From positions 303,235 to 367,234 of the forward strand of contig JBBFKY010000003.1 of assembly GCA_037481875.1 (NCBI GenBank): a DNA stretch of 64,000 nucleotides, written 5' to 3'. This DNA is from Desulfosoma sp. (lineage in GTDB: Bacteria; Desulfobacterota; Syntrophobacteria; Syntrophobacterales; DSM-9756). The notes below the pieces were generated by a model. The model was not told the DNA's origin. It did not search any database and worked only from the letters and a program-made list of their open reading frames with translations. This document shows positions 1 to 64,000 of the stretch, piece after piece. Position 1 is the first letter of the stretch; every line of letters begins with the position of its first letter. The translations under genes and the position numbers were made by a program.

Positions 1-1115
1 AAGACGGCGCGCACATTTATGCTGCACGGACCGGACGTCCCCAAATAACTGCCGATGGCAAGATCAGTGTCCATTCGGAATTGGAAATCTCCGGAGACGT
101 GGACCTCAAAACAGGCCATGTGATCTTCGACGGCGATGTGAAAATCAGTGGCACCATTACGGCAGGTTTTCGGGTCAAAGCGGCCTCGGTGACGGCTTCG
201 GAGATTCACGGCGGTGAAATCATCGCTGAAGGTAACGTGAGCATTTCAGGCGGTGTCATCAATGCCTCGATCCGCGCACAAGGCCAGGTCAAAGCACGAC
301 ATGTTGCGGGAAGCACCGTGGAGGCCTGCGGTGATGTGGCCATCGCCACCAGCATTGTGGACAGCATTATCGAAACCTCAGGGTCTTTGCTCGCTCCAAG
401 CGCCACCATTCTGTCCTCACAAGTGACGGCTTTCGAAAAAATGCTCCTGCTTCATGTAGGCTCGGAAAAATCCAAAAGCTGTCGACTTGTTATGGGTGAA
501 GACCCCATTTTGAAAAGAAAACTGAGCTCGCTGCGAGATCGAATGCAATACCTTAAAGATCGAGCTTTGCGATTTAAGAACGCCGAAAGCCGACAAAGAA
601 AGGCCCTAAGTGGCATTGAGCTGGCCATTGGAAAAGTTGTGCAATTTCAGGATCGAACCCTTTTGGAAATTCGTAGGCTTGAGGAACAGGGAGCGCTCGA
701 AGGCAGCGCCGAATCCGTTCACGTGCATCTGAAGGATCTCAGAAAGGCCATCTCGAATGCTGAACAAAAGGTAGAGAAATTGTTTCAAGTGCAGGACGCC
801 CTCAAATCCTCGCTCGGGCGACTGATCGATCGAAGAACCCAGTGCGCTCGAGATCTAGCCGAGTTGCAAGAGGAAACCCAAGCCCTTATGCAGTGGGCCA
901 AGATGAGAAAAGATCGGCCTGAGATCATCGTTCAAGGCGTAGTGGCTGCAGGAACAGTGATCGTCGCCACCGAGTCCTCCTGGAAAGCCATGGAAAGAGT
1001 GCAGGCCGTTCGCTTCGTGGAAAAATCCGTGGAAGACCCTCACACAGGCACCATGAGAAAGAAGGTGACCTTGGCCGGTCTGGAAAAGAGCTCTCCTCTG
1101 CGCCCGCATCCTTGA
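1..1115 (+). CDS. FapA (DUF342) family protein, 5' end outside window
   Basis: The frame is open from base 3 and runs without a stop through the TTG at 81, so the visible ORF is the C-terminal ~370 residues of a longer gene. The visible N-terminal third is rich in short beta-strand repeats with Gly turns (SGDVDL, DGDVKISGT, SGGVI), as in the DUF342/FapA beta-helix. It is followed by a roughly 110-residue charged coiled coil and a final beta segment with a GVVAAGTVI motif. This order is typical of FapA-type polymer-forming proteins, found in many Desulfobacterota and Firmicutes and often near flagellar or signalling genes. The molecular role is poorly known. It is convergent with glgC. Confidence 0.8.
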   Translation, partial: DGAHIYAARTGRPQITADGKISVHSELEISGDVDLKTGHVIFDGDVKISGTITAGFRVKAASVTASEIHGGEIIAEGNVSISGGVINASIRAQGQVKARHVAGSTVEACGDVAIATSIVDSIIETSGSLLAPSATILSSQVTAFEKMLLLHVGSEKSKSCRLVMGEDPILKRKLSSLRDRMQYLKDRALRFKNAESRQRKALSGIELAIGKVVQFQDRTLLEIRRLEEQGALEGSAESVHVHLKDLRKAISNAEQKVEKLFQVQDALKSSLGRLIDRRTQCARDLAELQEETQALMQWAKMRKDRPEIIVQGVVAAGTVIVATESSWKAMERVQAVRFVEKSVEDPHTGTMRKKVTLAGLEKSSPLRPHP

Positions 1116-1271
1116 ATAGTCTCATAACTTGCAAGACCTTAAACTTATCTTGATTGGACAAGCCCCTAAAGCTTACTCAGGACCGAACGAGAACCATTCT
1201 AGACCTGGCATTTCCAAGGGTGGGCCCACGGTGCATCGCGACCTTGCATTCGCAATCGTATGGAGCGGCTT

Positions 1272-2549
1272 TTACGTTCTAGGAAAGGCGCCTCGAGGTA
1301 CCACGGTAATGCCTCGCGGTGTCACCACAAAACGCGTTCGATCCTCCAAAGGAGAAACACCGATTTCCGTATAGGGGGGAATCACGTTATCCTTATCGAT
1401 AATGGCTTTCTTGATGCGGCAATGGTGCCCTATTTCCACATTGTCCATGATCACCGATTCATCCACTTGCGCATGGTTGTTTACGATCACGTTGTAGGAG
1501 AGCACTGAATGACGGACAATGCCTCCACTGATCAAGCAACCATGAGGAACCACGGAATCTCGAGCCGTGCCGGTACGCTGCGAACCCGAATCGACTGTGG
1601 AAACCAAAAACTTGGCCGGAGGCACCTGTCTCTGAAGGCCTCTCATGGGCCAACGGCGACCGTAAAGGTTGAAAAAGGGGGCACTCCCCGTGAGGTCCAT
1701 ATTGGCGTTCCAATAAGCGTCCAGACTCCCCACATCCCGCCAGTAGCTGGAATCCCTTGTCGGATATTGGGTCTTGAAATGATATCCCTCTTGCGGATCA
1801 TAAACGGGAACCTCATCCTTGATGAGATTATACCGTCTGTAGGGGTAAGCGTAGACGTTGGCTTCGCGCACCAGCCGAGGGATAATATCCTTGCCGAAAT
1901 CTTCGTCATCGCCTTCCTTCAGCACCCGCAAAAGCACATCCCTTTTGAAAAGGTAAATGCCCATGGAAGCCAGACTTCGGGAAGCATCATCGGGCATGGG
2001 TTTGGGATCTTTGGGCTTTTCTTCAAAACCGCAAATGCGTAGATCCTCATCCACCTCGGCGATGCCGAAAGAAGACGCTATGGACCGCTCCACCTCCAAA
2101 AGGCTCACCGTCACATCCGCATCTTTTTCCTCGTGGAACCGACGAAATAACGTGTAGTCCATCTTATAGACATGATCTCCGGACAGAATGAGCACATGAC
2201 GAGGACGTTCTTTTTCGATGAGATACATATTTTGGCGCACCGAATCCGCAGTGCCTCGGTACCAATCTTCCCCAAGCCTTTGTTGCGGCGCTACAATTCT
2301 TAAATAATGCCCCAAAGCTCCCGAAAAGATGTTCCAGCCGTCTTCCAGATGATCCACCAGAGATTGAGACTTGTACTGGGTGAAAACCAGGATCTTATAG
2401 AGTTGAGAATTCACACAATTGCTCAAAGGAATATCGATCAGCCTATAGATACCCCCAAAAGGCACAGCCGGCTTGCAGCGGTCCCGTGTCAAGGGCATAA
2501 GTCTTTCACCGCGTCCACCCGCCATGATAATGGTCAGAACATCTTTCAT
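1272..2549 (-). CDS. glgC: Glucose-1-phosphate adenylyltransferase (ADP-glucose pyrophosphorylase)
   Basis: Makes ADP-glucose from ATP and glucose-1-phosphate, the committed step of glycogen synthesis. The 425-residue protein starts with MKDVLTIIMAGG. The nucleotidyltransferase loop GGRGERL lies at about 11-17, followed by KPAVPFGG; further on are GTADSVRQN, KMDYTLFRRFH and FEEKP sugar-nucleotide contacts and a C-terminal left-handed beta-helix. I chose the ATG at 2549 rather than the longer frame to 2672 because GGAAAGG sits at the right distance and the extra 41 residues are unlike the family. It is last in the minus-strand run rodZ-recO-ccdA-tlpA-glgC, 22 nt after tlpA; the functional link to redox genes is not obvious. 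Confidence 0.95.
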   Translation of the reverse strand: MKDVLTIIMAGGRGERLMPLTRDRCKPAVPFGGIYRLIDIPLSNCVNSQLYKILVFTQYKSQSLVDHLEDGWNIFSGALGHYLRIVAPQQRLGEDWYRGTADSVRQNMYLIEKERPRHVLILSGDHVYKMDYTLFRRFHEEKDADVTVSLLEVERSIASSFGIAEVDEDLRICGFEEKPKDPKPMPDDASRSLASMGIYLFKRDVLLRVLKEGDDEDFGKDIIPRLVREANVYAYPYRRYNLIKDEVPVYDPQEGYHFKTQYPTRDSSYWRDVGSLDAYWNANMDLTGSAPFFNLYGRRWPMRGLQRQVPPAKFLVSTVDSGSQRTGTARDSVVPHGCLISGGIVRHSVLSYNVIVNNHAQVDESVIMDNVEIGHHCRIKKAIIDKDNVIPPYTEIGVSPLEDRTRFVVTPRGITVVPRGAFPRT

Positions 2550-2571
2550 GCACAATACCTTTCCATGCGGG

Positions 2572-3096
2572 TCATTCGATAAACCGCCGAATGTTCGAAG
2601 GCAGTTGATGGTCACGATAAACAATCTCACCGTTCTTGTCCACCACCACGAAGAGCGGAATCCCTCGCACATCGAAAGCCTTGGTCGCTAAACCGTCGGC
2701 ATCATAAAGAATCTTGAAAGGAACGGGATGTGCTTGCTGATAACGTTGCACGCGCTCCAAGGAATCTCCGGATCCAACGTTGATGCCGAGAATTTCCAAC
2801 TGATCTTCCGGAGTCTTTTGCCTTAATTTGGCCACTTCCGGTTTGGCGGCCTGGCAGGAAGGGCACCAGATGGCCCAGAAATACAGAAGAACCGGCTTCT
2901 TGCCTCGGTATTCGCTTAAACGCACGCGCTCACCGTTAAGGGTCGGCAAATCAAAGTCCTTTTCCCCTCCGAATGTTGCACTGCCTACCAATCCCATAAT
3001 CTTATCAATCATGGAACCGGCAAAAACAGGTGTCACTCCACACAGAAAAAACGCTATGGATACAGATAAAAAGAGCTGCTGGATTCGCTTTTTCAT
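2572..3096 (-). CDS. TlpA-like periplasmic thioredoxin
   Basis: A 174-residue exported thioredoxin-fold protein of the TlpA/ResA/AhpC-TSA type, expected to reduce disulfides in the periplasm, for instance apocytochrome c thiols. The first ~27 residues form a signal peptide (MKKR, hydrophobic core, VFAG). The active site is WAIWCPSC with Cys78 and Cys81, and the cis-Pro region is RGIPLFVVVD. The start at 3096 overlaps the ccdA stop by 4 nt (ATGA), so translation is probably coupled. The adjoining CcdA-type membrane protein is the expected electron donor. A longer frame to 3522 only overlaps ccdA and is rejected. Confidence 0.9.
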   Translation of the reverse strand: MKKRIQQLFLSVSIAFFLCGVTPVFAGSMIDKIMGLVGSATFGGEKDFDLPTLNGERVRLSEYRGKKPVLLYFWAIWCPSCQAAKPEVAKLRQKTPEDQLEILGINVGSGDSLERVQRYQQAHPVPFKILYDADGLATKAFDVRGIPLFVVVDKNGEIVYRDHQLPSNIRRFIE

Positions 3097-3800
3097 AACC
3101 ACATTTCTCCTGCCTTGATAAAGAAATATTCCGCTGCACCGATCATAAGGATCGCAAAAAACCGCTGAATGCGCCGCATCCACAACCCTGAACGGGGTAG
3201 GGAAGCCAAAAGGCCCGTAAAGGTTCCGACCAAAATCACCAAAACCCCCATACCGTAGGCAAAGGCCAGAAGCATGAGGGCTCCCCAAAGGGGCTTTTGT
3301 CCGGTAGCGACCAGAGTCAAAAGGCCACCCAGGATTGGGGTTGTGCAAGGGCCCACCACTAGGGCCGAAGCTCCACCTACAAGGAAACTGGACAAACCGT
3401 CCCGCCCCGCGATGGGCCTCACTTGAAGCCGATGAAGAAACCCGAACGAAGGCACGGGGACGACTTCCAGCATCATCAGCGCCAGGACCAAACACAGGTT
3501 GCCAATAGCCACATACACCCACGGGTTCATGGTGAGGGAACCGAACAGACGTCCAGTAAGAGCTGCCACCAGTCCCAAGGCGGAATAGACCAGAGCCATA
3601 CCGGTGACATAGATGAGGGACAGGAAAAAACCTTTGAGACGTCGTCCTTGAGCACGACTTCCGATGAAGGCTATCGTGATGGGAATCATGGGGTAGGTGC
3701 AGGGTGTGAACCCGGCGAGCACCCCGCCCACAAAAGCCAAAGCCACTCCCAAATACGGCGTATTTACGGCTATGGTTTCAAAACCATGCATCCAGTCCAC
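3093..3800 (-). CDS. CcdA/DsbD-type thiol-disulfide transporter
   Basis: A 235-residue integral membrane protein of the DsbD transmembrane/CcdA family that moves electrons from cytoplasmic thioredoxin to periplasmic thioredoxins. About six hydrophobic segments are visible. The two pseudo-repeats each carry the redox Cys with a following Pro: FTPCTYP (Cys34) and VGPCTTP (Cys152). There are no fused periplasmic thioredoxin domains; that role is played by the 4-nt-overlapping TlpA gene. The start is a GTG at 3800; an ATG three codons in is an alternative. Usual substrates are cytochrome c biogenesis factors, but no ccm genes are in the window. Confidence 0.9.
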   Translation of the reverse strand: MDWMHGFETIAVNTPYLGVALAFVGGVLAGFTPCTYPMIPITIAFIGSRAQGRRLKGFFLSLIYVTGMALVYSALGLVAALTGRLFGSLTMNPWVYVAIGNLCLVLALMMLEVVPVPSFGFLHRLQVRPIAGRDGLSSFLVGGASALVVGPCTTPILGGLLTLVATGQKPLWGALMLLAFAYGMGVLVILVGTFTGLLASLPRSGLWMRRIQRFFAILMIGAAEYFFIKAGEMWL

Positions 3801-3840
3801 GGATATGTTTTCTCCATCACCGAACCTTACCCCGCTGCCG

Positions 3841-4617
3841 TCATGGCCTGCATGGCTCGGCCCATGCGGAATTCGCTGCCGAGTCCAGAACCCGCCGGCT
3901 TTTAAGATGTTGCCCGCTCTGTTCTTCCACCCAAGCTCCAGCCGCCTGCACCAACATGTGAGCCACCTCCTTGCGAAGTCGAAACCGCCACATTTTTCCC
4001 ACAGGCACTTGAAGCATGGCGTGAAGCAGAGCCGTCGTTCCCTTGTCCAACTTTAAGGCCCGAACATCTTCCAAGCTATGCCTTTCGCATAGAAACAGCC
4101 CTGCACTCAGAGACAGACACCAGGTCGAACTCTCACGCATCTTTCGCCCACATCGACTGCAGGATTCCAGGGAAGGCAAAGCCCCTACAATATGAATGCC
4201 GCGCATCAGGAACAAAGCCGCCACATTGACCGAATCACGCTCCGTCCCCAAGCGTTCCAATCCGCGGCATAGAAGCTTGTAGAATTCTGGACTTGATAGA
4301 TTTTCCGGGTGAAGGCGCAGGGTTGTTTCCGCAAGCAGGCCGGCGTAAGCCCAACGCACAGGGTCGGCACGCAAAGCCAGGTTCACCTCCACCAAACGAC
4401 AAGACTCCACCCATGCAAGCCCTTTTCGGTGCCGAAAAGTCAGATGGACGACACTGTTGGGTTCAAAGGCATGAACGAATCGTTTCCGGCTGCGTCGAGC
4501 CCCTTTGGCTATCGCTCGCACAAGGCCAGAGGTCAGAGTGAAAAAAGCGACGATACGGTCTGATTCGCCATAGTCTTGCGTGTGCAACACCACCGCTTCC
4601 GTTTCAACAGGAATCAT
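3841..4617 (-). CDS. recO: DNA repair protein RecO
   Basis: RecO works with RecR, and with RecF, to load RecA onto SSB-coated gapped DNA. The 258-residue product has the N-terminal OB fold (TEAVVLHTQDYGESDRIVAFFT, first strands near 7-29) and the alpha-helical middle with YAGLLAETTLRLHPE. A four-Cys zinc site is visible at Cys153, Cys156, Cys167 and Cys177 (CSRC...C...C). Length fits the family. It sits 7 nt downstream of rodZ and upstream of ccdA on the same strand, so it is probably in the same operon. Confidence 0.93.
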   Translation of the reverse strand: MIPVETEAVVLHTQDYGESDRIVAFFTLTSGLVRAIAKGARRSRKRFVHAFEPNSVVHLTFRHRKGLAWVESCRLVEVNLALRADPVRWAYAGLLAETTLRLHPENLSSPEFYKLLCRGLERLGTERDSVNVAALFLMRGIHIVGALPSLESCSRCGRKMRESSTWCLSLSAGLFLCERHSLEDVRALKLDKGTTALLHAMLQVPVGKMWRFRLRKEVAHMLVQAAGAWVEEQSGQHLKSRRVLDSAANSAWAEPCRP

Positions 4618-4624
4618 AAGCGAT

Positions 4625-5647
4625 TCAGGGATTTTCCAAGTAACGAGGGTTAGGAAGCTTCACCCGAAGCACTTCACCTTTTTTGCCAAGCGGTTTGAGA
4701 GGTTTTCCATCCCACGAGACGTGAATACCTCCGGCGTTACCCGTCCACAGCTGCGCGGATTGAGAAAGGATCCACTGGGCGCTTTCTCCGGGCTTAAGGA
4801 TGCGGCCCTGTGGCTTTTCATCATCGACCTGCACCTGAATCCACGCTTCTTCAAGGGCAACAATGAGTAAGGTGTGGGTTGCTGCTGGTATCTCGCCTGG
4901 CTCCATGGCCGTTTTGTAGGTCTTCACATCAGACGAAGCGGCCGTCTCATGCGGTAAAGAAGTCGTGAGCGTTCTAGAAGTTTTCGGTTCAAGATTTGCT
5001 CCGGTGCCTCCTTCCTGTTTGGGCTGGGTAATCTCCTCGAAGTCCCTGACGTCTGGACCCCCGAGCCCCGATTCCGGTAACGGCACAGGATTTTCTCCTT
5101 CCGGCAAAACCCCATGGGCTCCTGCCCGCTCAGTCCCGGAACTTTCCCCGGTACCTTCAGCACCCCGCACTCGTGCCAGATCCCCGGGCAGTTCCTGCTG
5201 TGGGTAAACGGCTTCAAAAGGGGCTTTGGATGTAGCTGCCCTTTTCATTTGGTATTTCGGCCACCATACGGCCCATAAACCCGCCGCCGTGACCCCAAGG
5301 GCCAAGACCAAAAAGAGCACCAGAAACGTGCCACTTTCCTTTCGTACTCCCCTCATCCATGTTTGATACCGTCTCAGCCGTTCACCTTCGTTATCGTAAC
5401 GCCCAATCTCCGATCCATATTCTTCTAAAATAGGTCGGGGATCCACGCCCAACGCTTGGCAGTACACCTTGAGAAATCCTCGAATGAGCAGAGGGGTTCC
5501 GATCACCTCGTATTCGCCGGCTTCCAAAGCCTGCAACATCCGCACACTGATCCGAGTATGTTCGGATAGCTCCTCGAGGCTTATCTTTTGCCTTTTCCGC
5601 TCACCTTCAAGAAAAGCTCCAATATCCTTGAGAGCGTCCATGGACAT
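4625..5647 (-). CDS. rodZ: RodZ-like HTH/transmembrane cell-shape protein
   Basis: A 340-residue protein with the RodZ layout: a Cro/C1-type helix-turn-helix at about 10-70 (LEELSEHTRISVRMLQALE), one transmembrane helix at about 106-129, a low-complexity Pro/Glu/Gly linker, and a C-terminal beta domain (DUF4115) from about 255 (LIVALEEAWIQVQVDDEKP). RodZ links MreB to the elongation machinery across the inner membrane. The start at 5647 follows AGGGGAAGAG. It is the first gene of the minus-strand run leading to recO and glgC. Confidence 0.9.
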   Translation of the reverse strand: MSMDALKDIGAFLEGERKRQKISLEELSEHTRISVRMLQALEAGEYEVIGTPLLIRGFLKVYCQALGVDPRPILEEYGSEIGRYDNEGERLRRYQTWMRGVRKESGTFLVLFLVLALGVTAAGLWAVWWPKYQMKRAATSKAPFEAVYPQQELPGDLARVRGAEGTGESSGTERAGAHGVLPEGENPVPLPESGLGGPDVRDFEEITQPKQEGGTGANLEPKTSRTLTTSLPHETAASSDVKTYKTAMEPGEIPAATHTLLIVALEEAWIQVQVDDEKPQGRILKPGESAQWILSQSAQLWTGNAGGIHVSWDGKPLKPLGKKGEVLRVKLPNPRYLENP

Positions 5648-5975
5648 TCTCTTCCCCTAGCTCAAACAGCCAGTTTCATTCCATCCCTTAAAGAGTCGGC
5701 CGAAAAGTCGCGAGGTTCCACGTCTACTGGTCTCCCGCACCCCCAGAAGCCGACCGGTAGCATGTCCGCACTGCCAACATCAACCCATAAGGAGAGACCG
5801 ACATCACAACCTCGTCGGCATCGATCCGCCTGGGCGGCCCCATTTTTCAGAGCTGCCAGCATCCTCTGTGCAAGAGGGGACTCATGTGTCCGCCCCTACA
5901 TTTGGCGAAGCATGCCATCTCGCGCTTTGTTCCTCTGGTCTCATGGCTTCTGCCTTTTGCGAGCTTGAACATCCT
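5648..5975. other. Non-coding spacer upstream of rodZ
   Basis: No reading frame here looks genuine. It should hold the rodZ promoter, but I see no convincing pair of boxes. Around 5874-5907 the pattern GAGGGG then CCGCCCCTAC resembles a decayed half of the palindromic core of the repeat family described at 5976-6165. Confidence 0.5.
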
Positions 5976-6165
5976 CTTGGAGCCTGTCAAAGAACACACA
6001 ATAACCGCTGCGCTGAATGCCGTTTTAGGTAGAGGCGAAGCGGCGTCTCGCCCCTACAAACCTGAATCGGGGCTATTGTCTGACCGCGTGGGTCTGGCCC
6101 GCCATGGATGCGAGCGGGATGCCCGCGTCTCCTGGGCGGCATTCGTTCTCCAACAGACTTCTAGG
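5976..6165. repeat. Miniature inverted-repeat element, copy A
   Basis: The left end is CTTGGAGCCTGTCAAAGAA (from 5976). The right end, ending at 6165, reads on the opposite strand TCCTAGAAGTCTGTTGGAG, so the termini are imperfect inverted repeats. The core at about 6029-6057 is the palindrome GTAGAGGCGAAGCGG...CGCCCCTAC shared with three other copies in the window. The CTAG at the right end contributes the TAG stop codon of surA. No transposase is present. Confidence 0.65.
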
Positions 6166-7153
6166 ATCCCGATGCAGGAGGCTCCAAATGAATCTTAATG
6201 AATGACTTGGCCTCCAATTCACGGATCCATTCATCGTACTTCCGGTTGACTTCCATGCGAAACAGTTCCTGACGCACCTTTTCCTTCAAAGTCTCATCCA
6301 CGGCACTGGCTCCAGGCCTTTTGACGTCCAGAAGTTTAACCACATAAAACCCATTGGCCGATTCCAGGACATCGGTTACCTGGCCTGGTTGCAGGTTTCG
6401 AGTGGCTTGTTCCAACGCAGGAGCCATGTTTTTGGCTTTAATGGTGCCGATGTCCCCGCCGCTTTGAGCTTCGGGACCCTGAGAGTAGGCGCGGGCCAGG
6501 TCGGCAAAATTCTCGCCTTGTCGAATACGACGAAGAATTTCTTCAGCTTTTCGGCGCACCGTTTGTCTGGCTTCAGGGGCTGAAGGTGCTGAAAGAAAGA
6601 TGACCGCCAGGTGCCGCTCTTCTTCCGGGCTTCGCACTTCACGGCGTAATGCGGCCTGCACCTGTTCATCCGTAATCACCGTTTTGGATTTCAAAACCCT
6701 TTCAATAAGCCTGGCCTTTTCCATATCCTGACGAATCATCTTCTTGAATTGTTCAAAGGTACGTCCTTCCTGGCGAAGCGTGGCCTCCAATTGCCACCGG
6801 GTCATGTTGTTGGCCTTTTCGATGGATGCCACGGCCTCCTCCACTTCCGCCTCGCTCACCGTGATCTTGAGTCGAGCAACCTCCTGCCAGGTCAGCCTAT
6901 CCCGAATCATCTGGTGCAACACTTCTTTACGCAAAGAATCCACAGATCCGATGGGCGGAGCGTCTCGAAATTGACCGGCCGCTTTGATGACGTCTTCCAC
7001 ACGGCGCTGCAGTTCGCTGTTGAGAATCACGTCGTCGTTAACCACAGCCACAATCCAGTCCACCGTCTTGGCCTGGCCCGCCTTCGGCGTCCCAACAAAA
7101 CTCCACGCCACCAACACACCGAGCGCCACTGTTCGAAAAACCACGGACATCAT
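6161..7153 (-). CDS. surA: SurA-type periplasmic peptidyl-prolyl isomerase/chaperone
   Basis: A 330-residue exported chaperone for outer-membrane protein folding. Residues 1-28 form a signal peptide (ending KAGQA). The SurA N-terminal domain starts DWIVAVVNDDVILNSEL, and one parvulin (PpiC) domain lies at about 177-277 with HLAVIFL, FADLARAYSQGP, GGDIG and GFYVVKLLD. E. coli SurA has two parvulin domains; one is common in this phylum. The start is one of two adjacent ATGs at 7153/7150 with AAAGGACG upstream. The TAG stop lies in the end of a repeat element, so the original C-terminus may have been longer. It follows mfd by 64 nt on the same strand. Confidence 0.88.
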   Translation of the reverse strand: MMSVVFRTVALGVLVAWSFVGTPKAGQAKTVDWIVAVVNDDVILNSELQRRVEDVIKAAGQFRDAPPIGSVDSLRKEVLHQMIRDRLTWQEVARLKITVSEAEVEEAVASIEKANNMTRWQLEATLRQEGRTFEQFKKMIRQDMEKARLIERVLKSKTVITDEQVQAALRREVRSPEEERHLAVIFLSAPSAPEARQTVRRKAEEILRRIRQGENFADLARAYSQGPEAQSGGDIGTIKAKNMAPALEQATRNLQPGQVTDVLESANGFYVVKLLDVKRPGASAVDETLKEKVRQELFRMEVNRKYDEWIRELEAKSFIKIHLEPPASGS

Positions 7154-7217
7154 CGGCTCTCACGTCCTTTCTCGTCAAAAGGAACCCTCTCTCTCCTTTC
7201 CAAGGCCCAAAAAGGCT

Positions 7218-10200
7218 TTATCCGGAAGGAGGAGTCGAAACTAACCTATTGAATTGACTATGGTCCCTAACATGATCCACAAGCGCTTGCAAGATTCTTT
7301 TGAGTCGAACCAGGGCCGCCAGTGCCGTGCGCGCTTCCAGATCCACGTTCATTTTCCTTTCCCCGTGCATGGTAATGGAGCATTTGGCATCACCAAGGCT
7401 TTCTAACACAGAGTCCACATGTGGCGGTTCCATGAAGGTGAAGGTAAAGACGCTGCCGGTGCTTTCAAGGCGAGTGATGCGGAGGGTTTTCATCAAAAGA
7501 CGTAATCGGGCGAGCACCAGCAGGGACTTGGCCTCATCGGGCAGGGGCCCGAACCGGTCTCGCCATTCCTTGGCAATATCATCGATTTCTTGCTGCGTTT
7601 TCGCTCCGGACAAGCGTTTGTAAGCCACGAGTCTCTGGTCCGGAAACGGCATGAAAGGGGTCGGCACATAAGCGGCTACAGGCAAAGCGATTTCTGGATC
7701 GGGCAAAGCCTCTTCGAGTTCTTCGCCTTTCATCTTTCGAATGGTCTCTTCGAGGAGTTCCAAATAGAGTTCGTAACCGACGGAGGCAATGTGTCCCGAT
7801 TGGGCCGATCCCAAAATGGTGCCACCTCCGCGAATCTGAAGATCATTCAAAGCAATTTTAAATCCCGACCCCAGTTCACTGAAATCCATGAGCGCACGAA
7901 GTCTCTTTTGAGCGTCCCTGGTGATCAGGTGTTCCCCGGGAATCAGCAAATACGCATAGGCCTGTTCGGCGGAACGACCCACACGGCCGCGAAGCTGGTA
8001 AATTTGAGCCAATCCCATCTTGTCCGCCCGGTTGATAAGAATGGTGTTGGCCGCCGGAATGTCCAAACCTGACTCAATGATGGTCGTGCACACCAAAACA
8101 TCCACCTTTCTGTGCACGAAATCCAGCATGATTTTCTCGAGGTCCCGCTCCTTCATTTGCCCGTGAGCCACTTCAACTCGAGCTTCCGGCACCAGGGATC
8201 GAATCTTGTCGGCCATACGCAGTATGGTCTGGACATGATTGTGCACAAAGAACACCTGCCCACCACGCCTTAATTCTCTTGTGACGGCTTCTCGAATGGT
8301 GAGTTCATCAAAAGGACAGACCACCGTTTCCACGGCCTTGCGATCCTGAGGAGCCGTCTCGATGGTGCTGAGATCCCGAATTCCTGTCAAAGCCATATGC
8401 AACGTTCTTGGAATGGGGGTTGCCGTGAGGGTCAACACATCCACGGAAACGCGAAGTTCCTTGATACGCTCTTTGTGGCGCACTCCGAAACGTTGTTCCT
8501 CGTCAATGATGAGCAAACCCAAATCCCTGAACACCACATCCTTTTGCAAAAGCCGGTGGGTGCCGATCACAATATCCAAGGCGCCGGACTGAAGCCGTTC
8601 CAAAATCCGCTTCTGTTCCGAAGGGGTGCGAAATCGGCTGAGCACATCCACGGTGAGAGGAAAATCCCTGAGGCGTTCTTGAAATGTTGCAAAGTGCTGC
8701 TCAGCCAGCACGGTGGTAGGGGTCAGCATGGCCACCTGTTTGCCATCCATGGCCGCCTTAAAGGCCGCCCTCAAAGCCACTTCCGTCTTGCCGTAGCCCA
8801 CGTCGCCGCAGATAAGACGATCCATGGGGCGGGGTGAACACATATCCTGCAGAACGTCTTCGATGGCTCGAATCTGATCGGGCGTTTCGTCAAAGGCAAA
8901 TGTGGCCTCAAACTCACGAAAAACACTGTCCGGCGGACTAAACGCTGTGCCTTGGCGAATTTGACGAAGTGCGTATATCTTGAGCAATTCCTGGGCCACC
9001 CTTTCCGCCGATTCGCGGGCTTTCCTCTTGGCCGTTTCCCAAGCCTTGCCTCCAAGCTTGTCCACGCGCACATCGGCGCCTTCTATACCCAGATACTTTT
9101 GCACCTTGTGCAGCTTGTCCACCGGCACATAGAGTCGATCTCCGTCCTGATAGTCCAGCTGAAGAAAATCGCTCTCCATCTGGCCGACTGTCAGATGCAC
9201 TAGTCCTCGGTAGACCCCGATGCCATGGTCCACGTGCACCACCAGGTCCCCTTCATGAAGATCCTCAAAGGAACTGAGAAACAAGCCGGCCAGGGTTTTC
9301 TTTTTTTGAGGCCGCACCCGCCGTTTGCCAAAAAGTTCTGTTTCCGACACAAGAGCCAAGTGATGACCGGGCCAGATAAAACCGGCTCGAATCGGCCCTA
9401 CCGCCAGATACAGCGCCCTTTCCTCCGGCCTTCGTGGACGCACGAGATCTGAACCACGAAGAGTTCCCTCAGGTTCCATGCCGTAATGGGTGAGCAGTTC
9501 CCTGAGCCTCTTGGATTGTTCTGGATGGTCACTGACAATCACGGCACAGAAGCCTTGCTTTTGCCACGAACGAACCTGCTGCACGACCGGCTCCAAGAGC
9601 CTTTCCCGCTTGGGATGAGACTTCAAAGCCAAGCACAAGTCACTCTGTGTGCGCACGCCCACATCACAGTGGACGGCCGCTTCTTTTCGATCCGACATGG
9701 CGTTGACCCACACGTTTTGAAAACGCCGGGAAAAGCCTTCTACAGACTCGGGTGCAAGAAGAAGCTCTTGAGCGGGACGGCGCCACACCTCCTGATCGTC
9801 CTTCTGGCCCCACTCCCAAAGAAGCCGGCCGTAAATCTCATGCAACTCTTTTTTCAATTCCGCATAATCGGACCACAGCACCACGACCTCTTGAGGCAGG
9901 TAATCAAAAAGGGTAGCGAGTTCTTCATAAAAGACGGAGAGGACCCCTTCAAAAGCCGAGGACTGATGCTCTGTTTCCAGCCTTTCGAGCCATACATTGC
10001 CCAAGGAGGGGCTGAGCCGTCCCGTGTGCACGTCTTCCATGAGAAGACGCCGTGCGCGCCGGCGCCCCTCGTCATGAAGAACCACTTCACTTGCCGGCAT
10101 CAGCACCACTTCTTCCAATACGGCCAGGGAACGCTGGGTCGCCGGGTGAAACAATCGTATGGATTCCAGCACATCCCCGGAAAATTCCATACGAACCGGC

Positions 10201-10802
10201 CAGGGGTACAAGGGAACGTAAACATCCAAAATCCCACCGCGGCGGCTGAAATCGCCGTATTCCTCCACGAGCGTCGTCGGGTAGTAACCTCCAGCCACCA
10301 AGCGTCGCACCAAGGCTTCCACATCGACCGTTTCTCCCACGACGCGGTATTCGGTGCTTTCCGTAAGCACTTGAGGGGGTATCACTCTTTCAAGAATCGC
10401 GGCTGCGGATGTAACCAATACAAAAGGTCTGTTCAGGTTCTTCATGCTCCACAGACTTCTCAACCGATGAGCTGTGGATTCCATTTTGCCTAAAACCTGT
10501 GCCTGATGACCGAATCGGGAAGGAAACCTCAAGAGCTTTCGATCCAGCGGGTCCGAGCTTCGATGGGATTCCAGAAAGAACTGGATCTCGTCGGCCACGT
10601 ATCCCACTTCTCGGTCAGAAAAAGTGATCACCACCACAGGGCGTTTCACGACGTCGATAAGTTGCGCCACCCATAAGGCCAGAGCCGAGGAGGGCATGTG
10701 GGACAGAGAAAGGGGATTGACGCCCTTTCGAACCAGTTCCGCCATGTGTGAGGCGGAAAGGGAAACATCATCGTCAAAAGTTTTAAGAGGTCGCTTTTCC
10801 AT
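7218..10802 (-). CDS. mfd: Transcription-repair coupling factor Mfd
   Basis: Mfd removes stalled RNA polymerase and recruits UvrA. Features in order: UvrB-homology module ([24 protein letters not shown]), RNA-polymerase interaction domain ([17 protein letters not shown]), RecG-like helicase with Walker [12 protein letters not shown], box II DEEQRFG and motif [14 protein letters not shown], motif [11 protein letters not shown], and the C-terminal TRCF domain. From the ATG at 10802 the protein is 1194 residues, close to the family norm. The frame extends to a GTG at 10904 giving 34 extra residues. Neither start has a strong ribosome site, so the N-terminus is uncertain. Confidence 0.96.
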
Positions 10803-11049
10803 GGGTTGAACGTATGGGGCGTGCAAAGCTTTTCCAAACCTCCCAACTTTTTGATTGCACCATAATCCTGAACCGTTTTGCCGTAAAGACGATGCCTTTT
10901 CCACACTTCCAAATATTTTGTCATCAAAAATTTCTCGATTATCAAGAAGCCGGTGGAGAGGATTTTTCTTGATGTGAAGGATCCGGTATAATCGCCGTCA
11001 CGTTCAGGACGCTTATACCCCTGTGACTCTGTCCACGTGGAGAGCCAAG

Positions 11050-12474
11050 ATGTCGAACGACCAAAGGCGAACGATTCAGGATTGTCTGCGCAGACTTCCC
11101 AGCGTGGACGAACTTCTCAAGGATTCCACCATTCAAGAGCTGTTGGCCAGGGTCCCCAGAAAACTTGTGGTGGAAAGTCTTCGAGAGGCTCTGGAAACCG
11201 CTCGACGGCATCTGTTGTCGCACCGGGAAGACCCCTTACCCCCCGTGCCGTCCGTCACGGAACTCGTGCAAGTGGCCTTGGTTCTGTGCGAGCAAAAAAA
11301 TGCCTTCACCCTTCAACCCGTCGTCAACGCCACAGGCATCGTGGTTCACACCAATCTGGGACGCTCCCTGCTGGCCGAAGAGGCTCTTGAGAGGCTGCAG
11401 GTGGTCTGTCGTTCTTATTCCAATCTGGAATATGATCTGGTCCACGGCCGCCGTGGGTCCCGTTACGTGCATGCCGAAGCTATTCTTCGAGAAATTACGG
11501 GAGCCGAAGCGGCGCTCGTGGTCAACAACAACGCCGCTGCTGTCCTACTGGTGCTCAATACCCTTGCCAAAGGACAGGAAGTCATTGTGTCTCGAGGGCA
11601 ATTGGTGGAAATCGGGGGCTCTTTTCGTATTCCTGATGTCATGGCCGCAAGTGGCGCCATTCTTCGCGAGGTGGGATGCACCAATCGAACCCATCTCTAT
11701 GATTATGAAAACGCCATTGGAGAACGAACCCGGCTCTTGATGAAGGTGCACTGCAGCAATTATCGCCTGGTGGGGTTCACCGCCGAAGTTCCTCTGGAAG
11801 ATCTCGTTCAATTGGCCCATCGTCATCAGCTTCTGGTCGTGGAAGACCTTGGAAGCGGCTCCCTGGTGGATGTCTCCCCTGTCGGGCTGCCTCAGGAACC
11901 CACAGCTCAGCAGGCCTTGCGTGCCGGTGTGGATGTCGTCACGTTCAGCGGGGATAAACTGCTGGGAGGCCCTCAGGCTGGGATCATCTTAGGACGAAAA
12001 GAACTCATCGCTCAGTGCAAGAAAAATCCTCTGACCCGCGCTCTTCGAGTGGACAAGATGACCTTGGCCGCCCTGGAAGCCACATTGCGCCTGTACCGCG
12101 ATGAACCTACAGCTTGGCGCCGTATCCCCACGCTGGAAATGATCGCTCGGCCTTTGGAAATCCTCCGCGACGCAGCCATTCGTCTGGCCCAAAAAATTCA
12201 AGAAAGAACCGATGGTTCCCTCTGGAACGTCCAGGTCAGTGAAGGGTTTTCCCAGGTAGGTGGAGGTGCCTTGCCGGAAAGGAATCTGCCCACCTACGTT
12301 GTGGCCGTCTCCTCAAAACGCTGGAGCGCTAACCAGTTGGAACAATTTCTTCGAGCCAACAACCCGCCTATTATCGGCCGGATTGAATCCGAACGGTTTC
12401 TTATGGATCTGCGAACACTTCGAGACGGGGATGAAGAAACCATCGTGGAAGCCTTCACCCGACTGGCCGGCTGA
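11050..12474 (+). CDS. selA: L-seryl-tRNA(Sec) selenium transferase (selenocysteine synthase)
   Basis: A PLP enzyme converting Ser-tRNA(Sec) to Sec-tRNA(Sec). The 474-residue protein carries the N-terminal helical domain, NATGIVVHTNLGRS, and the PLP-lysine motif VVTFSGDKLLGGPQAG (Lys about 303). I chose the ATG at 11050, preceded by GGAGAG at 11039-11044, over a GTG at 11023. selB and selC are not in the window. Its presence shows that the organism decodes UGA as selenocysteine and supports the HesB-like selenoprotein 1.6 kb downstream. A TATAAT box at 10987-10992 may be its -10 element. Confidence 0.96.
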   Translation: MSNDQRRTIQDCLRRLPSVDELLKDSTIQELLARVPRKLVVESLREALETARRHLLSHREDPLPPVPSVTELVQVALVLCEQKNAFTLQPVVNATGIVVHTNLGRSLLAEEALERLQVVCRSYSNLEYDLVHGRRGSRYVHAEAILREITGAEAALVVNNNAAAVLLVLNTLAKGQEVIVSRGQLVEIGGSFRIPDVMAASGAILREVGCTNRTHLYDYENAIGERTRLLMKVHCSNYRLVGFTAEVPLEDLVQLAHRHQLLVVEDLGSGSLVDVSPVGLPQEPTAQQALRAGVDVVTFSGDKLLGGPQAGIILGRKELIAQCKKNPLTRALRVDKMTLAALEATLRLYRDEPTAWRRIPTLEMIARPLEILRDAAIRLAQKIQERTDGSLWNVQVSEGFSQVGGGALPERNLPTYVVAVSSKRWSANQLEQFLRANNPPIIGRIESERFLMDLRTLRDGDEETIVEAFTRLAG

Positions 12475-12541
12475 AGAAAGGCTTTTAAGCTCCAGGATTA
12501 TTGCATGAAGGATGATGTGTCGGGGTTCTTTGAAAGATTTT

Positions 12542-13795
12542 TTAATCAGCCTCTCCCATGTCACTTCCAAGCGAAGCTTTGGAAGAACAACGGTAACGTA
12601 AAGATGGAAGGGCTCGAAGGGCCAACAGAGCCATTAGGAAAAAGAGAATCCCCGTGGCGGTAAAAGTCGCTCGAAGTCCGAACCCCTGGGCAACAGCCGC
12701 ACCAATCAACGGGGCCACCGCGCGGGAACCAGACACCACAGAACTGTCCAAGCCGTACACGGCCCCCTCTTCTCCCGGGGTCGTATAGGCTGCAAGAAGA
12801 GCGCTGGTGGAAGGCAGTGTGCCACCCATGGCCAACCCACACACAGCTTGAAGGGCCAGCAGTTGCCAGGCTTCCTGAACGAAGCTTTGCGGCACATAAG
12901 CTATCCCGCTCAGAAGAGCACACATGACCAAAACACGCTCATGACCGATCCTGTCGCCAAGTCTTCCCCACAACACAGCGGAAAGGGCGCCCGTAAAAGC
13001 CACCACGGCAAAGACAAGCCCGGTAAAGGTGTTGACCGAAGCTTCGGGTCCAAGAAGGGTCTGAATGAAAAAAGGGGCAATGGGGACAATCATCATGCGC
13101 CCAAGATAGGCGAAAAAGCGTAGTCCATAAGCCATGCCCACCCCAGGATGCTGAAACACGCTTTGCCAAGATTTCCACAAGCCTGAGGAAAAACCACGGG
13201 GCTTGTCCCCTTCCGGAGCTTGAAAAACTTCACGCACGCCCACCGTCACCAGGACGCCCGCCATGGCCAACAGGGCTCCCGTGATCAGAAAAGCGACACG
13301 ATAGCCCACCGTGTCGGCCAAAATGCCACCAAGCAAAGGCCCTACGGCGATCCCTGCTGTAAGGCCCAGTTGCATAACGCCCATGGCATAGCCCATGCGA
13401 TGCCTCGGAACCGCAGCTGCCACCAACGCATTGGCCGAGGAAATGACGCCGGTTACCAGACCTTGGAAAGCACGAAGCGCGACCAACTCTTCCGCAGTAC
13501 GCACATAAGCCATGGCCGCCAGAACCAAGGCCCCTCCAAATAGGGACCGCTTCACCATGAGCTTTCGTCCAAAACGATCCCCCAAACTACCCCAGATGGG
13601 TGAGGCAATCATCATGGTGAGAGCCTGGGAGGAAAAAACAAGGCCGGCTAAGAGCTTGGCTTCCAAGTGCCAAGAAGAAGGAAGCTGCTGCACATACAAA
13701 GGAAGAAATGGAAAAATGACGGAAAATCCAACCGCCGAAATCAGTTGAGCCACGAACATGATCCACAAGGTGCGCTGCCAGTGGACGTCTTCCAC
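12542..13795 (-). CDS. MFS drug/H+ antiporter-like transporter
   Basis: A 417-residue, 12-helix major facilitator. The cytoplasmic motif A occurs in both halves: GSLGDRFGRKLMVKRS near 70-85 and GRLGDRIGHERVL near 283. The sequence most resembles the TetA/DHA1 12-TM exporters, including the antiporter motif region LGLTAGIAVGPLLGG in helix 5. The substrate cannot be told from sequence. The GTG start at 13795 is preceded by GGAGG with a 5-nt gap. It is convergent with selA and has no operon partner. Confidence 0.88.
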   Translation of the reverse strand: MEDVHWQRTLWIMFVAQLISAVGFSVIFPFLPLYVQQLPSSWHLEAKLLAGLVFSSQALTMMIASPIWGSLGDRFGRKLMVKRSLFGGALVLAAMAYVRTAEELVALRAFQGLVTGVISSANALVAAAVPRHRMGYAMGVMQLGLTAGIAVGPLLGGILADTVGYRVAFLITGALLAMAGVLVTVGVREVFQAPEGDKPRGFSSGLWKSWQSVFQHPGVGMAYGLRFFAYLGRMMIVPIAPFFIQTLLGPEASVNTFTGLVFAVVAFTGALSAVLWGRLGDRIGHERVLVMCALLSGIAYVPQSFVQEAWQLLALQAVCGLAMGGTLPSTSALLAAYTTPGEEGAVYGLDSSVVSGSRAVAPLIGAAVAQGFGLRATFTATGILFFLMALLALRALPSLRYRCSSKASLGSDMGEAD

Positions 13796-13967
13796 GCCGA
13801 CCTCCGAAAGGATATCTCACCAACCCACATCAACCGTAAAATGCATCCTATCCTAGCCGGAATCCTTGCGCGGAAACAACCTAGTTCCTTTTGTCCCTTC
13901 AAAGCTCGTACTGCACATCTCACTTCTCAAACCGATCAATTGTTGCTAAGGTGCGCCCCTGCTCAAG

Positions 13968-13996
13968 TTGACACGGTGTAAGGCCATGCCTAACAG
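13968..13996 (+). promoter_or_regulatory. Predicted sigma70-type promoter of the HesB-like selenoprotein gene
   Basis: TTGACA at 13968-13973 and TAACAG at 13991-13996 are separated by exactly 17 nt. The start codon is 34 nt downstream, with an AGAAGGAG ribosome site between. The -35 is perfect; the -10 matches three of six consensus bases. Confidence 0.6.
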
Positions 13997-14029
13997 AGAG
14001 GAAAAGACTCAAGAGAGAAGGAGAATACG

Positions 14030-14353
14030 ATGGTTCACATGACCCCAAAAGCGGAAGAGGTCCTCAAGGAGTACTTCCAGGGCAAGGAAGTTCATCCCAT
14101 TCGAATATTTTTGCAGCAAGGCGGGTGAAGCGGTCCGTCACTGGCAATGGTTCTGGATGAACCTACGAACTCGGACGCAGTCTTCATGATCAATGGTTTC
14201 ACTTTGGTTGTAAACCGTAATTTGCTGGAACTCACAAAGTCAATTACCATCGATTTTGTGGATCACGGCATGATTTCCGGGTTCCGTGTCCTGCCTGAAG
14301 TCTCCATCGGGGGCGGTTCTTGCGGAACTTCGTGTGGAGGTTCGTGCGGCTGA
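14030..14353 (+). CDS. HesB/IscA-like selenoprotein (in-frame UGA = Sec33)
   Basis: Reading ATG at 14030 through the TGA at 14126-14128 gives a 107-residue protein ending at 14353. Both sides of the TGA align with the HesB/IscA A-type fold: MTPKAEEVLKEYF and IRIFLQQGG before it, then SGPSLAMVLDEP and FTLVVNRNLLEL after it. The UGA falls exactly where IscA proteins have their first conserved Cys (GGCSG), so selenocysteine replaces the metal/cluster ligand. The C-terminus has a Cys-rich tail with Cys98, Cys102 and Cys106 in a C-x3-C-x3-C pattern. HesB-like selenoproteins are a recognised prokaryotic family. AGAAGGAG precedes the ATG, a promoter lies upstream and a terminator follows. A bacterial SECIS should start right after the UGA; I could not fold it convincingly by eye. 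Confidence 0.88.
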
Positions 14354-14386
14354 AAATCCAAAACGGCCTTCCATAAGCATTGTGGA

Positions 14387-14416
14387 CGAAAAAAGGGCTT
14401 CAGCAGCCCTTTTTTC
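14387..14416. terminator. Bidirectional intrinsic terminator
   Basis: The stem GGGCT/AGCCC with loop TCAGC is flanked by a run of A on the left and TTTTTT on the right. It lies between the convergent selenoprotein gene and the ubiB-like gene and could stop transcription from either side. Confidence 0.85.
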
Positions 14417-14462
14417 GTGCTCTTTCCATGCCCGAGGACTAAACCCTCGGCTCAACCTCCAT

Positions 14463-16121
14463 TTAAAAACGGCGGGAACGAATAATGGTGCTAATCAGCC
14501 AGAGGCCCAACAGCCCCGAGACAATGTAGCCTACAATACCCAAAGCCGGGTATCCGAACAGATACGGTTCAACGCCGGTTGTAATGATCATGGAAGATCC
14601 AATGATCATGGCTGCGATAATGAGCCCCAAGGTCAGCCGATTGGACATGCTGTCGAGAGTGCGTCTGAGATCGCCCAGGTTTTCGTGCTGAAATCGAACA
14701 TTGAATTCCCCTCGTTGCATCTTGTCCAGAATCTGTAAGATTCGAGGCGGCACCTCCTTTTGCATTTGACCTAAGTGGCGCAAACTGCGCCGAAAATTTC
14801 GCAACAGTTCTTGAATTTTCCATCGCTCCATGGACAAGCGCTTCACCAAATCCTCGGCTTCCTCAACCGCGTTGAGATTCGGCGCCAATTCTCTCGCTGT
14901 CCCTTCAGCGGTGATAAGGGCTCGAATCATCATGGCGAGATCCGATGGCAAATGCAGCTTGTAGTCCCGAAGCAGCGTTGCGATCTCCATAAGAAGGGAT
15001 CCCAGATCGATTTGTTCCAAAGGAATCCCGTGGTAGGCGTCCAGGAGGTCCAGAATTTCACGGTGAATGAGGACACGGTCTTGAGCACTGGGTCCACCGC
15101 GGGCAAATTCCAGAACAATTTCCAAGACTCTGTCGCTGTCCTTTTCCACAATAGCATGAATGAGGTCAATAATCTCATAGCGCATCTCACGACTTAGGCG
15201 ACCCACCATACCCCAATCCAGCAGGCAGATGGCTCCCGTCTCCGTGACCAAAATGTTTCCCGGATGTGGATCGGCATGGAAAAAACCGTCTTCGAGAATT
15301 TGCTTGACCATGGCCTTCAAGCCAAGCCGGGCCAATTGAAATTTCTCTTCTGATTCGGCCTCGACCATGACTTCCGAGAGTCGTCGACCTTCGATGAGTT
15401 CCATGGTGAGCACATGCCGGCTGACGTAGGAATCGAAAACCCGAGGCGCAAAACAGTGCTCAAAGCCATGAAAATTGGTTCGAAAAATTCGTATATTTCT
15501 TGCTTCAAGCGTGAAGTCCAACTCGCGCATCATAGTGCGCCGAAGTTCTCTTGCCAGATGAGGAAGTTCATAGACACGAAAATCTTCCAGTCTCTCGTGA
15601 ATTTCGTGCGCAACGATTTCCAAAATATAAAGATCTTTTTTGATGATTTGAGCGATGGCAGGACGCTGCACTTTAACGGCTGCAGGGTGTCCCGATGGAG
15701 CCAGCACGGCCCGATGGACTTGAGCCATGGACGCCGAGGCCAAAGGTTCCTCCTCAAACTGGGAGAAAACTTCCTTCAGAGGCTTTCCCAGGGATTTTTC
15801 GACGACGGTGCGGATTTGAGAAAAGGGCACCGGTGCGACGTCTTCTCGAAGCTTTCTCAATTCTTGAATAAGAGGGTACGGGAGAAGATCCGGCCGGAGA
15901 CTCATCATCTGGCCGAATTTGACAAAGGTCGGACCCAAGTCTTCCAAAGCCCGGCGGATTCTCTCAAACGTGCTCGTTTCTGGGTCCAGGGAATGGCGAC
16001 TACCCGGAAGACGGCGGGTGGGAAACCCCAAGCGGTTCAAGACATCGTCAAAACCATATCGAAAAAGGATCACGGCGATGTCTTTGAATCGCCCCAGGTG
16101 CATGATTGTTTTAAAATCCAC
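14463..16121 (-). CDS. UbiB/ABC1-family atypical kinase
   Basis: A 552-residue protein of the UbiB/AarF/ADCK family, atypical kinases or ATPases tied to isoprenoid quinone synthesis. Visible motifs are the KxGQ signature (FVKFGQMMSLRPDLLP), the Ala-rich nucleotide loop ASASMAQVHRA, the catalytic lysine region AAVKVQRP, HADPHPGNILV, and the DFG-equivalent LDWGMVG. Two C-terminal hydrophobic helices end in TIIRSRRF. In an anaerobe a role with menaquinone, or with a lipid, is more likely than ubiquinone. The GTG start at 16121 follows GAGGGGG. The phasin-like gene 43 nt upstream is a common neighbour. Confidence 0.88.
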   Translation of the reverse strand: MDFKTIMHLGRFKDIAVILFRYGFDDVLNRLGFPTRRLPGSRHSLDPETSTFERIRRALEDLGPTFVKFGQMMSLRPDLLPYPLIQELRKLREDVAPVPFSQIRTVVEKSLGKPLKEVFSQFEEEPLASASMAQVHRAVLAPSGHPAAVKVQRPAIAQIIKKDLYILEIVAHEIHERLEDFRVYELPHLARELRRTMMRELDFTLEARNIRIFRTNFHGFEHCFAPRVFDSYVSRHVLTMELIEGRRLSEVMVEAESEEKFQLARLGLKAMVKQILEDGFFHADPHPGNILVTETGAICLLDWGMVGRLSREMRYEIIDLIHAIVEKDSDRVLEIVLEFARGGPSAQDRVLIHREILDLLDAYHGIPLEQIDLGSLLMEIATLLRDYKLHLPSDLAMMIRALITAEGTARELAPNLNAVEEAEDLVKRLSMERWKIQELLRNFRRSLRHLGQMQKEVPPRILQILDKMQRGEFNVRFQHENLGDLRRTLDSMSNRLTLGLIIAAMIIGSSMIITTGVEPYLFGYPALGIVGYIVSGLLGLWLISTIIRSRRF

Positions 16122-16164
16122 GCGGCCCCCTCATGTCCAGAGGCATGTGACGGGCCCTTGGCCC

Positions 16165-16485
16165 TTAGCCCTTGCTCAAACGTTCTTCCAGCATGGAGAC
16201 CCGCTTTTCAAGGTTTTCCAGTCGATCTTTGATCCCTTCCACCTCGCTGCGTCGTGCCACATCCACGCGCTCCACAGCTTTTTTAATGTTTTCACTGAGC
16301 GATTGCTGAATCTCTTCCCATTGTCGCTCCCCACTGCGAATGAGCTCCTCTGCCAGATTGTCGGCTTCCTCTCGAGAAAGCTTTCCCTCTTCAACCAGGG
16401 TTTTGGTGGCTTTTTCCACCCGCTCCTTGGTCATCACCACAGCGCCCAGACTCGCTAGAAGCCCTTTTCTGATGAGCTCCAACAT
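16165..16485 (-). CDS. Phasin-like coiled-coil protein
   Basis: A 106-residue, wholly helical protein: a short hydrophobic start (LIRKGLLASLGAVVMTKERVEKA), then charged heptads ending in EGIKDRLENLEKRVSMLEERL. This matches the polyhydroxyalkanoate granule-associated (phasin, PhaF/PhaI-like) family. Genomes with this small protein often have it beside a UbiB-like kinase, as here, and not always with PHA synthase, so a granule role is not certain. It is probably co-transcribed with the downstream kinase. Confidence 0.75.
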   Translation of the reverse strand: MLELIRKGLLASLGAVVMTKERVEKATKTLVEEGKLSREEADNLAEELIRSGERQWEEIQQSLSENIKKAVERVDVARRSEVEGIKDRLENLEKRVSMLEERLSKG

Positions 16486-16551
16486 GGCTTCCGCTCCTTT
16501 TCATTTTAAGGTTCAGCGATGCGTGGGAATCAAAGGCCCAATCGCGACAGA

Positions 16552-17463
16552 TCACAAACCTTCTACCCGTAGTTCAATATAGGTGTCCCCCTGCACCTGT
16601 AAGCCGTGATGCCGGGTTTTCTTTCCAAGGTTTTTCAATCGTAACCTCGTGCCGTTGGAAACCCCCGGAGGAATTCGCACCGCCACACGCTTATTGTCCA
16701 AATGGGGTAAGGCCACCTCCATCACCGTCCCATGCATGGCTTCCTCCAAATCAATGGTCAGCCGATACACCACATCGGCGTCGCCTTCCCCATGTCCCCC
16801 TTCCCCATGTGTTTTATCTGCGAGCCCTACCCATTCCAAGGCCTTACGCACCATACGCTTGCCCAAGTTCTTTCCAGCCTGGTAAAGAAGTGAGGCTCCC
16901 ATTTTCAATACGGGAAGAATGAACGAAGATTTGGACGGCGGCTGAGAAAAACTTTGATGGCGATGGGTTGCGGAATCCGCAGCAGGCCCTCGCGAGTAAT
17001 GATACATTCGAACCCCTTCCGGTCCTCCCCACATGGTGGTTCGAAAAATAAAGGTTCTACCCCCAAAGAAAATGTTGTTCAAAAAGCTATCGTCAAAACG
17101 GAACCCCATGCGCTCGAATTCTCGACGCATTTCCGAAAATATTTCCTGAGCCTGTCGGCTTGTGAAGAAATCGCGAAAGATGTCTTCCTGACTGTAACCA
17201 AAGCCGCCCCCAACTCCGTACGGTCCACCGGGCTGATAACCCATGGCACGGTACCGGTCATATTCGGCCCTCTTTTGAGGATCCGATAACACCCCATAGG
17301 CTTCATTGATTTTCTTGAACCGCTCTTCCGCCTTTGGATCTCCTGGATTACGATCCGGATGGGTTTCCAGAGCCAGTTTTCGAAAGGCCCGCTTGATCTC
17401 CTCCGCCGAGGCGTCCGATGAAACCCCTAGGATGGTGTAATAGTCGTTATGGCTTGAATTCAT
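16552..17463 (-). CDS. DnaJ-like co-chaperone lacking the zinc-finger
   Basis: A 303-residue protein with an N-terminal J domain (about 7-72) and the HPD tripeptide at 35-37, needed to stimulate a DnaK ATPase. A Gly-rich and poorly conserved middle follows, then a DnaJ C-terminal substrate domain ([29 protein letters not shown]). There are no CxxCxGxG repeats and only one C-terminal beta domain, so it is shorter than CbpA and is likely a specialised J protein. I chose the ATG at 17463 (AAGGAAAT upstream) over the frame to 17538. No dnaK is nearby. Confidence 0.88.
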
Positions 17464-17655
17464 AGTGATTTCCTTCCACAAAAAATTTCTGAAACTCTGC
17501 AGCCGAACCCTTCCAGGATTCTGGAAGATTTTTTGCAACTTCTAAATATTACCACATGAGCCGAAAAGGGAGAGAGAAATCGTCGCAAGGTTTACGTCCA
17601 TTTAGAGCATGCAAAGGCCCGCGCTTCAATCGCACCGATAGCTTTATGGTCAAAA

Positions 17656-19419
17656 TCACGCCTTGGCGGAGATGCTTCCGCATACGCCGCAGCTTCGACA
17701 GCTTGGCTCTTGAGCGCACGGTTCCGAGGGATGGGCCTGCAAAGCCTTTTCGTATTGGGAACGTAAAAAGGATCGCCTGATTCCATGATCCACAATCTCC
17801 CACGGAAATCGTTCATCCAGCTCCCTTTCCCGCATAACCCAAAAATCAGGATTGAGCACCGACTCTCTTGCCACCTGGCTCCAACTGATGTTTTTCACCA
17901 CCACCTTTTCCAATAGATCGCCCACTCTTCGATCTCCTCGACTCAGGAGCGCTTGGACGTAAGCCCATTTGGGCATATCAAAATGAACACGTACATTGGC
18001 CACCTTCCCCAAAGCCTGTTGGAGCCATTTCGCCTTTCCCCTTAACCCCCCTACACCTTCAAAAGGGGCCCACTGCAACGGGGTAAAAGGTTTTGGCACA
18101 AAGGAATGGACACTCAAAGTGATAATCCCCACCTTTTTTCGACCTCGACCCTGCTCGAGCACGCGATGCTTGACTTTTTTGACCAAATCCACCACAGCCG
18201 CCAAATCGTCCCGAGTTTCCGAAGGTAATCCGATCATAAAATAAAGTTTCAGGTGTTGAACACCACAGTCCGTAAGACGCTCAGCCGCCATAAGCACATC
18301 CTCGTCCGTGAGGTTTTTGCCGATGACGGTGCGCAGCCTTTGGGAACCCGCTTCGGGCGCGATGGCCACTGCCTTTAAGGTGTTCTCTCCCAAAGCCATT
18401 AACAGGTCTGAAGATACCCTGTCCGCTCGAAGTGAGGAAAAATGTACCTGAAGTCCCCATGCCACAAGCTGGCGGCAGAGAAGATTCATATCCGGATAAT
18501 CGGATACAGCCGGACTGACGAGACCGATGCGGGATGTGTAAGGCATCCACTCTTGCACGATGGAAGTGATGACTTCGGGCGAGTGAAACCGGGGAGGTCT
18601 ATAGATAAACCCAGCGGCACAAAAACGACACCCTCTCCCACATCCGCGACCGATCTCGATCAACGCCGTGTCGGAAAATTCTGTTTCTTGAGTGACGATA
18701 ACAGAATGGGCAGGCTTGCCGGAACGTGGATCTGCCTTGGCAGCTGAAACTTTTAAAGGGGCCTTTCCTCGTGGCTCTATGTCCTGCAAAACCCCGGTTG
18801 CAGCATAAATGGGCTTGTAAAGCCGAGGCACATAAATACCGGAACATTGCTCCGAAAAATGCTCCAATAACTCCTGGCGCGACGTCCTGATTCCAGCGGC
18901 TTCGCTCCAGGTGTGCACGAAAGTCTCCGCAAGGCCTTCGGCTTCACCGATGAAGAAAAAATCCATGAAGTTCGCCAGAGGTTCAGGATTCAAAAGAACG
19001 GCGACCCCTCCCGCCGCAACCAAAGGGTCTCGTTCCTGTCGATCGGCACTTCGAACGGAAAGCCCTGCCCAGAGAAGCATCTCGAGCACGGCTGGATAAT
19101 CGTTTTCAAAAGAGATGGAGAAGGCAATGAGGTGAAAATCCGTCAGGGGACGAGCGGATTCCATGGACACCAGATGTTCTCTGCCTGAGCGAAACTCTGA
19201 AACCACTTCAGGGTCCGGATAAAAAACCCTTTCGCATGTCACCTGAGGTATTTGGTTAAAAAGACGGTACACGGTCTGAAAACCCAGGTTGGACATACCC
19301 ACATGGTAGGTGTTGGGAAAGGCAAGGGCGATATGAAGGAAGCCTCCCGGATTTCGGGAGATGATGGTTTTCTCTTTGGATAAGCGAAGCTGAGCTCGAT
19401 GTCTTTGTTTCCAACTCAT
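17656..19419 (-). CDS. TIGR03960-type B12-binding radical SAM protein
   Basis: A 587-residue protein with an N-terminal B12-binding-like fold (IALAFPNTYHVGMSNLG near 30-46; IAFSISFENDYPAVLEML) and a radical SAM domain. The cluster motif is CxxxCxxC at Cys260, Cys264 and Cys267 (RGCGRGCRFC). A Cys-rich tail (CAQEPSCRSCGVCG) ends the protein. This family often sits beside a DUF2344 protein and ribonuclease G; neither is visible here. Its reaction is not established. The gene stands alone, about 200 nt downstream of ftsZ on the same strand. Confidence 0.85.
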   Translation of the reverse strand: MSWKQRHRAQLRLSKEKTIISRNPGGFLHIALAFPNTYHVGMSNLGFQTVYRLFNQIPQVTCERVFYPDPEVVSEFRSGREHLVSMESARPLTDFHLIAFSISFENDYPAVLEMLLWAGLSVRSADRQERDPLVAAGGVAVLLNPEPLANFMDFFFIGEAEGLAETFVHTWSEAAGIRTSRQELLEHFSEQCSGIYVPRLYKPIYAATGVLQDIEPRGKAPLKVSAAKADPRSGKPAHSVIVTQETEFSDTALIEIGRGCGRGCRFCAAGFIYRPPRFHSPEVITSIVQEWMPYTSRIGLVSPAVSDYPDMNLLCRQLVAWGLQVHFSSLRADRVSSDLLMALGENTLKAVAIAPEAGSQRLRTVIGKNLTDEDVLMAAERLTDCGVQHLKLYFMIGLPSETRDDLAAVVDLVKKVKHRVLEQGRGRKKVGIITLSVHSFVPKPFTPLQWAPFEGVGGLRGKAKWLQQALGKVANVRVHFDMPKWAYVQALLSRGDRRVGDLLEKVVVKNISWSQVARESVLNPDFWVMRERELDERFPWEIVDHGIRRSFLRSQYEKALQAHPSEPCAQEPSCRSCGVCGSISAKA

Positions 19420-19618
19420 CAGCGTGCGAGGTCAACGGCTCCAGAGGGAACACTCCCCTCGCTCGCGCACGTAAGCCGGAAACCAGTTTCCCCTATCCCG
19501 AACGACTTGGCCTCGTTTGGCATGTGTTTGAGGAACGGGACGAAACCTTTTGGAGATTCCGATCCCGCTCCCTCATAGCCGCAGGACGGGGAGTCGAACC
19601 ATGGAAAAACGCAAAAAC
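19420..19618. other. Structured spacer between ftsZ and the radical SAM gene
   Basis: There is no coding frame, but the base-pairing potential is high. GTGCGAG (19424-19430) can pair with CTCGCGCAC (19462-19470) around an inner GAGGG/CCCTC. GGAAAC/GTTTCC form a 2-nt-loop hairpin at 19478-19491. I see no T-run to call a terminator and cannot assign it to a known RNA family. Confidence 0.35.
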
Positions 19619-20812
19619 TCAGTCGGCTTGTTTGCGAATGAACGTGGGAATGTTCCAGTCTTCCTCGTCGACCGCTCCTCCTGTCAATCTCTTGAAGAAA
19701 CTTCTTTTCTTGGGACGCTCCTCGAGGATCAAGTCATCTCGAATAGGAGCCGAGGCGGCAACAGGCAATATCGTCGGCTCCGGCATTGGACGCACAATAG
19801 GCTCCGTCGCCAGCTCCGGCCTTAACTTGCTTATGCGTGACACGTCACGCTTGGCCTGTTGCTTGGGTTGGCCAATCCCCGTAGCGATCACGGTGACCCG
19901 CAACTCGTCGCCCATGGTTTCGTCGATGGTGGTGCCCAGAATGATCTGAGCCTCACTGTCCACTTCGTTATAAATGATCGTGGAAGCTTCTTCAAACTCG
20001 TACATGGCCAGATCCGGACCCGCACAAATGTTGATGAGAGCCGCTCGCGCTCCGTGAATGGAAATGTCTTCCAAAAGCGGGCTGGAAATGGCCATTTGAG
20101 CGGCCTGGGCAGCTCGGTTTTCACCTTTGGCCACGCCGGTGCCCATCATGGCCAGGCCCATCTCACTCATGACCGTCTTGACATCGGCAAAGTCCACATT
20201 GATCAAGCCGGGATTCATAATGAGGTCTGAAATGCCCTTGACGGCATGAAGCAACACATCATCGGCCTTTCGGAACATTTCAAGTAGCGTGGCGCGGCGA
20301 TCTGCCAGGCTGCTCAGTCGGTTGTTGGGAATACTGATCAGGGTATCCACCACTTCTCCCAAAGCCTTCAGGCCTTGTTCGGCATTTCGTTGTCGAACTT
20401 TACCTTCAAAACTAAAGGGTTTGGTCACGACGGCCACTGTCAAGGCTCCTAATTCCTTGCACACCTTGGCAATGATAGGAGCACCTCCGGTTCCGGTCCC
20501 TCCGCCGAGACCCGCTGTGATGAACACCATATCACTGCCCTCAAGGGCTTCTCGAACCTTGTCCAAATCTTCTTCGGTGGCCTTGGCTCCTTTTTCCGGG
20601 TCTCCCCCCGCGCCCAAACCTTTGGTCAGGTTGGTGCCCAGCTGAATGCGTACTGGAGCCTTATTCCTTTCCAAAACCTGAAAGTCCGTGTTTGCCGCAA
20701 TGAACTCAACACCTTCCATGCCGGCATCGATCATGTTGTTGACGGCATTGCCACCCCCACCCCCGATACCCAGAACCTTGATCTTTGCTCCATTCACCTG
20801 TTTGCTCTCCAT
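19619..20812 (-). CDS. ftsZ: Cell division GTPase FtsZ
   Basis: The tubulin homologue that forms the Z ring. The 397-residue protein has the GTP-binding G box GGGTGTGGAP (about 103-112) and the synergy loop with NVDFADVKTVMSEMG. A variable linker ends in the conserved C-terminal peptide EEDWNIPTFIRKQ, which binds FtsA and other tethers. It is the last gene of the dcw cluster, 124 nt after ftsA. That gap lacks a convincing promoter by eye, but ftsZ usually has its own. Confidence 0.98.
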   Translation of the reverse strand: MESKQVNGAKIKVLGIGGGGGNAVNNMIDAGMEGVEFIAANTDFQVLERNKAPVRIQLGTNLTKGLGAGGDPEKGAKATEEDLDKVREALEGSDMVFITAGLGGGTGTGGAPIIAKVCKELGALTVAVVTKPFSFEGKVRQRNAEQGLKALGEVVDTLISIPNNRLSSLADRRATLLEMFRKADDVLLHAVKGISDLIMNPGLINVDFADVKTVMSEMGLAMMGTGVAKGENRAAQAAQMAISSPLLEDISIHGARAALINICAGPDLAMYEFEEASTIIYNEVDSEAQIILGTTIDETMGDELRVTVIATGIGQPKQQAKRDVSRISKLRPELATEPIVRPMPEPTILPVAASAPIRDDLILEERPKKRSFFKRLTGGAVDEEDWNIPTFIRKQAD

Positions 20813-20936
20813 AGCGACTCCCCCTCATGGTGTTGTTGACCTTGCCCCGTCCAGTTCCACCCTGTTCAGGCGGAACACTTTCAACCGGTTCCCAGATCCT
20901 TTGTTACTCAAAAACGTGACATTCGAAGCCTAAGGG

Positions 20937-22160
20937 TTAAAATTCCTTAAAGATCTTTTTGAGAAACTCAATGCCTCGGCGCCATATGGAACCATCCGAT
21001 GACCTCACACGCGGCCTTGGGCCATGGTGTCGTCCATAAAGCAATAGCCCTGTCGCTGTCGCATAGACCGGGTTTTTCACCACATCCCCTAAACCGCCAA
21101 ACCGATAAGGAATGCCGATCCGCACCGGAAGATCAAAAACCCGCTCCGCTAAATCTCGAATCCCCGGCAACAGGGACACTCCCCCCGTGAGCACCACACC
21201 TGCATGAAGAAATTCCATGTAGCCGGAACGAATGAGTTCCAGCTCTGTCACCTTTAAGATTTCTTCCACACGTGCTTCGATAATTTCCGCCAAGATGGAT
21301 CGAGCCAGTTCTCGAGGTTTTTGGCCGCCGACAGACCCTACGGCGATCACCTCCTGAGGATCCACGCGGTCAATCAAAGCGCAGCCATATTGGCGCTTGA
21401 TCTTTTCCGCTTCATCGATAGCCGTTCGAAGTCCCACGGAAATATCCGATGTGATATGGTTACCGCCCAGGCCGATCACCGAGGAATACCGTATGGCCTG
21501 CTCTCGAAATACCGCCACGTCGGTGGTACCTCCTCCCATGTCCACAAGAGCCACCCCCAGATGTTTTTCATCGGGATCCAAAACGGATTCGCTGGAGGCT
21601 AAGGATTCCATCACGATGTCGAGCACATGCAATCCGGCCCTCTCACAGCACTTGACAATGTTTTGCAAGGCGCTGGAAACCCCGGTGACGATATGCACTT
21701 TGGCTTCCAGCCGCACACCGGACATACCCAAAGGGTCTTGAATGCCTTCCTGATCGTCCACAATGAACTGCTGAGGCAGCACGTGCAAAACACGACGGTC
21801 AAAGGGCATGGCAATGGCCCTGGCCGCTTCCAGAACCCGTTGCACATCCGTCGGTGTCACCTCGCGGCTCTTAATAGCAATGACGCCATGGCTGTTGAGG
21901 CTTGTAATATGCGTGCCACCGACGCTGGCGTACACTGAAGATATCTGGCATCCGGCCATTCTCTCCGCTTCGCTCACAGCTTTGCGAATGGCGTTGACCG
22001 TTTGGTCGATATTCACCACCACGCCGCCTCGCATGCCTACCGAGGGGGTTGTTCCCACGCCGACAATATCGATCCCTTCGGGTGTCATTTCCCCGACTAC
22101 GACACACACCTTCGTGGTGCCCAGATCCAAGCCGACGATCAGGTCATCTTTTTTCGCCAT
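20937..22160 (-). CDS. ftsA: Cell division protein FtsA
   Basis: An actin-like ATPase anchoring FtsZ to the membrane. The 407-residue protein opens with IVGLDLGTTKVCVVVG (phosphate 1) and has the FtsA-specific 1C domain (RRVLHVLPQQFIVD), phosphate 2 DMGGGTTDVAVF, and the adenosine motif VLTGGVSLLPGI. The C-terminal amphipathic helix is RRGIEFLKKIFKEF. The ATG at 22160 follows AGAGGGG. A frame nine codons longer exists but has no ribosome site. Confidence 0.97.
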   Translation of the reverse strand: MAKKDDLIVGLDLGTTKVCVVVGEMTPEGIDIVGVGTTPSVGMRGGVVVNIDQTVNAIRKAVSEAERMAGCQISSVYASVGGTHITSLNSHGVIAIKSREVTPTDVQRVLEAARAIAMPFDRRVLHVLPQQFIVDDQEGIQDPLGMSGVRLEAKVHIVTGVSSALQNIVKCCERAGLHVLDIVMESLASSESVLDPDEKHLGVALVDMGGGTTDVAVFREQAIRYSSVIGLGGNHITSDISVGLRTAIDEAEKIKRQYGCALIDRVDPQEVIAVGSVGGQKPRELARSILAEIIEARVEEILKVTELELIRSGYMEFLHAGVVLTGGVSLLPGIRDLAERVFDLPVRIGIPYRFGGLGDVVKNPVYATATGLLLYGRHHGPRPRVRSSDGSIWRRGIEFLKKIFKEF

Positions 22161-22211
22161 GATCCCCTCTTGACCCCCAGGGTTCACATTGCGCCTAAGG
22201 TGGACATGCGT

Positions 22212-23045
22212 TCACACTCCCTGCGGTTTCTGAAAGAACCCCCGAACGTAGGCTCGATCGGGATAAGACAAATCCACACTCTGTATGGCACCAAGGCCGT
22301 CGGTGCCCATACGGCGTTCCACTTCTTTAAAAACCAACCGCATGCGCTGGATCTTGTGGGCAAAATCCCCGTCCCCCAGATGGATTCGAGTCCCTTTGGG
22401 ATTGGCAAGGATCGAGACACCTTCCAAAGGATCCCACAGGATTTCCGACACAAATCGCGGATCCAAGCCAGAAGCGCCTCCCAAAGCTTTCATGAGCTCC
22501 CGAAAGGCCTCAAGAAAGTCTTTTGGAACGCGCTCCCCCAGAACCGGCCTTCTGTCCCCCACCTTGGTGACATAGGGCAGTTCCACGTGAGATTCCGGGT
22601 TAACTTCGAGAAAAAGGAAGCCGTCTTCGTCCATGAGCAGGGGACTCGCACCCATGACCACCGCAAGAGGTTTTCGCTCGTCGACAATGACAAGCAGCCG
22701 GCCGTTAGGCTCTAGGGCCACTTGAGCCGATTTGACCCAAGGAAGTCTTTCCAGCCTCTGCGCCAAGACATCCAGTTGGAGCCTGAGCAGGTTGATGCCC
22801 TTGGGCACGCCGAGCGCATTGAGAACGGTTTTTTGATCCAGTTTGACCGCCCCACGTATTTCAATGCTTTCTACCGAAAGAAGCGGCGCGTCCAAAAGAG
22901 CTGCATAGGCTCGGGAAAAAAGGCAGCTCATGCCTATGGCGGTCCCCACCATGACTCCCAAAGCCAAAAGGACCAGAAGCCAATGGATCGGGCCTCCCAC
23001 TCGACGCGGATCTTTTCGGTATCTGTTTCTTTTGGGACGAATCAT
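22212..23045 (-). CDS. ftsQ: Cell division protein FtsQ
   Basis: A bitopic divisome protein that links FtsB/FtsL to earlier components. The 277-residue product has a basic cytoplasmic tail (PKRNRYRKDPRR), a transmembrane helix at about 22-46, a POTRA domain (LLSVESIEIRGAVKLDQKTVLNAL) and a C-terminal beta domain with WVKSAQVALEPNGRLLVIVDERKP. The start overlaps the murB stop by 4 nt (ATGA), pointing to translational coupling. Confidence 0.95.
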   Translation of the reverse strand: MIRPKRNRYRKDPRRVGGPIHWLLVLLALGVMVGTAIGMSCLFSRAYAALLDAPLLSVESIEIRGAVKLDQKTVLNALGVPKGINLLRLQLDVLAQRLERLPWVKSAQVALEPNGRLLVIVDERKPLAVVMGASPLLMDEDGFLFLEVNPESHVELPYVTKVGDRRPVLGERVPKDFLEAFRELMKALGGASGLDPRFVSEILWDPLEGVSILANPKGTRIHLGDGDFAHKIQRMRLVFKEVERRMGTDGLGAIQSVDLSYPDRAYVRGFFQKPQGV

Positions 23046-23953
23046 TCCAAAACCTTCACTTCCAGTTCCAGCTCCACACCAAAACGCTCTCGAACGCCTC
23101 GGCGAACAGCCTCAATGACCTGAAGCACCTCGGAGCGCGTGGCTCGCCCTCGATTGACGATCCAATTGGCATGCACCGTCGATACTTCCGCATCCCCGAC
23201 ACGAAATCCCTTCAATCCCGCCTGATCGATAAGCGCTCCGGCCGACTGGTTCCCAGGATTCTTGAAAACACAACCCGCGGAAGGCCATCGGCGCGGCTGA
23301 CTGGCACGTCGGTGTCGCAACATTTCAGCTATTCTTTGGGCCACCTCATGGGGCGTCGCCGACGTCACTTGAAAATCCGCTTCTAAGACCACGGCGCCAG
23401 CAGGCAGTCCTCCGTTTCGGTATCCCATGGTCAGAGCCGTACGGGGCAACGTCTGTTCTTGAAGGTCTCTGTCAAGAAGTCGCACTTGTTGCAGCACGTT
23501 TCCGATGGAACCCGCTCGAGTCCCCGCATTCATGACCACCGCACCGCCGACCGTCGCCGGAATGCCTGCAAGGAATTCCAATCCGCTCCATCCATAACGG
23601 ACACATTGTTTCAGTAACCGGGAGAGAAGCATTCCTGCACCCGCCTTGACGGTCCCAAAGCGGTCGTCCCCAGGCAACCATTGAAATTGAGCACAACAGA
23701 GGTCGAGAAGAACCACCACCCGATGCCAAAGGCCATCGGGAAAAAGAACGTTGCTGCCTTTTCCGAGAATGATCCAAGGCACACCTTTGGCCTGCAACGT
23801 TTGCAACACTCTTTTTAAGGATGTCTCCGTTCTCGGACGCACGACACACTGAACCGTCCCGCCCACACGAAACGTGTTAAGTGTGGAAGCCGGAACATTC
23901 CATTGAATCTCCACATCGTCGCCCAGGTTTTTCAGCTGATGCGTCCAGTCCAT
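23042..23953 (-). CDS. murB: UDP-N-acetylenolpyruvoylglucosamine reductase MurB
   Basis: An FAD enzyme reducing UDP-GlcNAc-enolpyruvate to UDP-MurNAc. The 303-residue protein shows NTFRVGGTVQCVV, ILGKGSNVLFPDG, GLEFLAGIPATVGGAVVMNAGT (flavin and substrate loops) and a C-terminal MurB domain with GCVFKNPGNQSAGALIDQAGLKG. The Ser general acid of type I enzymes corresponds to the AGALID region. The ATG at 23953 shares its last base with the murC TGA, so I trimmed the longer frame to 24028. Confidence 0.97.
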   Translation of the reverse strand: MDWTHQLKNLGDDVEIQWNVPASTLNTFRVGGTVQCVVRPRTETSLKRVLQTLQAKGVPWIILGKGSNVLFPDGLWHRVVVLLDLCCAQFQWLPGDDRFGTVKAGAGMLLSRLLKQCVRYGWSGLEFLAGIPATVGGAVVMNAGTRAGSIGNVLQQVRLLDRDLQEQTLPRTALTMGYRNGGLPAGAVVLEADFQVTSATPHEVAQRIAEMLRHRRASQPRRWPSAGCVFKNPGNQSAGALIDQAGLKGFRVGDAEVSTVHANWIVNRGRATRSEVLQVIEAVRRGVRERFGVELELEVKVLE

Positions 23954-25362
23954 CAGCAGCGTTCTCCAGGCACCGCAGGTGAAAAATCCCCTTCTAATCG
24001 CTCCAAGATCCATTCCCCGACCTGCCACACGTTTCCCGCTCCGAGCGTCATCACCACATCACCGGGTTGGATTCGCTCCAGAAGGACTTTCGCGGCATCC
24101 TCCAAGGTCGGGCAAAAGGTAATGTCGTGATGGCCGTACTTGGCGACTTCGTCCGCAAGGCGTCGGCCCGTTACCCCTTCAATGGGTGGTTCACTGGCGG
24201 CGTAAATCTCCGTGATGAGCAGCATGTCCGATTGGTAAAAACAGGTGGCAAACTGGTCCATAAGGCCGCGTGTTCGAGTGTAGCGATGCGGCTGAAACAC
24301 CACGATCTTTCGCCGATGCGGGTAGCTTTCCGTCAAGGCCTTTAAAACGGCTCGAATTTCCGTGGGATGATGACCGTAATCGTCCAAAACCAGAACACCA
24401 CAACGCTCTCCCTTGATCTGAAATCGGCGTTGGACTCCGGTCATGTCCTGAATCCCCAGCCGAATGGCATCCCAGTCCAATTCCAGTTCCACACCCACGG
24501 CAACGGCAGCCAAGGAATTGAGAACATTGTGTCGCCCTGGTAGGGGAAGCACCATCTCCCCCAATTCGCAGTCTTTATGATAGACGCGGCACCTGGTTCC
24601 CAGGCCGTCCACGGTGACTTCACGAGCTTGAAAATCAGCTTGGGAGGAAAATCCATAGGTGACAAAACGTTTTTGAATTCGAGGCAAGATCTGTTGAATG
24701 TTCTCGTCTTCCAGACATAAGACGGCTTGGCCATAAAAGGGAACCTTGTTGATGAATTGCAAAAAGGTCTCTCGAATGTGTTCCAGATCCCTGTAGAAAT
24801 CCACGTGCTCCCAGTCGATGTTGGTCACAACGGCGATGGTGGGAGAAAGGAGGAGGAAGGTTCCGTCACTTTCGTCCGCCTCAGCCACCACGAAATCACC
24901 GGCTCCCAATTTGGCGTTGGTGCCCCACGCATTCAGTTTGCCACCGATGACCACCGTGGGATCCAGACCTCCTCGAGCGAGCACGGTGGCGACCATGGAA
25001 GTGGTCGTGGTTTTTCCATGAGCGCCCGCGACCAAAACGGCGTATTTGAGCCGCATCAACTCGGCAAGCATTTCCGCTCGACGAATGACCGGGACCTTGC
25101 CCAGTTTTTTCGCGGCCATGACCTCGGCATTGTTTTCTGTCACAGCCGAGGAGAGCACCACCACGTCGACACCCTGCACATGACTTTCATGATGACCAAT
25201 ATGAATCTCGGCTCCCAATTCACGAAGCCTTCGAGTGATCTCGGTTTCTCGAAGATCTGAGCCACTCACACGATATCCTAGGTTAAGCAGCAGTTCGGCA
25301 ATGCCGCTCATGCCGATGCCGCCGATGCCTACAAAGTGAATGTGCTGGTACCGTTTGTACAC
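23953..25362 (-). CDS. murC: UDP-N-acetylmuramate-L-alanine ligase MurC
   Basis: Adds L-Ala to UDP-MurNAc using ATP. At 469 residues it is normal in length. It has the Rossmann start HIHFVGIGGIGMSGIAELL, the Mur ligase P-loop AGAHGKTTTTSMVATVL (about 110-127), DESDGTFL, and the C-terminal DDYGHHPTEIRAVL. murG, which usually lies between ftsW and murC, is absent: only 9 nt separate ftsW from murC. Confidence 0.98.
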   Translation of the reverse strand: MYKRYQHIHFVGIGGIGMSGIAELLLNLGYRVSGSDLRETEITRRLRELGAEIHIGHHESHVQGVDVVVLSSAVTENNAEVMAAKKLGKVPVIRRAEMLAELMRLKYAVLVAGAHGKTTTTSMVATVLARGGLDPTVVIGGKLNAWGTNAKLGAGDFVVAEADESDGTFLLLSPTIAVVTNIDWEHVDFYRDLEHIRETFLQFINKVPFYGQAVLCLEDENIQQILPRIQKRFVTYGFSSQADFQAREVTVDGLGTRCRVYHKDCELGEMVLPLPGRHNVLNSLAAVAVGVELELDWDAIRLGIQDMTGVQRRFQIKGERCGVLVLDDYGHHPTEIRAVLKALTESYPHRRKIVVFQPHRYTRTRGLMDQFATCFYQSDMLLITEIYAASEPPIEGVTGRRLADEVAKYGHHDITFCPTLEDAAKVLLERIQPGDVVMTLGAGNVWQVGEWILERLEGDFSPAVPGERC

Positions 25363-25371
25363 GTTACAGCC

Positions 25372-26559
25372 TCATATGCGGGCCCGCCGGGCCACACTCA
25401 AAATGATGCCCACTGCGATACAATTGGCGGTCAAGGAGCTGCCCCCATAGGAGATGAAAGGACAGGTAAGCCCCTTGGTGGGAAACAGTCCCAAAACCAC
25501 TCCGATATTGAACCACGCCTGAAAAACGATAAGAAAGGTCAGTCCCAAAGCGAGCAAACCTCCAAAATCGTCTGCGGCTTTGAGAGCCACACTGAGGCCT
25601 CTCCAAAAGAAAAACATGACCGTGGCTGTTAAAAACAGGATCCCCAAAAATCCTAATTCTTCGGCCATCACGGCTACGATGAAATCCGTAAAAGTTTCAG
25701 GCAGGTAAAAGAGCTTCTGGTGGCCGGCGCCGAGTCCTTTGCCCCAGAGCCCACCCGATCCTACAGCGATGAGGGACTGAATCAGGTTGTAGCCGGTGTC
25801 TTGGGGATCGGTCCAGGGATTCAGAAAAGCCATGAGACGGGCAAGTCGGTAAGGAGAATGGATCACCAGGGCAGTCAGCCCAAACCCTGCAACGGGAATA
25901 AAAAGGAACAAATGTCTCCAAGGCACGCCGCCGGCTGTCCATAAAACGAAACTGACCGCAATCAAAATAGCGCAGGATCCGAAATCCGGCTCCATGAGCA
26001 GGAGAAAGCACACCACACCAAGAACGCCCAAGGAGGGGCCGATGCCGAAAAGAAATCGATTGAGGTTATCTTTTTTTCGACTGAGATAGCTGCTGAGGTA
26101 GACCACCCAGCCCACCTTCGCGAACTCCGATGGTTGCAAAAGGAACGATCCGATACCGAACCATCGGCGCGCTCGATTGATTTCCACCCCGATTCCAGGA
26201 ATCAACACAAGAGCCAGAGAAACGATCAATCCCAAAAGGATTAATTTTGATAAGGGCTGATAAATCCGGTACGGAAAACGCTCAAAAAACACAATCAAGG
26301 CAATACCGACGAGGGCAAAAACAGCCTGCTTTACGGGATAAGAAGGCAGGCCGCCGAAGGAGCGGCTTTGTCCCAACCCGGAAGAAACACTGGCGCTCCA
26401 AATCATCAGTATGCCAAAGGCGATAAGGATCAACACGACGGCCCAAATCTGTCCGGAGGGACTCCACAGCCCCGCCGTTGCCGGCTCATCGTCTCTCTCC
26501 GGAGCCCCATAGGCCATCATGTTTGTCGTCGCCACCGGGCCATCCATGCCTCTTGCCAT
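25372..26559 (-). CDS. ftsW: SEDS peptidoglycan glycosyltransferase FtsW
   Basis: The septal glycan polymerase partner of FtsI. About ten transmembrane segments run over 395 residues, with the SEDS signatures SRRKDN-like loop (LSRKKDNLNRFLFG), MEPDFGS, and PFISYGGSSLTANCIAVGI. I start at the ATG at 26559, 10 nt after murD, with AAAGGG upstream. The frame extends to 26817 inside murD, and those extra 86 residues are discarded. FtsW and its neighbour RodA are hard to separate by sequence alone, but position in the cluster makes FtsW the clear choice. Confidence 0.96.
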   Translation of the reverse strand: MARGMDGPVATTNMMAYGAPERDDEPATAGLWSPSGQIWAVVLILIAFGILMIWSASVSSGLGQSRSFGGLPSYPVKQAVFALVGIALIVFFERFPYRIYQPLSKLILLGLIVSLALVLIPGIGVEINRARRWFGIGSFLLQPSEFAKVGWVVYLSSYLSRKKDNLNRFLFGIGPSLGVLGVVCFLLLMEPDFGSCAILIAVSFVLWTAGGVPWRHLFLFIPVAGFGLTALVIHSPYRLARLMAFLNPWTDPQDTGYNLIQSLIAVGSGGLWGKGLGAGHQKLFYLPETFTDFIVAVMAEELGFLGILFLTATVMFFFWRGLSVALKAADDFGGLLALGLTFLIVFQAWFNIGVVLGLFPTKGLTCPFISYGGSSLTANCIAVGIILSVARRARI

Positions 26560-26569
26560 CGTCAGCCCT

Positions 26570-28000
26570 TTACCGAACAACGCCTTCGGTCTTGTTCTTG
26601 TAACGCTCAAACAGCGCACGAAAATGGTCTCCGCGAGCTGCGTAATTGGTGTATTGATCAAAGGAAGCGCATGCGGGCGACAAGAGGACCACATCTCCGG
26701 GCTGAGCCCGTAGCACGGCCTCGTGAAAAGCCTCTTCCAAGTCCTTGACGGCCATTGTGGGCACGCTCCCTGAAAGTTCCTCGGCCGCTTGAGGCCCCGT
26801 TTCTCCAAAACCCACAACCGCCCGCACTTTTTTTGCGCACAAAGGAGCCAGCTCTCGAAAATCGGTCTTTTTGGAACGCCCTCCCAACAAGAGAACCACC
26901 GGCTGCTCGCAGCTTTCCAAAGCTTTCATCACAGCGCCCACGTTGGTCCCCTTGGAATCGTTGATAAAACCCACACCGTTTACGGTTCCCAGCCATTCCA
27001 TGCGATGGGGAGAAGGTCGAAAGGTGTTGATCACTTCCTGAACGATTTCGGGATCGATTCCGCAACGAAGCACCGCCAGCGAAGCCGCCATGAGGTTTTC
27101 CAGGTTATGCCATCCCCTCAGAGCCCATCGGCTCAAACGAAATTCACGGCGAACTCCGTGAAGATCCATCGCCCAAAGGAGTCGTCCGTCCGTATAAGCC
27201 TCCGCGGATGGGTCTAAGCGAGAAAAGAACAGAATGTCGGCGTTTATTCCGGAAGCCCAACGACGGCATACAGGATCGTCTTTGTTGATCACGGCCGAAG
27301 GCACAAGTCCGGATCGTTTTTTGAAAAGGGAAAACTTGGAGGCCGCATAGGCGTCAAAACTTGGATACCGATCCAGATGGTCTTTGGTCACGTTCAAAAC
27401 GATGCCGATGTCAGCCGCAAAGGTGGGAGCCGTATCCAGCTGAAAGCTACTCACCTCTAGAACGCACCAGTCCAGAAGCCGGCTTCCCGAGATTTCGGTA
27501 CCAAGGTCTTTGCAATGATCTGCAAGCCAGCCGGAAAGGGGAGTGCCGATATTGCCGCCGACAAAAACCTTTAGGCCGGCCGTCTTTAAAAGGGTGCCTA
27601 CCAGTTCCGTAGTCGTGGTCTTCCCGTTTGTACCCGTAACGGCAATAGTGGGAACCTTCACGAACCTCCAGGCCCATTCCAGTTCGCCGATCACAGGAAT
27701 CCCTTGATCTTGAACCGTTCTGAAAGGCTCCACTTCCAGGGGTACTCCGGGACTCACCACCACCAGGTCAGCACCTTCAAAATCTTCCAAACGATGAGTC
27801 CCCAAAAGGACTCGAACCCCTTCCATTTCAAGAGTTGAGGCTACGGAACGAAGATGCGGTTCCTGGGACAGATCCATGCCAAGCACGCGATACCCTTGCC
27901 GAAGACCCCATCGACAGGCGGCCTGCCCGGAAACACCAAGTCCCACCACCACAAGGAGGGGTTTTTCAATAGATTTTTCAGCAGGAAGACAGGAAGTCAT
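26570..28000 (-). CDS. murD: UDP-N-acetylmuramoylalanine-D-glutamate ligase MurD
   Basis: Adds D-Glu to UDP-MurNAc-L-Ala. At 476 residues it shows the N-terminal Rossmann fold (LLVVVGLGVSGQAACRW), the P-loop VTGTNGKTTTTELVGTLL, HRMEWLGTVNGVGFINDSKGTN and LLLGGRSKKTDF, all typical of MurD. In nearly all dcw clusters mraY precedes murD; here a 105-bp spacer separates it from murF instead. Confidence 0.98.
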   Translation of the reverse strand: MTSCLPAEKSIEKPLLVVVGLGVSGQAACRWGLRQGYRVLGMDLSQEPHLRSVASTLEMEGVRVLLGTHRLEDFEGADLVVVSPGVPLEVEPFRTVQDQGIPVIGELEWAWRFVKVPTIAVTGTNGKTTTTELVGTLLKTAGLKVFVGGNIGTPLSGWLADHCKDLGTEISGSRLLDWCVLEVSSFQLDTAPTFAADIGIVLNVTKDHLDRYPSFDAYAASKFSLFKKRSGLVPSAVINKDDPVCRRWASGINADILFFSRLDPSAEAYTDGRLLWAMDLHGVRREFRLSRWALRGWHNLENLMAASLAVLRCGIDPEIVQEVINTFRPSPHRMEWLGTVNGVGFINDSKGTNVGAVMKALESCEQPVVLLLGGRSKKTDFRELAPLCAKKVRAVVGFGETGPQAAEELSGSVPTMAVKDLEEAFHEAVLRAQPGDVVLLSPACASFDQYTNYAARGDHFRALFERYKNKTEGVVR

Positions 28001-28105
28001 CGGTTTCTGAGTTCCATTCGTTCATTTTGACGCTTGTAAAATTTGCACGACTCGTGCTTTCAAACCATGAGGATCTTGTGGCTTTTTTCACCCTGAAGGA
28101 GAAAG
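28001..28105. other. Short spacer at the usual position of mraY
   Basis: Only 105 bp separate murF from murD. The spacer holds two small inverted repeats. CCTGAAG/CTTCAGG spans the murF stop codon (about 28091-28117), and GCACGA/TCGTGC lies further toward murD. Neither has a T-run on the coding strand. No remnant of an MraY membrane protein is visible. Confidence 0.6.
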
Positions 28106-29506
28106 CTACTTCAGGCCTTTACTTTCGATTACCTTTTCTACGACCCGTTCCATGGTCATACCTCGAGAACCCTTGACCAAAATCCAGAGTTTGGGTTGCA
28201 CATGTGCCAAAAGAATCTGGGCTGCTTCCTCATGGCTTGAAGCCAGGTAACAGCGTTCCGGCGCATACCCGGCGCTTTGAGCCCCGTCAAGCATATCTTT
28301 CCCATGCATTCCCATGGCTATAAGCAGGGTTGGTGCCGACTCCACCGCTTGTTCCCCTACCCATCGGTGCCATTGGGCGGCCGATTCCCCCAATTCCCTC
28401 ATCTCTCCCAACACCAAAGCCACCGGATTTCCCCGAGCGGCGGCTTTCACCGCACGAAAAGCGGCCTTCATGGACATGGGATTGGCATTGTAAGTGTCAT
28501 CCACAAGAACCATTCCATCCTGCAGCTCTACAATCGCCATCCGCTGCTTGACCGGCTGATGGCTCTCCAAACCCGCCTTAATGTCATCAAGAGAAAATCC
28601 GAGAACCTGAGCAGCGGCCGCCGCCATCAAGGCATTTCGAACGTGATGCTCTCCCATGGCCGCAAGGCGAACCGGTACCTTTCCCGATGGGGTCACAAGC
28701 CGAAATCGGCTCTCTCCGGGAAGGACGGTAACCGATCCTTCCACACAAAAATCTGCCGAAGTTCTCTCCAGGGAACAGAGAACACGTTGAGCTTTGATGG
28801 TCTCAGAGAAATCTTGAAGTAAAGCATCATCCCCATTGACAATCGCTGTAGCGTTTTCCGGCAAGAACGCCCAAAGCTTTCCCTTTTCTGAAAGCACCGT
28901 GTTTAGAGATTCCAAACCTTCCAAATGGGTGGGATGAATGTTCGTGATGATCCCAACCGTCGGTTGGACCATTGCAACCAGGCGATCCATCTCGCCCACC
29001 ATATTGATGCCCATCTCAATAACGGCCGCTTCATGAGCGGCCGTCAGCTGAAGGAGCGTCAAAGGAACGCCGATAAGGTTGTTGAAATTTCCTGGGTTTT
29101 TTAAGATGTTGAGACGCCTGGAAAGAATACAGGCCGTCATCTCTTTGGTGCTGGTCTTGCCGTTGCTGCCCGTGATACCGATAACGGGTAAAGAGAAACA
29201 CGCTCGAACGGATCGCGCCAAATCGCCCAGAGCCTGCAGAGTGTCCTGAACCACGATGACGGCCGCCCGGTCCAAAACCCTTTGCGCCGATTGCCGTCCT
29301 TCGACCACGACGGCCACAGCACCTCTGCGCACGGCTTCCTCGACAAAATCATGACCGTCAAATCGCTCGCCTCGTAAGGCCACGAAAATATCGTTGGCTT
29401 TTAGGATTCTCGTGTCTGTAACCACTCGAGTCGGAGAAACTTCCCGGGATTCCCCCATAAGGAGGCCATGGACAGCTTCGGCCATGCGCTCAAGGGTCCA
29501 CATCAT
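28106..29506 (-). CDS. murF: UDP-MurNAc-tripeptide-D-Ala-D-Ala ligase MurF
   Basis: Adds D-Ala-D-Ala to the UDP-MurNAc tripeptide. The 466-residue protein has the MurF N-terminal domain (FVALRGERFDGHDFVEEAV), the P-loop GITGSNGKTSTKEMTACIL, VIEMGINMVGEMDRL, and DDTYNANPMSMKAAF, all diagnostic. The start overlaps the murE stop by 4 nt (ATGA). Confidence 0.98.
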   Translation of the reverse strand: MMWTLERMAEAVHGLLMGESREVSPTRVVTDTRILKANDIFVALRGERFDGHDFVEEAVRRGAVAVVVEGRQSAQRVLDRAAVIVVQDTLQALGDLARSVRACFSLPVIGITGSNGKTSTKEMTACILSRRLNILKNPGNFNNLIGVPLTLLQLTAAHEAAVIEMGINMVGEMDRLVAMVQPTVGIITNIHPTHLEGLESLNTVLSEKGKLWAFLPENATAIVNGDDALLQDFSETIKAQRVLCSLERTSADFCVEGSVTVLPGESRFRLVTPSGKVPVRLAAMGEHHVRNALMAAAAAQVLGFSLDDIKAGLESHQPVKQRMAIVELQDGMVLVDDTYNANPMSMKAAFRAVKAAARGNPVALVLGEMRELGESAAQWHRWVGEQAVESAPTLLIAMGMHGKDMLDGAQSAGYAPERCYLASSHEEAAQILLAHVQPKLWILVKGSRGMTMERVVEKVIESKGLK

Positions 29507-31083
29507 GAACCCCCTCCAGCAGCAAGACTCAAGGACATCCTTTCACGCCTTTGGGCCAAAGCTTCTCTAGCCACCGAACGATCGTCAAAAGGACGAACCT
29601 CGGTGCCCACAATTTGATAGGTTTCGTGCCCCTTGCCCCCGATAAACACAAGATCCTCAGGTTCCGCTCTCATGATGGCCTTCTGAATCGCTTGGCGGCG
29701 ATCCACTTCGATGGTGTAACCACATGGGGGAAGAAACTTATCATTCAAAGAAAACCAGGATTTCCCCGTGGATTGTACGCCGGGTTCAATCTCTTTCACG
29801 ATGGCGTTCGGGTCTTCTGTTCGAGGGTTGTCACTGGTGATGATCACCAGATCTCCAAAGCGGCCGGCTACGGCACCCATAAGGGGCCGCTTGGTTCGAT
29901 CCCTGTCCCCGCCACACCCAAAAACCACCCACAGACGCCCTCTGGCCAATTCTCGAAGGCATTCCAAAGCCTTCTCCATGGCGTCAGGTGTGTGAGCGAA
30001 ATCCACCACCACATCAAAGCCGCAGTCATTATCGATACGCTGGAGTCGACCGTCCACAGCGGCAAGCGCTTGAATTCCCGAAGCTACCAAGTGGGGAGGA
30101 ACGCTCAGGGATTGCACGGCACCAATGGCAGCCAAGATATTGTAAAGGTTAAGACGACCCATAAGAGGCGACGAAACGGAAACCAACCCTCCCGGGCTCT
30201 GGACCGATGCTTCGATGCCCCGCCCCCCAAGTCGGTACCACAAGGGATGTACGGCAGCCCGCCTGTTTTCCGCGGAAAAGGTGCAGGCGGCTGTAGGGAA
30301 ATCCTGAGCGAGCCTTCTGCCGTAGGAGTCATCGCTGTTTATGACCAGGGTCTGAGGGTCATGAGATTTCATGTGTTCAGCAAAAAGACGTCTTTTGGCA
30401 GCAAAATAACGGTCCATGGATTGGTGAAAATCCAGGTGATCCTGGGACAGATTCGTGAAAACACCGACATCGTAAAAAACCCCATCCACTCGTTTCAGCT
30501 CCAAGGCATGGGAGGAAACTTCCATGACCACATGACTCACACCGTCCTTTTTCATTCGGTAAAAAAGACGCTGCAAATGAGCGGCATCCGGTGTGGTCAT
30601 GTCCGCTTTTTCCGTCACCGTTCCCCATCGATACCCCAGAGTGCCTATGACCCCCACTCGGTAGCCGGCATGCACCAAAATGCTTTCCACCAGAAGGGAT
30701 GTGGTGGTCTTGCCGTTTGTCCCTGTAATACCCACTAGGGTCAATGAACGCACCGGATGATCAAAAAAGGCGGCGGCAACCGCAGCCATGGCCTTGCGCG
30801 TATCGTCCACCATCACCACAGGCACTGAAAGCGGAACATGGGGAAGTTTTTCCACCAGAACGGCGCAGGCGCCGCGACGCACCGCATCCTCCACAAAATC
30901 ATGGCCATCCACACGCGACCCGCTCATGGCCACGAAAAGATCGCCCGGGAGAACTCGACGGCTGTCCGTACACAAACCGTTTACCTGCACACGGCGCGGA
31001 CCCAGAATGCATGCGCTCGGCACATGCTCAAACAAAGCCTCCAATGGCTTGACGGGGTTCTCTCGGCTTCCTTGGGAACTCAC
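29503..31083 (-). CDS. murE: UDP-MurNAc-L-Ala-D-Glu:meso-diaminopimelate ligase MurE
   Basis: Adds the third residue of the stem peptide. The 526-residue protein has VGITGTNGKTTTSLLVESIL and, near the C-terminus, SDNPRTEDP. The DNPR motif marks meso-diaminopimelate specificity, so the cell wall is the Gram-negative A1-gamma type. FVAMSGSRVDGHDFVEDAV at the N-terminus mirrors the same domain in MurF. Both ends overlap neighbours by 4 nt. Confidence 0.98.
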   Translation of the reverse strand: MSSQGSRENPVKPLEALFEHVPSACILGPRRVQVNGLCTDSRRVLPGDLFVAMSGSRVDGHDFVEDAVRRGACAVLVEKLPHVPLSVPVVMVDDTRKAMAAVAAAFFDHPVRSLTLVGITGTNGKTTTSLLVESILVHAGYRVGVIGTLGYRWGTVTEKADMTTPDAAHLQRLFYRMKKDGVSHVVMEVSSHALELKRVDGVFYDVGVFTNLSQDHLDFHQSMDRYFAAKRRLFAEHMKSHDPQTLVINSDDSYGRRLAQDFPTAACTFSAENRRAAVHPLWYRLGGRGIEASVQSPGGLVSVSSPLMGRLNLYNILAAIGAVQSLSVPPHLVASGIQALAAVDGRLQRIDNDCGFDVVVDFAHTPDAMEKALECLRELARGRLWVVFGCGGDRDRTKRPLMGAVAGRFGDLVIITSDNPRTEDPNAIVKEIEPGVQSTGKSWFSLNDKFLPPCGYTIEVDRRQAIQKAIMRAEPEDLVFIGGKGHETYQIVGTEVRPFDDRSVAREALAQRRERMSLSLAAGGGS

Positions 31084-33074
31084 GGCACCTCTTCCAACTG
31101 AATCTGCACGGCGGCACCTTTGGGCACCCAGACGCCGGCTTCAGGACGCTGTCGAACTACCCGTCCTCGACCTTCATGCCGTACACTAAAACCCGATTCT
31201 TTAAGCACCATAACCGCCGCTTTCAATGACAACCCTTGAACATTGGGAACCATGACCTTGCCGTCTTCCAGGGAAGTCATAGAGGAGCCTTCCGCCACGG
31301 CTTCACTGCGTGTGGTGGAAACCATTTTCACCACTTGCGGCACCTCTTCCGGTTTTTTGTCAGGCAACACTCCCAGGTATGGCAAGGCCTTTTCCATTAC
31401 CTCCCGAAACACGGGCGCCGCAACCACACCGCCATAGTGTTCCGGCTGGGGTTCATGAATGACCACCGTCAAGACCAAACGAGGACGGGTTGCCGGGGCA
31501 AAACCCACGAAAACGGAAGTATACTTGTCCGCAGAATACCGACGTGTTCCAGGTTCCACCACCTGCGCCGTGCCTGTCTTACCGGCGGTGGTGTATTGAG
31601 CCAGAGCCGCCTTGGTTCCCGTTCCTCCCGGTTCCACCACGCCCTGCATCAATTCTCGAAGTTTTGCCGCCGTTGCCGGACCGAGCACACGACGTTCTTC
31701 ATCCTGGCCAAGAACCTTAACAAGTTGCCCCTGCGCATTGATGACGGCTTTCGCCACCCTCGGCGTCTTTAAAACACCTCCATTGGCAATGGCCGCCACG
31801 GCACAGGTCAGCTGCAAGCCTGTCACGGTGACGCCCTGGCCAAAAGCCGTCACCGCCAAGTCAATGGGACGCCAGGACGCGAGAGGGCGAAGAGTCCCGG
31901 ACACCTCTCCGTGTAAGTCCACACCGGTCTTTTTGCCGAAGCCGAATTGATCCAAGTACCTGTAAAACCGTTCAGCCCCAAGAGCGTCCGCCAATTTGAG
32001 CGCTCCGATGTTGCTGGAAAATTTCAGCACTTCCGCAACGGTCAACCAACCGTGGGGATGAACATCGCGAATGATGTGGCTCGCCACTTGGATCCTTCCG
32101 TTTTCACAGAAGATGCGATCTTCCGGTTTGGCCGCTTTTACGTCCAACACGGCGGCCAAAAGAAAAGTTTTGAAAGAACTTCCCGGTTCAAAGGTATCGG
32201 TGATGGCTCTGTTACGCCATTCTGCAGGCTGGTGGCTGCCGTAATTATTGGGATCAAAACCCGGCCACACCGCCAAAGCCATGATCTCAAAAGTATGGGC
32301 ATCCATGAGGATCACTTGGCCAGCCGCAGCTTGATGCTTTTCAACGGCCTTTGCCAAAGCCTGCTCGCTCACCGACTGCAGATACCCATCCAGCGCCAGC
32401 TGTAATCCGTAACGTTCTTCGGGAACCGGAGGCGGAGTCTCCCGAAGCCAGATCTTGCGACGTCCTCCATCTCGAAAAGCCGTCGTTGTCCGCGGTGATT
32501 GCCGCAAAAGGCCGTCGTAAACCTTCTCGATGCCTTCCAGACCGACCCCGTCAAGGCCCACAAAACCTACAACATGACCTCCCGCATTTTTGAAAGGATA
32601 ATACCGCCGCCACTCAGGAAGAATCCCAATCCCAGGAAGTTTCAAAGCTTCAACCTGCATGGCTTCTTCCATGGAAAGCCCGCGCCGAAGCCGAATAAAC
32701 CTTTTGTTTTGACGCAACTTCTGTTCCAGCTTGTCGGCCGGCTCTCCTACGATGCGCGCCAATTGGACGGCCGTTGACTTCGGGTCCTGGATGAGCCCAC
32801 CATCAGCGAATAAGCATGGAGATTTCAGGGACAGGGCAAGGTCCAATCCTCGCCGGTCCAGAATCTTTCCTCGGTAAACGGGAACATCGACCACACTCTG
32901 GGCCTGTCCGACTTGAATCTCCTTCCATTTCGCATGGTCCAAAACCTGAAGATAAAAGGAACGGGCCAAGATAGCTGCGCAAATGAGAAAACCAAACCCT
33001 TGGAGCAAACGACACGAAAACCAAAACCGAAAGCCCGGCCTCTTCTTTCCGGTTCGTTGCTCTTCCCCTTGCAT
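31080..33074 (-). CDS. ftsI: Septal transpeptidase FtsI (PBP3) with C-terminal PASTA domain
   Basis: A class B penicillin-binding protein that cross-links septal peptidoglycan. The 664-residue protein has an N-terminal transmembrane helix (about 18-40), a PBP dimerisation domain (VYRGKILDRRGLDLALSL), and a transpeptidase domain with the nucleophile motif SSFK (EPGSSFKTFL), SSN (KFSSNIGALKLAD) and KTG (TAGKTGTAQV). A PASTA domain of about 60 residues closes it (MVPNVQGLSLKAAVMVLKES). PASTA is characteristic of PBP2x/SpoVD-type enzymes and unusual in Gram-negative FtsI. It overlaps murE by 4 nt. Confidence 0.97.
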   Translation of the reverse strand: MQGEEQRTGKKRPGFRFWFSCRLLQGFGFLICAAILARSFYLQVLDHAKWKEIQVGQAQSVVDVPVYRGKILDRRGLDLALSLKSPCLFADGGLIQDPKSTAVQLARIVGEPADKLEQKLRQNKRFIRLRRGLSMEEAMQVEALKLPGIGILPEWRRYYPFKNAGGHVVGFVGLDGVGLEGIEKVYDGLLRQSPRTTTAFRDGGRRKIWLRETPPPVPEERYGLQLALDGYLQSVSEQALAKAVEKHQAAAGQVILMDAHTFEIMALAVWPGFDPNNYGSHQPAEWRNRAITDTFEPGSSFKTFLLAAVLDVKAAKPEDRIFCENGRIQVASHIIRDVHPHGWLTVAEVLKFSSNIGALKLADALGAERFYRYLDQFGFGKKTGVDLHGEVSGTLRPLASWRPIDLAVTAFGQGVTVTGLQLTCAVAAIANGGVLKTPRVAKAVINAQGQLVKVLGQDEERRVLGPATAAKLRELMQGVVEPGGTGTKAALAQYTTAGKTGTAQVVEPGTRRYSADKYTSVFVGFAPATRPRLVLTVVIHEPQPEHYGGVVAAPVFREVMEKALPYLGVLPDKKPEEVPQVVKMVSTTRSEAVAEGSSMTSLEDGKVMVPNVQGLSLKAAVMVLKESGFSVRHEGRGRVVRQRPEAGVWVPKGAAVQIQLEEVP

Positions 33075-33132
33075 AACGCACCCTTTAATTCACATCGTGC
33101 TTTGGCCCAAAAATCCTTCACATCTCCGGCCG

Positions 33133-33396
33133 TCAGGGCTCAGGAACATACCACCGCTCCGTCTCCCGAGGCTCCCGCAACCGAAATTGACTGTGAGCCA
33201 AAGACCGCATGGAATCGGGAGCCTGCAGCCTTCCCCATTCCAGTTCCACTCGGCGCTTCACCTCAAACCATTTGCCATATTCCTGCTGTAGCTGCATAAG
33301 ACGATAACTGTCACTCACCTGCCGGGTTTGAAGCCACATATAGGATGCAGCCAGCCCGATTCCGATCACCCCCAAAAGAATCAGCAACACACGCAT
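33133..33396 (-). CDS. ftsL: Cell division protein FtsL
   Basis: An 87-residue bitopic protein with one N-terminal transmembrane helix (LLILLGVIGIGLAASYMWLQ) and a short coiled-coil ectodomain (RLMQLQQEYGKWFEVKRRVELEWGRL) ending in an amphipathic piece. The sequence is poorly conserved in the family. The assignment rests on size, topology and position between rsmH and ftsI. It would form the FtsQLB complex. Confidence 0.85.
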   Translation of the reverse strand: MRVLLILLGVIGIGLAASYMWLQTRQVSDSYRLMQLQQEYGKWFEVKRRVELEWGRLQAPDSMRSLAHSQFRLREPRETERWYVPEP

Positions 33397-33426
33397 CGCT
33401 TCTTTTTCCTTGAGCTACTTCGCCCA

Positions 33427-34401
33427 TCAGGGCTGCTTTTCGACAGCCCGCAACCTGGCACTTCGAGCGCGAGGATTCCTCGCCACTTCTTCTGCTTGAG
33501 GTCGAATCGGTTTTCGAGTCACGAGTTTCACCAGAGGACGGCCTTCACAACGACATACCGGAACATCCCGAGGACACCGGCATGATTTGGCCCATTCTTG
33601 AAAAAAGCGCTTCACCAGCCGATCCTCCAAGGAATGAAAGCTCACCACCACAAAACGTCCTCCAGGCTTCAACATGTGCAACGCAGAATTTAAGAATCGC
33701 TCCAGAACCTCCAATTCCCGATTGACAGCCATGCGAAGGGCAAGAAAGGTCCGTGTCGCCGGATGAAGACGCCGTGTATCGGCGCTCTTGGGAACAACCG
33801 CCGTTATAATTTCGGCAAGGTCCGTCGTGGTTTCAAAGGGTCGAAACTGCCGACGAGCGCACACGGCCGCGGCAATGCGACGCGCGAACCGCTCTTCCCC
33901 CAAATCCCGAATCAGACGCGCCAGATCTTCTTCAGGCAGGGTGTTGACCAAATGGGCCGCCGTGACTCCCTCCGCTCGATTCATCCTCATGTCCAACGGC
34001 CCCTCCTGAAAAAAACTGAAGCCCCGTCGAGGATCGTCCAACTGATCGGACGAGACTCCCAAATCGGCCACCAAACCGTCCACGGCAGGCCATCCATGCC
34101 AGGTCAAAACATCAAGCAACTTGTCGAAAGGAGACCATTCCAGGACCACTCGCAATCCATAAGAGGCTAAACGGCTCCGTACGCGATCCACAGCCTCTCG
34201 ATCCCAATCCACACCGAGAAGAAGGCCGTCCGGGGCCGAAGCTTCCAGTATTGCCTCGGCATAACTTCCACCCCCCACGGTGGCATCCACGTATCGACCC
34301 CCGGAGCGACACTTGAGCAAACCGATAACTTCCTTCAGCAGAACCGGAGCATGGCGGCTCGACGAGGGACAAGTCGGCTTCACGTCATTCAGCCTGTCCA
34401 C
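33427..34401 (-). CDS. rsmH: 16S rRNA m4C1402 methyltransferase RsmH (MraW)
   Basis: N4-methylates C1402 in the 16S rRNA P site. The 324-residue protein begins HAPVLLKEVIGLL and shows the SAM motif DATVGGGSYAEAIL, DLGVSSDQLDDPRRGFSF, ALRMAVNRELEVLERFL and VVSFHSLEDRLVKRFF, all family signatures. It is second in the dcw cluster, 22 nt after mraZ. Confidence 0.98.
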   Translation of the reverse strand: MDRLNDVKPTCPSSSRHAPVLLKEVIGLLKCRSGGRYVDATVGGGSYAEAILEASAPDGLLLGVDWDREAVDRVRSRLASYGLRVVLEWSPFDKLLDVLTWHGWPAVDGLVADLGVSSDQLDDPRRGFSFFQEGPLDMRMNRAEGVTAAHLVNTLPEEDLARLIRDLGEERFARRIAAAVCARRQFRPFETTTDLAEIITAVVPKSADTRRLHPATRTFLALRMAVNRELEVLERFLNSALHMLKPGGRFVVVSFHSLEDRLVKRFFQEWAKSCRCPRDVPVCRCEGRPLVKLVTRKPIRPQAEEVARNPRARSARLRAVEKQP

Positions 34402-34423
34402 TGCCTAGAAAGAAACGTCCCCA

Positions 34424-34876
34424 TCAGGAGTAGGCCTCCTTACTGAGACGCTCAAAATTGTCCGCAGCCCATTTGTCATATTCGCGCCACTGGCTCATAT
34501 CCCAAATCTCAATGTGGTCCAAACTACCCACCACCAAAACCTCTTGCTGAATACTCGCCCGCTCCCGATGCAGGGATGGAATCAAAATGCGCCCCTGTTT
34601 GTCGATTTCAGACTCCACACCGCTGGCAATGTAATAACGGATCAGAGCCCGATAGTCCTCGTGCAGGCCAGCCTTGGCCATGATTTTTTCTTCTAGGATT
34701 TCCCAGACTTCGGGAGGATAGGCATCCAGCCATCGAGGACCGGCGGCCAAAATGAGACCGTCCGTGTAGTTTTGCTGTAATGTTTCTCGCAGCTTGGTGG
34801 GAATCCGAAGGCGCCCCTTGTCATCCAAGCGCACCACAAATTGACCTCGAAACCGCGGCGTCTTGAGGAGCCCCAC
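34424..34876 (-). CDS. mraZ: Transcriptional regulator MraZ
   Basis: A DNA-binding repressor/regulator of the dcw operon with two SpoVT/AbrB-like halves: FRGQFVVRLDDKGRLRIPTKLRE and VESEIDKQGRILIPSLHRE. I start at the GTG at 34876, giving a 150-residue protein starting at VGLLKTPRFRGQF, close to the 152 of E. coli. AAGGGGG lies 5 nt upstream. The longer frame to the ATG at 34918 is rejected because that ATG lies inside the predicted -10 box and its extra codons coincide with the MraZ operator repeats. Confidence 0.9.
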   Translation of the reverse strand: MGLLKTPRFRGQFVVRLDDKGRLRIPTKLRETLQQNYTDGLILAAGPRWLDAYPPEVWEILEEKIMAKAGLHEDYRALIRYYIASGVESEIDKQGRILIPSLHRERASIQQEVLVVGSLDHIEIWDMSQWREYDKWAADNFERLSKEAYS

Positions 34877-34881
34877 TTTTT

Positions 34882-34906
34882 CCCCCTTTTTCACCACTTT
34901 TCCCCA
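34882..34906 (-). promoter_or_regulatory. MraZ operator repeats in the mraZ leader
   Basis: Read on the minus strand, G-rich pentamers recur every 10 nt with A-rich 5-nt spacers: TGGGG, TGGTG, GGGGG, and a further TGGGG one base out of phase. This matches known MraZ boxes (TGGGN with 5-nt spacers). They lie just downstream of the predicted transcription start, suited to autorepression. Confidence 0.75.
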
Positions 34907-34915
34907 CCTGGAGCA

Positions 34916-34944
34916 CATCTAGCACCACATGTTTTCCATGTCAA
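34916..34944 (-). promoter_or_regulatory. Predicted promoter of the dcw cluster
   Basis: On the minus strand TTGACA (34939-34944) and TAGATG (34916-34921) are 17 nt apart. Transcription would start near 34909, just before the MraZ boxes, and drive mraZ through at least murD. No other promoter is needed inside the tightly packed mraZ-murF block. Confidence 0.65.
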
Positions 34945-35225
34945 ACGCAAAGAGGTGCGACGAAGCGGTAAAGGGAAAAATTTTTATAGAAAAAGAGAGG
35001 CATGAAACTTTCAGTGACTTTGATAGGTTACTGGATGCTGGAAGCTTTTGGAAAAGGGTTGAGAATCCTAACCGGTCACAAGACGTGCGGGGGCGGGCGG
35101 ACATCCCATTCCTTCCCCCGAGAGCGTTGAAACCTGAAAGCCGTTTCGCTGTCTTCCCGGAAAGGTTGAAACGGCACAGACCCTTGGGTTCGTCCTCGAG
35201 AGTCGCTGGTCATGGGGCGGACACA
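34945..35225. other. Spacer upstream of the mraZ promoter
   Basis: No gene is supported. Apart from a purine-rich stretch around 34970-35000 I see nothing specific. The repeat element at 35226-35352 closes it on the right. Confidence 0.5.
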
Positions 35226-35352
35226 TAGGAGGCTGTCCGAGAACTCGCCATACCGAGGTGTTTCATGGCATATCAAGGTAGGGGCGAGGCGGCGCCTCGC
35301 CTCTACGTCTTGGCCTGACATCGTTCATTCTAAGTGATCGAACAAGCTCCTA
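35226..35352. repeat. Miniature inverted-repeat element, copy B
   Basis: The left end is TAGGAGGCTGTCCGAGAA. The right end, read on the other strand, is TAGGAGCTTGTTCGA. The core palindrome GTAGGGGCGAGGCGGCGCC with its inverted half lies at 35278-35306. At 127 bp it is the shortest and cleanest copy. The right-end CTA provides the TAG stop codon of the adjoining membrane-protein gene. Confidence 0.75.
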
Positions 35353-36597
35353 GAACACTTTCGGCGGTGCAAGCACCTCCAAGCGTATTTTTTTCACACT
35401 CTTCCCCCGCATTTCCAAGACTTGAAGTCGATAAGGCTCCAAAACCACTTGGTCGCCCGGTTGAGGAATGCGTCCCAGGGCTTTTTGGACCAGTCCGCCA
35501 AGGGTTTTGACTCCTTCTTCAGGAAGATTCAAATGAAGCCATCGATTCAAATCCCGCACCAGAAGCCGCCCTTCGACCATGTAAGTCGCCTCTCCAACTT
35601 TTCGCACCCAACGTGGCTGCGGGTCATGTTCATCCTGAATCTCCCCGACAATTTCTTCCAGCACATCTTCCATGGTCACAATGCCCGTAACCTCTCCATA
35701 TTCATCGACGACAATGCTGAGATGGGCTCGTTCCTTTTTGAAATTGAGCAACTGCTGCCGAAGGCTTCGAAGTTCAGGAACAAAGTTTGGAGGTCTCACA
35801 ATGCTTCTCAAATGAAAAGAAGCCCCTCGAGGTTGCAGGAAAAAGTCCCGTTCGTGAATAAAGCCAACGATATTGCTGGGATCTTCTCTGTAGACGGGAT
35901 AGCGCGCATATTTATGTGTTTCGATGGTCCGGTAAATTTCTTCGTAGGTCGCATCCAAACGCACACTTACCACGTCGCGAAGGGGGACGGCGATGTCCCC
36001 CACCTGCACCTTTTCCATGGCCAAAATTCCCAGAAGCATCTCTTTCTTTTCCTCATCCAGAATACCTTCCTCGGTCCCAGCTTTAATGACCATAGCGATT
36101 TCTTCTTCGGTCCATCGAACAGGGCGTATGGGTTTTTGAAGGCCGAAGAGACGAATCAAGCCTTTGGCTGCCAGGGACAAGAGATGCACCACGGGATAGC
36201 AGAGGCGAATGCACCAGAGAAGAACCGGAGCCACAGTCACGACAATGTTTTCGGCATAATAGACGCCTATGGTCTTGGGCGTTATTTCGGCAAAGACAAG
36301 AAGACACACGGTGATAGTGGCGGTGGCCACCCACACTCCCTTGTCGCCCAGAAAATGGATGGCCAAGGCCGTTGCCAGGGCCGAAACGGCTACGTTCACC
36401 AGGTTGTTATAGAAGAGCAAAGTGGAGATGAGTTTTTCCGGGTCCTTGAGGATTCCTCGTGCCAAGCGCGCCCGCCTGTCGAATCGGGCTCTCTGGCGCA
36501 GCCGCATGCGATCCACGGCCATGTAGGCCGTCTCGGATCCTGAAAAAAAAGCCGAAAAACCCAAAAGAAGGACTAAGATCACCATGTCTTTTGCCAT
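35350..36597 (-). CDS. CNNM/HlyC-CorC family membrane protein (DUF21-CBS)
   Basis: A 415-residue protein: DUF21/CNNM transmembrane domain (three to four helices, about 5-165; starts VILVLLLGFSAFFSGSETAYMAV), a paired CBS domain (DVVSVRLDATYEEIYRTIETHKYARYPV; HLSIVVDEYGEVTGIVTMEDVLEEIVGEI), and a C-terminal CorC_HlyC domain. Relatives are Mg2+/Co2+ transport or sensing proteins, formerly called haemolysins; haemolysis is not implied. The stop codon TAG belongs to the terminal repeat of the element at 35226-35352. It stands alone, divergent from the structured leader at 36675. Confidence 0.9.
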   Translation of the reverse strand: MAKDMVILVLLLGFSAFFSGSETAYMAVDRMRLRQRARFDRRARLARGILKDPEKLISTLLFYNNLVNVAVSALATALAIHFLGDKGVWVATATITVCLLVFAEITPKTIGVYYAENIVVTVAPVLLWCIRLCYPVVHLLSLAAKGLIRLFGLQKPIRPVRWTEEEIAMVIKAGTEEGILDEEKKEMLLGILAMEKVQVGDIAVPLRDVVSVRLDATYEEIYRTIETHKYARYPVYREDPSNIVGFIHERDFFLQPRGASFHLRSIVRPPNFVPELRSLRQQLLNFKKERAHLSIVVDEYGEVTGIVTMEDVLEEIVGEIQDEHDPQPRWVRKVGEATYMVEGRLLVRDLNRWLHLNLPEEGVKTLGGLVQKALGRIPQPGDQVVLEPYRLQVLEMRGKSVKKIRLEVLAPPKVF

Positions 36598-36674
36598 AAA
36601 AGTGCTTCCCTCTTCTTGACCTGCTGTATGCTACACCCTTGCCTTCGCCCCACCAATCATGTTAATGACACTTC

Positions 36675-36772
36675 GGGTCTGGGAAATGCCTTCCGGGGTA
36701 TGTCCCTTAGACCTAAAAAGCCTCTGCTAAGCCCGTCCGGCCTTCCCTCCAACCAGCAGAGGCTTTTTTTTT
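36675..36772 (+). ncRNA. Structured leader or small RNA with intrinsic terminator
   Basis: Two hairpins lie in tandem on the plus strand. The first (36675-36714) pairs GGTCT with AGACC, GGGA with TCCC, and ATGCC with GGTAT. The second pairs AGCCTCTGCT (36719-36728) with AGCAGAGGCT (36755-36764) and ends in nine T, a strong terminator. No plus-strand gene lies upstream. It is therefore either a small RNA or an attenuating leader for the 64-residue gene that starts 34 nt beyond. It matches no riboswitch class I know. Confidence 0.55.
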
Positions 36773-36805
36773 CACACAACTACATTACCAAAACGGGGGT
36801 AAAGT

Positions 36806-37000
36806 ATGAACGCCGACGACGAGATGATCCTCAAGATTGCCAAGGAAATTGTCATCAAATTCATCGAACTGGGCAGAGTGTCTCCCACCAATTTTGAAGG
36901 CACTTTTCGATCTGTCTTTTGGGCTGTCAAGAATACACTTGTGGATTCAAGGGCTTCGGCTTTGGGTACCGCATTGCTGGAAACCACTGAAGAGACCTAA
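36806..37000 (+). CDS. Small conserved-looking helical protein of unknown function
   Basis: A 64-residue protein with GGGGGTAAAGT before its ATG, a good ribosome site. The sequence is acidic at the start and mostly helical (ILKIAKEIVIKFIELGRVSPTNFEG, then FRSVFWAVKNTLVDS). The pattern helix-SPTNFEG-helix loosely recalls the N-terminal segment of MucR/Ros-type regulators, but there is no zinc finger, so I do not assign a function. Codon use looks like the neighbours. Its transcription may be controlled by the terminator hairpin just upstream. Confidence 0.6.
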   Translation: MNADDEMILKIAKEIVIKFIELGRVSPTNFEGTFRSVFWAVKNTLVDSRASALGTALLETTEET

Positions 37001-37052
37001 TCCGCCTTCCAAGACAAGTTCCGAGCACCGTCTTCACATGTTGCACAGGGAT

Positions 37053-37096
37053 AAAAAAACCGCCGACTTCCCCCTCAAAGCGGTGTGCCGGCGGCT
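37053..37096 (-). terminator. Intrinsic terminator after acpP
   Basis: On the minus strand a GCCGCCG/CGGCGG stem is followed by seven T (A-run 37053-37059 on the plus strand). It lies about 30 nt beyond the acpP stop codon. Confidence 0.8.
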
Positions 37097-37126
37097 GCAG
37101 GTCAAGAACAAAAAGCGTTAAGACAT

Positions 37127-37372
37127 TCAAGCAGCCTGTAACTTTTCGATATAGTCATATATGTCTTGAACTGTTCGAATCTTTTCCGCTTCCTCGTCGG
37201 GGATTTCCACATCAAAAGCTTCTTCCAAGGCCATGATCAGTTCCACTACATCCAGAGAATCAGCTCCAAGGTCGTCGATGACATGAGCCTGGGGTGTGAT
37301 GGCGTCTTTTTCCACACCTAGCTGGTTGGCGATGATGTCCACCACTTTGGCCTTCATTGCGTTGATGTCCAT
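37127..37372 (-). CDS. acpP: Acyl carrier protein
   Basis: Carries growing acyl chains on a phosphopantetheine arm. The 81-residue acidic four-helix protein has the attachment motif [14 protein letters not shown] with Ser39. The start region overlaps the end of the TetR-family gene by 19 nt, so the two are co-transcribed. No other fatty acid synthesis gene adjoins, which is unusual for acpP. The pairing with a regulator suggests feedback on lipid synthesis. Confidence 0.95.
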
Positions 37373-38295
37373 GACATGTCCTCCTCTCTTTTTTTAGGCT
37401 TATTGACGAATCCATAGAAAAGCACTTCCCGTACCGTCGGCAGTTCTTTGACCAAAGAATAGGAGCAGTCTTGGGCCAGCCAGCGTTGAATCACGCCGTG
37501 AATAAAACCCATACTGCCATGAAACACGGTGTAAAAATTGACATCTTTGAGTACATTCTGGAGGCGGGCTTGACGGATTTTGCGCTTGAGGCGAGGTATC
37601 CGGCGCATGATTTTTTCTACGTAAAGATCTTGAAGTCGCTCATCCAGATCCGGATGCTCGTGGACCATGACCCTGTAAAGCCCCTGGTTTTTGTCAAAGA
37701 ACGCAAAGTAGATGTAGAGGTACTTTTCAATCATGGACAGCACATCGTCTTCACTGTCCAAAACCCGCTCCGCTTCTGCTTCCAGTTCCTTCAGGCGAAT
37801 CTGAACCAATTGGTGAAAGAGGTTTTCCTTACTGGGAAAATGTCGATAAATGGTTCCCTTGCCCACCTCGGCCCTTTCGGCGATTTCATCCATGGTCGCC
37901 TGGTGAAAACCTTTATGAGAAAAGACTTCCTGTGCCGCGATAAGAATCCGTTCCCGCGTGTTGCGCCCTTCGGCATGACGTGAAGCCCTTTCGCCACTGG
38001 ACTGTTCCACCAGGACGGCCAAAAGCTTTTCCAAAAGATCCGGTTCCGATAAACCCCATTCGGCTGCCGCATGACGAAACGCACGCACGAGAACCGAGGC
38101 CGCAGGGCGGGAAGCGACGGGAAGATGACTCCATTCCACAAGAACCGCTTCAAAAGCCTGAACCAGCTGATCGCTCGTGTGTCCATCTTGGCTTCCTCGA
38201 AAAAACCCGGAAAAAACCCGAGCCAGTTCCTGAGGGTTTTTCCTGATGGCAACGTCTTTTAAAAGGGTTGCCCACGTAGACTGCGGCTTTGTCAT
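37354..38295 (-). CDS. TetR-family regulator with an N-terminal extension
   Basis: A 313-residue protein, about 100 longer than usual for TetR. The canonical helix-turn-helix is at about 113-165 ([44 protein letters not shown]). The first ~105 residues form a separate, helix-rich domain with no Met inside it, so a shorter start would have to be non-ATG. The C-terminal ligand domain has [20 protein letters not shown], as in fatty-acid-responsive TetR proteins. It overlaps acpP by 19 nt. A perfect 16-bp palindrome lies 31 nt upstream of its start and is the likely operator. Confidence 0.85.
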
Positions 38296-38326
38296 ACCCT
38301 TCTCGACCCCTGTCCCGGCATTTTGT

Positions 38327-38342
38327 GACGGACCGGTCCGTC
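38327..38342. promoter_or_regulatory. Palindromic operator, probably for the TetR-family regulator
   Basis: GACGGACCGGTCCGTC is a perfect 16-bp palindrome in the spacer between the Nudix gene and the TetR-family gene, the size and place expected of a TetR dimer site. It would overlap the promoter of the regulator-acpP unit. Confidence 0.65.
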
Positions 38343-38393
38343 TTAACGATCCAGATCATGTGTGTCAAGCTGAAAGAAAGGCTCACAGAAATT

Positions 38394-38858
38394 TTAAAGG
38401 GACGGATCGTAGATACAGAAACCGTGAAAGGAACGGGCCTGGGTCGCTTTGTTAATAACTTCGGCGGTACCTTGAGTGAGATTTAGGTCTTGAAGCGTTT
38501 CTGGGCCGAAATAGGCGCAATCCAAAACATCGCTTGCCGGCCGAAGACGGCCGCCGAGCACTTCACACAAAAAATCCACAAGAACGTAATGGTAAGCGAT
38601 GCGCCCGGAGGTGTCCTTGATGACCCGATCCAGGCAGGCCACCACATCCAAAGCCTTAACGCGAAGACCCGTTTCTTCCAACACCTCGCGTTCCACCGCC
38701 GCTTTAAGGCTTTCTCCCAATTTGACCAAACCTCCGGGCAGAGACCACAACCCATAGGCCGGCTCTCGGCCGCGGCGAACGAGCAAAACTTTTCCCTCGA
38801 AAAAGATCACCGCTCCCACACCCACCAAGGGCCGATCCGGATATTTTCGATGGCTCAT
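38394..38858 (-). CDS. Nudix hydrolase
   Basis: A 154-residue pyrophosphohydrolase. The Nudix box is intact: GGLVKLGESLKAAVEREVLEETGL (pattern G-x5-E-x7-REVLEETG). The start MSHRKYPDRPLVGVGAVIF is typical of ADP-ribose pyrophosphatase-like members that begin with a short basic peptide; the substrate is otherwise open. I chose the ATG at 38858, with GGAGCTAGG upstream, since the longer frame overlaps the nuclease gene. Confidence 0.88.
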   Translation of the reverse strand: MSHRKYPDRPLVGVGAVIFFEGKVLLVRRGREPAYGLWSLPGGLVKLGESLKAAVEREVLEETGLRVKALDVVACLDRVIKDTSGRIAYHYVLVDFLCEVLGGRLRPASDVLDCAYFGPETLQDLNLTQGTAEVINKATQARSFHGFCIYDPSL

Positions 38859-38877
38859 GAAACCTAGCTCCGAAACC

Positions 38878-39600
38878 TCACGGCTGGCATTGCCGACACG
38901 GCCGATACCCCTTAAGAAGGGCCTCCCATCGAGAAGAAAAGGAAATTCGGCTTTGAGGATGAGTCTTTGTGCCATAAAGGCAACTGAGCCTGTGAAAGAT
39001 ATAGGACCGGGTGTTGCCTAAGTAAGAAGAGTCTTCGCGAACCAAACAATTTCCGTGAAGACCTCGGCGTTCTAAGACCGCTTGACGTTGCAAGCCGAGA
39101 AATTCCTCAAACCTGGAAAAACCTTCAGGTCCTCGTGACACATACCCGAAACCGCCACGAAGCAGCTCACCATTCACGCACACGCCGTCAGATGTCGTCA
39201 CGTAGGCCAAGATTCTTCCATGATTGTCTTTTTTCACGACGTCATACGATAATCGAACCGAACGCCCCAGAACCAATGTCTGGTTGCGTTGATGAGCCTC
39301 CACAGCATAGCAATCATGACGTCCCGTTTCATGATCCATTTCCGGGGTGTCAATACCCATGTAGCGCACCTTAAGACCGCCTTCCAGAATTACCGTATCT
39401 CCGTCGAGCACCTTGACCACCACGCCGCTGGCGGGCATCGAGGATCCCCTGAAAATGTTCGATGAATCAGCACCCTTGGCAAAGGGATACTCAAACAAGG
39501 TCTCCGCACCAATGGCAAGCATCCCCAAAATCAAGATCCAAAAGGTACGGGACAACTTCCTTGTGGAACGAGCGGCAGCGGCAAGTGGAATATGTCGCAT
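38878..39600 (-). CDS. Staphylococcal-nuclease-like protein with Ada-type C-terminus
   Basis: A 240-residue membrane-anchored or exported nuclease. A hydrophobic helix lies at about 20-37. The SNase OB fold follows (VVKVLDGDTVILEGGLKVRYMGIDTPE; VKKDNHGRILAYV) with the conserved Asp, Arg and Thr-Pro-Glu residues. The last ~50 residues (YLGNTRSYIFHRLSC ... YRPCRQCQP) match the zinc-binding module of Ada-like proteins, which in SNase fusions probably binds metal or DNA. It is probably co-transcribed with the Nudix gene 19 nt downstream. Confidence 0.83.
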   Translation of the reverse strand: MRHIPLAAAARSTRKLSRTFWILILGMLAIGAETLFEYPFAKGADSSNIFRGSSMPASGVVVKVLDGDTVILEGGLKVRYMGIDTPEMDHETGRHDCYAVEAHQRNQTLVLGRSVRLSYDVVKKDNHGRILAYVTTSDGVCVNGELLRGGFGYVSRGPEGFSRFEEFLGLQRQAVLERRGLHGNCLVREDSSYLGNTRSYIFHRLSCLYGTKTHPQSRISFSSRWEALLKGYRPCRQCQP

Positions 39601-39678
39601 GATTTTCCTTTCGTCGGCGAAGCCTGCCTCAATCCCTCTCGCTCAAACCCATGGAGAACTTTATTCTGATTCAAACAC

Positions 39679-39707
39679 TTGACCGACTTTCGTGGAATCG
39701 ATTATCC
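39679..39707 (+). promoter_or_regulatory. Possible promoter of the GNAT-M20 pair
   Basis: TTGACC at 39679-39684 and TTATCC at 39702-39707 with a 17-nt spacer, 40 nt before the GNAT start codon. The -10 match is modest. Confidence 0.4.
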
Positions 39708-39746
39708 AGAAAATGGAAGAGTTAAACAAGGCGCAAAGGATAAGGC

Positions 39747-40337
39747 ATGAAAGAAGACACACGTGAACAGGTTTCATCTGTTTCCGGCACAAAGAAAAAG
39801 CGGGTTCCGGTGACCATTCGCCACATGGAAATCGACGATCTGGCCGAGGTGTTTCATTTGGGGGAGGAGCTCTTTACGGCGGATAAGGTTCCCAACTTGT
39901 ATCGCACATGGGATCCCTTTGAGGTGGTGTCCTTTTACCTCAGCGATTGGGAATACTGTTTCGTGGCGGAGATGGACGACAGTATCGTGGGCTTTGCTTT
40001 GGGAACGACCATTTCCAAGCCTCGGTCGGCATGGAAGTACGCGCACTTGGTATGGCTTGGTGTTCGAGGAGACTTGAGGCGTTCCCATGTGGCCGAAAGA
40101 CTTTTGGAATACTTCAAGGAAACTGTCATGGAAGAGGGGGCGCGCATCCTTTTCGTGGATTCCGAGGCGGACAACGAGACGGCCTTGGCCTTTTTTAAGA
40201 AAATGGGGTTCGGCAATCCCAGGGAACATATCTACCTGAGTCTCAATTTGACAGAAAGGCTCAAGAAGGCCGGATCCGATCTTAGAGCTTCCAAAAAGAG
40301 GCAATCCACATCCCCGGCCTCATCGCCGTCGCCCTGA
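39747..40337 (+). CDS. GNAT-family N-acetyltransferase
   Basis: A 196-residue acetyl-CoA-dependent transferase of the RimI-like group. The N-terminal strand-helix is VPVTIRHMEIDDLAEVFHLGEELF. Motif A reads LVWLGVRGDLRRSHVAERLLEYF, in which the usual R-x-x-G-x-G/A has His at the Gly position, and motif B is ILFVDSEADNETALAFFKKMGF. A disordered basic tail closes it. The start at 39747 has AGGATAAGG upstream. The M20 hydrolase 47 nt downstream makes an acylation/deacylation pair plausible, but the substrate is unknown. Confidence 0.85.
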   Translation: MKEDTREQVSSVSGTKKKRVPVTIRHMEIDDLAEVFHLGEELFTADKVPNLYRTWDPFEVVSFYLSDWEYCFVAEMDDSIVGFALGTTISKPRSAWKYAHLVWLGVRGDLRRSHVAERLLEYFKETVMEEGARILFVDSEADNETALAFFKKMGFGNPREHIYLSLNLTERLKKAGSDLRASKKRQSTSPASSPSP

Positions 40338-40384
40338 TACGACATCCTTCAAAAAACCTTTAGACAACCAACCTGGAGGTTCTT

Positions 40385-41491
40385 GTGACCCCTTCCGCTC
40401 GTCCGGCGATTCAGACGGCGCGACTGCGTCGCCTTCTGGAACGTTTGGTCAACATTTACAGCCCGTCAGGAAAAGAAGAAGACGCCATCGATTTTCTTTA
40501 CTCCTTTCTCAAGCGCTACGATGTGACCGTCATTCGTCAGCCTGTGGACGACCGACGATCCAACCTTCTGGTGGTGCCCCCGGATGAAGACATACAGCTG
40601 GCTCTCATTGGGCATGTGGATACCATTTCGGCTTATGATCTGGAGGATTTCGGGTGTGAAGAAGAAAACGGGGAGCTTTTCGGTCTCGGCACCGCCGACA
40701 TGAAGGGTGGCTGTGCAGCCATGATCGAGGCGTACCTGAGCGCCTCCGCTGCGTCCTCCTCCCCCATTCCTGCGGCCTTGGCCTTGGTGGTCGGTGAAGA
40801 AGAAGAAGGGGACGGGGCTCGAAGACTGGTTCGGGATTATCATTTTCCGTGGGCCATCATCGGGGAACCCACCGATCTGAAGGTTTCGCTGGTGCACTAT
40901 GGTTATCTGGAAATGCAAGTGGTTATTCGAGGCCAGCGAAGGCACGCTTCCATGGCCAACCGATCCACTCATCCAGCCGAAAGTCTTTTGCATTTTCTTT
41001 TGCGTCTTCTCCATTACTGGGAAGAACGTTGGCCGGAAGTGATCCCTAACATACGCGATTTAAGCAGTTCTTCCGCTGGTTTCGTCGTTCCGGATTATTG
41101 CGAAGCGTGGCTGGACGTGCATCTTCCACCGACCCTTCCTTTAGGTGAAATCATCATGGAACTGGAACAGCTCACGGAATCCGTTCGTGAACATAACCCT
41201 CACGTGATCCCGAGCTTACGTTTTACGGAAATTCATTCCGGCTACGACATTCCCGATCGCGGCCCTTTTGTGCAAAAGATTCGCCAAATTCTGGAAACCC
41301 ATGCCTTACCCTGGGATCCCGTGCCCTTTCGAAGCCACAGTGACGCCAACACTTTGTGGAGTGCCGGCGTCAAACCCATTTTGTTGGGGCCTGGGCAGCT
41401 GGAAAAGGCTCACTCTCCGGAAGAATCCGTATCCTTTGATCAGGTGGCCACAGCCGCGCGCATCTATGCCGACATTTTGATGTCGCTCTAG
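40385..41491 (+). CDS. M20-family metallo-deacylase (ArgE/DapE/LysK-like)
   Basis: A 368-residue di-zinc hydrolase. Ligand motifs in order: GHVDTISAYD (His, Asp), LGTADMKGG (bridging Asp), GEEEEGDGARR (catalytic Glu), GEPTDL, and the C-terminal KAHSPEESV (His). This fits amidases that remove acyl groups from amino acids; the family includes acetylornithine deacetylase, succinyl-DAP desuccinylase and LysK. The GTG start at 40385 follows GGAGG. Its partner is the GNAT gene just upstream. Confidence 0.87.
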   Translation: MTPSARPAIQTARLRRLLERLVNIYSPSGKEEDAIDFLYSFLKRYDVTVIRQPVDDRRSNLLVVPPDEDIQLALIGHVDTISAYDLEDFGCEEENGELFGLGTADMKGGCAAMIEAYLSASAASSSPIPAALALVVGEEEEGDGARRLVRDYHFPWAIIGEPTDLKVSLVHYGYLEMQVVIRGQRRHASMANRSTHPAESLLHFLLRLLHYWEERWPEVIPNIRDLSSSSAGFVVPDYCEAWLDVHLPPTLPLGEIIMELEQLTESVREHNPHVIPSLRFTEIHSGYDIPDRGPFVQKIRQILETHALPWDPVPFRSHSDANTLWSAGVKPILLGPGQLEKAHSPEESVSFDQVATAARIYADILMSL

Positions 41492-41573
41492 GAAGCGGAC
41501 ATCACCAAAGTCCGTTTCCATGGGTTTTGTTTCAAAAGGAGCATGATTTGAAGAAATTTTTGAACAGCCTCTG

Positions 41574-41601
41574 TTGACCCCCGCCATTTTCATGGTATGT
41601 T
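41574..41601 (+). promoter_or_regulatory. Possible promoter next to repeat copy C
   Basis: TTGACC (41574-41579) and TATGTT (41596-41601) with a 16-nt spacer, ending just before the left terminus of the inverted-repeat element. It could drive the element or, 540 nt on, the DUF2914-cdaA genes. Confidence 0.35.
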
Positions 41602-41609
41602 TTGCGGTC

Positions 41610-41861
41610 TAGGAGCTTGTTCGAAAATGAGAATGACCCCTTTCAGGCCGGAACGTAGGGGCACGGCGCGTCGTGCCTTGGCGCCTCAAAACCTTTGTTT
41701 TCCTGGGAGCACGGGCGTCCTGCCCGCACAAACGGTGGAATAAAGGCCCGTGCCCAAGGAAAAGACACGGTTTCAGGTTTGTGAGGGCGAAGCGGCGTTT
41801 CGCCCCTATCCTGACATGCCATTGAAGACTTCGGTATTGCAAGATCTCGGACAAGCTCCTA
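41610..41861. repeat. Miniature inverted-repeat element, copy C
   Basis: 252 bp bounded by TAGGAGCTTGTTCGA and its near-perfect inverse TCGGACAAGCTCCTA. Internal modules are CACGGGCGTCCTGCCCGC near 41710 and a core palindrome GTGAGGGCGAAGCGGCG...CGCCCCTA at 41781-41808. The right 80 bp, inverted, are nearly the same as the left half of copy B. No ORF of its own. Confidence 0.78.
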
Positions 41862-42144
41862 ACAGGCTGTCAAAGAAGTTCTGGAATAGGTGGGCGCCGC
41901 GCAGATGTGTATCCATCCGGAAGACGAGTCGTAAGTCCGTCTTTTTTGCTGAAGAATTCAAAGGCCCGCTTCCGCGGCAATGACGTAAGAAATCAGGATG
42001 CAGGTTTTCCGCAACCTCACAGATTCGGGCTCATGGCATGAGGCCTTCGAAGCGGCTGGGTTTTTTCATGTCAACCAGTGCCACCTAGGGTTCATCTTCT
42101 GAAGGCGTGGTGTGCTCGTCCGTTCAAGCGAAAGGAATCGATCC
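41862..42144. other. Spacer between repeat copy C and the DUF2914 gene
   Basis: Begins with CAGGCTGTCAAAGAA, a fragment like the terminus of copy A, suggesting that two elements lay next to each other. I see no gene and no clear terminator for the M20 gene. Confidence 0.45.
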
Positions 42145-42663
42145 ATGCCCATGGCCGTTGGCATCGAACGTTGTGCTGTCATCGTACGATCACGGAAACG
42201 CCACTCTTACTTTCAAACCCTACGGAAGCTAGTGTTTTTCGCTTTGGGGATCGTGGGTCTTACCGCCGTTCTCCTTTTCTACGAACCCCTTGCAGGACAC
42301 GCAGAGGAAAAGGCCGAACCGTCTACCAATGTCAATGCAGGCCTGACATTGGGTCGAGCCGTGCTTTGCGAGGCTGTGGAAAACCTCAATCCGGTCAACC
42401 CCGCGTGGGTTTTTTCGGTCTCGCAAGGTCAAATTTACTGCTTCACGGAATTCCTGACGGTACGGGCCCAAACAGTGATCTTTCATCGTTGGTACCATCG
42501 GGATTCTTTAACCACACAAATTAGGCTGAAACTTTATCCTCCACGATGGTCAACCCACAGCGTGTTAAGGCTGCGTGAGGCGGACAAGGGGCCCTGGAAA
42601 GTGGAAATCACCGACGCCGAAGGGCGTGTTTTAAACGTTCTTCGATTCAGCATTGTGGATTAA
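42145..42663 (+). CDS. DUF2914 membrane-anchored protein
   Basis: A 172-residue protein with an N-terminal hydrophobic helix (TLRKLVFFALGIVGLTAVLLFY) and a periplasmic DUF2914 domain (LGRAVLCEAVENLNPVNPAWVFSVSQGQIYCFTEF; VIFHRWYHRD; GPWKVEITDAEGRVLNVLRFSI). The domain has no known activity. I chose the ATG at 42145 with AAAGGA upstream over a GTG at 42112. It lies 5 nt before the diadenylate cyclase gene, so the two probably work together. Confidence 0.75.
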   Translation: MPMAVGIERCAVIVRSRKRHSYFQTLRKLVFFALGIVGLTAVLLFYEPLAGHAEEKAEPSTNVNAGLTLGRAVLCEAVENLNPVNPAWVFSVSQGQIYCFTEFLTVRAQTVIFHRWYHRDSLTTQIRLKLYPPRWSTHSVLRLREADKGPWKVEITDAEGRVLNVLRFSIVD

Positions 42664-42668
42664 ATTCC

Positions 42669-44129
42669 ATGCGATCCATTCTTCTGGTTCTTTCGTCTAT
42701 TCGATGGCAGGATGTGGTTGACATTTTAATCAACAGCTACATCTTGTTTCGAGTCTACGTTCTCTTTCGGCACACCAACGCTTTCCGTATTCTGGCAGGC
42801 ATCGCTTCCCTCTGGGTCATTCAGGAATTAGCCGCCTCCTTGGGTCTGATCCTGACCAGCTGGGCCCTTCAAGCCATTACGGCTGCCGCCGCCATTATCA
42901 TCATCGTGGTGTTTCGCAACGAAATCCGTACTGCCCTGCAGGCTCGTAACCTCAAGAACTTTCTTTGGGGATCCCCTTTGGAAGAAAAGTCCTCCCCGGT
43001 CACCGTGCTGGTGGATACCCTGTTCCACATGGGCAAGAAACGTATGGGCGCCCTGATAGTTTTTCCGGGCAAGGAAGACCTTCGAGAACTGATTCACGGC
43101 GGCATTCCGTGGGATGGACGTGTGTCTCAGGAAATGCTCATGAGTATCTTTTGGCCCAAGAATCCCGTCCACGATGGAGCGGCCATTGTAGAAGGGGACA
43201 AGGTGACGGAAGTGGGAGTCCTTTTGCCTTTGTCCCAAAGAACGGACCTGCCCACCTTTTACGGCACACGGCACCGCGCCGCCGCCGGTCTTGCGGAACG
43301 CTCCGACGCTCTTGTTGTGGCCGTCTCCGAAGAACGTGGACGGGTCACCGCCGCCAAAGACTCCTGGATCAAGCCGGTAGGCCAACCCGAAGAATTGATT
43401 CACATTTTGGAAAACCATCTGGGCATCGAGCAACAGCGCGATCCCCGATACCGCAAGAGAGAAATGACCAAACTGGCCATCGCCGGGGTGCTCTCCCTCT
43501 TTATCATAAGCGCCATTTGGCTTGGGTTCACTCGAGGCCGAGATACCCTTATGGAACTGGACGTGCCCGTAGAATTCGTCAATCGTCCGGCCCAATTTCA
43601 AATCCTGGACACTTCCGCCAACAAGGTCCATTTGCAGTTTCATGGATCCAGCGCCATTGTGAAATCCTTGCGACCCGAACAGATCACTGTTCGAATCAAT
43701 CTTGCCAAGGCTGTGGAAGGTCTGAATGTCTTTCCCATCACCAAGGAAAATATTCAGATGCCTCCAGGACTTTTCCTCAACAGCGTCAACCCGGCCACTT
43801 TGGAAGTGACTCTGGACGTTCCAGGGACTAAAATTGTTCCCGTGCAGGTAGACTGGACAGGAAAGCTTCCGGACAACATCCTGATTACCGACGTGCAAGT
43901 CGTCCCATCCGAAGTTCAAGTGCTGGGCGGCAAAACGCTCCTAGCAGGCATTCATACCTTTTACACGGCGCCCGTACGTGTGGACAGCCTCACCCAATCC
44001 GGCTCCCTCGTCGTCCCCCTCATCATCACACCGGCTTCCCTGAAGCTGGCCGATCCGGCTCAAGAGCGTGTCGAAATTCGTTTTACCATGACCAAACGCT
44101 CGGAAAAGAAAGGACCACCGGAGGGTTAA
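42669..44129 (+). CDS. Diadenylate cyclase fused to YbbR domains (CdaA-CdaR fusion)
   Basis: Makes cyclic di-AMP from two ATP. Three N-terminal transmembrane helices (about 13-85) precede a DisA_N/DAC domain at about 105-245. It has both catalytic motifs, DGA at 169-171 (NPVHDGAAIV) and GTRHR at 199-203. A fourth transmembrane helix at about 267-287 leads into an exported region of about 190 residues with at least two YbbR repeats (LDVPVEFVN; VPVQVDWTGKLPDNILI). In Firmicutes CdaA and its regulator CdaR (YbbR) are separate neighbouring genes; here they are one 486-residue polypeptide. c-di-AMP usually controls K+ and osmotic balance and cell-wall growth. Confidence 0.92.
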   Translation: MRSILLVLSSIRWQDVVDILINSYILFRVYVLFRHTNAFRILAGIASLWVIQELAASLGLILTSWALQAITAAAAIIIIVVFRNEIRTALQARNLKNFLWGSPLEEKSSPVTVLVDTLFHMGKKRMGALIVFPGKEDLRELIHGGIPWDGRVSQEMLMSIFWPKNPVHDGAAIVEGDKVTEVGVLLPLSQRTDLPTFYGTRHRAAAGLAERSDALVVAVSEERGRVTAAKDSWIKPVGQPEELIHILENHLGIEQQRDPRYRKREMTKLAIAGVLSLFIISAIWLGFTRGRDTLMELDVPVEFVNRPAQFQILDTSANKVHLQFHGSSAIVKSLRPEQITVRINLAKAVEGLNVFPITKENIQMPPGLFLNSVNPATLEVTLDVPGTKIVPVQVDWTGKLPDNILITDVQVVPSEVQVLGGKTLLAGIHTFYTAPVRVDSLTQSGSLVVPLIITPASLKLADPAQERVEIRFTMTKRSEKKGPPEG

Positions 44130-44214
44130 CGCTTTTTCAGCCTTCGGCCCACGTTGAGAGCGTGAGACGCTGCCCAAGGGATGGTTCTTGGCGACTTAAG
44201 AAGGAGGTGCTGCC

Positions 44215-45615
44215 ATGACCATCACACCTTCCGACTCGGCACGATCACGAAAGATTAGCGCCTTATGGATCGGCTACCTGGGATGGGTGGTGGCTTCGGC
44301 CACCATCGTTCTTCTCAAAAAACTCGGTTACAGTGACATTACCTTCCATCAAATCGGCATCTTCATCGCAGCAGCAACTTTGGCTCACTTCATCGGTTGG
44401 ACTATGGTCCTTCTTGGATGGGATTCCCTCTTTCGTTTTGACCCTCACTTTGTGCTTATACCCAATTGGTTCTTTTTCGCTCCAGTCGCCGCCTACGGCT
44501 TTTATGCTGTCGGCACGGCCCGCGACCTCATGCTTATAGGATGGCTTATGGGCTTTTTCTTTCTAGCCGGCCACGTGCGTTTTCGATGTGTTCTTCTGAC
44601 GGCCTGCTATTACATGTCTCTCTATCTCGCTTTTCTTGTCCTCATGAGCCGCATGGATGGACACAGGCCGGACTATCTTCGAGAAGTTGTCCGTATCGGG
44701 GCTTTCCTGGCGGTGTGCGTGTTTCTGGCTGTGCTTCTGGATCGGTTTGCTTCCCAAAAAGCCCATCTCAAGGAATCCATCGCGCAGCTCAGGGAAAAAG
44801 ATCGGGAAATCACAAGGCTTAATCAAAAGCTTGCCCGGTTTGTCAGCGATCCTTTGGTGAAACATCTGACCAGGGAAGAAGGTGGCTCTCTGTTCGAACA
44901 CAGGCGCAGGAAGATTACCATCTTTTTTTCGGACATCTGTCGTTTCAGCACCATTACAGACACCATGGAGCCTGAGGAAACGGCCGAGCAGCTCAATGAG
45001 TACTTTCACGCCATGATCCCACTTGTCATTGAGCACAAGGGCACTCTGGACAAGCTCATGGGAGACGGCATCATGGTCCTCTTTGGAGCTCCCGATGATA
45101 TGGACCCGGCGGAAGGCGCGCACCGGTGCCTGCAAATGGCCGCAGCCATGCGAGATAAACTCAGGGTCCTCAACCACAAGTGGACCCAGAAAGGCTATCC
45201 TCACGCCCTGCAAGTGCGCATGGGTGTGCACACTGGGCTGAGCGTGGTTGGAAGCTTTGGGTCGGAACACTGGATTCATTACACAGCTATCGGCTCCCAG
45301 GTCAACGTGGCGGCCAGGCTGCAACAAATCGCCGAACCCGACCAGATCCTGATCAGCCGAGCCACCTACACGCTGGTGGCGGACAAGATTCAGGCTCGAG
45401 ACCTAGGTCCTATGCCCTTGAAGGGTCTGCATCAGCCCGTGCACGTCTATGAATACCTCGGCTTTCATGCCGATAATCACAGCCATCGAATTATCGAAGA
45501 AGGATCCGGGTATTTCGTCTACGTGCACTCTGACGCCGTGGAAGCTCCAAAGATGCGGGAACTGGCAGATCTTTTCGACGCCATGTGGAGGACAAAAAAA
45601 GGACGTAAAGAGTGA
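44215..45615 (+). CDS. Membrane-bound class III adenylate cyclase
   Basis: A 466-residue cyclase. Five or six transmembrane helices occupy about 16-178, a coiled coil about 180-215, and the CHD catalytic domain about 234-400. Metal ligands are Asp240 (FFSDICRFS) and Asp284 (LMGDGIMVLFG). The substrate-selecting pair is Lys280 and Thr357 (HYTAIG), which indicates ATP. The transition-state residues are Asn364 and Arg368 (SQVNVAARLQ). It should make cAMP in response to a membrane signal. AAGGAGG precedes the ATG. It lies 85 nt after the c-di-AMP synthase and ends 3 nt from the convergent H-box gene. Confidence 0.92.
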   Translation: MTITPSDSARSRKISALWIGYLGWVVASATIVLLKKLGYSDITFHQIGIFIAAATLAHFIGWTMVLLGWDSLFRFDPHFVLIPNWFFFAPVAAYGFYAVGTARDLMLIGWLMGFFFLAGHVRFRCVLLTACYYMSLYLAFLVLMSRMDGHRPDYLREVVRIGAFLAVCVFLAVLLDRFASQKAHLKESIAQLREKDREITRLNQKLARFVSDPLVKHLTREEGGSLFEHRRRKITIFFSDICRFSTITDTMEPEETAEQLNEYFHAMIPLVIEHKGTLDKLMGDGIMVLFGAPDDMDPAEGAHRCLQMAAAMRDKLRVLNHKWTQKGYPHALQVRMGVHTGLSVVGSFGSEHWIHYTAIGSQVNVAARLQQIAEPDQILISRATYTLVADKIQARDLGPMPLKGLHQPVHVYEYLGFHADNHSHRIIEEGSGYFVYVHSDAVEAPKMRELADLFDAMWRTKKGRKE

Positions 45616-45618
45616 TTC

Positions 45619-47040
45619 TTACGGCTGCTGAGGAGAAAGCTCCACCGAAGGTCCCGACATTTCCTCGGATCGCAACAGAGGACGCCAGTAATCGGGAAGG
45701 TTCTTTGCCGAGCCGTTTTTCATGAATTCCAAGATACGGTTCGTGCGGGTTTCCATGTCAGGAATGATTTCCGCCAAGGCTTTTAAGCTGGAGAGCACTT
45801 TTTGAGTGTGTTTCTTATGAGGCACATCCATCCCAGGGTGGTTCAAAAGCTCGAGAACCTGCTCCAACATGGGCAGCTTTTCCGCGGAAAATTCCACGTA
45901 AGCCACCTGAGGCCACAAGGTGCGCACCTCTTTCGGCAAATGCTCAAGACGATCGGCCAGTGCCTCGTCGGTTCCCAGCCACACGGCGCTCTTTAACCGC
46001 TCCAAAACCCCTTGAATTTCACGGCTCAGATCATTCCACACCGAGGTCTCCCTCAAAAGGCGTTCCCATTTGGGCTGAATCTTCATGGCGATCCAATTGA
46101 CGGCTTGTTCCGGCAACAGAGGTGTCACCAAAAACTCTCTTTGCTCAGCCAAGAGATCGCGCCCCAAGGTCGCGAGATCCCCCTGTCCGTTGAGTGAGTG
46201 CAGACGCCCTTCAATGTATTCATTCAGGCGGCGCACAAGCGAGGTCTTGTCTTCAAGGCCTGCCACGTGTTTTCGAATCTCTTCTTCCCACTGTTCTCGA
46301 AGAAAACCCACCTCGGCGTTGATGGCGGAAAAGATAAAACTTAACTTCATCAAAGTGTTACGAAGCTCATGCGCCAAAGCGTTACAAGAAGCGAACCGTT
46401 GAAGGGCCATTTCATTTTGCACCTGGTTCAGGGTTTCCCGAATATGAAGCGAGAACATTTCGGTTCCCAAAATTCGAGAAAGCTTCTTGATCACCTTGGT
46501 GGCACGATCCCCTCGTTGAATGGTGTGCGGCAAAAAATGTATCTTGATGACCGCCACCACCACGTAGTCCGTGTCTTGCCAAATAGGCGAGCCTTTCCAG
46601 TTGAGCGGATATTCAAGGCCGGTAAGATCGTCTCCGTAAAGATCCGTCTTTTTCACCAAAACCGGCTCCATGTGGTGCCAGTCTTCAGGCTCTCCACTCA
46701 GCTGCTTGCGCACACTGCGCTGATCTTCATATGGATTGTCCGCCGTCCAGCTCTTTTGCCGTTCCACGCACCATGCCATGGCTTCCAAGGCGCGGCCGGG
46801 ACGATCTCGATACTGTTCCCAGGTTTTTCCCGGTGGATTGTAGTCCGAGACAGCTGGAAGCCCCCAGTGAATGGTTCCGTTGCCGTGTTCTCGAATGCCG
46901 GAAGTCACCCTCACGGAACGCAATTCGGGCATGGGACCGATACGGTAAACGGTTCCCTTGGTCGCATGATCCAAACACAGCAGAATGGTCTCGATCATGT
47001 TCTTGCAGGTTTTCTCGAGAATATCGTGACCAATAATCAT
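45619..47040 (-). CDS. Orphan H-box helical protein of unknown function
   Basis: A 473-residue soluble protein. Residues 1-170 form an alpha/beta domain with several Trp and a possible sensor fold (TVYRIGPMPELRSVRV; LEYPLNWKGSPIW). From about 185 it is wholly helical, and SCNALAHELRNTLMKLSFIFSAINAEVG (His224) looks like the dimerisation/phosphoacceptor H-box of histidine kinases. No ATPase domain follows: the N, G1 and G2 boxes are absent, and ~200 more helical residues run to the end. It may be a phosphotransfer or scaffold protein. I recognise no full-length family. The neighbouring cyclase faces it. Confidence 0.7.
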   Translation of the reverse strand: MIIGHDILEKTCKNMIETILLCLDHATKGTVYRIGPMPELRSVRVTSGIREHGNGTIHWGLPAVSDYNPPGKTWEQYRDRPGRALEAMAWCVERQKSWTADNPYEDQRSVRKQLSGEPEDWHHMEPVLVKKTDLYGDDLTGLEYPLNWKGSPIWQDTDYVVVAVIKIHFLPHTIQRGDRATKVIKKLSRILGTEMFSLHIRETLNQVQNEMALQRFASCNALAHELRNTLMKLSFIFSAINAEVGFLREQWEEEIRKHVAGLEDKTSLVRRLNEYIEGRLHSLNGQGDLATLGRDLLAEQREFLVTPLLPEQAVNWIAMKIQPKWERLLRETSVWNDLSREIQGVLERLKSAVWLGTDEALADRLEHLPKEVRTLWPQVAYVEFSAEKLPMLEQVLELLNHPGMDVPHKKHTQKVLSSLKALAEIIPDMETRTNRILEFMKNGSAKNLPDYWRPLLRSEEMSGPSVELSPQQP

Positions 47041-47396
47041 GCCGTGTTACCCCTCGGTCTCATAATCTCAACAACCTTCCATCACCAAAGTCTACCTGTT
47101 TAATCGGAAACTTTCAGAAGGTCAATAAGCACTTCTTGCCCATAAAGGTTCGATGCACATTCCATACCAAACACCGCACAACCTTGTCAGCTGCAACCCG
47201 GCTTTTTCCATTTTACTGTCAAATGGCTAAATTCCTTAAAAGTAAGACACTTACAAACGATTCATGAAGGACCTCCATGTCCTGGGAAGAGAACCCTGGC
47301 ACGATTTGGAACGAGCTTCAGGGTCTTGAAGTGACCATGGCCGCACAGGGAGGTGTGCAACGGATTGCACTTTTCGGCAATCCGTTGCATAGTTTT
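47041..47396. other. Spacer between the H-box gene and iorB
   Basis: Apart from the terminator-like hairpin at 47357-47396 I see no gene. It must hold the promoter of the minus-strand H-box gene in its left part. A plus-strand frame opening at 47277 runs antisense into iorB and is not credible. Confidence 0.5.
47357..47396 (+). terminator. Strong hairpin with T-run, no obvious upstream gene
   Basis: GCAACGGATTGC (47357-47368) and GCAATCCGTTGC (47377-47388) form a perfect 12-bp stem with an 8-nt loop, followed by ATAGTTTTTTA. The orientation fits termination of a plus-strand transcript, yet no plus-strand gene lies within 1.7 kb upstream. A short RNA from 47050-47350 is possible. On the minus strand it could protect the 3' end of the ior mRNA. 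Confidence 0.6.
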
Positions 47397-48041
47397 TTAG
47401 CTACAGACTCTAGCGAAGCCCAGGTCAAAGGCCTTTTGGTTGATATCGTACAGTTTGGGCGAAAAGAGCCGATGAAGGCAAGCGTCCCACGCTTCCTTGG
47501 CAATAGGAAGCACCTGCATGGCCGCTACGGCTCCCATGACCACCATGTTGGCCGCCTTGACGGAACCGGCTTCACGGGCCAATGCTTCTGCATCCAGCGT
47601 GACAATCTTTGCCAATTTTTCCTTAAGGTACTTGACGGCATCCCCGATATCGGGATAACGCCCCTGTCCGGCCGCCACCGTAAAAGGCACGATGGGTGAT
47701 ATGCTGACCACGGCAGAGGTTTTGGGATGGCACCGATTGAGAGCCCGCAGAGCTTCCAAGGGTTCAAAGGCTACCAGCACGTCGGCCTGGCCCTCTCCCA
47801 CAATGGGGGCTTGAATGTCTCCGACCACGACGGAAGATTCCACCACACCGCCCCGTTGGGCCATACCGTGGATTTCACTCATGCTCGCATGAAGTCCCGC
47901 GGCCAAAGCCACCTCTCCCACCAATCGCGTGGCCAAAAGGGTTCCTTGCCCTCCCACCCCTGTAAAGAAAAGGCGCAGACCATGAAAGCGCCCATTTTTT
48001 TCTGTCGTCACCGTTTCATCCTCCTGTGCAGCCTTATCCAT
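47397..48041 (-). CDS. iorB: Indolepyruvate:ferredoxin oxidoreductase, beta subunit
   Basis: The gamma-type domain subunit of the enzyme that interconverts arylpyruvate plus CoA with arylacetyl-CoA, CO2 and reduced ferredoxin. The 214-residue protein shows FTGVGGQGTLLATRLVGEVAL, SEIHGMAQRGGVVESSVVVG and ADVLVAFEPLEALRAL, all standard for IorB. Length is normal. It follows iorA by 64 nt, and together they form the complete two-subunit enzyme. Confidence 0.95.
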   Translation of the reverse strand: MDKAAQEDETVTTEKNGRFHGLRLFFTGVGGQGTLLATRLVGEVALAAGLHASMSEIHGMAQRGGVVESSVVVGDIQAPIVGEGQADVLVAFEPLEALRALNRCHPKTSAVVSISPIVPFTVAAGQGRYPDIGDAVKYLKEKLAKIVTLDAEALAREAGSVKAANMVVMGAVAAMQVLPIAKEAWDACLHRLFSPKLYDINQKAFDLGFARVCS

Positions 48042-48105
48042 TTCAAGCCTTTTGGTTGGTTGGATCTCTTAAGAAAGCTGCTTAAAAAAAAGAAACACCG
48101 GACCG

Positions 48106-49965
48106 TCAGGCCTCGATTTTCTTCGGTTTGATGGCGTCACACAATTGAGCGCACACGGAACAGCCTCCACACAGAACTTCATTGATGCGAACACAGGCTT
48201 CGCCGCCTCGATCTTGAGTCCACACAAAGGCGGTACAGCCAAGCTGCGCCAGATCTTCTCGGCATGGACGACAATCGCCTGTAACCTGGAACACGACTTT
48301 TTGTTTCGTGCCAAGGATTCGACGCTCATAAAGCGGGCAGGGGGATCGGCTGATGAGGACGGAAACCCCACCCTCTTTCATGCCGGTTTTCATTTCCTGC
48401 AGAACCTGCTGGGTCTTTTTTACTTGCAAGGGGTTGACCACAGCCAATTTTTTCACGCCGCATCCGCGCACCAAGGTTTCCAGATCCACCTTGGCTTGTC
48501 CTTTGCCTTCCTTGGTGAGCCACACACCGGGATGAGGCTGGTGGCCCGTCATGGCTGTGGTGCCGTTATCGAGAATCACCAAAAGGAGGTTTCTTTCATG
48601 GTTCACGGCGTTGATAAGCCCCGTGATACCGCTGTGAAAGAAGGTGGAATCCCCGATAAAAGCCACGACCGGTCGATCCAACACGCGGCTGAAACCTCCG
48701 GCCGTGGAAATGCTGGATCCCATGCAGATCAAGAAATCGGCCATCTGCAAAGGAGGTAAAAGCCCCAGGGTGTAGCAGCCGATATCCGTCGGATAGACGG
48801 CTTCATCGCCGAAGACCTTTTTGACACTAAAGAAAGTGGCCCGATGAGGACATCCCGGACATAGGTTGGGAGGACGAGCCGGTAGATCCTGGGGCACGGC
48901 CAAAGGCTCAGGATCCTGAAACGCAACCCCGAAAAACCTACTGACAGCCTTCTTCACCAGCACCGTGTCCAACTCAAAAGCCCTGGGCACAAACTCTTTT
49001 CCGGCAATCTTTCCGCGAAATCCACATTTTTGAGCAATCCCCCGCACGGATTCTTCTAGGAACGGCTCCAGTTCCTCCACCACCAGCACGGTTTCGAGGC
49101 CGCTCAAAAATTCTGCAACAAGCCTTTCGGGAAAAGGGTGCGTCATGCCGAGCTTTAGAAAACGGACGCGCTCCTTGATCCCCAGTTCCCGCACGGCGTC
49201 TTGAACGTAGAGTGCCGAAACACCACTGGAGATGATGCCCCAAGGCCCGGTGCCTTCCACGGTGTTAAAGGGGCTTGTTTCCGACGTTTCTTTGAGCTGG
49301 GCATGTTTTTCCAAAAGCTTAAGGTGCAGCTTTCGCCCGACCATGGGGACCACGACCAGATTGAATGGATCCTTGGTAAAGGTGCCTTTCGATTTTCCAG
49401 GAAAAATGTCTCCCAGGGTGACGGGGCCTCGGCAGTGGTTGACTCGAGTCGTGGTTCGCAGCAAGACGGGAAGTCCGTACTTTTCAGACAAGGCGTAACC
49501 GGTCACCACCATGTCCTTGGCCTCCTGGGGTGTGGCCGGTTCCAACATGGGCACCCCGGCCATCTTAGCAAAATACCGGTTATCCTGTTCGTTCTGGCTG
49601 GAATGAAGGGAAGGGTCGTCGGCCGAGACAATGACCATACCTGCCTTAACGCCCACATAGGCCAAAGTCATGAAAGCATCGGAAGCCACGTTGAGCCCTA
49701 CATGCTTCATGGACACCAGACTGCGCACGCCGCATTGAGCCGCAGCACAAGCGGATTCCACAGACACCTTTTCGTTCACCGAATATTCCACTTCTGTTTC
49801 GATTTCAGGACCCAAGGCGGCGAAGCCGTCGATGATTTCCGAAGACGGCGTTCCAGGATAAGCAGCGACAAAGCCCACTCCGGCTTCAACGGCTCCGCGA
49901 ATGATAGCTTCATTGCCTAAAAGGAATTTCTTTTCACCTCGAGTCCCGATCAGCAGGTCATGCAT
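48106..49965 (-). CDS. iorA: Indolepyruvate:ferredoxin oxidoreductase, alpha subunit
   Basis: The thiamine-diphosphate and iron-sulfur subunit for transaminated Trp, Phe and Tyr (arylpyruvates). The 619-residue protein starts with the pyrimidine-binding domain (AAYPGTPSSEIIDGF), then ARPPNLCPGCPHRATF and the ThDP Mg site GDSTFFHSGITGLINAV. The C-terminal ferredoxin domain has one clear CxxCxxCxxxC set (Cys599, 602, 605, 609). A second set, Cys565, Cys568 and Cys577, has altered spacing, so the second cluster may be degenerate or differently ligated. It lies 17 nt downstream of paaK. Confidence 0.96.
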   Translation of the reverse strand: MHDLLIGTRGEKKFLLGNEAIIRGAVEAGVGFVAAYPGTPSSEIIDGFAALGPEIETEVEYSVNEKVSVESACAAAQCGVRSLVSMKHVGLNVASDAFMTLAYVGVKAGMVIVSADDPSLHSSQNEQDNRYFAKMAGVPMLEPATPQEAKDMVVTGYALSEKYGLPVLLRTTTRVNHCRGPVTLGDIFPGKSKGTFTKDPFNLVVVPMVGRKLHLKLLEKHAQLKETSETSPFNTVEGTGPWGIISSGVSALYVQDAVRELGIKERVRFLKLGMTHPFPERLVAEFLSGLETVLVVEELEPFLEESVRGIAQKCGFRGKIAGKEFVPRAFELDTVLVKKAVSRFFGVAFQDPEPLAVPQDLPARPPNLCPGCPHRATFFSVKKVFGDEAVYPTDIGCYTLGLLPPLQMADFLICMGSSISTAGGFSRVLDRPVVAFIGDSTFFHSGITGLINAVNHERNLLLVILDNGTTAMTGHQPHPGVWLTKEGKGQAKVDLETLVRGCGVKKLAVVNPLQVKKTQQVLQEMKTGMKEGGVSVLISRSPCPLYERRILGTKQKVVFQVTGDCRPCREDLAQLGCTAFVWTQDRGGEACVRINEVLCGGCSVCAQLCDAIKPKKIEA

Positions 49966-49982
49966 GTCGGCCGCCTCCTCCT

Positions 49983-51308
49983 TTACGTCGTCGTGCGTCG
50001 ATAATCCACAAAGGGTTTCACTTTCCCATGTTCCCGCACCAGAGAACCTCGCTCCACCAATTTGATCCGTGGAACCAAGCCGATAAAGTTGGCCACCTTT
50101 TGGCGCATTTCGTCCACTAAAGTTCGTTGCTCCCTCATCTTGTCAAAAAACAGTTGTTCCGTAACCTCTATCCATATTTCCAGCTGATCCATATGGCCCT
50201 GGCGTGTCACCACCACCTGATAAGGAGGCCTTGCCCCTTTGACCTGTTCCAAGACATCCCCAATACGCTCAGGAATGATGTTGATGCCCTTGATGACCAC
50301 CACGTCGTCGCAGCGGCCTTCAATGCGGGAAATTCTTCGAAACGTCCTTCCACAAGGGCACGGCTCTGGAAGAAGTCGGCACAGGTCCCCCGTGCGGTAA
50401 CGTATCACCGGAAAGGCCTCTTTGGTCAGTGTCGTGATGACCAGTTCCCCCATTTGCTCAGGCTCACAGGGCTCTCCCGTCACAGGATCCACAATTTCCA
50501 CGAGAAAGTGGTCCTCTTGGACGTGCATGCCGTTTTGTTCAAGGCATTCTCCGGCAACCCCGGGTCCCATGACTTCACTGATGCCGTAATTGTCCGTGGC
50601 GGTAACAAAAAGTCTTTCCTGAATCTCTCGGCGCATCTCCTCCGTCCATGGTTCTCCGGCACACACGGCACGCCTTAGGCTTAACCTCTTGGGATCCACT
50701 CCCAGTTTTTCCATGGTGTCTGCAATGATCAAAGCGTAGGAAGGCGTGCAGACCAAGGCTGTGGTGCGAAAATCCTGCATGATCTTGATCTGGCGTTCGG
50801 TTCGCCCTACCGATGTGGGAAGCACCGAGGCTCCCAATCGCTCCGCCCCATAATGAATGCCTAAACCTCCCGTAAGCAATCCATAGGCAAAGGTCACCTG
50901 AATGACATCATCATGCGTCAGTCCCGCCGAAGCCAGGATTCTGGCCACCAGCTGCGCCCAATTCTTGAGGTCCCGCTTGGTGTAGCCTACGACCCGAGGG
51001 TTGACGGATGTTCCCGAAGACGAATGCACTCGAACAACTTCTCGAAGAGGAACGGCAAACATTTCGTAAGGGTAGCTGTTGCTCACGTCGTCTCGAGTGG
51101 TGAAGGGAAGCCTTCTGAGATCCTCCAAGTCCCCTAAGTCATTTTCAGGCACAAAGCCGATGTCCCGAAACATTCTTCGATAAAAGGCCACATTGCGATC
51201 GACCCGGTTCAAAGTGGCCTGAAGCCGCTCCAGTTGCAACTGACGCAGCTCCTCCAGGTCTAGGCACTCCTTTTCCGGTTCCCAAATTGAAACCGTATCC
51301 GGTGTCAT
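49983..51308 (-). CDS. paaK: Phenylacetate-CoA ligase
   Basis: Joins CoA to phenylacetate and similar arylacetates with ATP. The 441-residue adenylate-forming enzyme has the loop VHSSSGTSVNPRVVGYTKRD, YGISEVMGPGVAGECLEQNG, and a C-terminal PaaK domain (SRIEGRCDDVVVIKGINIIP). The ATG at 51308 follows GAGGGGA; the frame to 51332 is not needed. With iorAB just downstream it links arylacetate, arylacetyl-CoA and arylpyruvate. The pathway can run as catabolism or, with reduced ferredoxin, as reductive synthesis of aromatic amino acids. Confidence 0.95.
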   Translation of the reverse strand: MTPDTVSIWEPEKECLDLEELRQLQLERLQATLNRVDRNVAFYRRMFRDIGFVPENDLGDLEDLRRLPFTTRDDVSNSYPYEMFAVPLREVVRVHSSSGTSVNPRVVGYTKRDLKNWAQLVARILASAGLTHDDVIQVTFAYGLLTGGLGIHYGAERLGASVLPTSVGRTERQIKIMQDFRTTALVCTPSYALIIADTMEKLGVDPKRLSLRRAVCAGEPWTEEMRREIQERLFVTATDNYGISEVMGPGVAGECLEQNGMHVQEDHFLVEIVDPVTGEPCEPEQMGELVITTLTKEAFPVIRYRTGDLCRLLPEPCPCGRTFRRISRIEGRCDDVVVIKGINIIPERIGDVLEQVKGARPPYQVVVTRQGHMDQLEIWIEVTEQLFFDKMREQRTLVDEMRQKVANFIGLVPRIKLVERGSLVREHGKVKPFVDYRRTTT

Positions 51309-51530
51309 GGCTGTCCCCTCAAACGGACCCATTGCATTTTTTTATATTCTGAAAACTCCATTGCGCACGCTTCAAAGACTATAGGACCAGGTGACAGGCT
51401 CGTGAAGCATCCCCGTAGAGCTCGGGCCTTTTAAAGCCAGGCGGACGCTATGGTCTACTCTTTTCAAAAAAATCGGTGCGATAGCAGTATTCCTTCACAC
51501 CCTTGAACCATCAATCCTTGAAAAGCCTTT

Positions 51531-52262
51531 TTAGGCATCCCAAATCTCTTTGGCCCCTTTGCCCAAATAAGCCCTTTGGACTTCACGATGGGCCAAAAGG
51601 TCCCGGCCGTCGCCTTGTAAGACGATTTTTCCGGTTTCCAGAACATAGCCTCGATCTGCAATCTGAAGGGCAGCACGAGCGTTTTGTTCAATGAGCAAAA
51701 TGGTCCGTCCTTCTTTTCGCAGTTCCAGAATAATGTCGAAGATTTCCCGGACAATCAAGGGGGCCAATCCCATGGAGGGTTCATCCAAAAGAAGAAACCG
51801 AGGCCGTGCCATTAAAGCTCGGCAAATGGCAAGCATTTGTTGTTCTCCACCGCTCAAGGTTCCTGCCAACTGATGCCGCCTTTGCCTTAAGACAGGAAAT
51901 CTGTCCAGAAGCCGATCCATGTCCCGGCGCATGCCATAGCGATCTCTTCGGTGAACAAAAGCGCCCATTTCCAGGTTGGCTTCCACGGATAGGGTGGCAA
52001 AAATCTGTCTCCCTTCAGGAACAAGAGAAACACCCTTGTGCACCACATCTTCAGGAGCCAATTGCGTTAGGTCCGTGTCTTCAAAAAGCACGACGCCTTT
52101 GGTGGGTTTAAGAAGCCCACAGATGCAATGAACCAAGGTCGTCTTTCCGGCACCGTTGGCGCCGATCAGGGCCACAATTTCACCGGAGCGCACATGAAGG
52201 GAGACCCCCTTAAGGGCATGAATATTCCCGTAGTAGGCGTGCAGACTTTTGACCGTCAGCAC
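51531..52262 (-). CDS. livF: ABC transporter ATPase LivF
   Basis: The second ATPase of a branched-chain-type amino acid importer. The 243-residue protein has Walker A GANGAGKTTLVHC, the signature LSGGEQQMLAICRAL, Walker B RFLLLDEPSMGLAP, and the LivF-type ending AYLGKG. It follows livG by 78 nt; that spacer contains a fragment (CTCTTCTGCCCGCACGG) reminiscent of the repeat-element modules. A 222-nt gap separates it from paaK. Confidence 0.95.
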   Translation of the reverse strand: MLTVKSLHAYYGNIHALKGVSLHVRSGEIVALIGANGAGKTTLVHCICGLLKPTKGVVLFEDTDLTQLAPEDVVHKGVSLVPEGRQIFATLSVEANLEMGAFVHRRDRYGMRRDMDRLLDRFPVLRQRRHQLAGTLSGGEQQMLAICRALMARPRFLLLDEPSMGLAPLIVREIFDIILELRKEGRTILLIEQNARAALQIADRGYVLETGKIVLQGDGRDLLAHREVQRAYLGKGAKEIWDA

Positions 52263-52340
52263 AGTTTTACTCCCTTTACGGAACGACTCATGACTTGGAT
52301 GTTATGAAACACGGCTCTTCTGCCCGCACGGCTGATGGAA

Positions 52341-53201
52341 TCAAGCCCTTGTTTTTCGTGGTTCATCGTTGTCCGCAGACGATCTTTTTTGGAGTCCACT
52401 GTTCCCGTTTCCCCACTCTTCTCCTAAGTACGCTTGAATGACGTTTGGGTTGTCCTTAATTTCCCGTGGAGGTCCGGAGGCCAGCACTTGGCCGAAATGG
52501 AGCACCAAAACCCGGTCTGAAATATCCATCACCAGATTCATGTCATGTTCCACGAGAACCACCGTGATCCCTTTTTGCTGAATCCTTCGAAGCAATTCTC
52601 CAAGTTCTTCCGTCTCCCGCGTATTCAATCCCCCCGCGGGTTCGTCCAGTAGAAGCAGAATGGGATCCGTCGCCAGGGCTCGAGCGATCTCCAAAATCTT
52701 TTGCTTCCCCAAAGGCAGGGCTCCCGCAGGCAAATCACGAGCCTCCTGAAGTCCTGCGAAAACCAACCAGGCTTCGGCCTCTTCACGAATTCTGGCCTCT
52801 TCACGGCGCATGGACGGCAGCCGAAATCCTGCGGCCCAAAACCCTGAACGGGTCCGGGCATGGCGCCCGACCATTACATTCTCCCACACGCTCATGTGCG
52901 AAAACAAAGCAACATGCTGAAAGGTGCGGGACAAACCTCGTCGTGCAATTTCGTGGGGACGCTTTCCTTCAACAGGCTCCCCTTGAAAAAGCACGGTGCC
53001 GGAAGACGGTTTGAGCAGACCGCTGATGCAATTGAGCAGTGTGGTTTTGCCTGCTCCATTGGGTCCGATAATCGATTGAATGATGCCTCGAGGGATTTGA
53101 GTGGTCACGCCCTTAAGGGCCACAACGCCCCCGAAGTGCATATGCACCTCATGGAGTTCTAAAATGGGTGCGGTCGATGATGATAAGGATCCTTCGCCCA
53201 T
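52341..53201 (-). CDS. livG: ABC transporter ATPase LivG
   Basis: The first ATPase of the same importer. The 286-residue protein has Walker A GPNGAGKTTLLNC, a LivG-type insertion after the Q-loop (RTFQHVALFSHMSVWENVMVGRH), the signature LPLGKQKILEIARAL, and Walker B ILLLLDEPAGGLN. About 25 extra residues follow the usual AYLGEEW end (GNGNSGLQKRSSADNDEPRKTRA) and look like read-through into non-conserved sequence. Confidence 0.95.
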   Translation of the reverse strand: MGEGSLSSSTAPILELHEVHMHFGGVVALKGVTTQIPRGIIQSIIGPNGAGKTTLLNCISGLLKPSSGTVLFQGEPVEGKRPHEIARRGLSRTFQHVALFSHMSVWENVMVGRHARTRSGFWAAGFRLPSMRREEARIREEAEAWLVFAGLQEARDLPAGALPLGKQKILEIARALATDPILLLLDEPAGGLNTRETEELGELLRRIQQKGITVVLVEHDMNLVMDISDRVLVLHFGQVLASGPPREIKDNPNVIQAYLGEEWGNGNSGLQKRSSADNDEPRKTRA

Positions 53202-53204
53202 GGG

Positions 53205-54188
53205 TCATGAGCCGCCATCTGAGTGAGTTTCACGCAGGCCACGTCTTCGTCCAACCATGCCTTGAAGCCAGACCACCAACCCTTGCGGAACGAACAGGGC
53301 CACAATCAAAAGAATGCCGCCGTAGACAAGGATTTCAAAGTCGGCGAAAACCTGAAGCCATTCGTTCCCCACGAACGTCAACAGCACGGTCCCCACCAAG
53401 GCGCCCCACAGACTCTGCATTCCACCGACCACCACCATGAGCACAAACCGAATGGACCACATCAAATCAAAAGATCCCGGTGAAAGAAAGGAAACGTAGT
53501 GGGCATAAAGACTTCCGGCAATGGACGCTGTAACGGCGCTGTACATAAACACTTGCACCTTGAGGGTCGCCACGGGAACCCCCATGGCTTCTGCTGCCTT
53601 TTCGTCATCGTGAATGGCGCGCAGAGCTCTGCCCACACGAGAATGAAGCACATGGCGTGAAAACAGAAAAACGAGGAGAACCATGCCCCAAACCAGGTAA
53701 AACCAGGCCATATCCCCCGTAAGTTTTCGACCTGCGACAGAAAGTCCGGGAATACCTCCCAACCCCGAAGGTCCTCCGGTCCAATCCACTTCTTCGTTCA
53801 TGATAATGTGGACAATGACCCCAAAACCCAAGGTGGCCATGGCCAGGTAATGCCCTTTAAGGCGTAAAGCCGGCTTTCCCACAAGCCAAGCGATAGCGAC
53901 GGCAACTAAGGCTCCGGCTGCCAAGGCGGCCCAAGGATTCCAATGAAAATGCACTGTGAAAATTCCCGAACCGTAGGCGCCGATACCGAAAAAGGCGGCT
54001 TGAGCCAAAGAGATTTGTCCGGCAAATCCCATGAGAAGACTCAAACCAAGCGTCACAAGGCTAAAGATGCCGGCGAAAATCATGACGTCCGTGTAATGGG
54101 AAAAAGAGCGAGAAATCCCGGCGAGCCACGGGAATACGGCGAGAAGAATGGTCAGGGCACCAAAGGCGGTCTTTTCCCGAAGAGACAT
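53205..54188 (-). CDS. livM: ABC transporter permease LivM
   Basis: A 327-residue permease with about nine to ten transmembrane helices. It has the LivM hallmarks SLLMGFAGQISLAQAAFFGIGAY, LRLKGHYLAMATLGFG, HSRVGRALRAIHDDEKAAEAMGV and GGMQSLWGALVGT. It pairs with LivH. Only 3 nt separate its stop from the livG start, so expression is tightly coupled. Confidence 0.95.
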   Translation of the reverse strand: MSLREKTAFGALTILLAVFPWLAGISRSFSHYTDVMIFAGIFSLVTLGLSLLMGFAGQISLAQAAFFGIGAYGSGIFTVHFHWNPWAALAAGALVAVAIAWLVGKPALRLKGHYLAMATLGFGVIVHIIMNEEVDWTGGPSGLGGIPGLSVAGRKLTGDMAWFYLVWGMVLLVFLFSRHVLHSRVGRALRAIHDDEKAAEAMGVPVATLKVQVFMYSAVTASIAGSLYAHYVSFLSPGSFDLMWSIRFVLMVVVGGMQSLWGALVGTVLLTFVGNEWLQVFADFEILVYGGILLIVALFVPQGLVVWLQGMVGRRRGLRETHSDGGS

Positions 54189-54193
54189 GGCGC

Positions 54194-55096
54194 CTAAAAC
54201 CTCTTCAGCCCGGCGGCCTCTTTGCTTCCAAACAGGCCTTCCGGCTTAAAGAACAGCGCCAACATGAGCAACACAAGGGCCACGGCGTCCTTGTAACCGG
54301 AGGAGAGATAACCGGCGCAAAAGGATTCCGACAATCCTAAGAGCAGGCCGGCTACCAAAGCCCCGGAGAACTGCCCGAGTCCTCCGAGGACAGCGGCGCC
54401 AAAACCCTTGAGCCCAAGCAAAGCGCCACGATCATATTCCATAAGGGTGATAGGACAGATGGCAGCCCCGGCCACAGCCCCTACGGTGGCGCTCAAAACA
54501 AAGGACAGCATCACCATGGTGCGCACGGGAATTCCGACAAGTCTCGCGGCATTGGGATTGTCGGCACAAGCCAGCATGGCTTTGCCGTAAAAAGATTTAC
54601 GAAAAAAGACGGTTAAGATACCCACAACCAAAGCACTGATTCCCAATACCCAGAGAGCTTGAGGTTGCACGGCCACACCGTGCCAGAGAAAAGCTCCGGT
54701 GCCGCTGAAAGCCGGAAGTCTGTGAGGATCCTTGCCCCAGGCCAGCATGGCCCCACCTTTCAGCAGAATGGAAAAGGCGATGGTGACAATGATCATGGAA
54801 AGAACCGTGGCGTGGCGAGCTCGCCGTATCACGTATCGTTCCAAAAACAACCCCACAACTCCCACCGTGAGTACCGCGCTGAACACCGCGGGCGCCAAAG
54901 GCAAACCGCACGTCTGATGATAAAAAACCCCAAACAACCCCCCAAGCATCACAAATTCACCTTGGGCAAAATTGATGATTTCAGTGACGTTGTAAATGAT
55001 GTTGTATCCGATGGCCACCAGGGCATAGATGGCACCAATGGTTATGCCACCCAGTGCGTACTGAAGCCATGCCGCTCCGTAAAAAAAGTCGCCCAT
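54194..55096 (-). CDS. livH: ABC transporter permease LivH
   Basis: A 300-residue permease with the LivH signatures YALVAIGYNIIYNVTEIINFAQGEFVMLGG, CADNPNAARLVGIPV and KGFGAAVLGGLGQFSGALVAG. I start at the ATG at 55096 (AAGGGCG upstream) and drop 22 codons of the longer frame, which run back into the intercistronic terminator. An intrinsic terminator lies between livK and livH, so the permeases should be made in smaller amounts than the binding protein. Confidence 0.95.
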   Translation of the reverse strand: MGDFFYGAAWLQYALGGITIGAIYALVAIGYNIIYNVTEIINFAQGEFVMLGGLFGVFYHQTCGLPLAPAVFSAVLTVGVVGLFLERYVIRRARHATVLSMIIVTIAFSILLKGGAMLAWGKDPHRLPAFSGTGAFLWHGVAVQPQALWVLGISALVVGILTVFFRKSFYGKAMLACADNPNAARLVGIPVRTMVMLSFVLSATVGAVAGAAICPITLMEYDRGALLGLKGFGAAVLGGLGQFSGALVAGLLLGLSESFCAGYLSSGYKDAVALVLLMLALFFKPEGLFGSKEAAGLKRF

Positions 55097-55124
55097 GAAG
55101 ACGCCCTTAGCTCGGTTTTTCCTC

Positions 55125-55168
55125 AAAAAAGCCGGCGTGCTCGTCACCGCATGTGTCGGCACGCCGGC
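55125..55168 (-). terminator. Intercistronic terminator between livK and livH
   Basis: On the minus strand GCCGGCGTGC pairs perfectly with GCACGCCGGC and is followed by six T (A-run 55125-55130 on the plus strand). It is a partial terminator or mRNA stabiliser that would raise the binding protein over the membrane parts. Confidence 0.85.
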
Positions 55169-55189
55169 TTGAAAGCTTGCCCCTGCTTT

Positions 55190-56371
55190 TTACCAGGGAG
55201 CCAAAGCCCAATCGCCGTTTTTCACTACAACCATTTCCAGGTCATCTTTACTTAAGCCATTGTGATCCTGAGGCGAGAAATTAAAAATACCGTGCTGGCC
55301 CACAAAACCTTGAGTGTTTTCCAAAAAGTCGCGAATCTTTGCCGGATCCGGCCCCACGGCTTTCAAAGCGGCGACGGCCAAGTGCAGGGCATCCCAGGCA
55401 TGACCACCGAAGGAAGAAACCGGCTCGTTATATTTCTTTTCGTACGCTTCCGTGTAGGCCATGATGACCTTCTTTTGCGGGTGCGTGTCCGGAAGCAGCG
55501 GGCCGACATTCACCCGAGCCAGCGGCAGCAGGACACCTTCCGCGGCATTTCCTGCCAATTCCAGATTCTTGCGGCTGCCGAAGCCGTGGCTTTGATACAA
55601 AGGAATGTTTTCCATTCTCAAGTCCCGCCACCCTTTGACGGCCAGCACCTGGGTCGGTCCCACAGACCAGTTCACAATGGCTTCCACCTTGGCTTCACGC
55701 ATTTTGGTCAATTGGGCCGTCAAATCCGTATCTTTGGGGCCGTACCGTTCGTCGGCGAGCACCGTGATGCCATATTCGGGGGCAAGACGCAAGAGTTCCT
55801 CTCGGCCGCTGGCTCCAAAGCCCGTGGAAGCGGTCATGATACCGATCTTGGAAATGCCTTTAGCTTTCATGTAATCGTACATTTTTCCCACCACGTGCTT
55901 GTCGGATCCTGCAACCTTAAAAACCCAGCGTCGTTCGGCCACCGGCTCCACAATTTTGTAGCTGGCCGCGCAGGAGATGAGAGGCACTTGCGCCTCTTCC
56001 ACGATGGGAACCACGGCCAAACTGGCGTCACTTTGGGTAGGCCCGATAATCACCGGGACCTGATCCGTTTTGATAAGCTTCTTGACCGCCAGCGCGCTCT
56101 TGGTGGCATCGCTCTCATCATCATAGATAATGAGTTCCAAAGGATGGCCGTTGATACCTCCTTGGCTGTTGATTTCGTCCCGAATCATTTCCGCCGTTTT
56201 CTTTTCCGGTTCCCCGAGAAAAGAAGCCGTTCCAGTAATGGCAAAAACGGCACCGACCTTGTAAGGTTCTTTTCCCGCATGAACCCCCTTCGGCTGCACG
56301 AGGCCGACAGCCCACCCGCACAGTACCACCACACCAAGGACACTCCACACCCAACGCTGCTTTGCCTTCAT
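55190..56371 (-). CDS. livK: Branched-chain-type amino acid ABC substrate-binding protein
   Basis: A 393-residue exported type I periplasmic binding protein. The signal peptide is MKAKQRWVW ... GVHAGKE. The mature part begins YKVGAVFAITGTASFLGEPEKKTAEM, followed by GIMTASTGFGASGREELL and the C-terminal GQHGIFNFSPQDHNGLS. The real ligand cannot be read from sequence: this family also binds aromatic amino acids, amides and aromatic acids. I start at 56371 behind GGGAGG. It is the first structural gene behind the tyrosine-codon leader, and its neighbours (paaK, iorAB) suggest an aromatic ligand. Confidence 0.92.
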   Translation of the reverse strand: MKAKQRWVWSVLGVVVLCGWAVGLVQPKGVHAGKEPYKVGAVFAITGTASFLGEPEKKTAEMIRDEINSQGGINGHPLELIIYDDESDATKSALAVKKLIKTDQVPVIIGPTQSDASLAVVPIVEEAQVPLISCAASYKIVEPVAERRWVFKVAGSDKHVVGKMYDYMKAKGISKIGIMTASTGFGASGREELLRLAPEYGITVLADERYGPKDTDLTAQLTKMREAKVEAIVNWSVGPTQVLAVKGWRDLRMENIPLYQSHGFGSRKNLELAGNAAEGVLLPLARVNVGPLLPDTHPQKKVIMAYTEAYEKKYNEPVSSFGGHAWDALHLAVAALKAVGPDPAKIRDFLENTQGFVGQHGIFNFSPQDHNGLSKDDLEMVVVKNGDWALAPW

Positions 56372-56400
56372 CCCTTCATCCTCCCTGTGCCCAGAGTGAC

Positions 56401-56480
56401 AAAAAAGGGCCGTGGGAACATCCCACGGCCCTAACAAAAAAAGCCGTGGGCAAACCTGGATCTGCGGTCTGCCCACGGCT
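56401..56480 (-). promoter_or_regulatory. Tandem terminators of a transcription attenuator
   Basis: Minus-strand order: terminator 1 has an 11-bp perfect stem (arms 56470-56480 and 56442-56452, CCGTGGGC core) and seven T. Terminator 2 has an 11-bp perfect stem (56421-56431 and 56407-56417) with a 3-nt loop and six T. Competing pairings exist. GCGGTCTGCCC in the leader frame (56509-56519) is an exact 11-nt complement of GGGCAGACCGC (56464-56474), which overlaps the 5' arm of terminator 1. The freed 3' arm of terminator 1 can pair (8 bp, CCCACGGC with GCCGTGGG) with the 5' arm of terminator 2. Read-through would turn on livK. Confidence 0.8.
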
Positions 56481-56500
56481 AACTTGGCGGAGTGTCGACG

Positions 56501-56572
56501 TCACCGACGGGCAGACCGCCTGAGGTAGCCGTAGCCGTAATAGTCATATCGCCGGGAAACCGAAAAAACCAT
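56501..56572 (-). CDS. Tyrosine-rich leader peptide of the liv operon
   Basis: A 23-codon frame, ATG at 56572 and TGA at 56501-56503, too short for ordinary gene calling. AGAGGAG lies 4-5 nt upstream, a strong ribosome site. Residues 9-16 read YDYYGYGY, five Tyr codons in eight, with a Phe at position 3; the rest is basic. Codons 18-22 contain the antiterminator arm GCGGTCTGCCC. A ribosome that stalls at the Tyr codons leaves that arm free, while one that reaches the stop covers it. This is the arrangement of classic amino-acid leader peptides (trpL, pheL). The peptide itself probably has no other role. Confidence 0.78.
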   Translation of the reverse strand: MVFSVSRRYDYYGYGYLRRSARR

Positions 56573-56627
56573 GATGCTCCTCTGCCTCATGAAACCCTGC
56601 CCGTCCATCGGAACCCTTTTCGCCTCT

Positions 56628-56657
56628 CGTTTACCTGCTCCCGCGTTCCTGTGTCAA
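56628..56657 (-). promoter_or_regulatory. Predicted promoter of the attenuated liv operon
   Basis: On the minus strand TTGACA (56652-56657) and TAAACG (56628-56633) are 18 nt apart. The -35 overlaps the stop codon of the upstream isomerase gene. Transcription would begin about 50 nt before the leader-peptide start. Confidence 0.6.
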
Positions 56658-57181
56658 GCTGAAACTCTTGATCCTTGTGCACCTTTATCAGGGAAAAATT
56701 CCAAGCGCCCTCCACCGGTGCAAGACGGCCGTAATTCCCTCTTGGATGCCTCGCAGATATCCTTGATCTCGATGTCGAATTCGGCGTAGGTGCCCGCACC
56801 AGGTTTGTTGAAATCGGCCACAACCACATCATCTCGAAGTTCTCGGACCAAAAATTCCACAAGACATCGGTTGCGCATCTCTCGATAAACCCTGCCCGGC
56901 TTCAGCCGCTCGGGCTTGTAGTCGCTTCTCGGCAATTCTCGAACCAGTTCAGGGTCATAGGGACCGAAGATCTCTTCCGGAGGCACATAGACGGAGACAC
57001 GGTCCCCGATTTTTTTGTTCATGATAGCCGCTTCCACCGATGGATATTGCACATCCACACCATAGACGAAGGTGCACGTTCCAGGAGGTGCTTCGGTCAC
57101 TGTGCCGTCGGGGGATATGGTTTTCAGGGTGAAATCAATGGTGACTTTCATGCACGGTTTGACTTGCAGAGCTTCTTTCAT
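56654..57181 (-). CDS. FKBP/SlyD-like peptidyl-prolyl isomerase
   Basis: A 175-residue cytoplasmic protein of the FKBP/SlyD type. The FKBP fold is interrupted by the insert-in-flap domain: VTIDFTLKTISPDGTVTEAPPGTCTFVYGVD, KIGDRVSVYVPPEEIFGPYDPELVRELPRSDY, then DFNKPGAGTYAEFDIEIKDI. There is no His-rich metal tail as in E. coli SlyD. I chose the ATG at 57181 (GGAGAA at a normal distance); another ATG lies three codons upstream. Its 3' end carries the -35 box of the liv promoter. Confidence 0.83.
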   Translation of the reverse strand: MKEALQVKPCMKVTIDFTLKTISPDGTVTEAPPGTCTFVYGVDVQYPSVEAAIMNKKIGDRVSVYVPPEEIFGPYDPELVRELPRSDYKPERLKPGRVYREMRNRCLVEFLVRELRDDVVVADFNKPGAGTYAEFDIEIKDICEASKRELRPSCTGGGRLEFFPDKGAQGSRVSA

Positions 57182-57761
57182 GGGCGGCATTCTCCTTTGT
57201 GAACGAACGAAAATCTTGATGATTACCCAAACTATCTAAGACTCTTCGTCATGGATGTCTAGAAGGCTTTCCGAAAACATTGTTCGGCTGCCTAGGAGTA
57301 GCGTTCGACTCACCTTTCGTAGGGATCGTGAAACGCCTCGTGATGTTCGGGAACGGTCCAGGAACCCCTCCGCAAGTCAGGAGAATTTCCGAGATCCTTC
57401 GTAAGGGCGAATCGGTGTGTGCGCCCTATGTCCACGCTGGGCCACATGGATTTTGAAGGCCGACTCTTCAGTCTGTCCTGCAGAAGACGGCTCGAGTTCG
57501 TCCGACGGCATGAACGGACAAGGCTACTTCCCACAAAACAAAGCCGTTTTTTCTCTTGAGTTCACTTCACATGTGCTATAGGGATGCCCTCGGGTTTTTC
57601 CTTAAGGCCAAAGCGCTGCAAGCAAGATTCTAGTATGCGCCGAAAACAAAATGCACAACACGAGGACCCACCCTCGGCGCATCGTGAAAAGGTTTGCCTG
57701 CAACGGGTATGAATGAAATAAGTCTTCAAGCAGGTTTCTAACCAACGGCGGATAGAGTCCC
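57182..57761. other. Spacer with decayed repeat and a long hairpin
   Basis: No gene is supported. At 57262-57298, TAGAAGGCTTTCCGAAAAC and an inverted GTTCGGCTGCCTAGGA look like the collapsed termini of the repeat family. At 57396-57424, GTAAGGGCGAATCGG...CGCCCTA looks like its core. Further on, ATGCGCCGA (57635-57643) pairs with TCGGCGCAT (57674-57682), competing with an inner CGAGG/CCTCG, without a T-run. TTGAGT/TATAGG near 57556-57582 is a weak promoter candidate for pgeF. Confidence 0.4.
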
Positions 57762-58556
57762 ATGAGCCCGTGCGAGCACCCCCTGAACCCTTTTGTGTGG
57801 CCCCAACTCAGTGCCGTCTCCGGACTTGTTCACGCCGTTTTTACACGCCACGGTGGAGTCAGTGACCCGCCTTACGCAACACTCAATGCGGCCCTGAACA
57901 ATGGGGACAATCCGAAAGCCGTCTCGGAAAACCTGAGAAGGATCACCTCCTGGATCGGCTTGAAAATGTTGGTCACCGCACCCCAAGTGCACGGCTCCCA
58001 GGTGCTCGTGGTGGATCAAACCTCGTTGAACACCTTTCCACTAAAGACCGAAAACGGCTTTTCCCTCGCCATCGGTCCTCAGGCCGACGCTATGGTCACC
58101 TCCATGGTGCATGTCGGTCTCTTGATCAAGATTGCCGACTGCCAAGCCGTTTTCCTTGTCGACCCGCTGAGACGTGTCGTGGCTAACGTGCATTGCGGCT
58201 GGAGGGGAAGCGTCCAAAATATTTTGGCTCAAACCGTCCAGGTCATGCAGGCCCGGTTTGGAACCCGTCCCGAAGACCTTTTGGCGGCCATCAGCCCGTC
58301 CTTGGGACCTTGTTGCGCGGAATTCCGCAGCTATGCCTCCGAAATTCCTCAAGAATTGTGGGAATTTCAAATCCGTCCCACTTATTTCGATTTTTGGGCT
58401 GTCAGTCGATATCAGCTCACAGCATGCGGGCTGCGGCCTGAAAACATCTACACGGCAGGTGAATGCACCGTGTGCCGTCGAGACATCTATTTCAGTTACC
58501 GCGGTGAAAAAACCAAGGGCCGCATGGCGGCGGTAATCGGATTGACATCAGATTAG
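57762..58556 (+). CDS. pgeF: Purine nucleoside phosphorylase/laccase-domain protein (YfiH/PgeF family)
   Basis: A 264-residue Cu-oxidase_4 (laccase-domain) protein. The metal-site motifs are present: PQVHGSQVLVVD (His), IADCQAVFLVD (Cys) and NVHCGWRGSVQNIL (His). Family members act as purine nucleoside phosphorylases or adenosine deaminases, and E. coli YfiH also corrects mis-incorporated Ser in peptidoglycan precursors. It lies 15 nt before pyrK, so it is probably co-expressed with pyrimidine synthesis genes. Confidence 0.88.
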   Translation: MSPCEHPLNPFVWPQLSAVSGLVHAVFTRHGGVSDPPYATLNAALNNGDNPKAVSENLRRITSWIGLKMLVTAPQVHGSQVLVVDQTSLNTFPLKTENGFSLAIGPQADAMVTSMVHVGLLIKIADCQAVFLVDPLRRVVANVHCGWRGSVQNILAQTVQVMQARFGTRPEDLLAAISPSLGPCCAEFRSYASEIPQELWEFQIRPTYFDFWAVSRYQLTACGLRPENIYTAGECTVCRRDIYFSYRGEKTKGRMAAVIGLTSD

Positions 58557-58571
58557 GGAAAGTTCAAACGA

Positions 58572-59444
58572 GTGCCTAGGGTTCAGGAAAAAGCCAAAAT
58601 TCTCGAAAATCACAAGGAAGCGGAAGGAATCTACCGCCTTGTGCTTTATGCACCGAGAATCGTCCCCACCGCTCGCCCAGGTCAGTTTGTCATGGTGCGG
58701 GTCGCTTCGGAAGGATCGGACCCTTTGTTGGCCCGACCCTTTTCCTTTCATCGGCTTCATAAAGAAGACGGCCTCTTTGAACTTTTGGTAAGAGTTGTCG
58801 GCAGGGGGACACAGCTTCTATCGCAAAGCCGTCCAGGAAGTCCCCTGCAGGTGGTGGGGCCTTTGGGACGTGGGTTCACCTTACCGACCAGCGCGCAAGA
58901 GACCGTGTTTTTCGTGGCCGGAGGCATCGGGATCGCGCCGCTTCAAGCCCTGCTTGACCATGTGCTGACCACCACCCATAAAGATCATCCGGAACGTGTT
59001 TATCTTTTTTACGGAGTTCGTACGGCCGGCGAATTCATCTCCTTGAATTCATTAAAGCGAACCGGAATACACTTGGTATTAAGCACCGATGATGGATCGA
59101 CGGGACAATCGGGCACGGTGGTGGAAGCGGTGCAGCAGTCCGTGAAAGATCTTTCGTCGATGCCGGAACGACTCTATGCGTGCGGCTCTTTGCCCATGCA
59201 GGTGAGTCTGGCTCGTTGGGTTCAAGGGCGTAACATTTTTGTTGAAATGTCCCTGGAATCCATGATGGCCTGCGGCCTTGGGGCTTGCTTAGGTTGTGCT
59301 TTGCCCGCCGTGCATGCCGACGGCCCCGAGGTGGAACACTATCTTCATGTTTGTCAAGACGGTCCTGTTTTAGACCCGAGAAGGATACGATGGGACAAAG
59401 TCCAACCCCTCATGGTTCGGCCCCAGACCTACGTGTCTCTTTAG
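58572..59444 (+). CDS. pyrK: Dihydroorotate dehydrogenase electron-transfer subunit PyrK
   Basis: The FAD and [2Fe-2S] subunit that passes electrons from dihydroorotate to NAD+. The 290-residue protein has an FAD motif ARPFSFHR (about 54-61), a NAD-binding GGIGIAPLQALLDH (about 117-130), and the cluster ligands Cys234, Cys239, Cys242 and Cys261 (CGLGACLGC ... VCQDGPV). The GTG start is 15 nt after pgeF. It overlaps pyrD by 55 nt. Confidence 0.94.
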   Translation: MPRVQEKAKILENHKEAEGIYRLVLYAPRIVPTARPGQFVMVRVASEGSDPLLARPFSFHRLHKEDGLFELLVRVVGRGTQLLSQSRPGSPLQVVGPLGRGFTLPTSAQETVFFVAGGIGIAPLQALLDHVLTTTHKDHPERVYLFYGVRTAGEFISLNSLKRTGIHLVLSTDDGSTGQSGTVVEAVQQSVKDLSSMPERLYACGSLPMQVSLARWVQGRNIFVEMSLESMMACGLGACLGCALPAVHADGPEVEHYLHVCQDGPVLDPRRIRWDKVQPLMVRPQTYVSL

Positions 59445-60391
59445 GGCCGCTGCAACTGGCCAATCCGGTGCTCACCGCCTCGGGAACTTTCGGCTACGGG
59501 CTGGAATTTTCCGATTTTGTAGATCTTTCTCGGCTAGGCGGCATCGTTGTTAAAGGCCTTTCCTTGAAACCTCGACCGGGGAATCCGCCGCCTCGTCTCG
59601 CCGAAACCCCCTGCGGCCTGCTCAATGCCATCGGCTTGGAAAATGTGGGCGTCGAAAAGTTCATCGAGGACAAACTACCACTGCTTCGCCAGAGGGGTGC
59701 CCTGATTATCGTCAACATTCTGGGCAACACCGTGGAAGAATACGCCGAATTGGCGGCTCTTCTTTCAGGTGTCCCAGGAATCGCCGCTTTAGAAATCAAT
59801 ATCAGTTGTCCCAACGTGAAAAAGGGTGGCATGGTTTTCGGCACCGACCCTCACATGGCGGCTCAGGTCGTCGCCGCCGTGCGCAAGCGTACGCACCTGC
59901 CTCTCATCACAAAACTAAGCCCGAATGTCACTTCCATAGCGGACATTGCTCGTGCCGTCGTGGATGCGGGTTCGGATATCCTCTCCTGCATCAATACCGT
60001 TTCAGCCATGGCCGTGGATCCCTTCAGCCGGCGTCCCAAGTTGGCCAACATTCTTGGAGGGCTGTCCGGGCCCGCCATTAAGCCCATCGCCTTGCGATGT
60101 GTGTATGAAACCGTGCAAGCGGTCTCCTGTCCCGTTATCGGCATCGGAGGGATTCAAACGGCTCTGGATGCTTTGGAATTCCTTCTGGTGGGGGCTTCGG
60201 CCGTTCAGGTGGGAACCGCCAATTTTGTTCACCCCAGGGCCAGCTTGGACATTCTTGACGGTATCGAAAGGTTTTGCCGTCAGCAAGGTCTCGGCGCGAT
60301 CACCGATTACATCGGCACTTTGGACACTTCATGCCGCTTTCCCCTCGCCGACATGTCCTGTGACTTGTCACATCCGAGGCCCTTTCCCTGA
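59390..60391 (+). CDS. pyrD: Dihydroorotate dehydrogenase, class 1B catalytic subunit
   Basis: Oxidises dihydroorotate to orotate. The 333-residue FMN barrel has NPVLTASGTFGYG, INISCPNVKKGG with the catalytic Cys typical of classes 1A/1B, ITKLSPNVTSI, NTVSAMAVD, and the FMN phosphate loop GIGGIQTALDALEFLLVGASAVQVGT. The ATG at 59390 has AAGGA upstream and overlaps pyrK by 55 nt. With PyrK it forms the NAD+-linked enzyme. The last ~15 residues (DMSCDLSHPRPFP) are not conserved. Confidence 0.96.
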   Translation: MGQSPTPHGSAPDLRVSLGPLQLANPVLTASGTFGYGLEFSDFVDLSRLGGIVVKGLSLKPRPGNPPPRLAETPCGLLNAIGLENVGVEKFIEDKLPLLRQRGALIIVNILGNTVEEYAELAALLSGVPGIAALEINISCPNVKKGGMVFGTDPHMAAQVVAAVRKRTHLPLITKLSPNVTSIADIARAVVDAGSDILSCINTVSAMAVDPFSRRPKLANILGGLSGPAIKPIALRCVYETVQAVSCPVIGIGGIQTALDALEFLLVGASAVQVGTANFVHPRASLDILDGIERFCRQQGLGAITDYIGTLDTSCRFPLADMSCDLSHPRPFP

Positions 60392-60449
60392 TCGCCCCGA
60401 AACCCGGGCGCAGACTAAAACGTTCAGCGCCAAATTCTCCTGTGTCACA

Positions 60450-61037
60450 TCATCTGCGGGTGAAATGCTTTCCTTCCAAACGACACTGGCGAAGCCACGC
60501 CGGGTCCTTTTCGATATCCTTTTTCCCTTCCAATTCCCTGAAACAGAGTTCCCCGACCACTCGGCCGCCTACGGCGTCCATAAAGTAAGTGAAGGTGAGC
60601 CTCGCACAGTCAAAAAGACGTTTCCCGCGAGTCGCCGCGGCACTGAGCAGGTAACCTCTTTTGCTCACCCCTTCTTCCTCGGGCTTTGAAGAGGGATGGG
60701 CTTGTTCTTGCAAGCTTTTTTTCATGAACAAGGCTTGACAGCGATCGATAAGCAGCTTCACTTGTCCGGTGACATTGTAGAAATACACGGGAGTGGCTAG
60801 CACGATGCCTTCGGCTTTTTCCAGCAGAGGATAAACCTCTTGCATATCATCCTTAACGACACACTGACCTGTTTCATCGCAGCCGCCGCACCCGAGACAG
60901 CCCTGCATGGAGAGTTTTCTCACGTAAATGGGGCTGACTAAAGCCCCTTCCTCTTGGGCTCCTTCCAAAAAAGCATCCAGCATCTTATCCGTGTTTCCAC
61001 CTACCCGCGGTGATCCGTAAATCCCCACAATATGCAT
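60450..61037 (-). CDS. NADPH-dependent FMN reductase-like iron-sulfur flavoprotein
   Basis: A 195-residue flavodoxin-fold protein. The FMN phosphate loop is GIYGSPRVGGNTDKML, and CLGCGGCDETGQC (around residues 47-59) looks like the four-Cys cluster motif of iron-sulfur flavoproteins (Isf). ATPVYFYNVTGQVKLLIDRCQ is the standard flavin contact. It is likely an electron-transfer flavoprotein in an anaerobe; its partner is unknown. It stands alone, facing pyrD. Confidence 0.88.
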   Translation of the reverse strand: MHIVGIYGSPRVGGNTDKMLDAFLEGAQEEGALVSPIYVRKLSMQGCLGCGGCDETGQCVVKDDMQEVYPLLEKAEGIVLATPVYFYNVTGQVKLLIDRCQALFMKKSLQEQAHPSSKPEEEGVSKRGYLLSAAATRGKRLFDCARLTFTYFMDAVGGRVVGELCFRELEGKKDIEKDPAWLRQCRLEGKHFTRR

Positions 61038-61070
61038 GAATTCTTCTCCTTTGTTGGAAAACCTTCGTGA

Positions 61071-61100
61071 TTGAAAGCACGTACGCGCCTATGCTATAGA
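61071..61100 (+). promoter_or_regulatory. Predicted promoter of the second liv operon
   Basis: TTGAAA (61071-61076) and TATAGA (61095-61100) with an 18-nt spacer, about 70 nt before the livJ-like start codon. Confidence 0.6.
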
Positions 61101-61169
61101 GGCTTTCGTCTTGGATCGACTGTGATGTCCCATAAACCCCATCACTTTTCAAGCCAAGGAGGAAAAACC

Positions 61170-62342
61170 ATGTCGCGACGAAAACCCTTGATTGTTTTTT
61201 TTGCTTTCTTAGCCGTCGTAGGCTACCTGTCCATGGCGTCGGCTGCGAACACGATCAAGATCGGTTTTAACATTCCTCTCACCGGCGACATTCCCAAAGT
61301 GGGAGAAGGATCCAAGTACGCGGCCGAAATTTTTCTGGCGGAGGTGAATGGGGCCGGTGGCATCAAGGTCGGAGACAAGACCTACTTACTGCAGTTTATT
61401 TATGAGGACAACGAATCCAAAGCGGAATCGGCTACGGCTGCTGCCCTGAAGCTCATCACGCAAGACCAGGTCCTGGCCATCGTTGGACCTCAGGCCAGCA
61501 AACAAGCCATTCCCGCAGGGGAAGTGTGTAATTCTTACAAGACTCCAATGATTTCCCCATGGTCGACCAATCCTCAGACCACATTGAACCGCCCTTATGT
61601 GTTTCGAGCCTGTTTCTTGGATCCTTTTCAGGGACCGGTAGCGGCCAAGTTCGCTACTGAAGAATTTCAAGCCAAAAAAGCCGCAGTCCTTTATGACATT
61701 GCCAGCGATTATCCCAAGGGACTCGCTGAATATTTTAAGGAAGCTTTTGAAAAGATTCACGGACCCGGTTCTGTGGTGGCTTTTGAAACCTTTACCACCA
61801 AGGATCGCGATTTCAGTGCGCAGCTGACCAACATCATCAAATCCGGCGCCGATGTTCTCTTTACCCCTCAATACTACGACGAAGTGCCCCTGATCGTAAA
61901 ACAGGCCCATCAATTGGGATGGAAGAAACCCATCATGGGCAGTGATAGTTGGGGTTCGGCGGAACTCATGAAACTGTGCGGGGATGACTGCAAGGGGCTC
62001 TTTTTCACCACCCACTATGCGGCTGCGGGAGCTAAAGGGGCCACCAAAGAGTTTATCGACAAATACAATGCCAAATACGGGTATGTGCCGGACGATGTGG
62101 CGGCCCTCACCTGGGATGCCATTCGGCTTCTGGTTCAAGCCATTCAAAACACGGGAGGGCTAACCGGGGATCTGGAAAAAGACCGTGATAACGTGAAGAA
62201 TGCTTTGGCCCAAATCAAGGACTTTGAAGGTATCACCGGGAAAATGACTTTCACCCCTGAAGGCGATCCCATCAAGTGCGCCGTGGTGGTGAAGATCAGT
62301 GATAAGGGGGAATTTGAATTTTACAAGTCCGTATGCCCATAA
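61170..62342 (+). CDS. Second branched-chain-type ABC substrate-binding protein
   Basis: A 390-residue exported binding protein. The signal peptide is MSRRKPLIVFFAFLAVVGYL ... ASA, then NTIKIGFNIPLTGDIPKVGEGSKYAAE. Core motifs are AIVGPQASKQAIPAGEVCN, DFSAQLTNIIKSGADVLFTPQYYDEVPLIVKQA, and a C-terminal FEGITGKMTFTPEGDPIK. It is only distantly similar to the binding protein at 55190-56371, so the ligand probably differs. I start at 61170 behind AAGGAGG; the frame opens further up but without a ribosome site. Its permease gene is 700 nt downstream, beyond a repeat element. Confidence 0.93.
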   Translation: MSRRKPLIVFFAFLAVVGYLSMASAANTIKIGFNIPLTGDIPKVGEGSKYAAEIFLAEVNGAGGIKVGDKTYLLQFIYEDNESKAESATAAALKLITQDQVLAIVGPQASKQAIPAGEVCNSYKTPMISPWSTNPQTTLNRPYVFRACFLDPFQGPVAAKFATEEFQAKKAAVLYDIASDYPKGLAEYFKEAFEKIHGPGSVVAFETFTTKDRDFSAQLTNIIKSGADVLFTPQYYDEVPLIVKQAHQLGWKKPIMGSDSWGSAELMKLCGDDCKGLFFTTHYAAAGAKGATKEFIDKYNAKYGYVPDDVAALTWDAIRLLVQAIQNTGGLTGDLEKDRDNVKNALAQIKDFEGITGKMTFTPEGDPIKCAVVVKISDKGEFEFYKSVCP

Positions 62343-62360
62343 CCCATGGTGCGGCGTAAC

Positions 62361-62742
62361 CTAGGGGGGCTTGTCCGAAAGAGAGAAAAGGCAATGGTTT
62401 TTCTGGGAGCAGGGGCCTTCGGCCCGCCATCTGTGCGGGTGGAGAACCTTCGCTCCGAGAAAAATAGCTCCGATTCAGGTTTGTAGGGGCGAGGCGGCGC
62501 CTCACCCCTACCTGAAACAGCGTTCGTATCAGAGGTCATTGGGCGTTTTCGGTCAACCCTCTCGAGTTTTTCCCAGAACCAATTTTGCCGTGGGACCGCG
62601 GGCGCCCCGCCCGCTCAAATGGCGGGACAAGAGCCCGCTGACGAAAAGATACAGGTGTCGGCTGGTAGGGACGAGGCGGCGCCTCGCTCCTACCGGAAAA
62701 GGTATTCGAGGCGCCAATCATTGTGTGCTCTTGGACACGCTC
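62361..62742. repeat. Composite inverted-repeat element, copy D
   Basis: The left end is CTAGGGGGGCTTGTCCGAAA. The right end (62722-62742) is an imperfect inverse with GGACACGCTCT. It contains two core palindromes of the family, GTAGGGGCGAGGCGGCGCC at 62483-62511 and GTAGGGACGAGGCGGCGCC at 62665-62693. Each is preceded by a GC-rich GGGCC/CGGGC module, so it looks like two units in tandem. It lies inside the second liv operon. Confidence 0.68.
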
Positions 62743-62929
62743 TCGATGGCAAGCCGAAAGATAGCAATCAGCATGGGCTCTCACTTCATGGCATCCACGA
62801 AGACCGGCAAAAAGGGGCAAGCCTTGGTTTTTCTGAAAGCACAGGAAACCGGCAGGGAACGCTCCCCTTATAGCATCATTCGGTGGGTCCAGTTTTGAAC
62901 GAAAGTCTTGCTTGATTGCTCACATGGAC

Positions 62930-62966
62930 GGGCTCCCTCGCCCTCCCTCGTACGGCGAGGGAGCCC
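62930..62966 (+). other. Intercistronic hairpin before livH of the second operon
   Basis: GGGCTCCCTCGCC (62930-62942) pairs perfectly with GGCGAGGGAGCCC (62954-62966): 13 bp with an 11-nt loop. There is no T-run. It occupies the same place, between binding protein and permease, as the terminator hairpin of the first liv operon, and probably stabilises the upstream message or reduces read-through. The rest of 62743-63042 shows no gene. Confidence 0.6.
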
Positions 62967-63042
62967 TTGCCTTGCAACGGGGTTTTTCCGGGAATCCCCG
63001 AAGCGTTTCAACGTCAACCCTTAGAGAAAAACGGAACGGCTC

Positions 63043-63969
63043 GTGGATTTGCTTCTGCAAAACATCCTGAACGCTCTTCAGTGGGGAAGTTTTTACGCCC
63101 TGATCGCTCTGGGCTACACCCTGGTCTATGGGGTGTTGCTCTTGATCAATTTCGCCCACGGAGACATCTTCATGGTAGGGGCCTACATCGGCTTTTTCGT
63201 CGCTAATTTCCTCTTGGGCGTCTATGCTTTTAAATTGCCCGTAAGCCTTTCTCCACCCTTGGTTTTCGTGCTTACCCTTTTGGCCGCTATGGTTTTGACG
63301 GCTCTTGTGGGTGTCACTTTGGAAAGAGTGGCCTATCGGCCGTTGCGACGTCGTGGTGCCCCGCGTCTTTATGTGGTCATCACCGCTCTGATGTGCGGCT
63401 TGCTTTTGGAAAATGGCAATTTGGCTCTTCTCGGAGCCAGCCGACGCAGTTTTCCCACCCTGATTCCCACAACGGTCTATGACGTAGCCGGCGTGCTTGT
63501 CACCAACGTGAAAATCCTCGTCATCATCGCGACCATTCTTGTCTTTATTTTTTTAGAGACCGTCGTGCGCAAAACAAAGCTCGGCATGGCCATGAGGGCT
63601 ATTTCCTATGATCGCATGGCCGTTCCCCTGATGGGTATTCCTGTGGATCGTGTCATTGTTTTCACTTTCGTTCTGGGGTCTTCCATGGCGGCTTTGGGAG
63701 GGGTGCTTTTCGCTTCGGCTTACCCGGTTCTAGAACCCTACATGGGGGCTCTCATCGGCTGGAAAGCTTTTATTGCGGCGGTCATCGGCGGCATCGGTGA
63801 AATTCGAGGGGCCTTTGTGGGCGGATTTCTTCTCGGCTTTGTGGAGATTTTTGTAGCCGCTTTCTTCCCGTCCACACTGAGGGATCTTATCGCCTTCAGC
63901 ATTTTGCTGGTGTTTTTGAGTTTCCGTCCTACAGGCATTTTCGGTGTCGCACGGGCCACCAAAATCTGA
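63043..63969 (+). CDS. livH: Second branched-chain-type ABC permease LivH
   Basis: A 308-residue permease with the LivH signatures YALIALGYTLVYGVLLLINFAHGDIFMVGAYIG, RAISYDRMAVPLMGIPV and IGWKAFIAAVIGGIGEIRGAFVGG; about eight membrane helices. The start is GTG at 63043. It belongs to the operon begun by the binding-protein gene at 61170 and is distinct from the LivH at 54194-55096. Confidence 0.94.
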   Translation: MDLLLQNILNALQWGSFYALIALGYTLVYGVLLLINFAHGDIFMVGAYIGFFVANFLLGVYAFKLPVSLSPPLVFVLTLLAAMVLTALVGVTLERVAYRPLRRRGAPRLYVVITALMCGLLLENGNLALLGASRRSFPTLIPTTVYDVAGVLVTNVKILVIIATILVFIFLETVVRKTKLGMAMRAISYDRMAVPLMGIPVDRVIVFTFVLGSSMAALGGVLFASAYPVLEPYMGALIGWKAFIAAVIGGIGEIRGAFVGGFLLGFVEIFVAAFFPSTLRDLIAFSILLVFLSFRPTGIFGVARATKI

Positions 63970-63986
63970 GTGCAGGACAGAAGAGC

Positions 63987-64000
63987 ATGCAACGTTATCT
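63987..64000 (+). CDS. Probable start of a LivM permease gene (truncated by window)
   Basis: An ATG with AGGACAGA upstream opens 17 nt after livH and reads MQRY before the window ends. By operon logic this should be livM, but four codons cannot show it. Confidence 0.35.

Follow-up and report, generated by a model that had tools for sequence, protein, structure and literature searches.

Leader-peptide attenuation is a textbook class of regulatory mechanism, exemplified by the trp, phe, and his leaders of the γ-proteobacteria. The attenuator specificities given in one account (PMC3766115) are his, leu, thr, and trp plus ilv and phe, with tyrosine absent, and for tyrosine operons the form of RNA regulation given is the T-box (PMC1262725). 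A putative attenuator is listed before the aroA'-aroB'-pheA-aroF-tyrA-trp operon of Desulfovibrio vulgaris (PMC1173090, Table 7). In methanogens, the CoA ligase PaaK and indolepyruvate:ferredoxin oxidoreductase (Ior) together carry out arylacetate assimilation by reductive carboxylation (PMC6737245). Here, we describe a leader within a 64,000-nucleotide stretch of Desulfosoma sp. DNA (the window, i.e., the whole stretch analyzed) that is best read as a ribosome-mediated transcription attenuator responding to tyrosine supply, a reading to which we assign a probability of roughly 0.8 on the strength of sequence comparison; there are no expression data, and nothing has been tested in cells.

The leader between the FKBP-like gene and livK

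All elements of the leader are encoded on the minus strand, with an FKBP-like gene (57190-56654) on one side and livK (56371-55190) on the other. The promoter named in the original prediction is present in the sequence, with a -35 box TTGACA (56652-56657) that overlaps the stop codon of the FKBP-like gene, an 18-nt spacer, and a -10 box TAAACG (56628-56633) that is weak; this promoter is absent from the list produced by a generic promoter scan of the window, and TTGACA is found no more than 110 nt upstream in 18 of 21 Tyr leaders. The predicted short frame is there as well: a ribosome-binding site AGAGGAG (56577-56583) is followed by a 23-codon open reading frame plus stop (56501-56572) that encodes MVFSVSRRYDYYGYGYLRRSARR and is kept in 18 aligned loci. 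Its putative control codons, identified as such by the retention of Tyr across leaders, occupy residues 9–16 (TAT GAC TAT TAC GGC TAC GGC TAC; 56525-56548), with Tyr at residues 9, 11, 12, 14, and 16; with five Tyr in eight codons, the frame ranks first of the 1173 short ORFs of the window, the runner-up having three.

Codons 18–22 contain segment X (GCGGTCTGCCC; 56509-56519), the predicted 5' strand of an antiterminator and, as originally proposed, the exact complement of segment Y (GGGCAGACCGC; 56464-56474), which is common to X:Y and to the 5' arm of the first terminator, T1. T1 is the Y:Z hairpin (56442-56480), with a 15-bp stem and a 7-T tail whose U-tract continues to 56436, and segment Z (56442-56456) is its 3' arm. 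The second terminator, T2 (56406-56432), has a 12-bp stem made of T2a (56432-56421) and T2b (56417-56406) and a 6-T tail that runs to 56401. Both T-tailed terminators had thus been correctly recognized, although their stems are slightly longer than the 11 bp then claimed, and the 3' arm of T1 (CCCACGGC) does pair exactly with the 5' arm of T2 (GCCGTGGG). Finally, segment 0 (GACGGGCAG; 56597-56605) is the complement of CTGCCCGTC in the X region and is a candidate partner in a protector hairpin that, in an untranslated leader, could hold X and favor termination. The whole leader folds with a z-score of -5.8, and none of 200 shuffled sequences was equally stable.

The operon and its relatives

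The original prediction took the regulated genes to be a livKHMGF importer linked to paaK and ior genes. Liv-type genes do follow the leader, in an eight-gene liv-paaK-iorAB operon on the same strand, and the importer is probably one for aromatic acids. The first gene encodes the substrate-binding protein LivK (Peripla_BP_6); genes for the permeases LivH (54194-55162) and LivM (53205-54188) and the ATPases LivG (52341-53201) and LivF (51531-52262) come next, with synteny among the evidence for these four. Downstream of these are a paaK-like gene for an aryl-acid CoA ligase (49983-51332; TIGR02155 score of 494.6 bits, below the cut-off of 646.3), iorA for the α subunit of Ior (48106-49965; TIGR03336, 737 bits, above cut-off), and iorB for the β subunit (47397-48041; TIGR03334 and PRK06853.1-3, slightly below their cut-offs). 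At two leader-bearing loci (L013 and L036), paaK was not seen after livF. A second liv-type binding protein and permease lie near the operon on the plus strand (61071-63969), the binding protein having 28% identity to livK.

An AlphaFold model of LivK (pLDDT 90) has Rhodopseudomonas solute-binding proteins as its nearest solved structures (Z about 46), including chains in complex with 3-phenylpyruvate (4dqd) and p-coumarate (4f8j), and the sequence search agrees. Because these closest solved relatives bind aromatic acids, we infer that the likeliest role of the operon is aryl-acid salvage by PaaK and Ior, not branched-chain uptake; PaaK could, for example, activate 4-hydroxyphenylacetate, which Ior would then carboxylate reductively toward tyrosine. 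Control by scarcity of Tyr or Phe fits a biosynthetic direction of PaaK and Ior, a direction that is itself inferred. The genome has its own tyrA, so that salvage would be an economy rather than a necessity.

Four further leaders were found in the same genome. Two have Trp codons: RFWWCWWWC, which is followed by terminators in tandem, precedes DAHPS-trpE and other trp genes (L118, G000:C7:68760-68891, plus strand), and MRVWSWWWQAWT precedes a TrpB-like gene. In front of DAHPS-tyrA stands a mixed leader with the stretch GFYFYYGWYQ (MHRNGTVQGFYFYYGWYQGPLGVGRPPR), also with tandem terminators (L117, G000:C2:85182-85302, minus strand), which may read Phe, Tyr, and Trp jointly. The fourth, a Phe leader (MKRFFRFGFIGGDGGFFFRKSAHGRAG; L125/L133, G000:C1:555998-556076, plus strand), precedes a paralogous paaK-ACT-livKHMGF-paaK operon, whose "ACT" gene has no NCBIfam match and was named from its reading only; leaders of the same Phe type precede paaK at three other loci (L027, L041, and L043), and in a sister clade (L061, L062, L064, and L065), Phe codons occur in the leader of livK itself (FCFF, GFFFCFF). 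The control amino acid named in the original prediction, tyrosine, is thus replaced by Phe in that sister clade and in the genome's own paralogous operon, and the occurrence of Tyr and Phe leaders on related operons implies that the control amino acid swaps between the two. The PaaK model scores the window protein at 495 bits versus 627–638 bits for the PaaKs of Phe-leader operons, a gap that would fit a different substrate for the former. Separately, the 3-dehydroquinate synthase II gene of this genome has upstream of it a weak model match (L128, G000:C3:227998-228134, minus strand), a candidate Phe/Tyr leader, MNIRSEQFYGAYFFGGKVWAEP, that is accompanied by only one terminator, which is GC-rich.

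It remains possible, if doubtful, that the Tyr attenuator is real but serves an operon that imports tyrosine, phenylalanine, or peptides, with PaaK and Ior not biosynthetic. Some HAAT binding proteins do carry amino acids, and a fold alone cannot give the ligand; what speaks for aryl acids instead is the presence of the two aromatic-acid complexes among the nearest solved chains, the linkage of the importer to a CoA ligase and Ior, and the Phe-leader paralogue, which is likewise found with paaK.

A covariance model built from 18 leaders was searched over 395 Desulfobacterota genomes, the weaker matches being only partly checked. The window, itself part of the training set, is found at 6e-29, and all of the best 30 matches are aromatic-run leaders, the associated genes being ones of aromatic supply or liv-type transport wherever they could be assigned. 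Nine of the 30 precede the liv operon (two of them, L093 and L094, assigned by downstream gene size and leader likeness and not by family search), and one Phe leader (L095) precedes a different liv-type binding-protein operon, recognized by weak LivK similarity and neighboring liv genes; the others stand before trpE (two), a TrpB-like gene (three), ADH synthase (five), DAHP synthase (five), a PLP aminotransferase (four), or, at a contig end, a gene that is not identifiable (L097). That the downstream genes supply the sensed amino acid is seen for trp, DAHPS-tyrA, and other members and is inferred for liv-paaK-ior. At the four aminotransferase loci (L103, L107, L110, and L115), the gene for a PRK06836-type PLP enzyme follows Phe/Tyr leaders that have a GCCATGG core, which suggests that aromatic aminotransferase activity in that clade resides in this enzyme. 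At L095/L119 (G271:C20), the Phe leader reads FFAFFSFFGFF, and a large ORF lies between the ATPase and permease genes of the liv-type operon.

Conservation of the Tyr run and the alternative pairings

Public genomes were scanned for LivK relatives, and the DNA upstream of the 48 loci obtained was read for Tyr-rich short ORFs. The Tyr-leader arrangement recurs in 18 distinct species-level loci of LivK homologues, window included, in Desulfosoma, Desulfacinum, and Desulfoferrobacter and in uncultured members of the Syntrophobacteraceae, Desulfobacteraceae, and Desulfarculales. The plan is always the same: a short ORF has a run of Tyr codons and contains X near its end, and the hairpin Y:Z and the second terminator T2 follow. 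Examples of the peptides are GYYYYGYLRRSA (Desulfacinum, L010-L012), DYYYTYFRRSAR (L013), RYYYYYYYYNVLPTAAQ (L017), and AYYYYYYDRGESVR (L023). Among the Tyr leaders, TAT (57) and TAC (50) replace one another freely, the X codons AGG CGG TCT GCC are the same in 13 of 17, and X starts 0–8 nt past the last Tyr codon. The amino acid is thus conserved in the first half of the frame and the nucleotides in the second half, the signature expected of ribosome-mediated attenuation. The proposed alignment of orthologous leaders, in which loss of the aromatic codons or of the antiterminator pairing would have been damaging, accordingly shows both retained. No aromatic-run leader was seen in the examined upstream DNA of nine other LivK homologues (L024-L026, L031-L035, and L040); at one of them (L026:5880-5950), an out-of-frame YYSYLY stretch lies upstream of livK without terminators and is possibly a decayed leader.

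Stem pairing was scored on an 18-row leader alignment and, in a wider set of 49 leaders, by comparing duplex energies of matched and permuted partners. It should be noted that automatic hairpin choice misassigned the arms in 13 of the 49, which were reset by hand (the tests hold without those 13), and that permutation does not fully remove relatedness among the leaders. In the alignment, X:Y is paired in 94.5% of cells, compared with 33%–44% when the strands are slid, and T1 is 88% paired. Compensatory changes had been anticipated in both alternative stems; T2 has two-sided changes, but X:Y has wobble changes only, because X is nearly invariant and four alignment rows are misaligned. Pair counts being uninformative for X:Y, duplex energies were used instead, and here matched partners (-24.1 kcal/mol) outdo permuted ones (-18.7 kcal/mol), with 0 of 5000 permutations as good. 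Segment 0 is also matched to the X region over the 49 leaders (0/5000), more weakly so in the Tyr leaders alone (313/5000).

T2 covaries in its own right, with six pairs and 25 cells changed on both sides, a cell count not reached in any of 500 shuffles. The relay pairing Z:T2a is 89% paired in the alignment (a percentage matched by 0/500 shuffles), and its matched energy (-16.8 kcal/mol) is more favorable than the permuted one (-15.6 kcal/mol; 0/5000), a result that persists in 22 non-redundant leaders (2/5000) and without the hand-set arms (0/5000). The mirror pairing Y:T2b provides a control, because plain duplication of a terminator would preserve it as well as Z:T2a; it is not species-matched (823/5000 and 956/5000) and is weaker than Z:T2a in 32 of 49 leaders (p = 0.008). 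In L064 and L065, which have Phe leaders, the sequence of T1 has diverged, yet Z:T2a still has 13 pairs. At L017, L018, and L062, the Y:Z hairpin is kept but its U-tract is lost, leaving T2 as the sole terminator, switchable only through Z. We consider it unlikely, on this evidence, that attenuation is of the classical four-segment kind at T1 only, with T2 a passive back-up or a terminator of upstream readthrough that resembles T1 because it arose by duplication. T1 by itself would make a complete attenuator in the window, and the core sequence common to both terminators gives cross-complementarity for free; a T2 that could not be opened, however, would block the operon at every readthrough of T1, the asymmetry between Z:T2a and Y:T2b is not what duplication predicts, and at three loci the first hairpin lacks a U-tract. 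The suggestion that one switch opens both terminators has, in this respect, gained support. As far as such comparisons can establish them, the Tyr run and its codons, X:Y, Y:Z, T2, the species-matched Z:T2a, and the use of the design on other aromatic operons appear secure.

How a relay attenuator of this kind would work is inferred, including the positions of the ribosome, kinetic control, the sign of the response, and the sensing of charged tRNA. With ample Tyr-tRNA, the ribosome would pass the Tyr codons and reach the stop codon (56503-56501), where its footprint, given the size of a ribosome footprint, would cover X (56519-56509); Y would then pair with Z to form T1, T2 would form as well, and transcription would end before livK. 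With scarce Tyr-tRNA, a ribosome stalled at Tyr codons 9–14 would leave X free to capture Y before Z is transcribed, and Z, left without a partner, would capture T2a before T2b is made, so that neither terminator forms and liv-paaK-iorAB is transcribed. When the RNA is folded only as far as Y, X:Y predominates in nearly all leaders. At equilibrium, T1 plus T2 is favored downstream of a stalled ribosome in the window (-56.1 versus -38.5 kcal/mol for X:Y plus Z:T2a) and in most leaders, X:Y winning in about 11 of 49; antitermination must therefore be kinetic, with the order of synthesis deciding, and equilibrium folding neither supports nor refutes such a switch. The predicted sign, in which starvation turns the operon on, is supported by the leader geometry and by the recurrence of this architecture on biosynthetic operons, trp and DAHPS-tyrA among them.

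The opposite sign, a TnaC-type catabolic induction in which abundant tyrosine pauses the ribosome and turns on aromatic degradation by paaK and ior, seems very improbable: degradation is a possible role for Liv, PaaK, and Ior, the last being known from peptide fermentation (PMC6737245), but a ribosome at the stop codon would mask X and favor termination, the control run consists of many Tyr codons with no fixed arrest peptide, and the same architecture stands on the biosynthetic genes trp, DAHPS-tyrA, and ADH synthase. That these are merely the tandem terminators of the FKBP-like gene beside a chance short ORF, as the overlap of the -35 box with the FKBP stop codon and their location between that gene and livK might suggest, is refuted by the conserved ORF with its Tyr run and by X:Y, and the FKBP-like gene is upstream only in the nearest relatives (L009-L012 and copies) while the leader persists at many loci without it, which means that the terminators do not merely serve that gene.

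Relation to described attenuators

No Rfam leader family (Trp, His, Leu, or Thr) scores above its gathering threshold in the window or in 19 related loci. No tyrosine leader-peptide attenuator, on a transporter of this kind or otherwise, was found in the searchable literature, which comprised open-licence papers and left key older reviews out of scope, and the original remark that none had been described stands within that limit. To the same extent, the Tyr specificity, the target operon, and the relay are undescribed; the Trp leaders of Desulfobacterota may already be known in literature outside our search. We regard it as an even bet that a relay attenuator with six segments (0, X, Y, Z, T2a, and T2b) is the standard aromatic amino-acid switch of Desulfobacterota, codon changes alone having given versions specific for Trp, Phe, and Tyr, with two of these versions governing paralogous operons for aryl-acid salvage by biosynthetic PaaK and Ior. 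The attenuator reading itself would add tyrosine to the few amino acids whose supply is sensed through a translated leader, would make attenuation a main form of aromatic control in a phylum beyond the textbook examples, and would supply a relay that couples two terminators to a single ribosome position. The codon run would also predict substrates, since Tyr and Phe leaders on paralogous liv-paaK operons suggest 4-hydroxyphenyl and phenyl acids, respectively, and that Ior acts as a biosynthetic enzyme in these sulfate reducers.

Like the methanogen route, the operon combines a CoA ligase with Ior, but here in a bacterium, in a single operon that also has its own importer and is preceded by a Tyr attenuator, and with the direction inferred. 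The tyrosine T-boxes of Firmicutes likewise place aromatic amino acid genes under control of tyrosine supply, but they bind uncharged tRNA directly, whereas the window leader is a translated ORF. The Desulfovibrio vulgaris case is also a δ-proteobacterial aromatic operon with predicted attenuation; it is an automated website prediction, and the text of PMC1173090 contains no leader peptide, Tyr codons, or tandem relay. The nearest likeness is to the γ-proteobacterial trp, phe, and his attenuators, which likewise have a short ORF with many codons for the amino acid under control, alternative pairings, and, ahead of the first gene, an intrinsic terminator; segments 0, X, Y, and Z correspond in order to 1, 2, 3, and 4. 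The window leader differs from them in its Tyr codons, in its operon of transporter, CoA ligase, and oxidoreductase genes, and in having T2a and T2b chained to segment 4.
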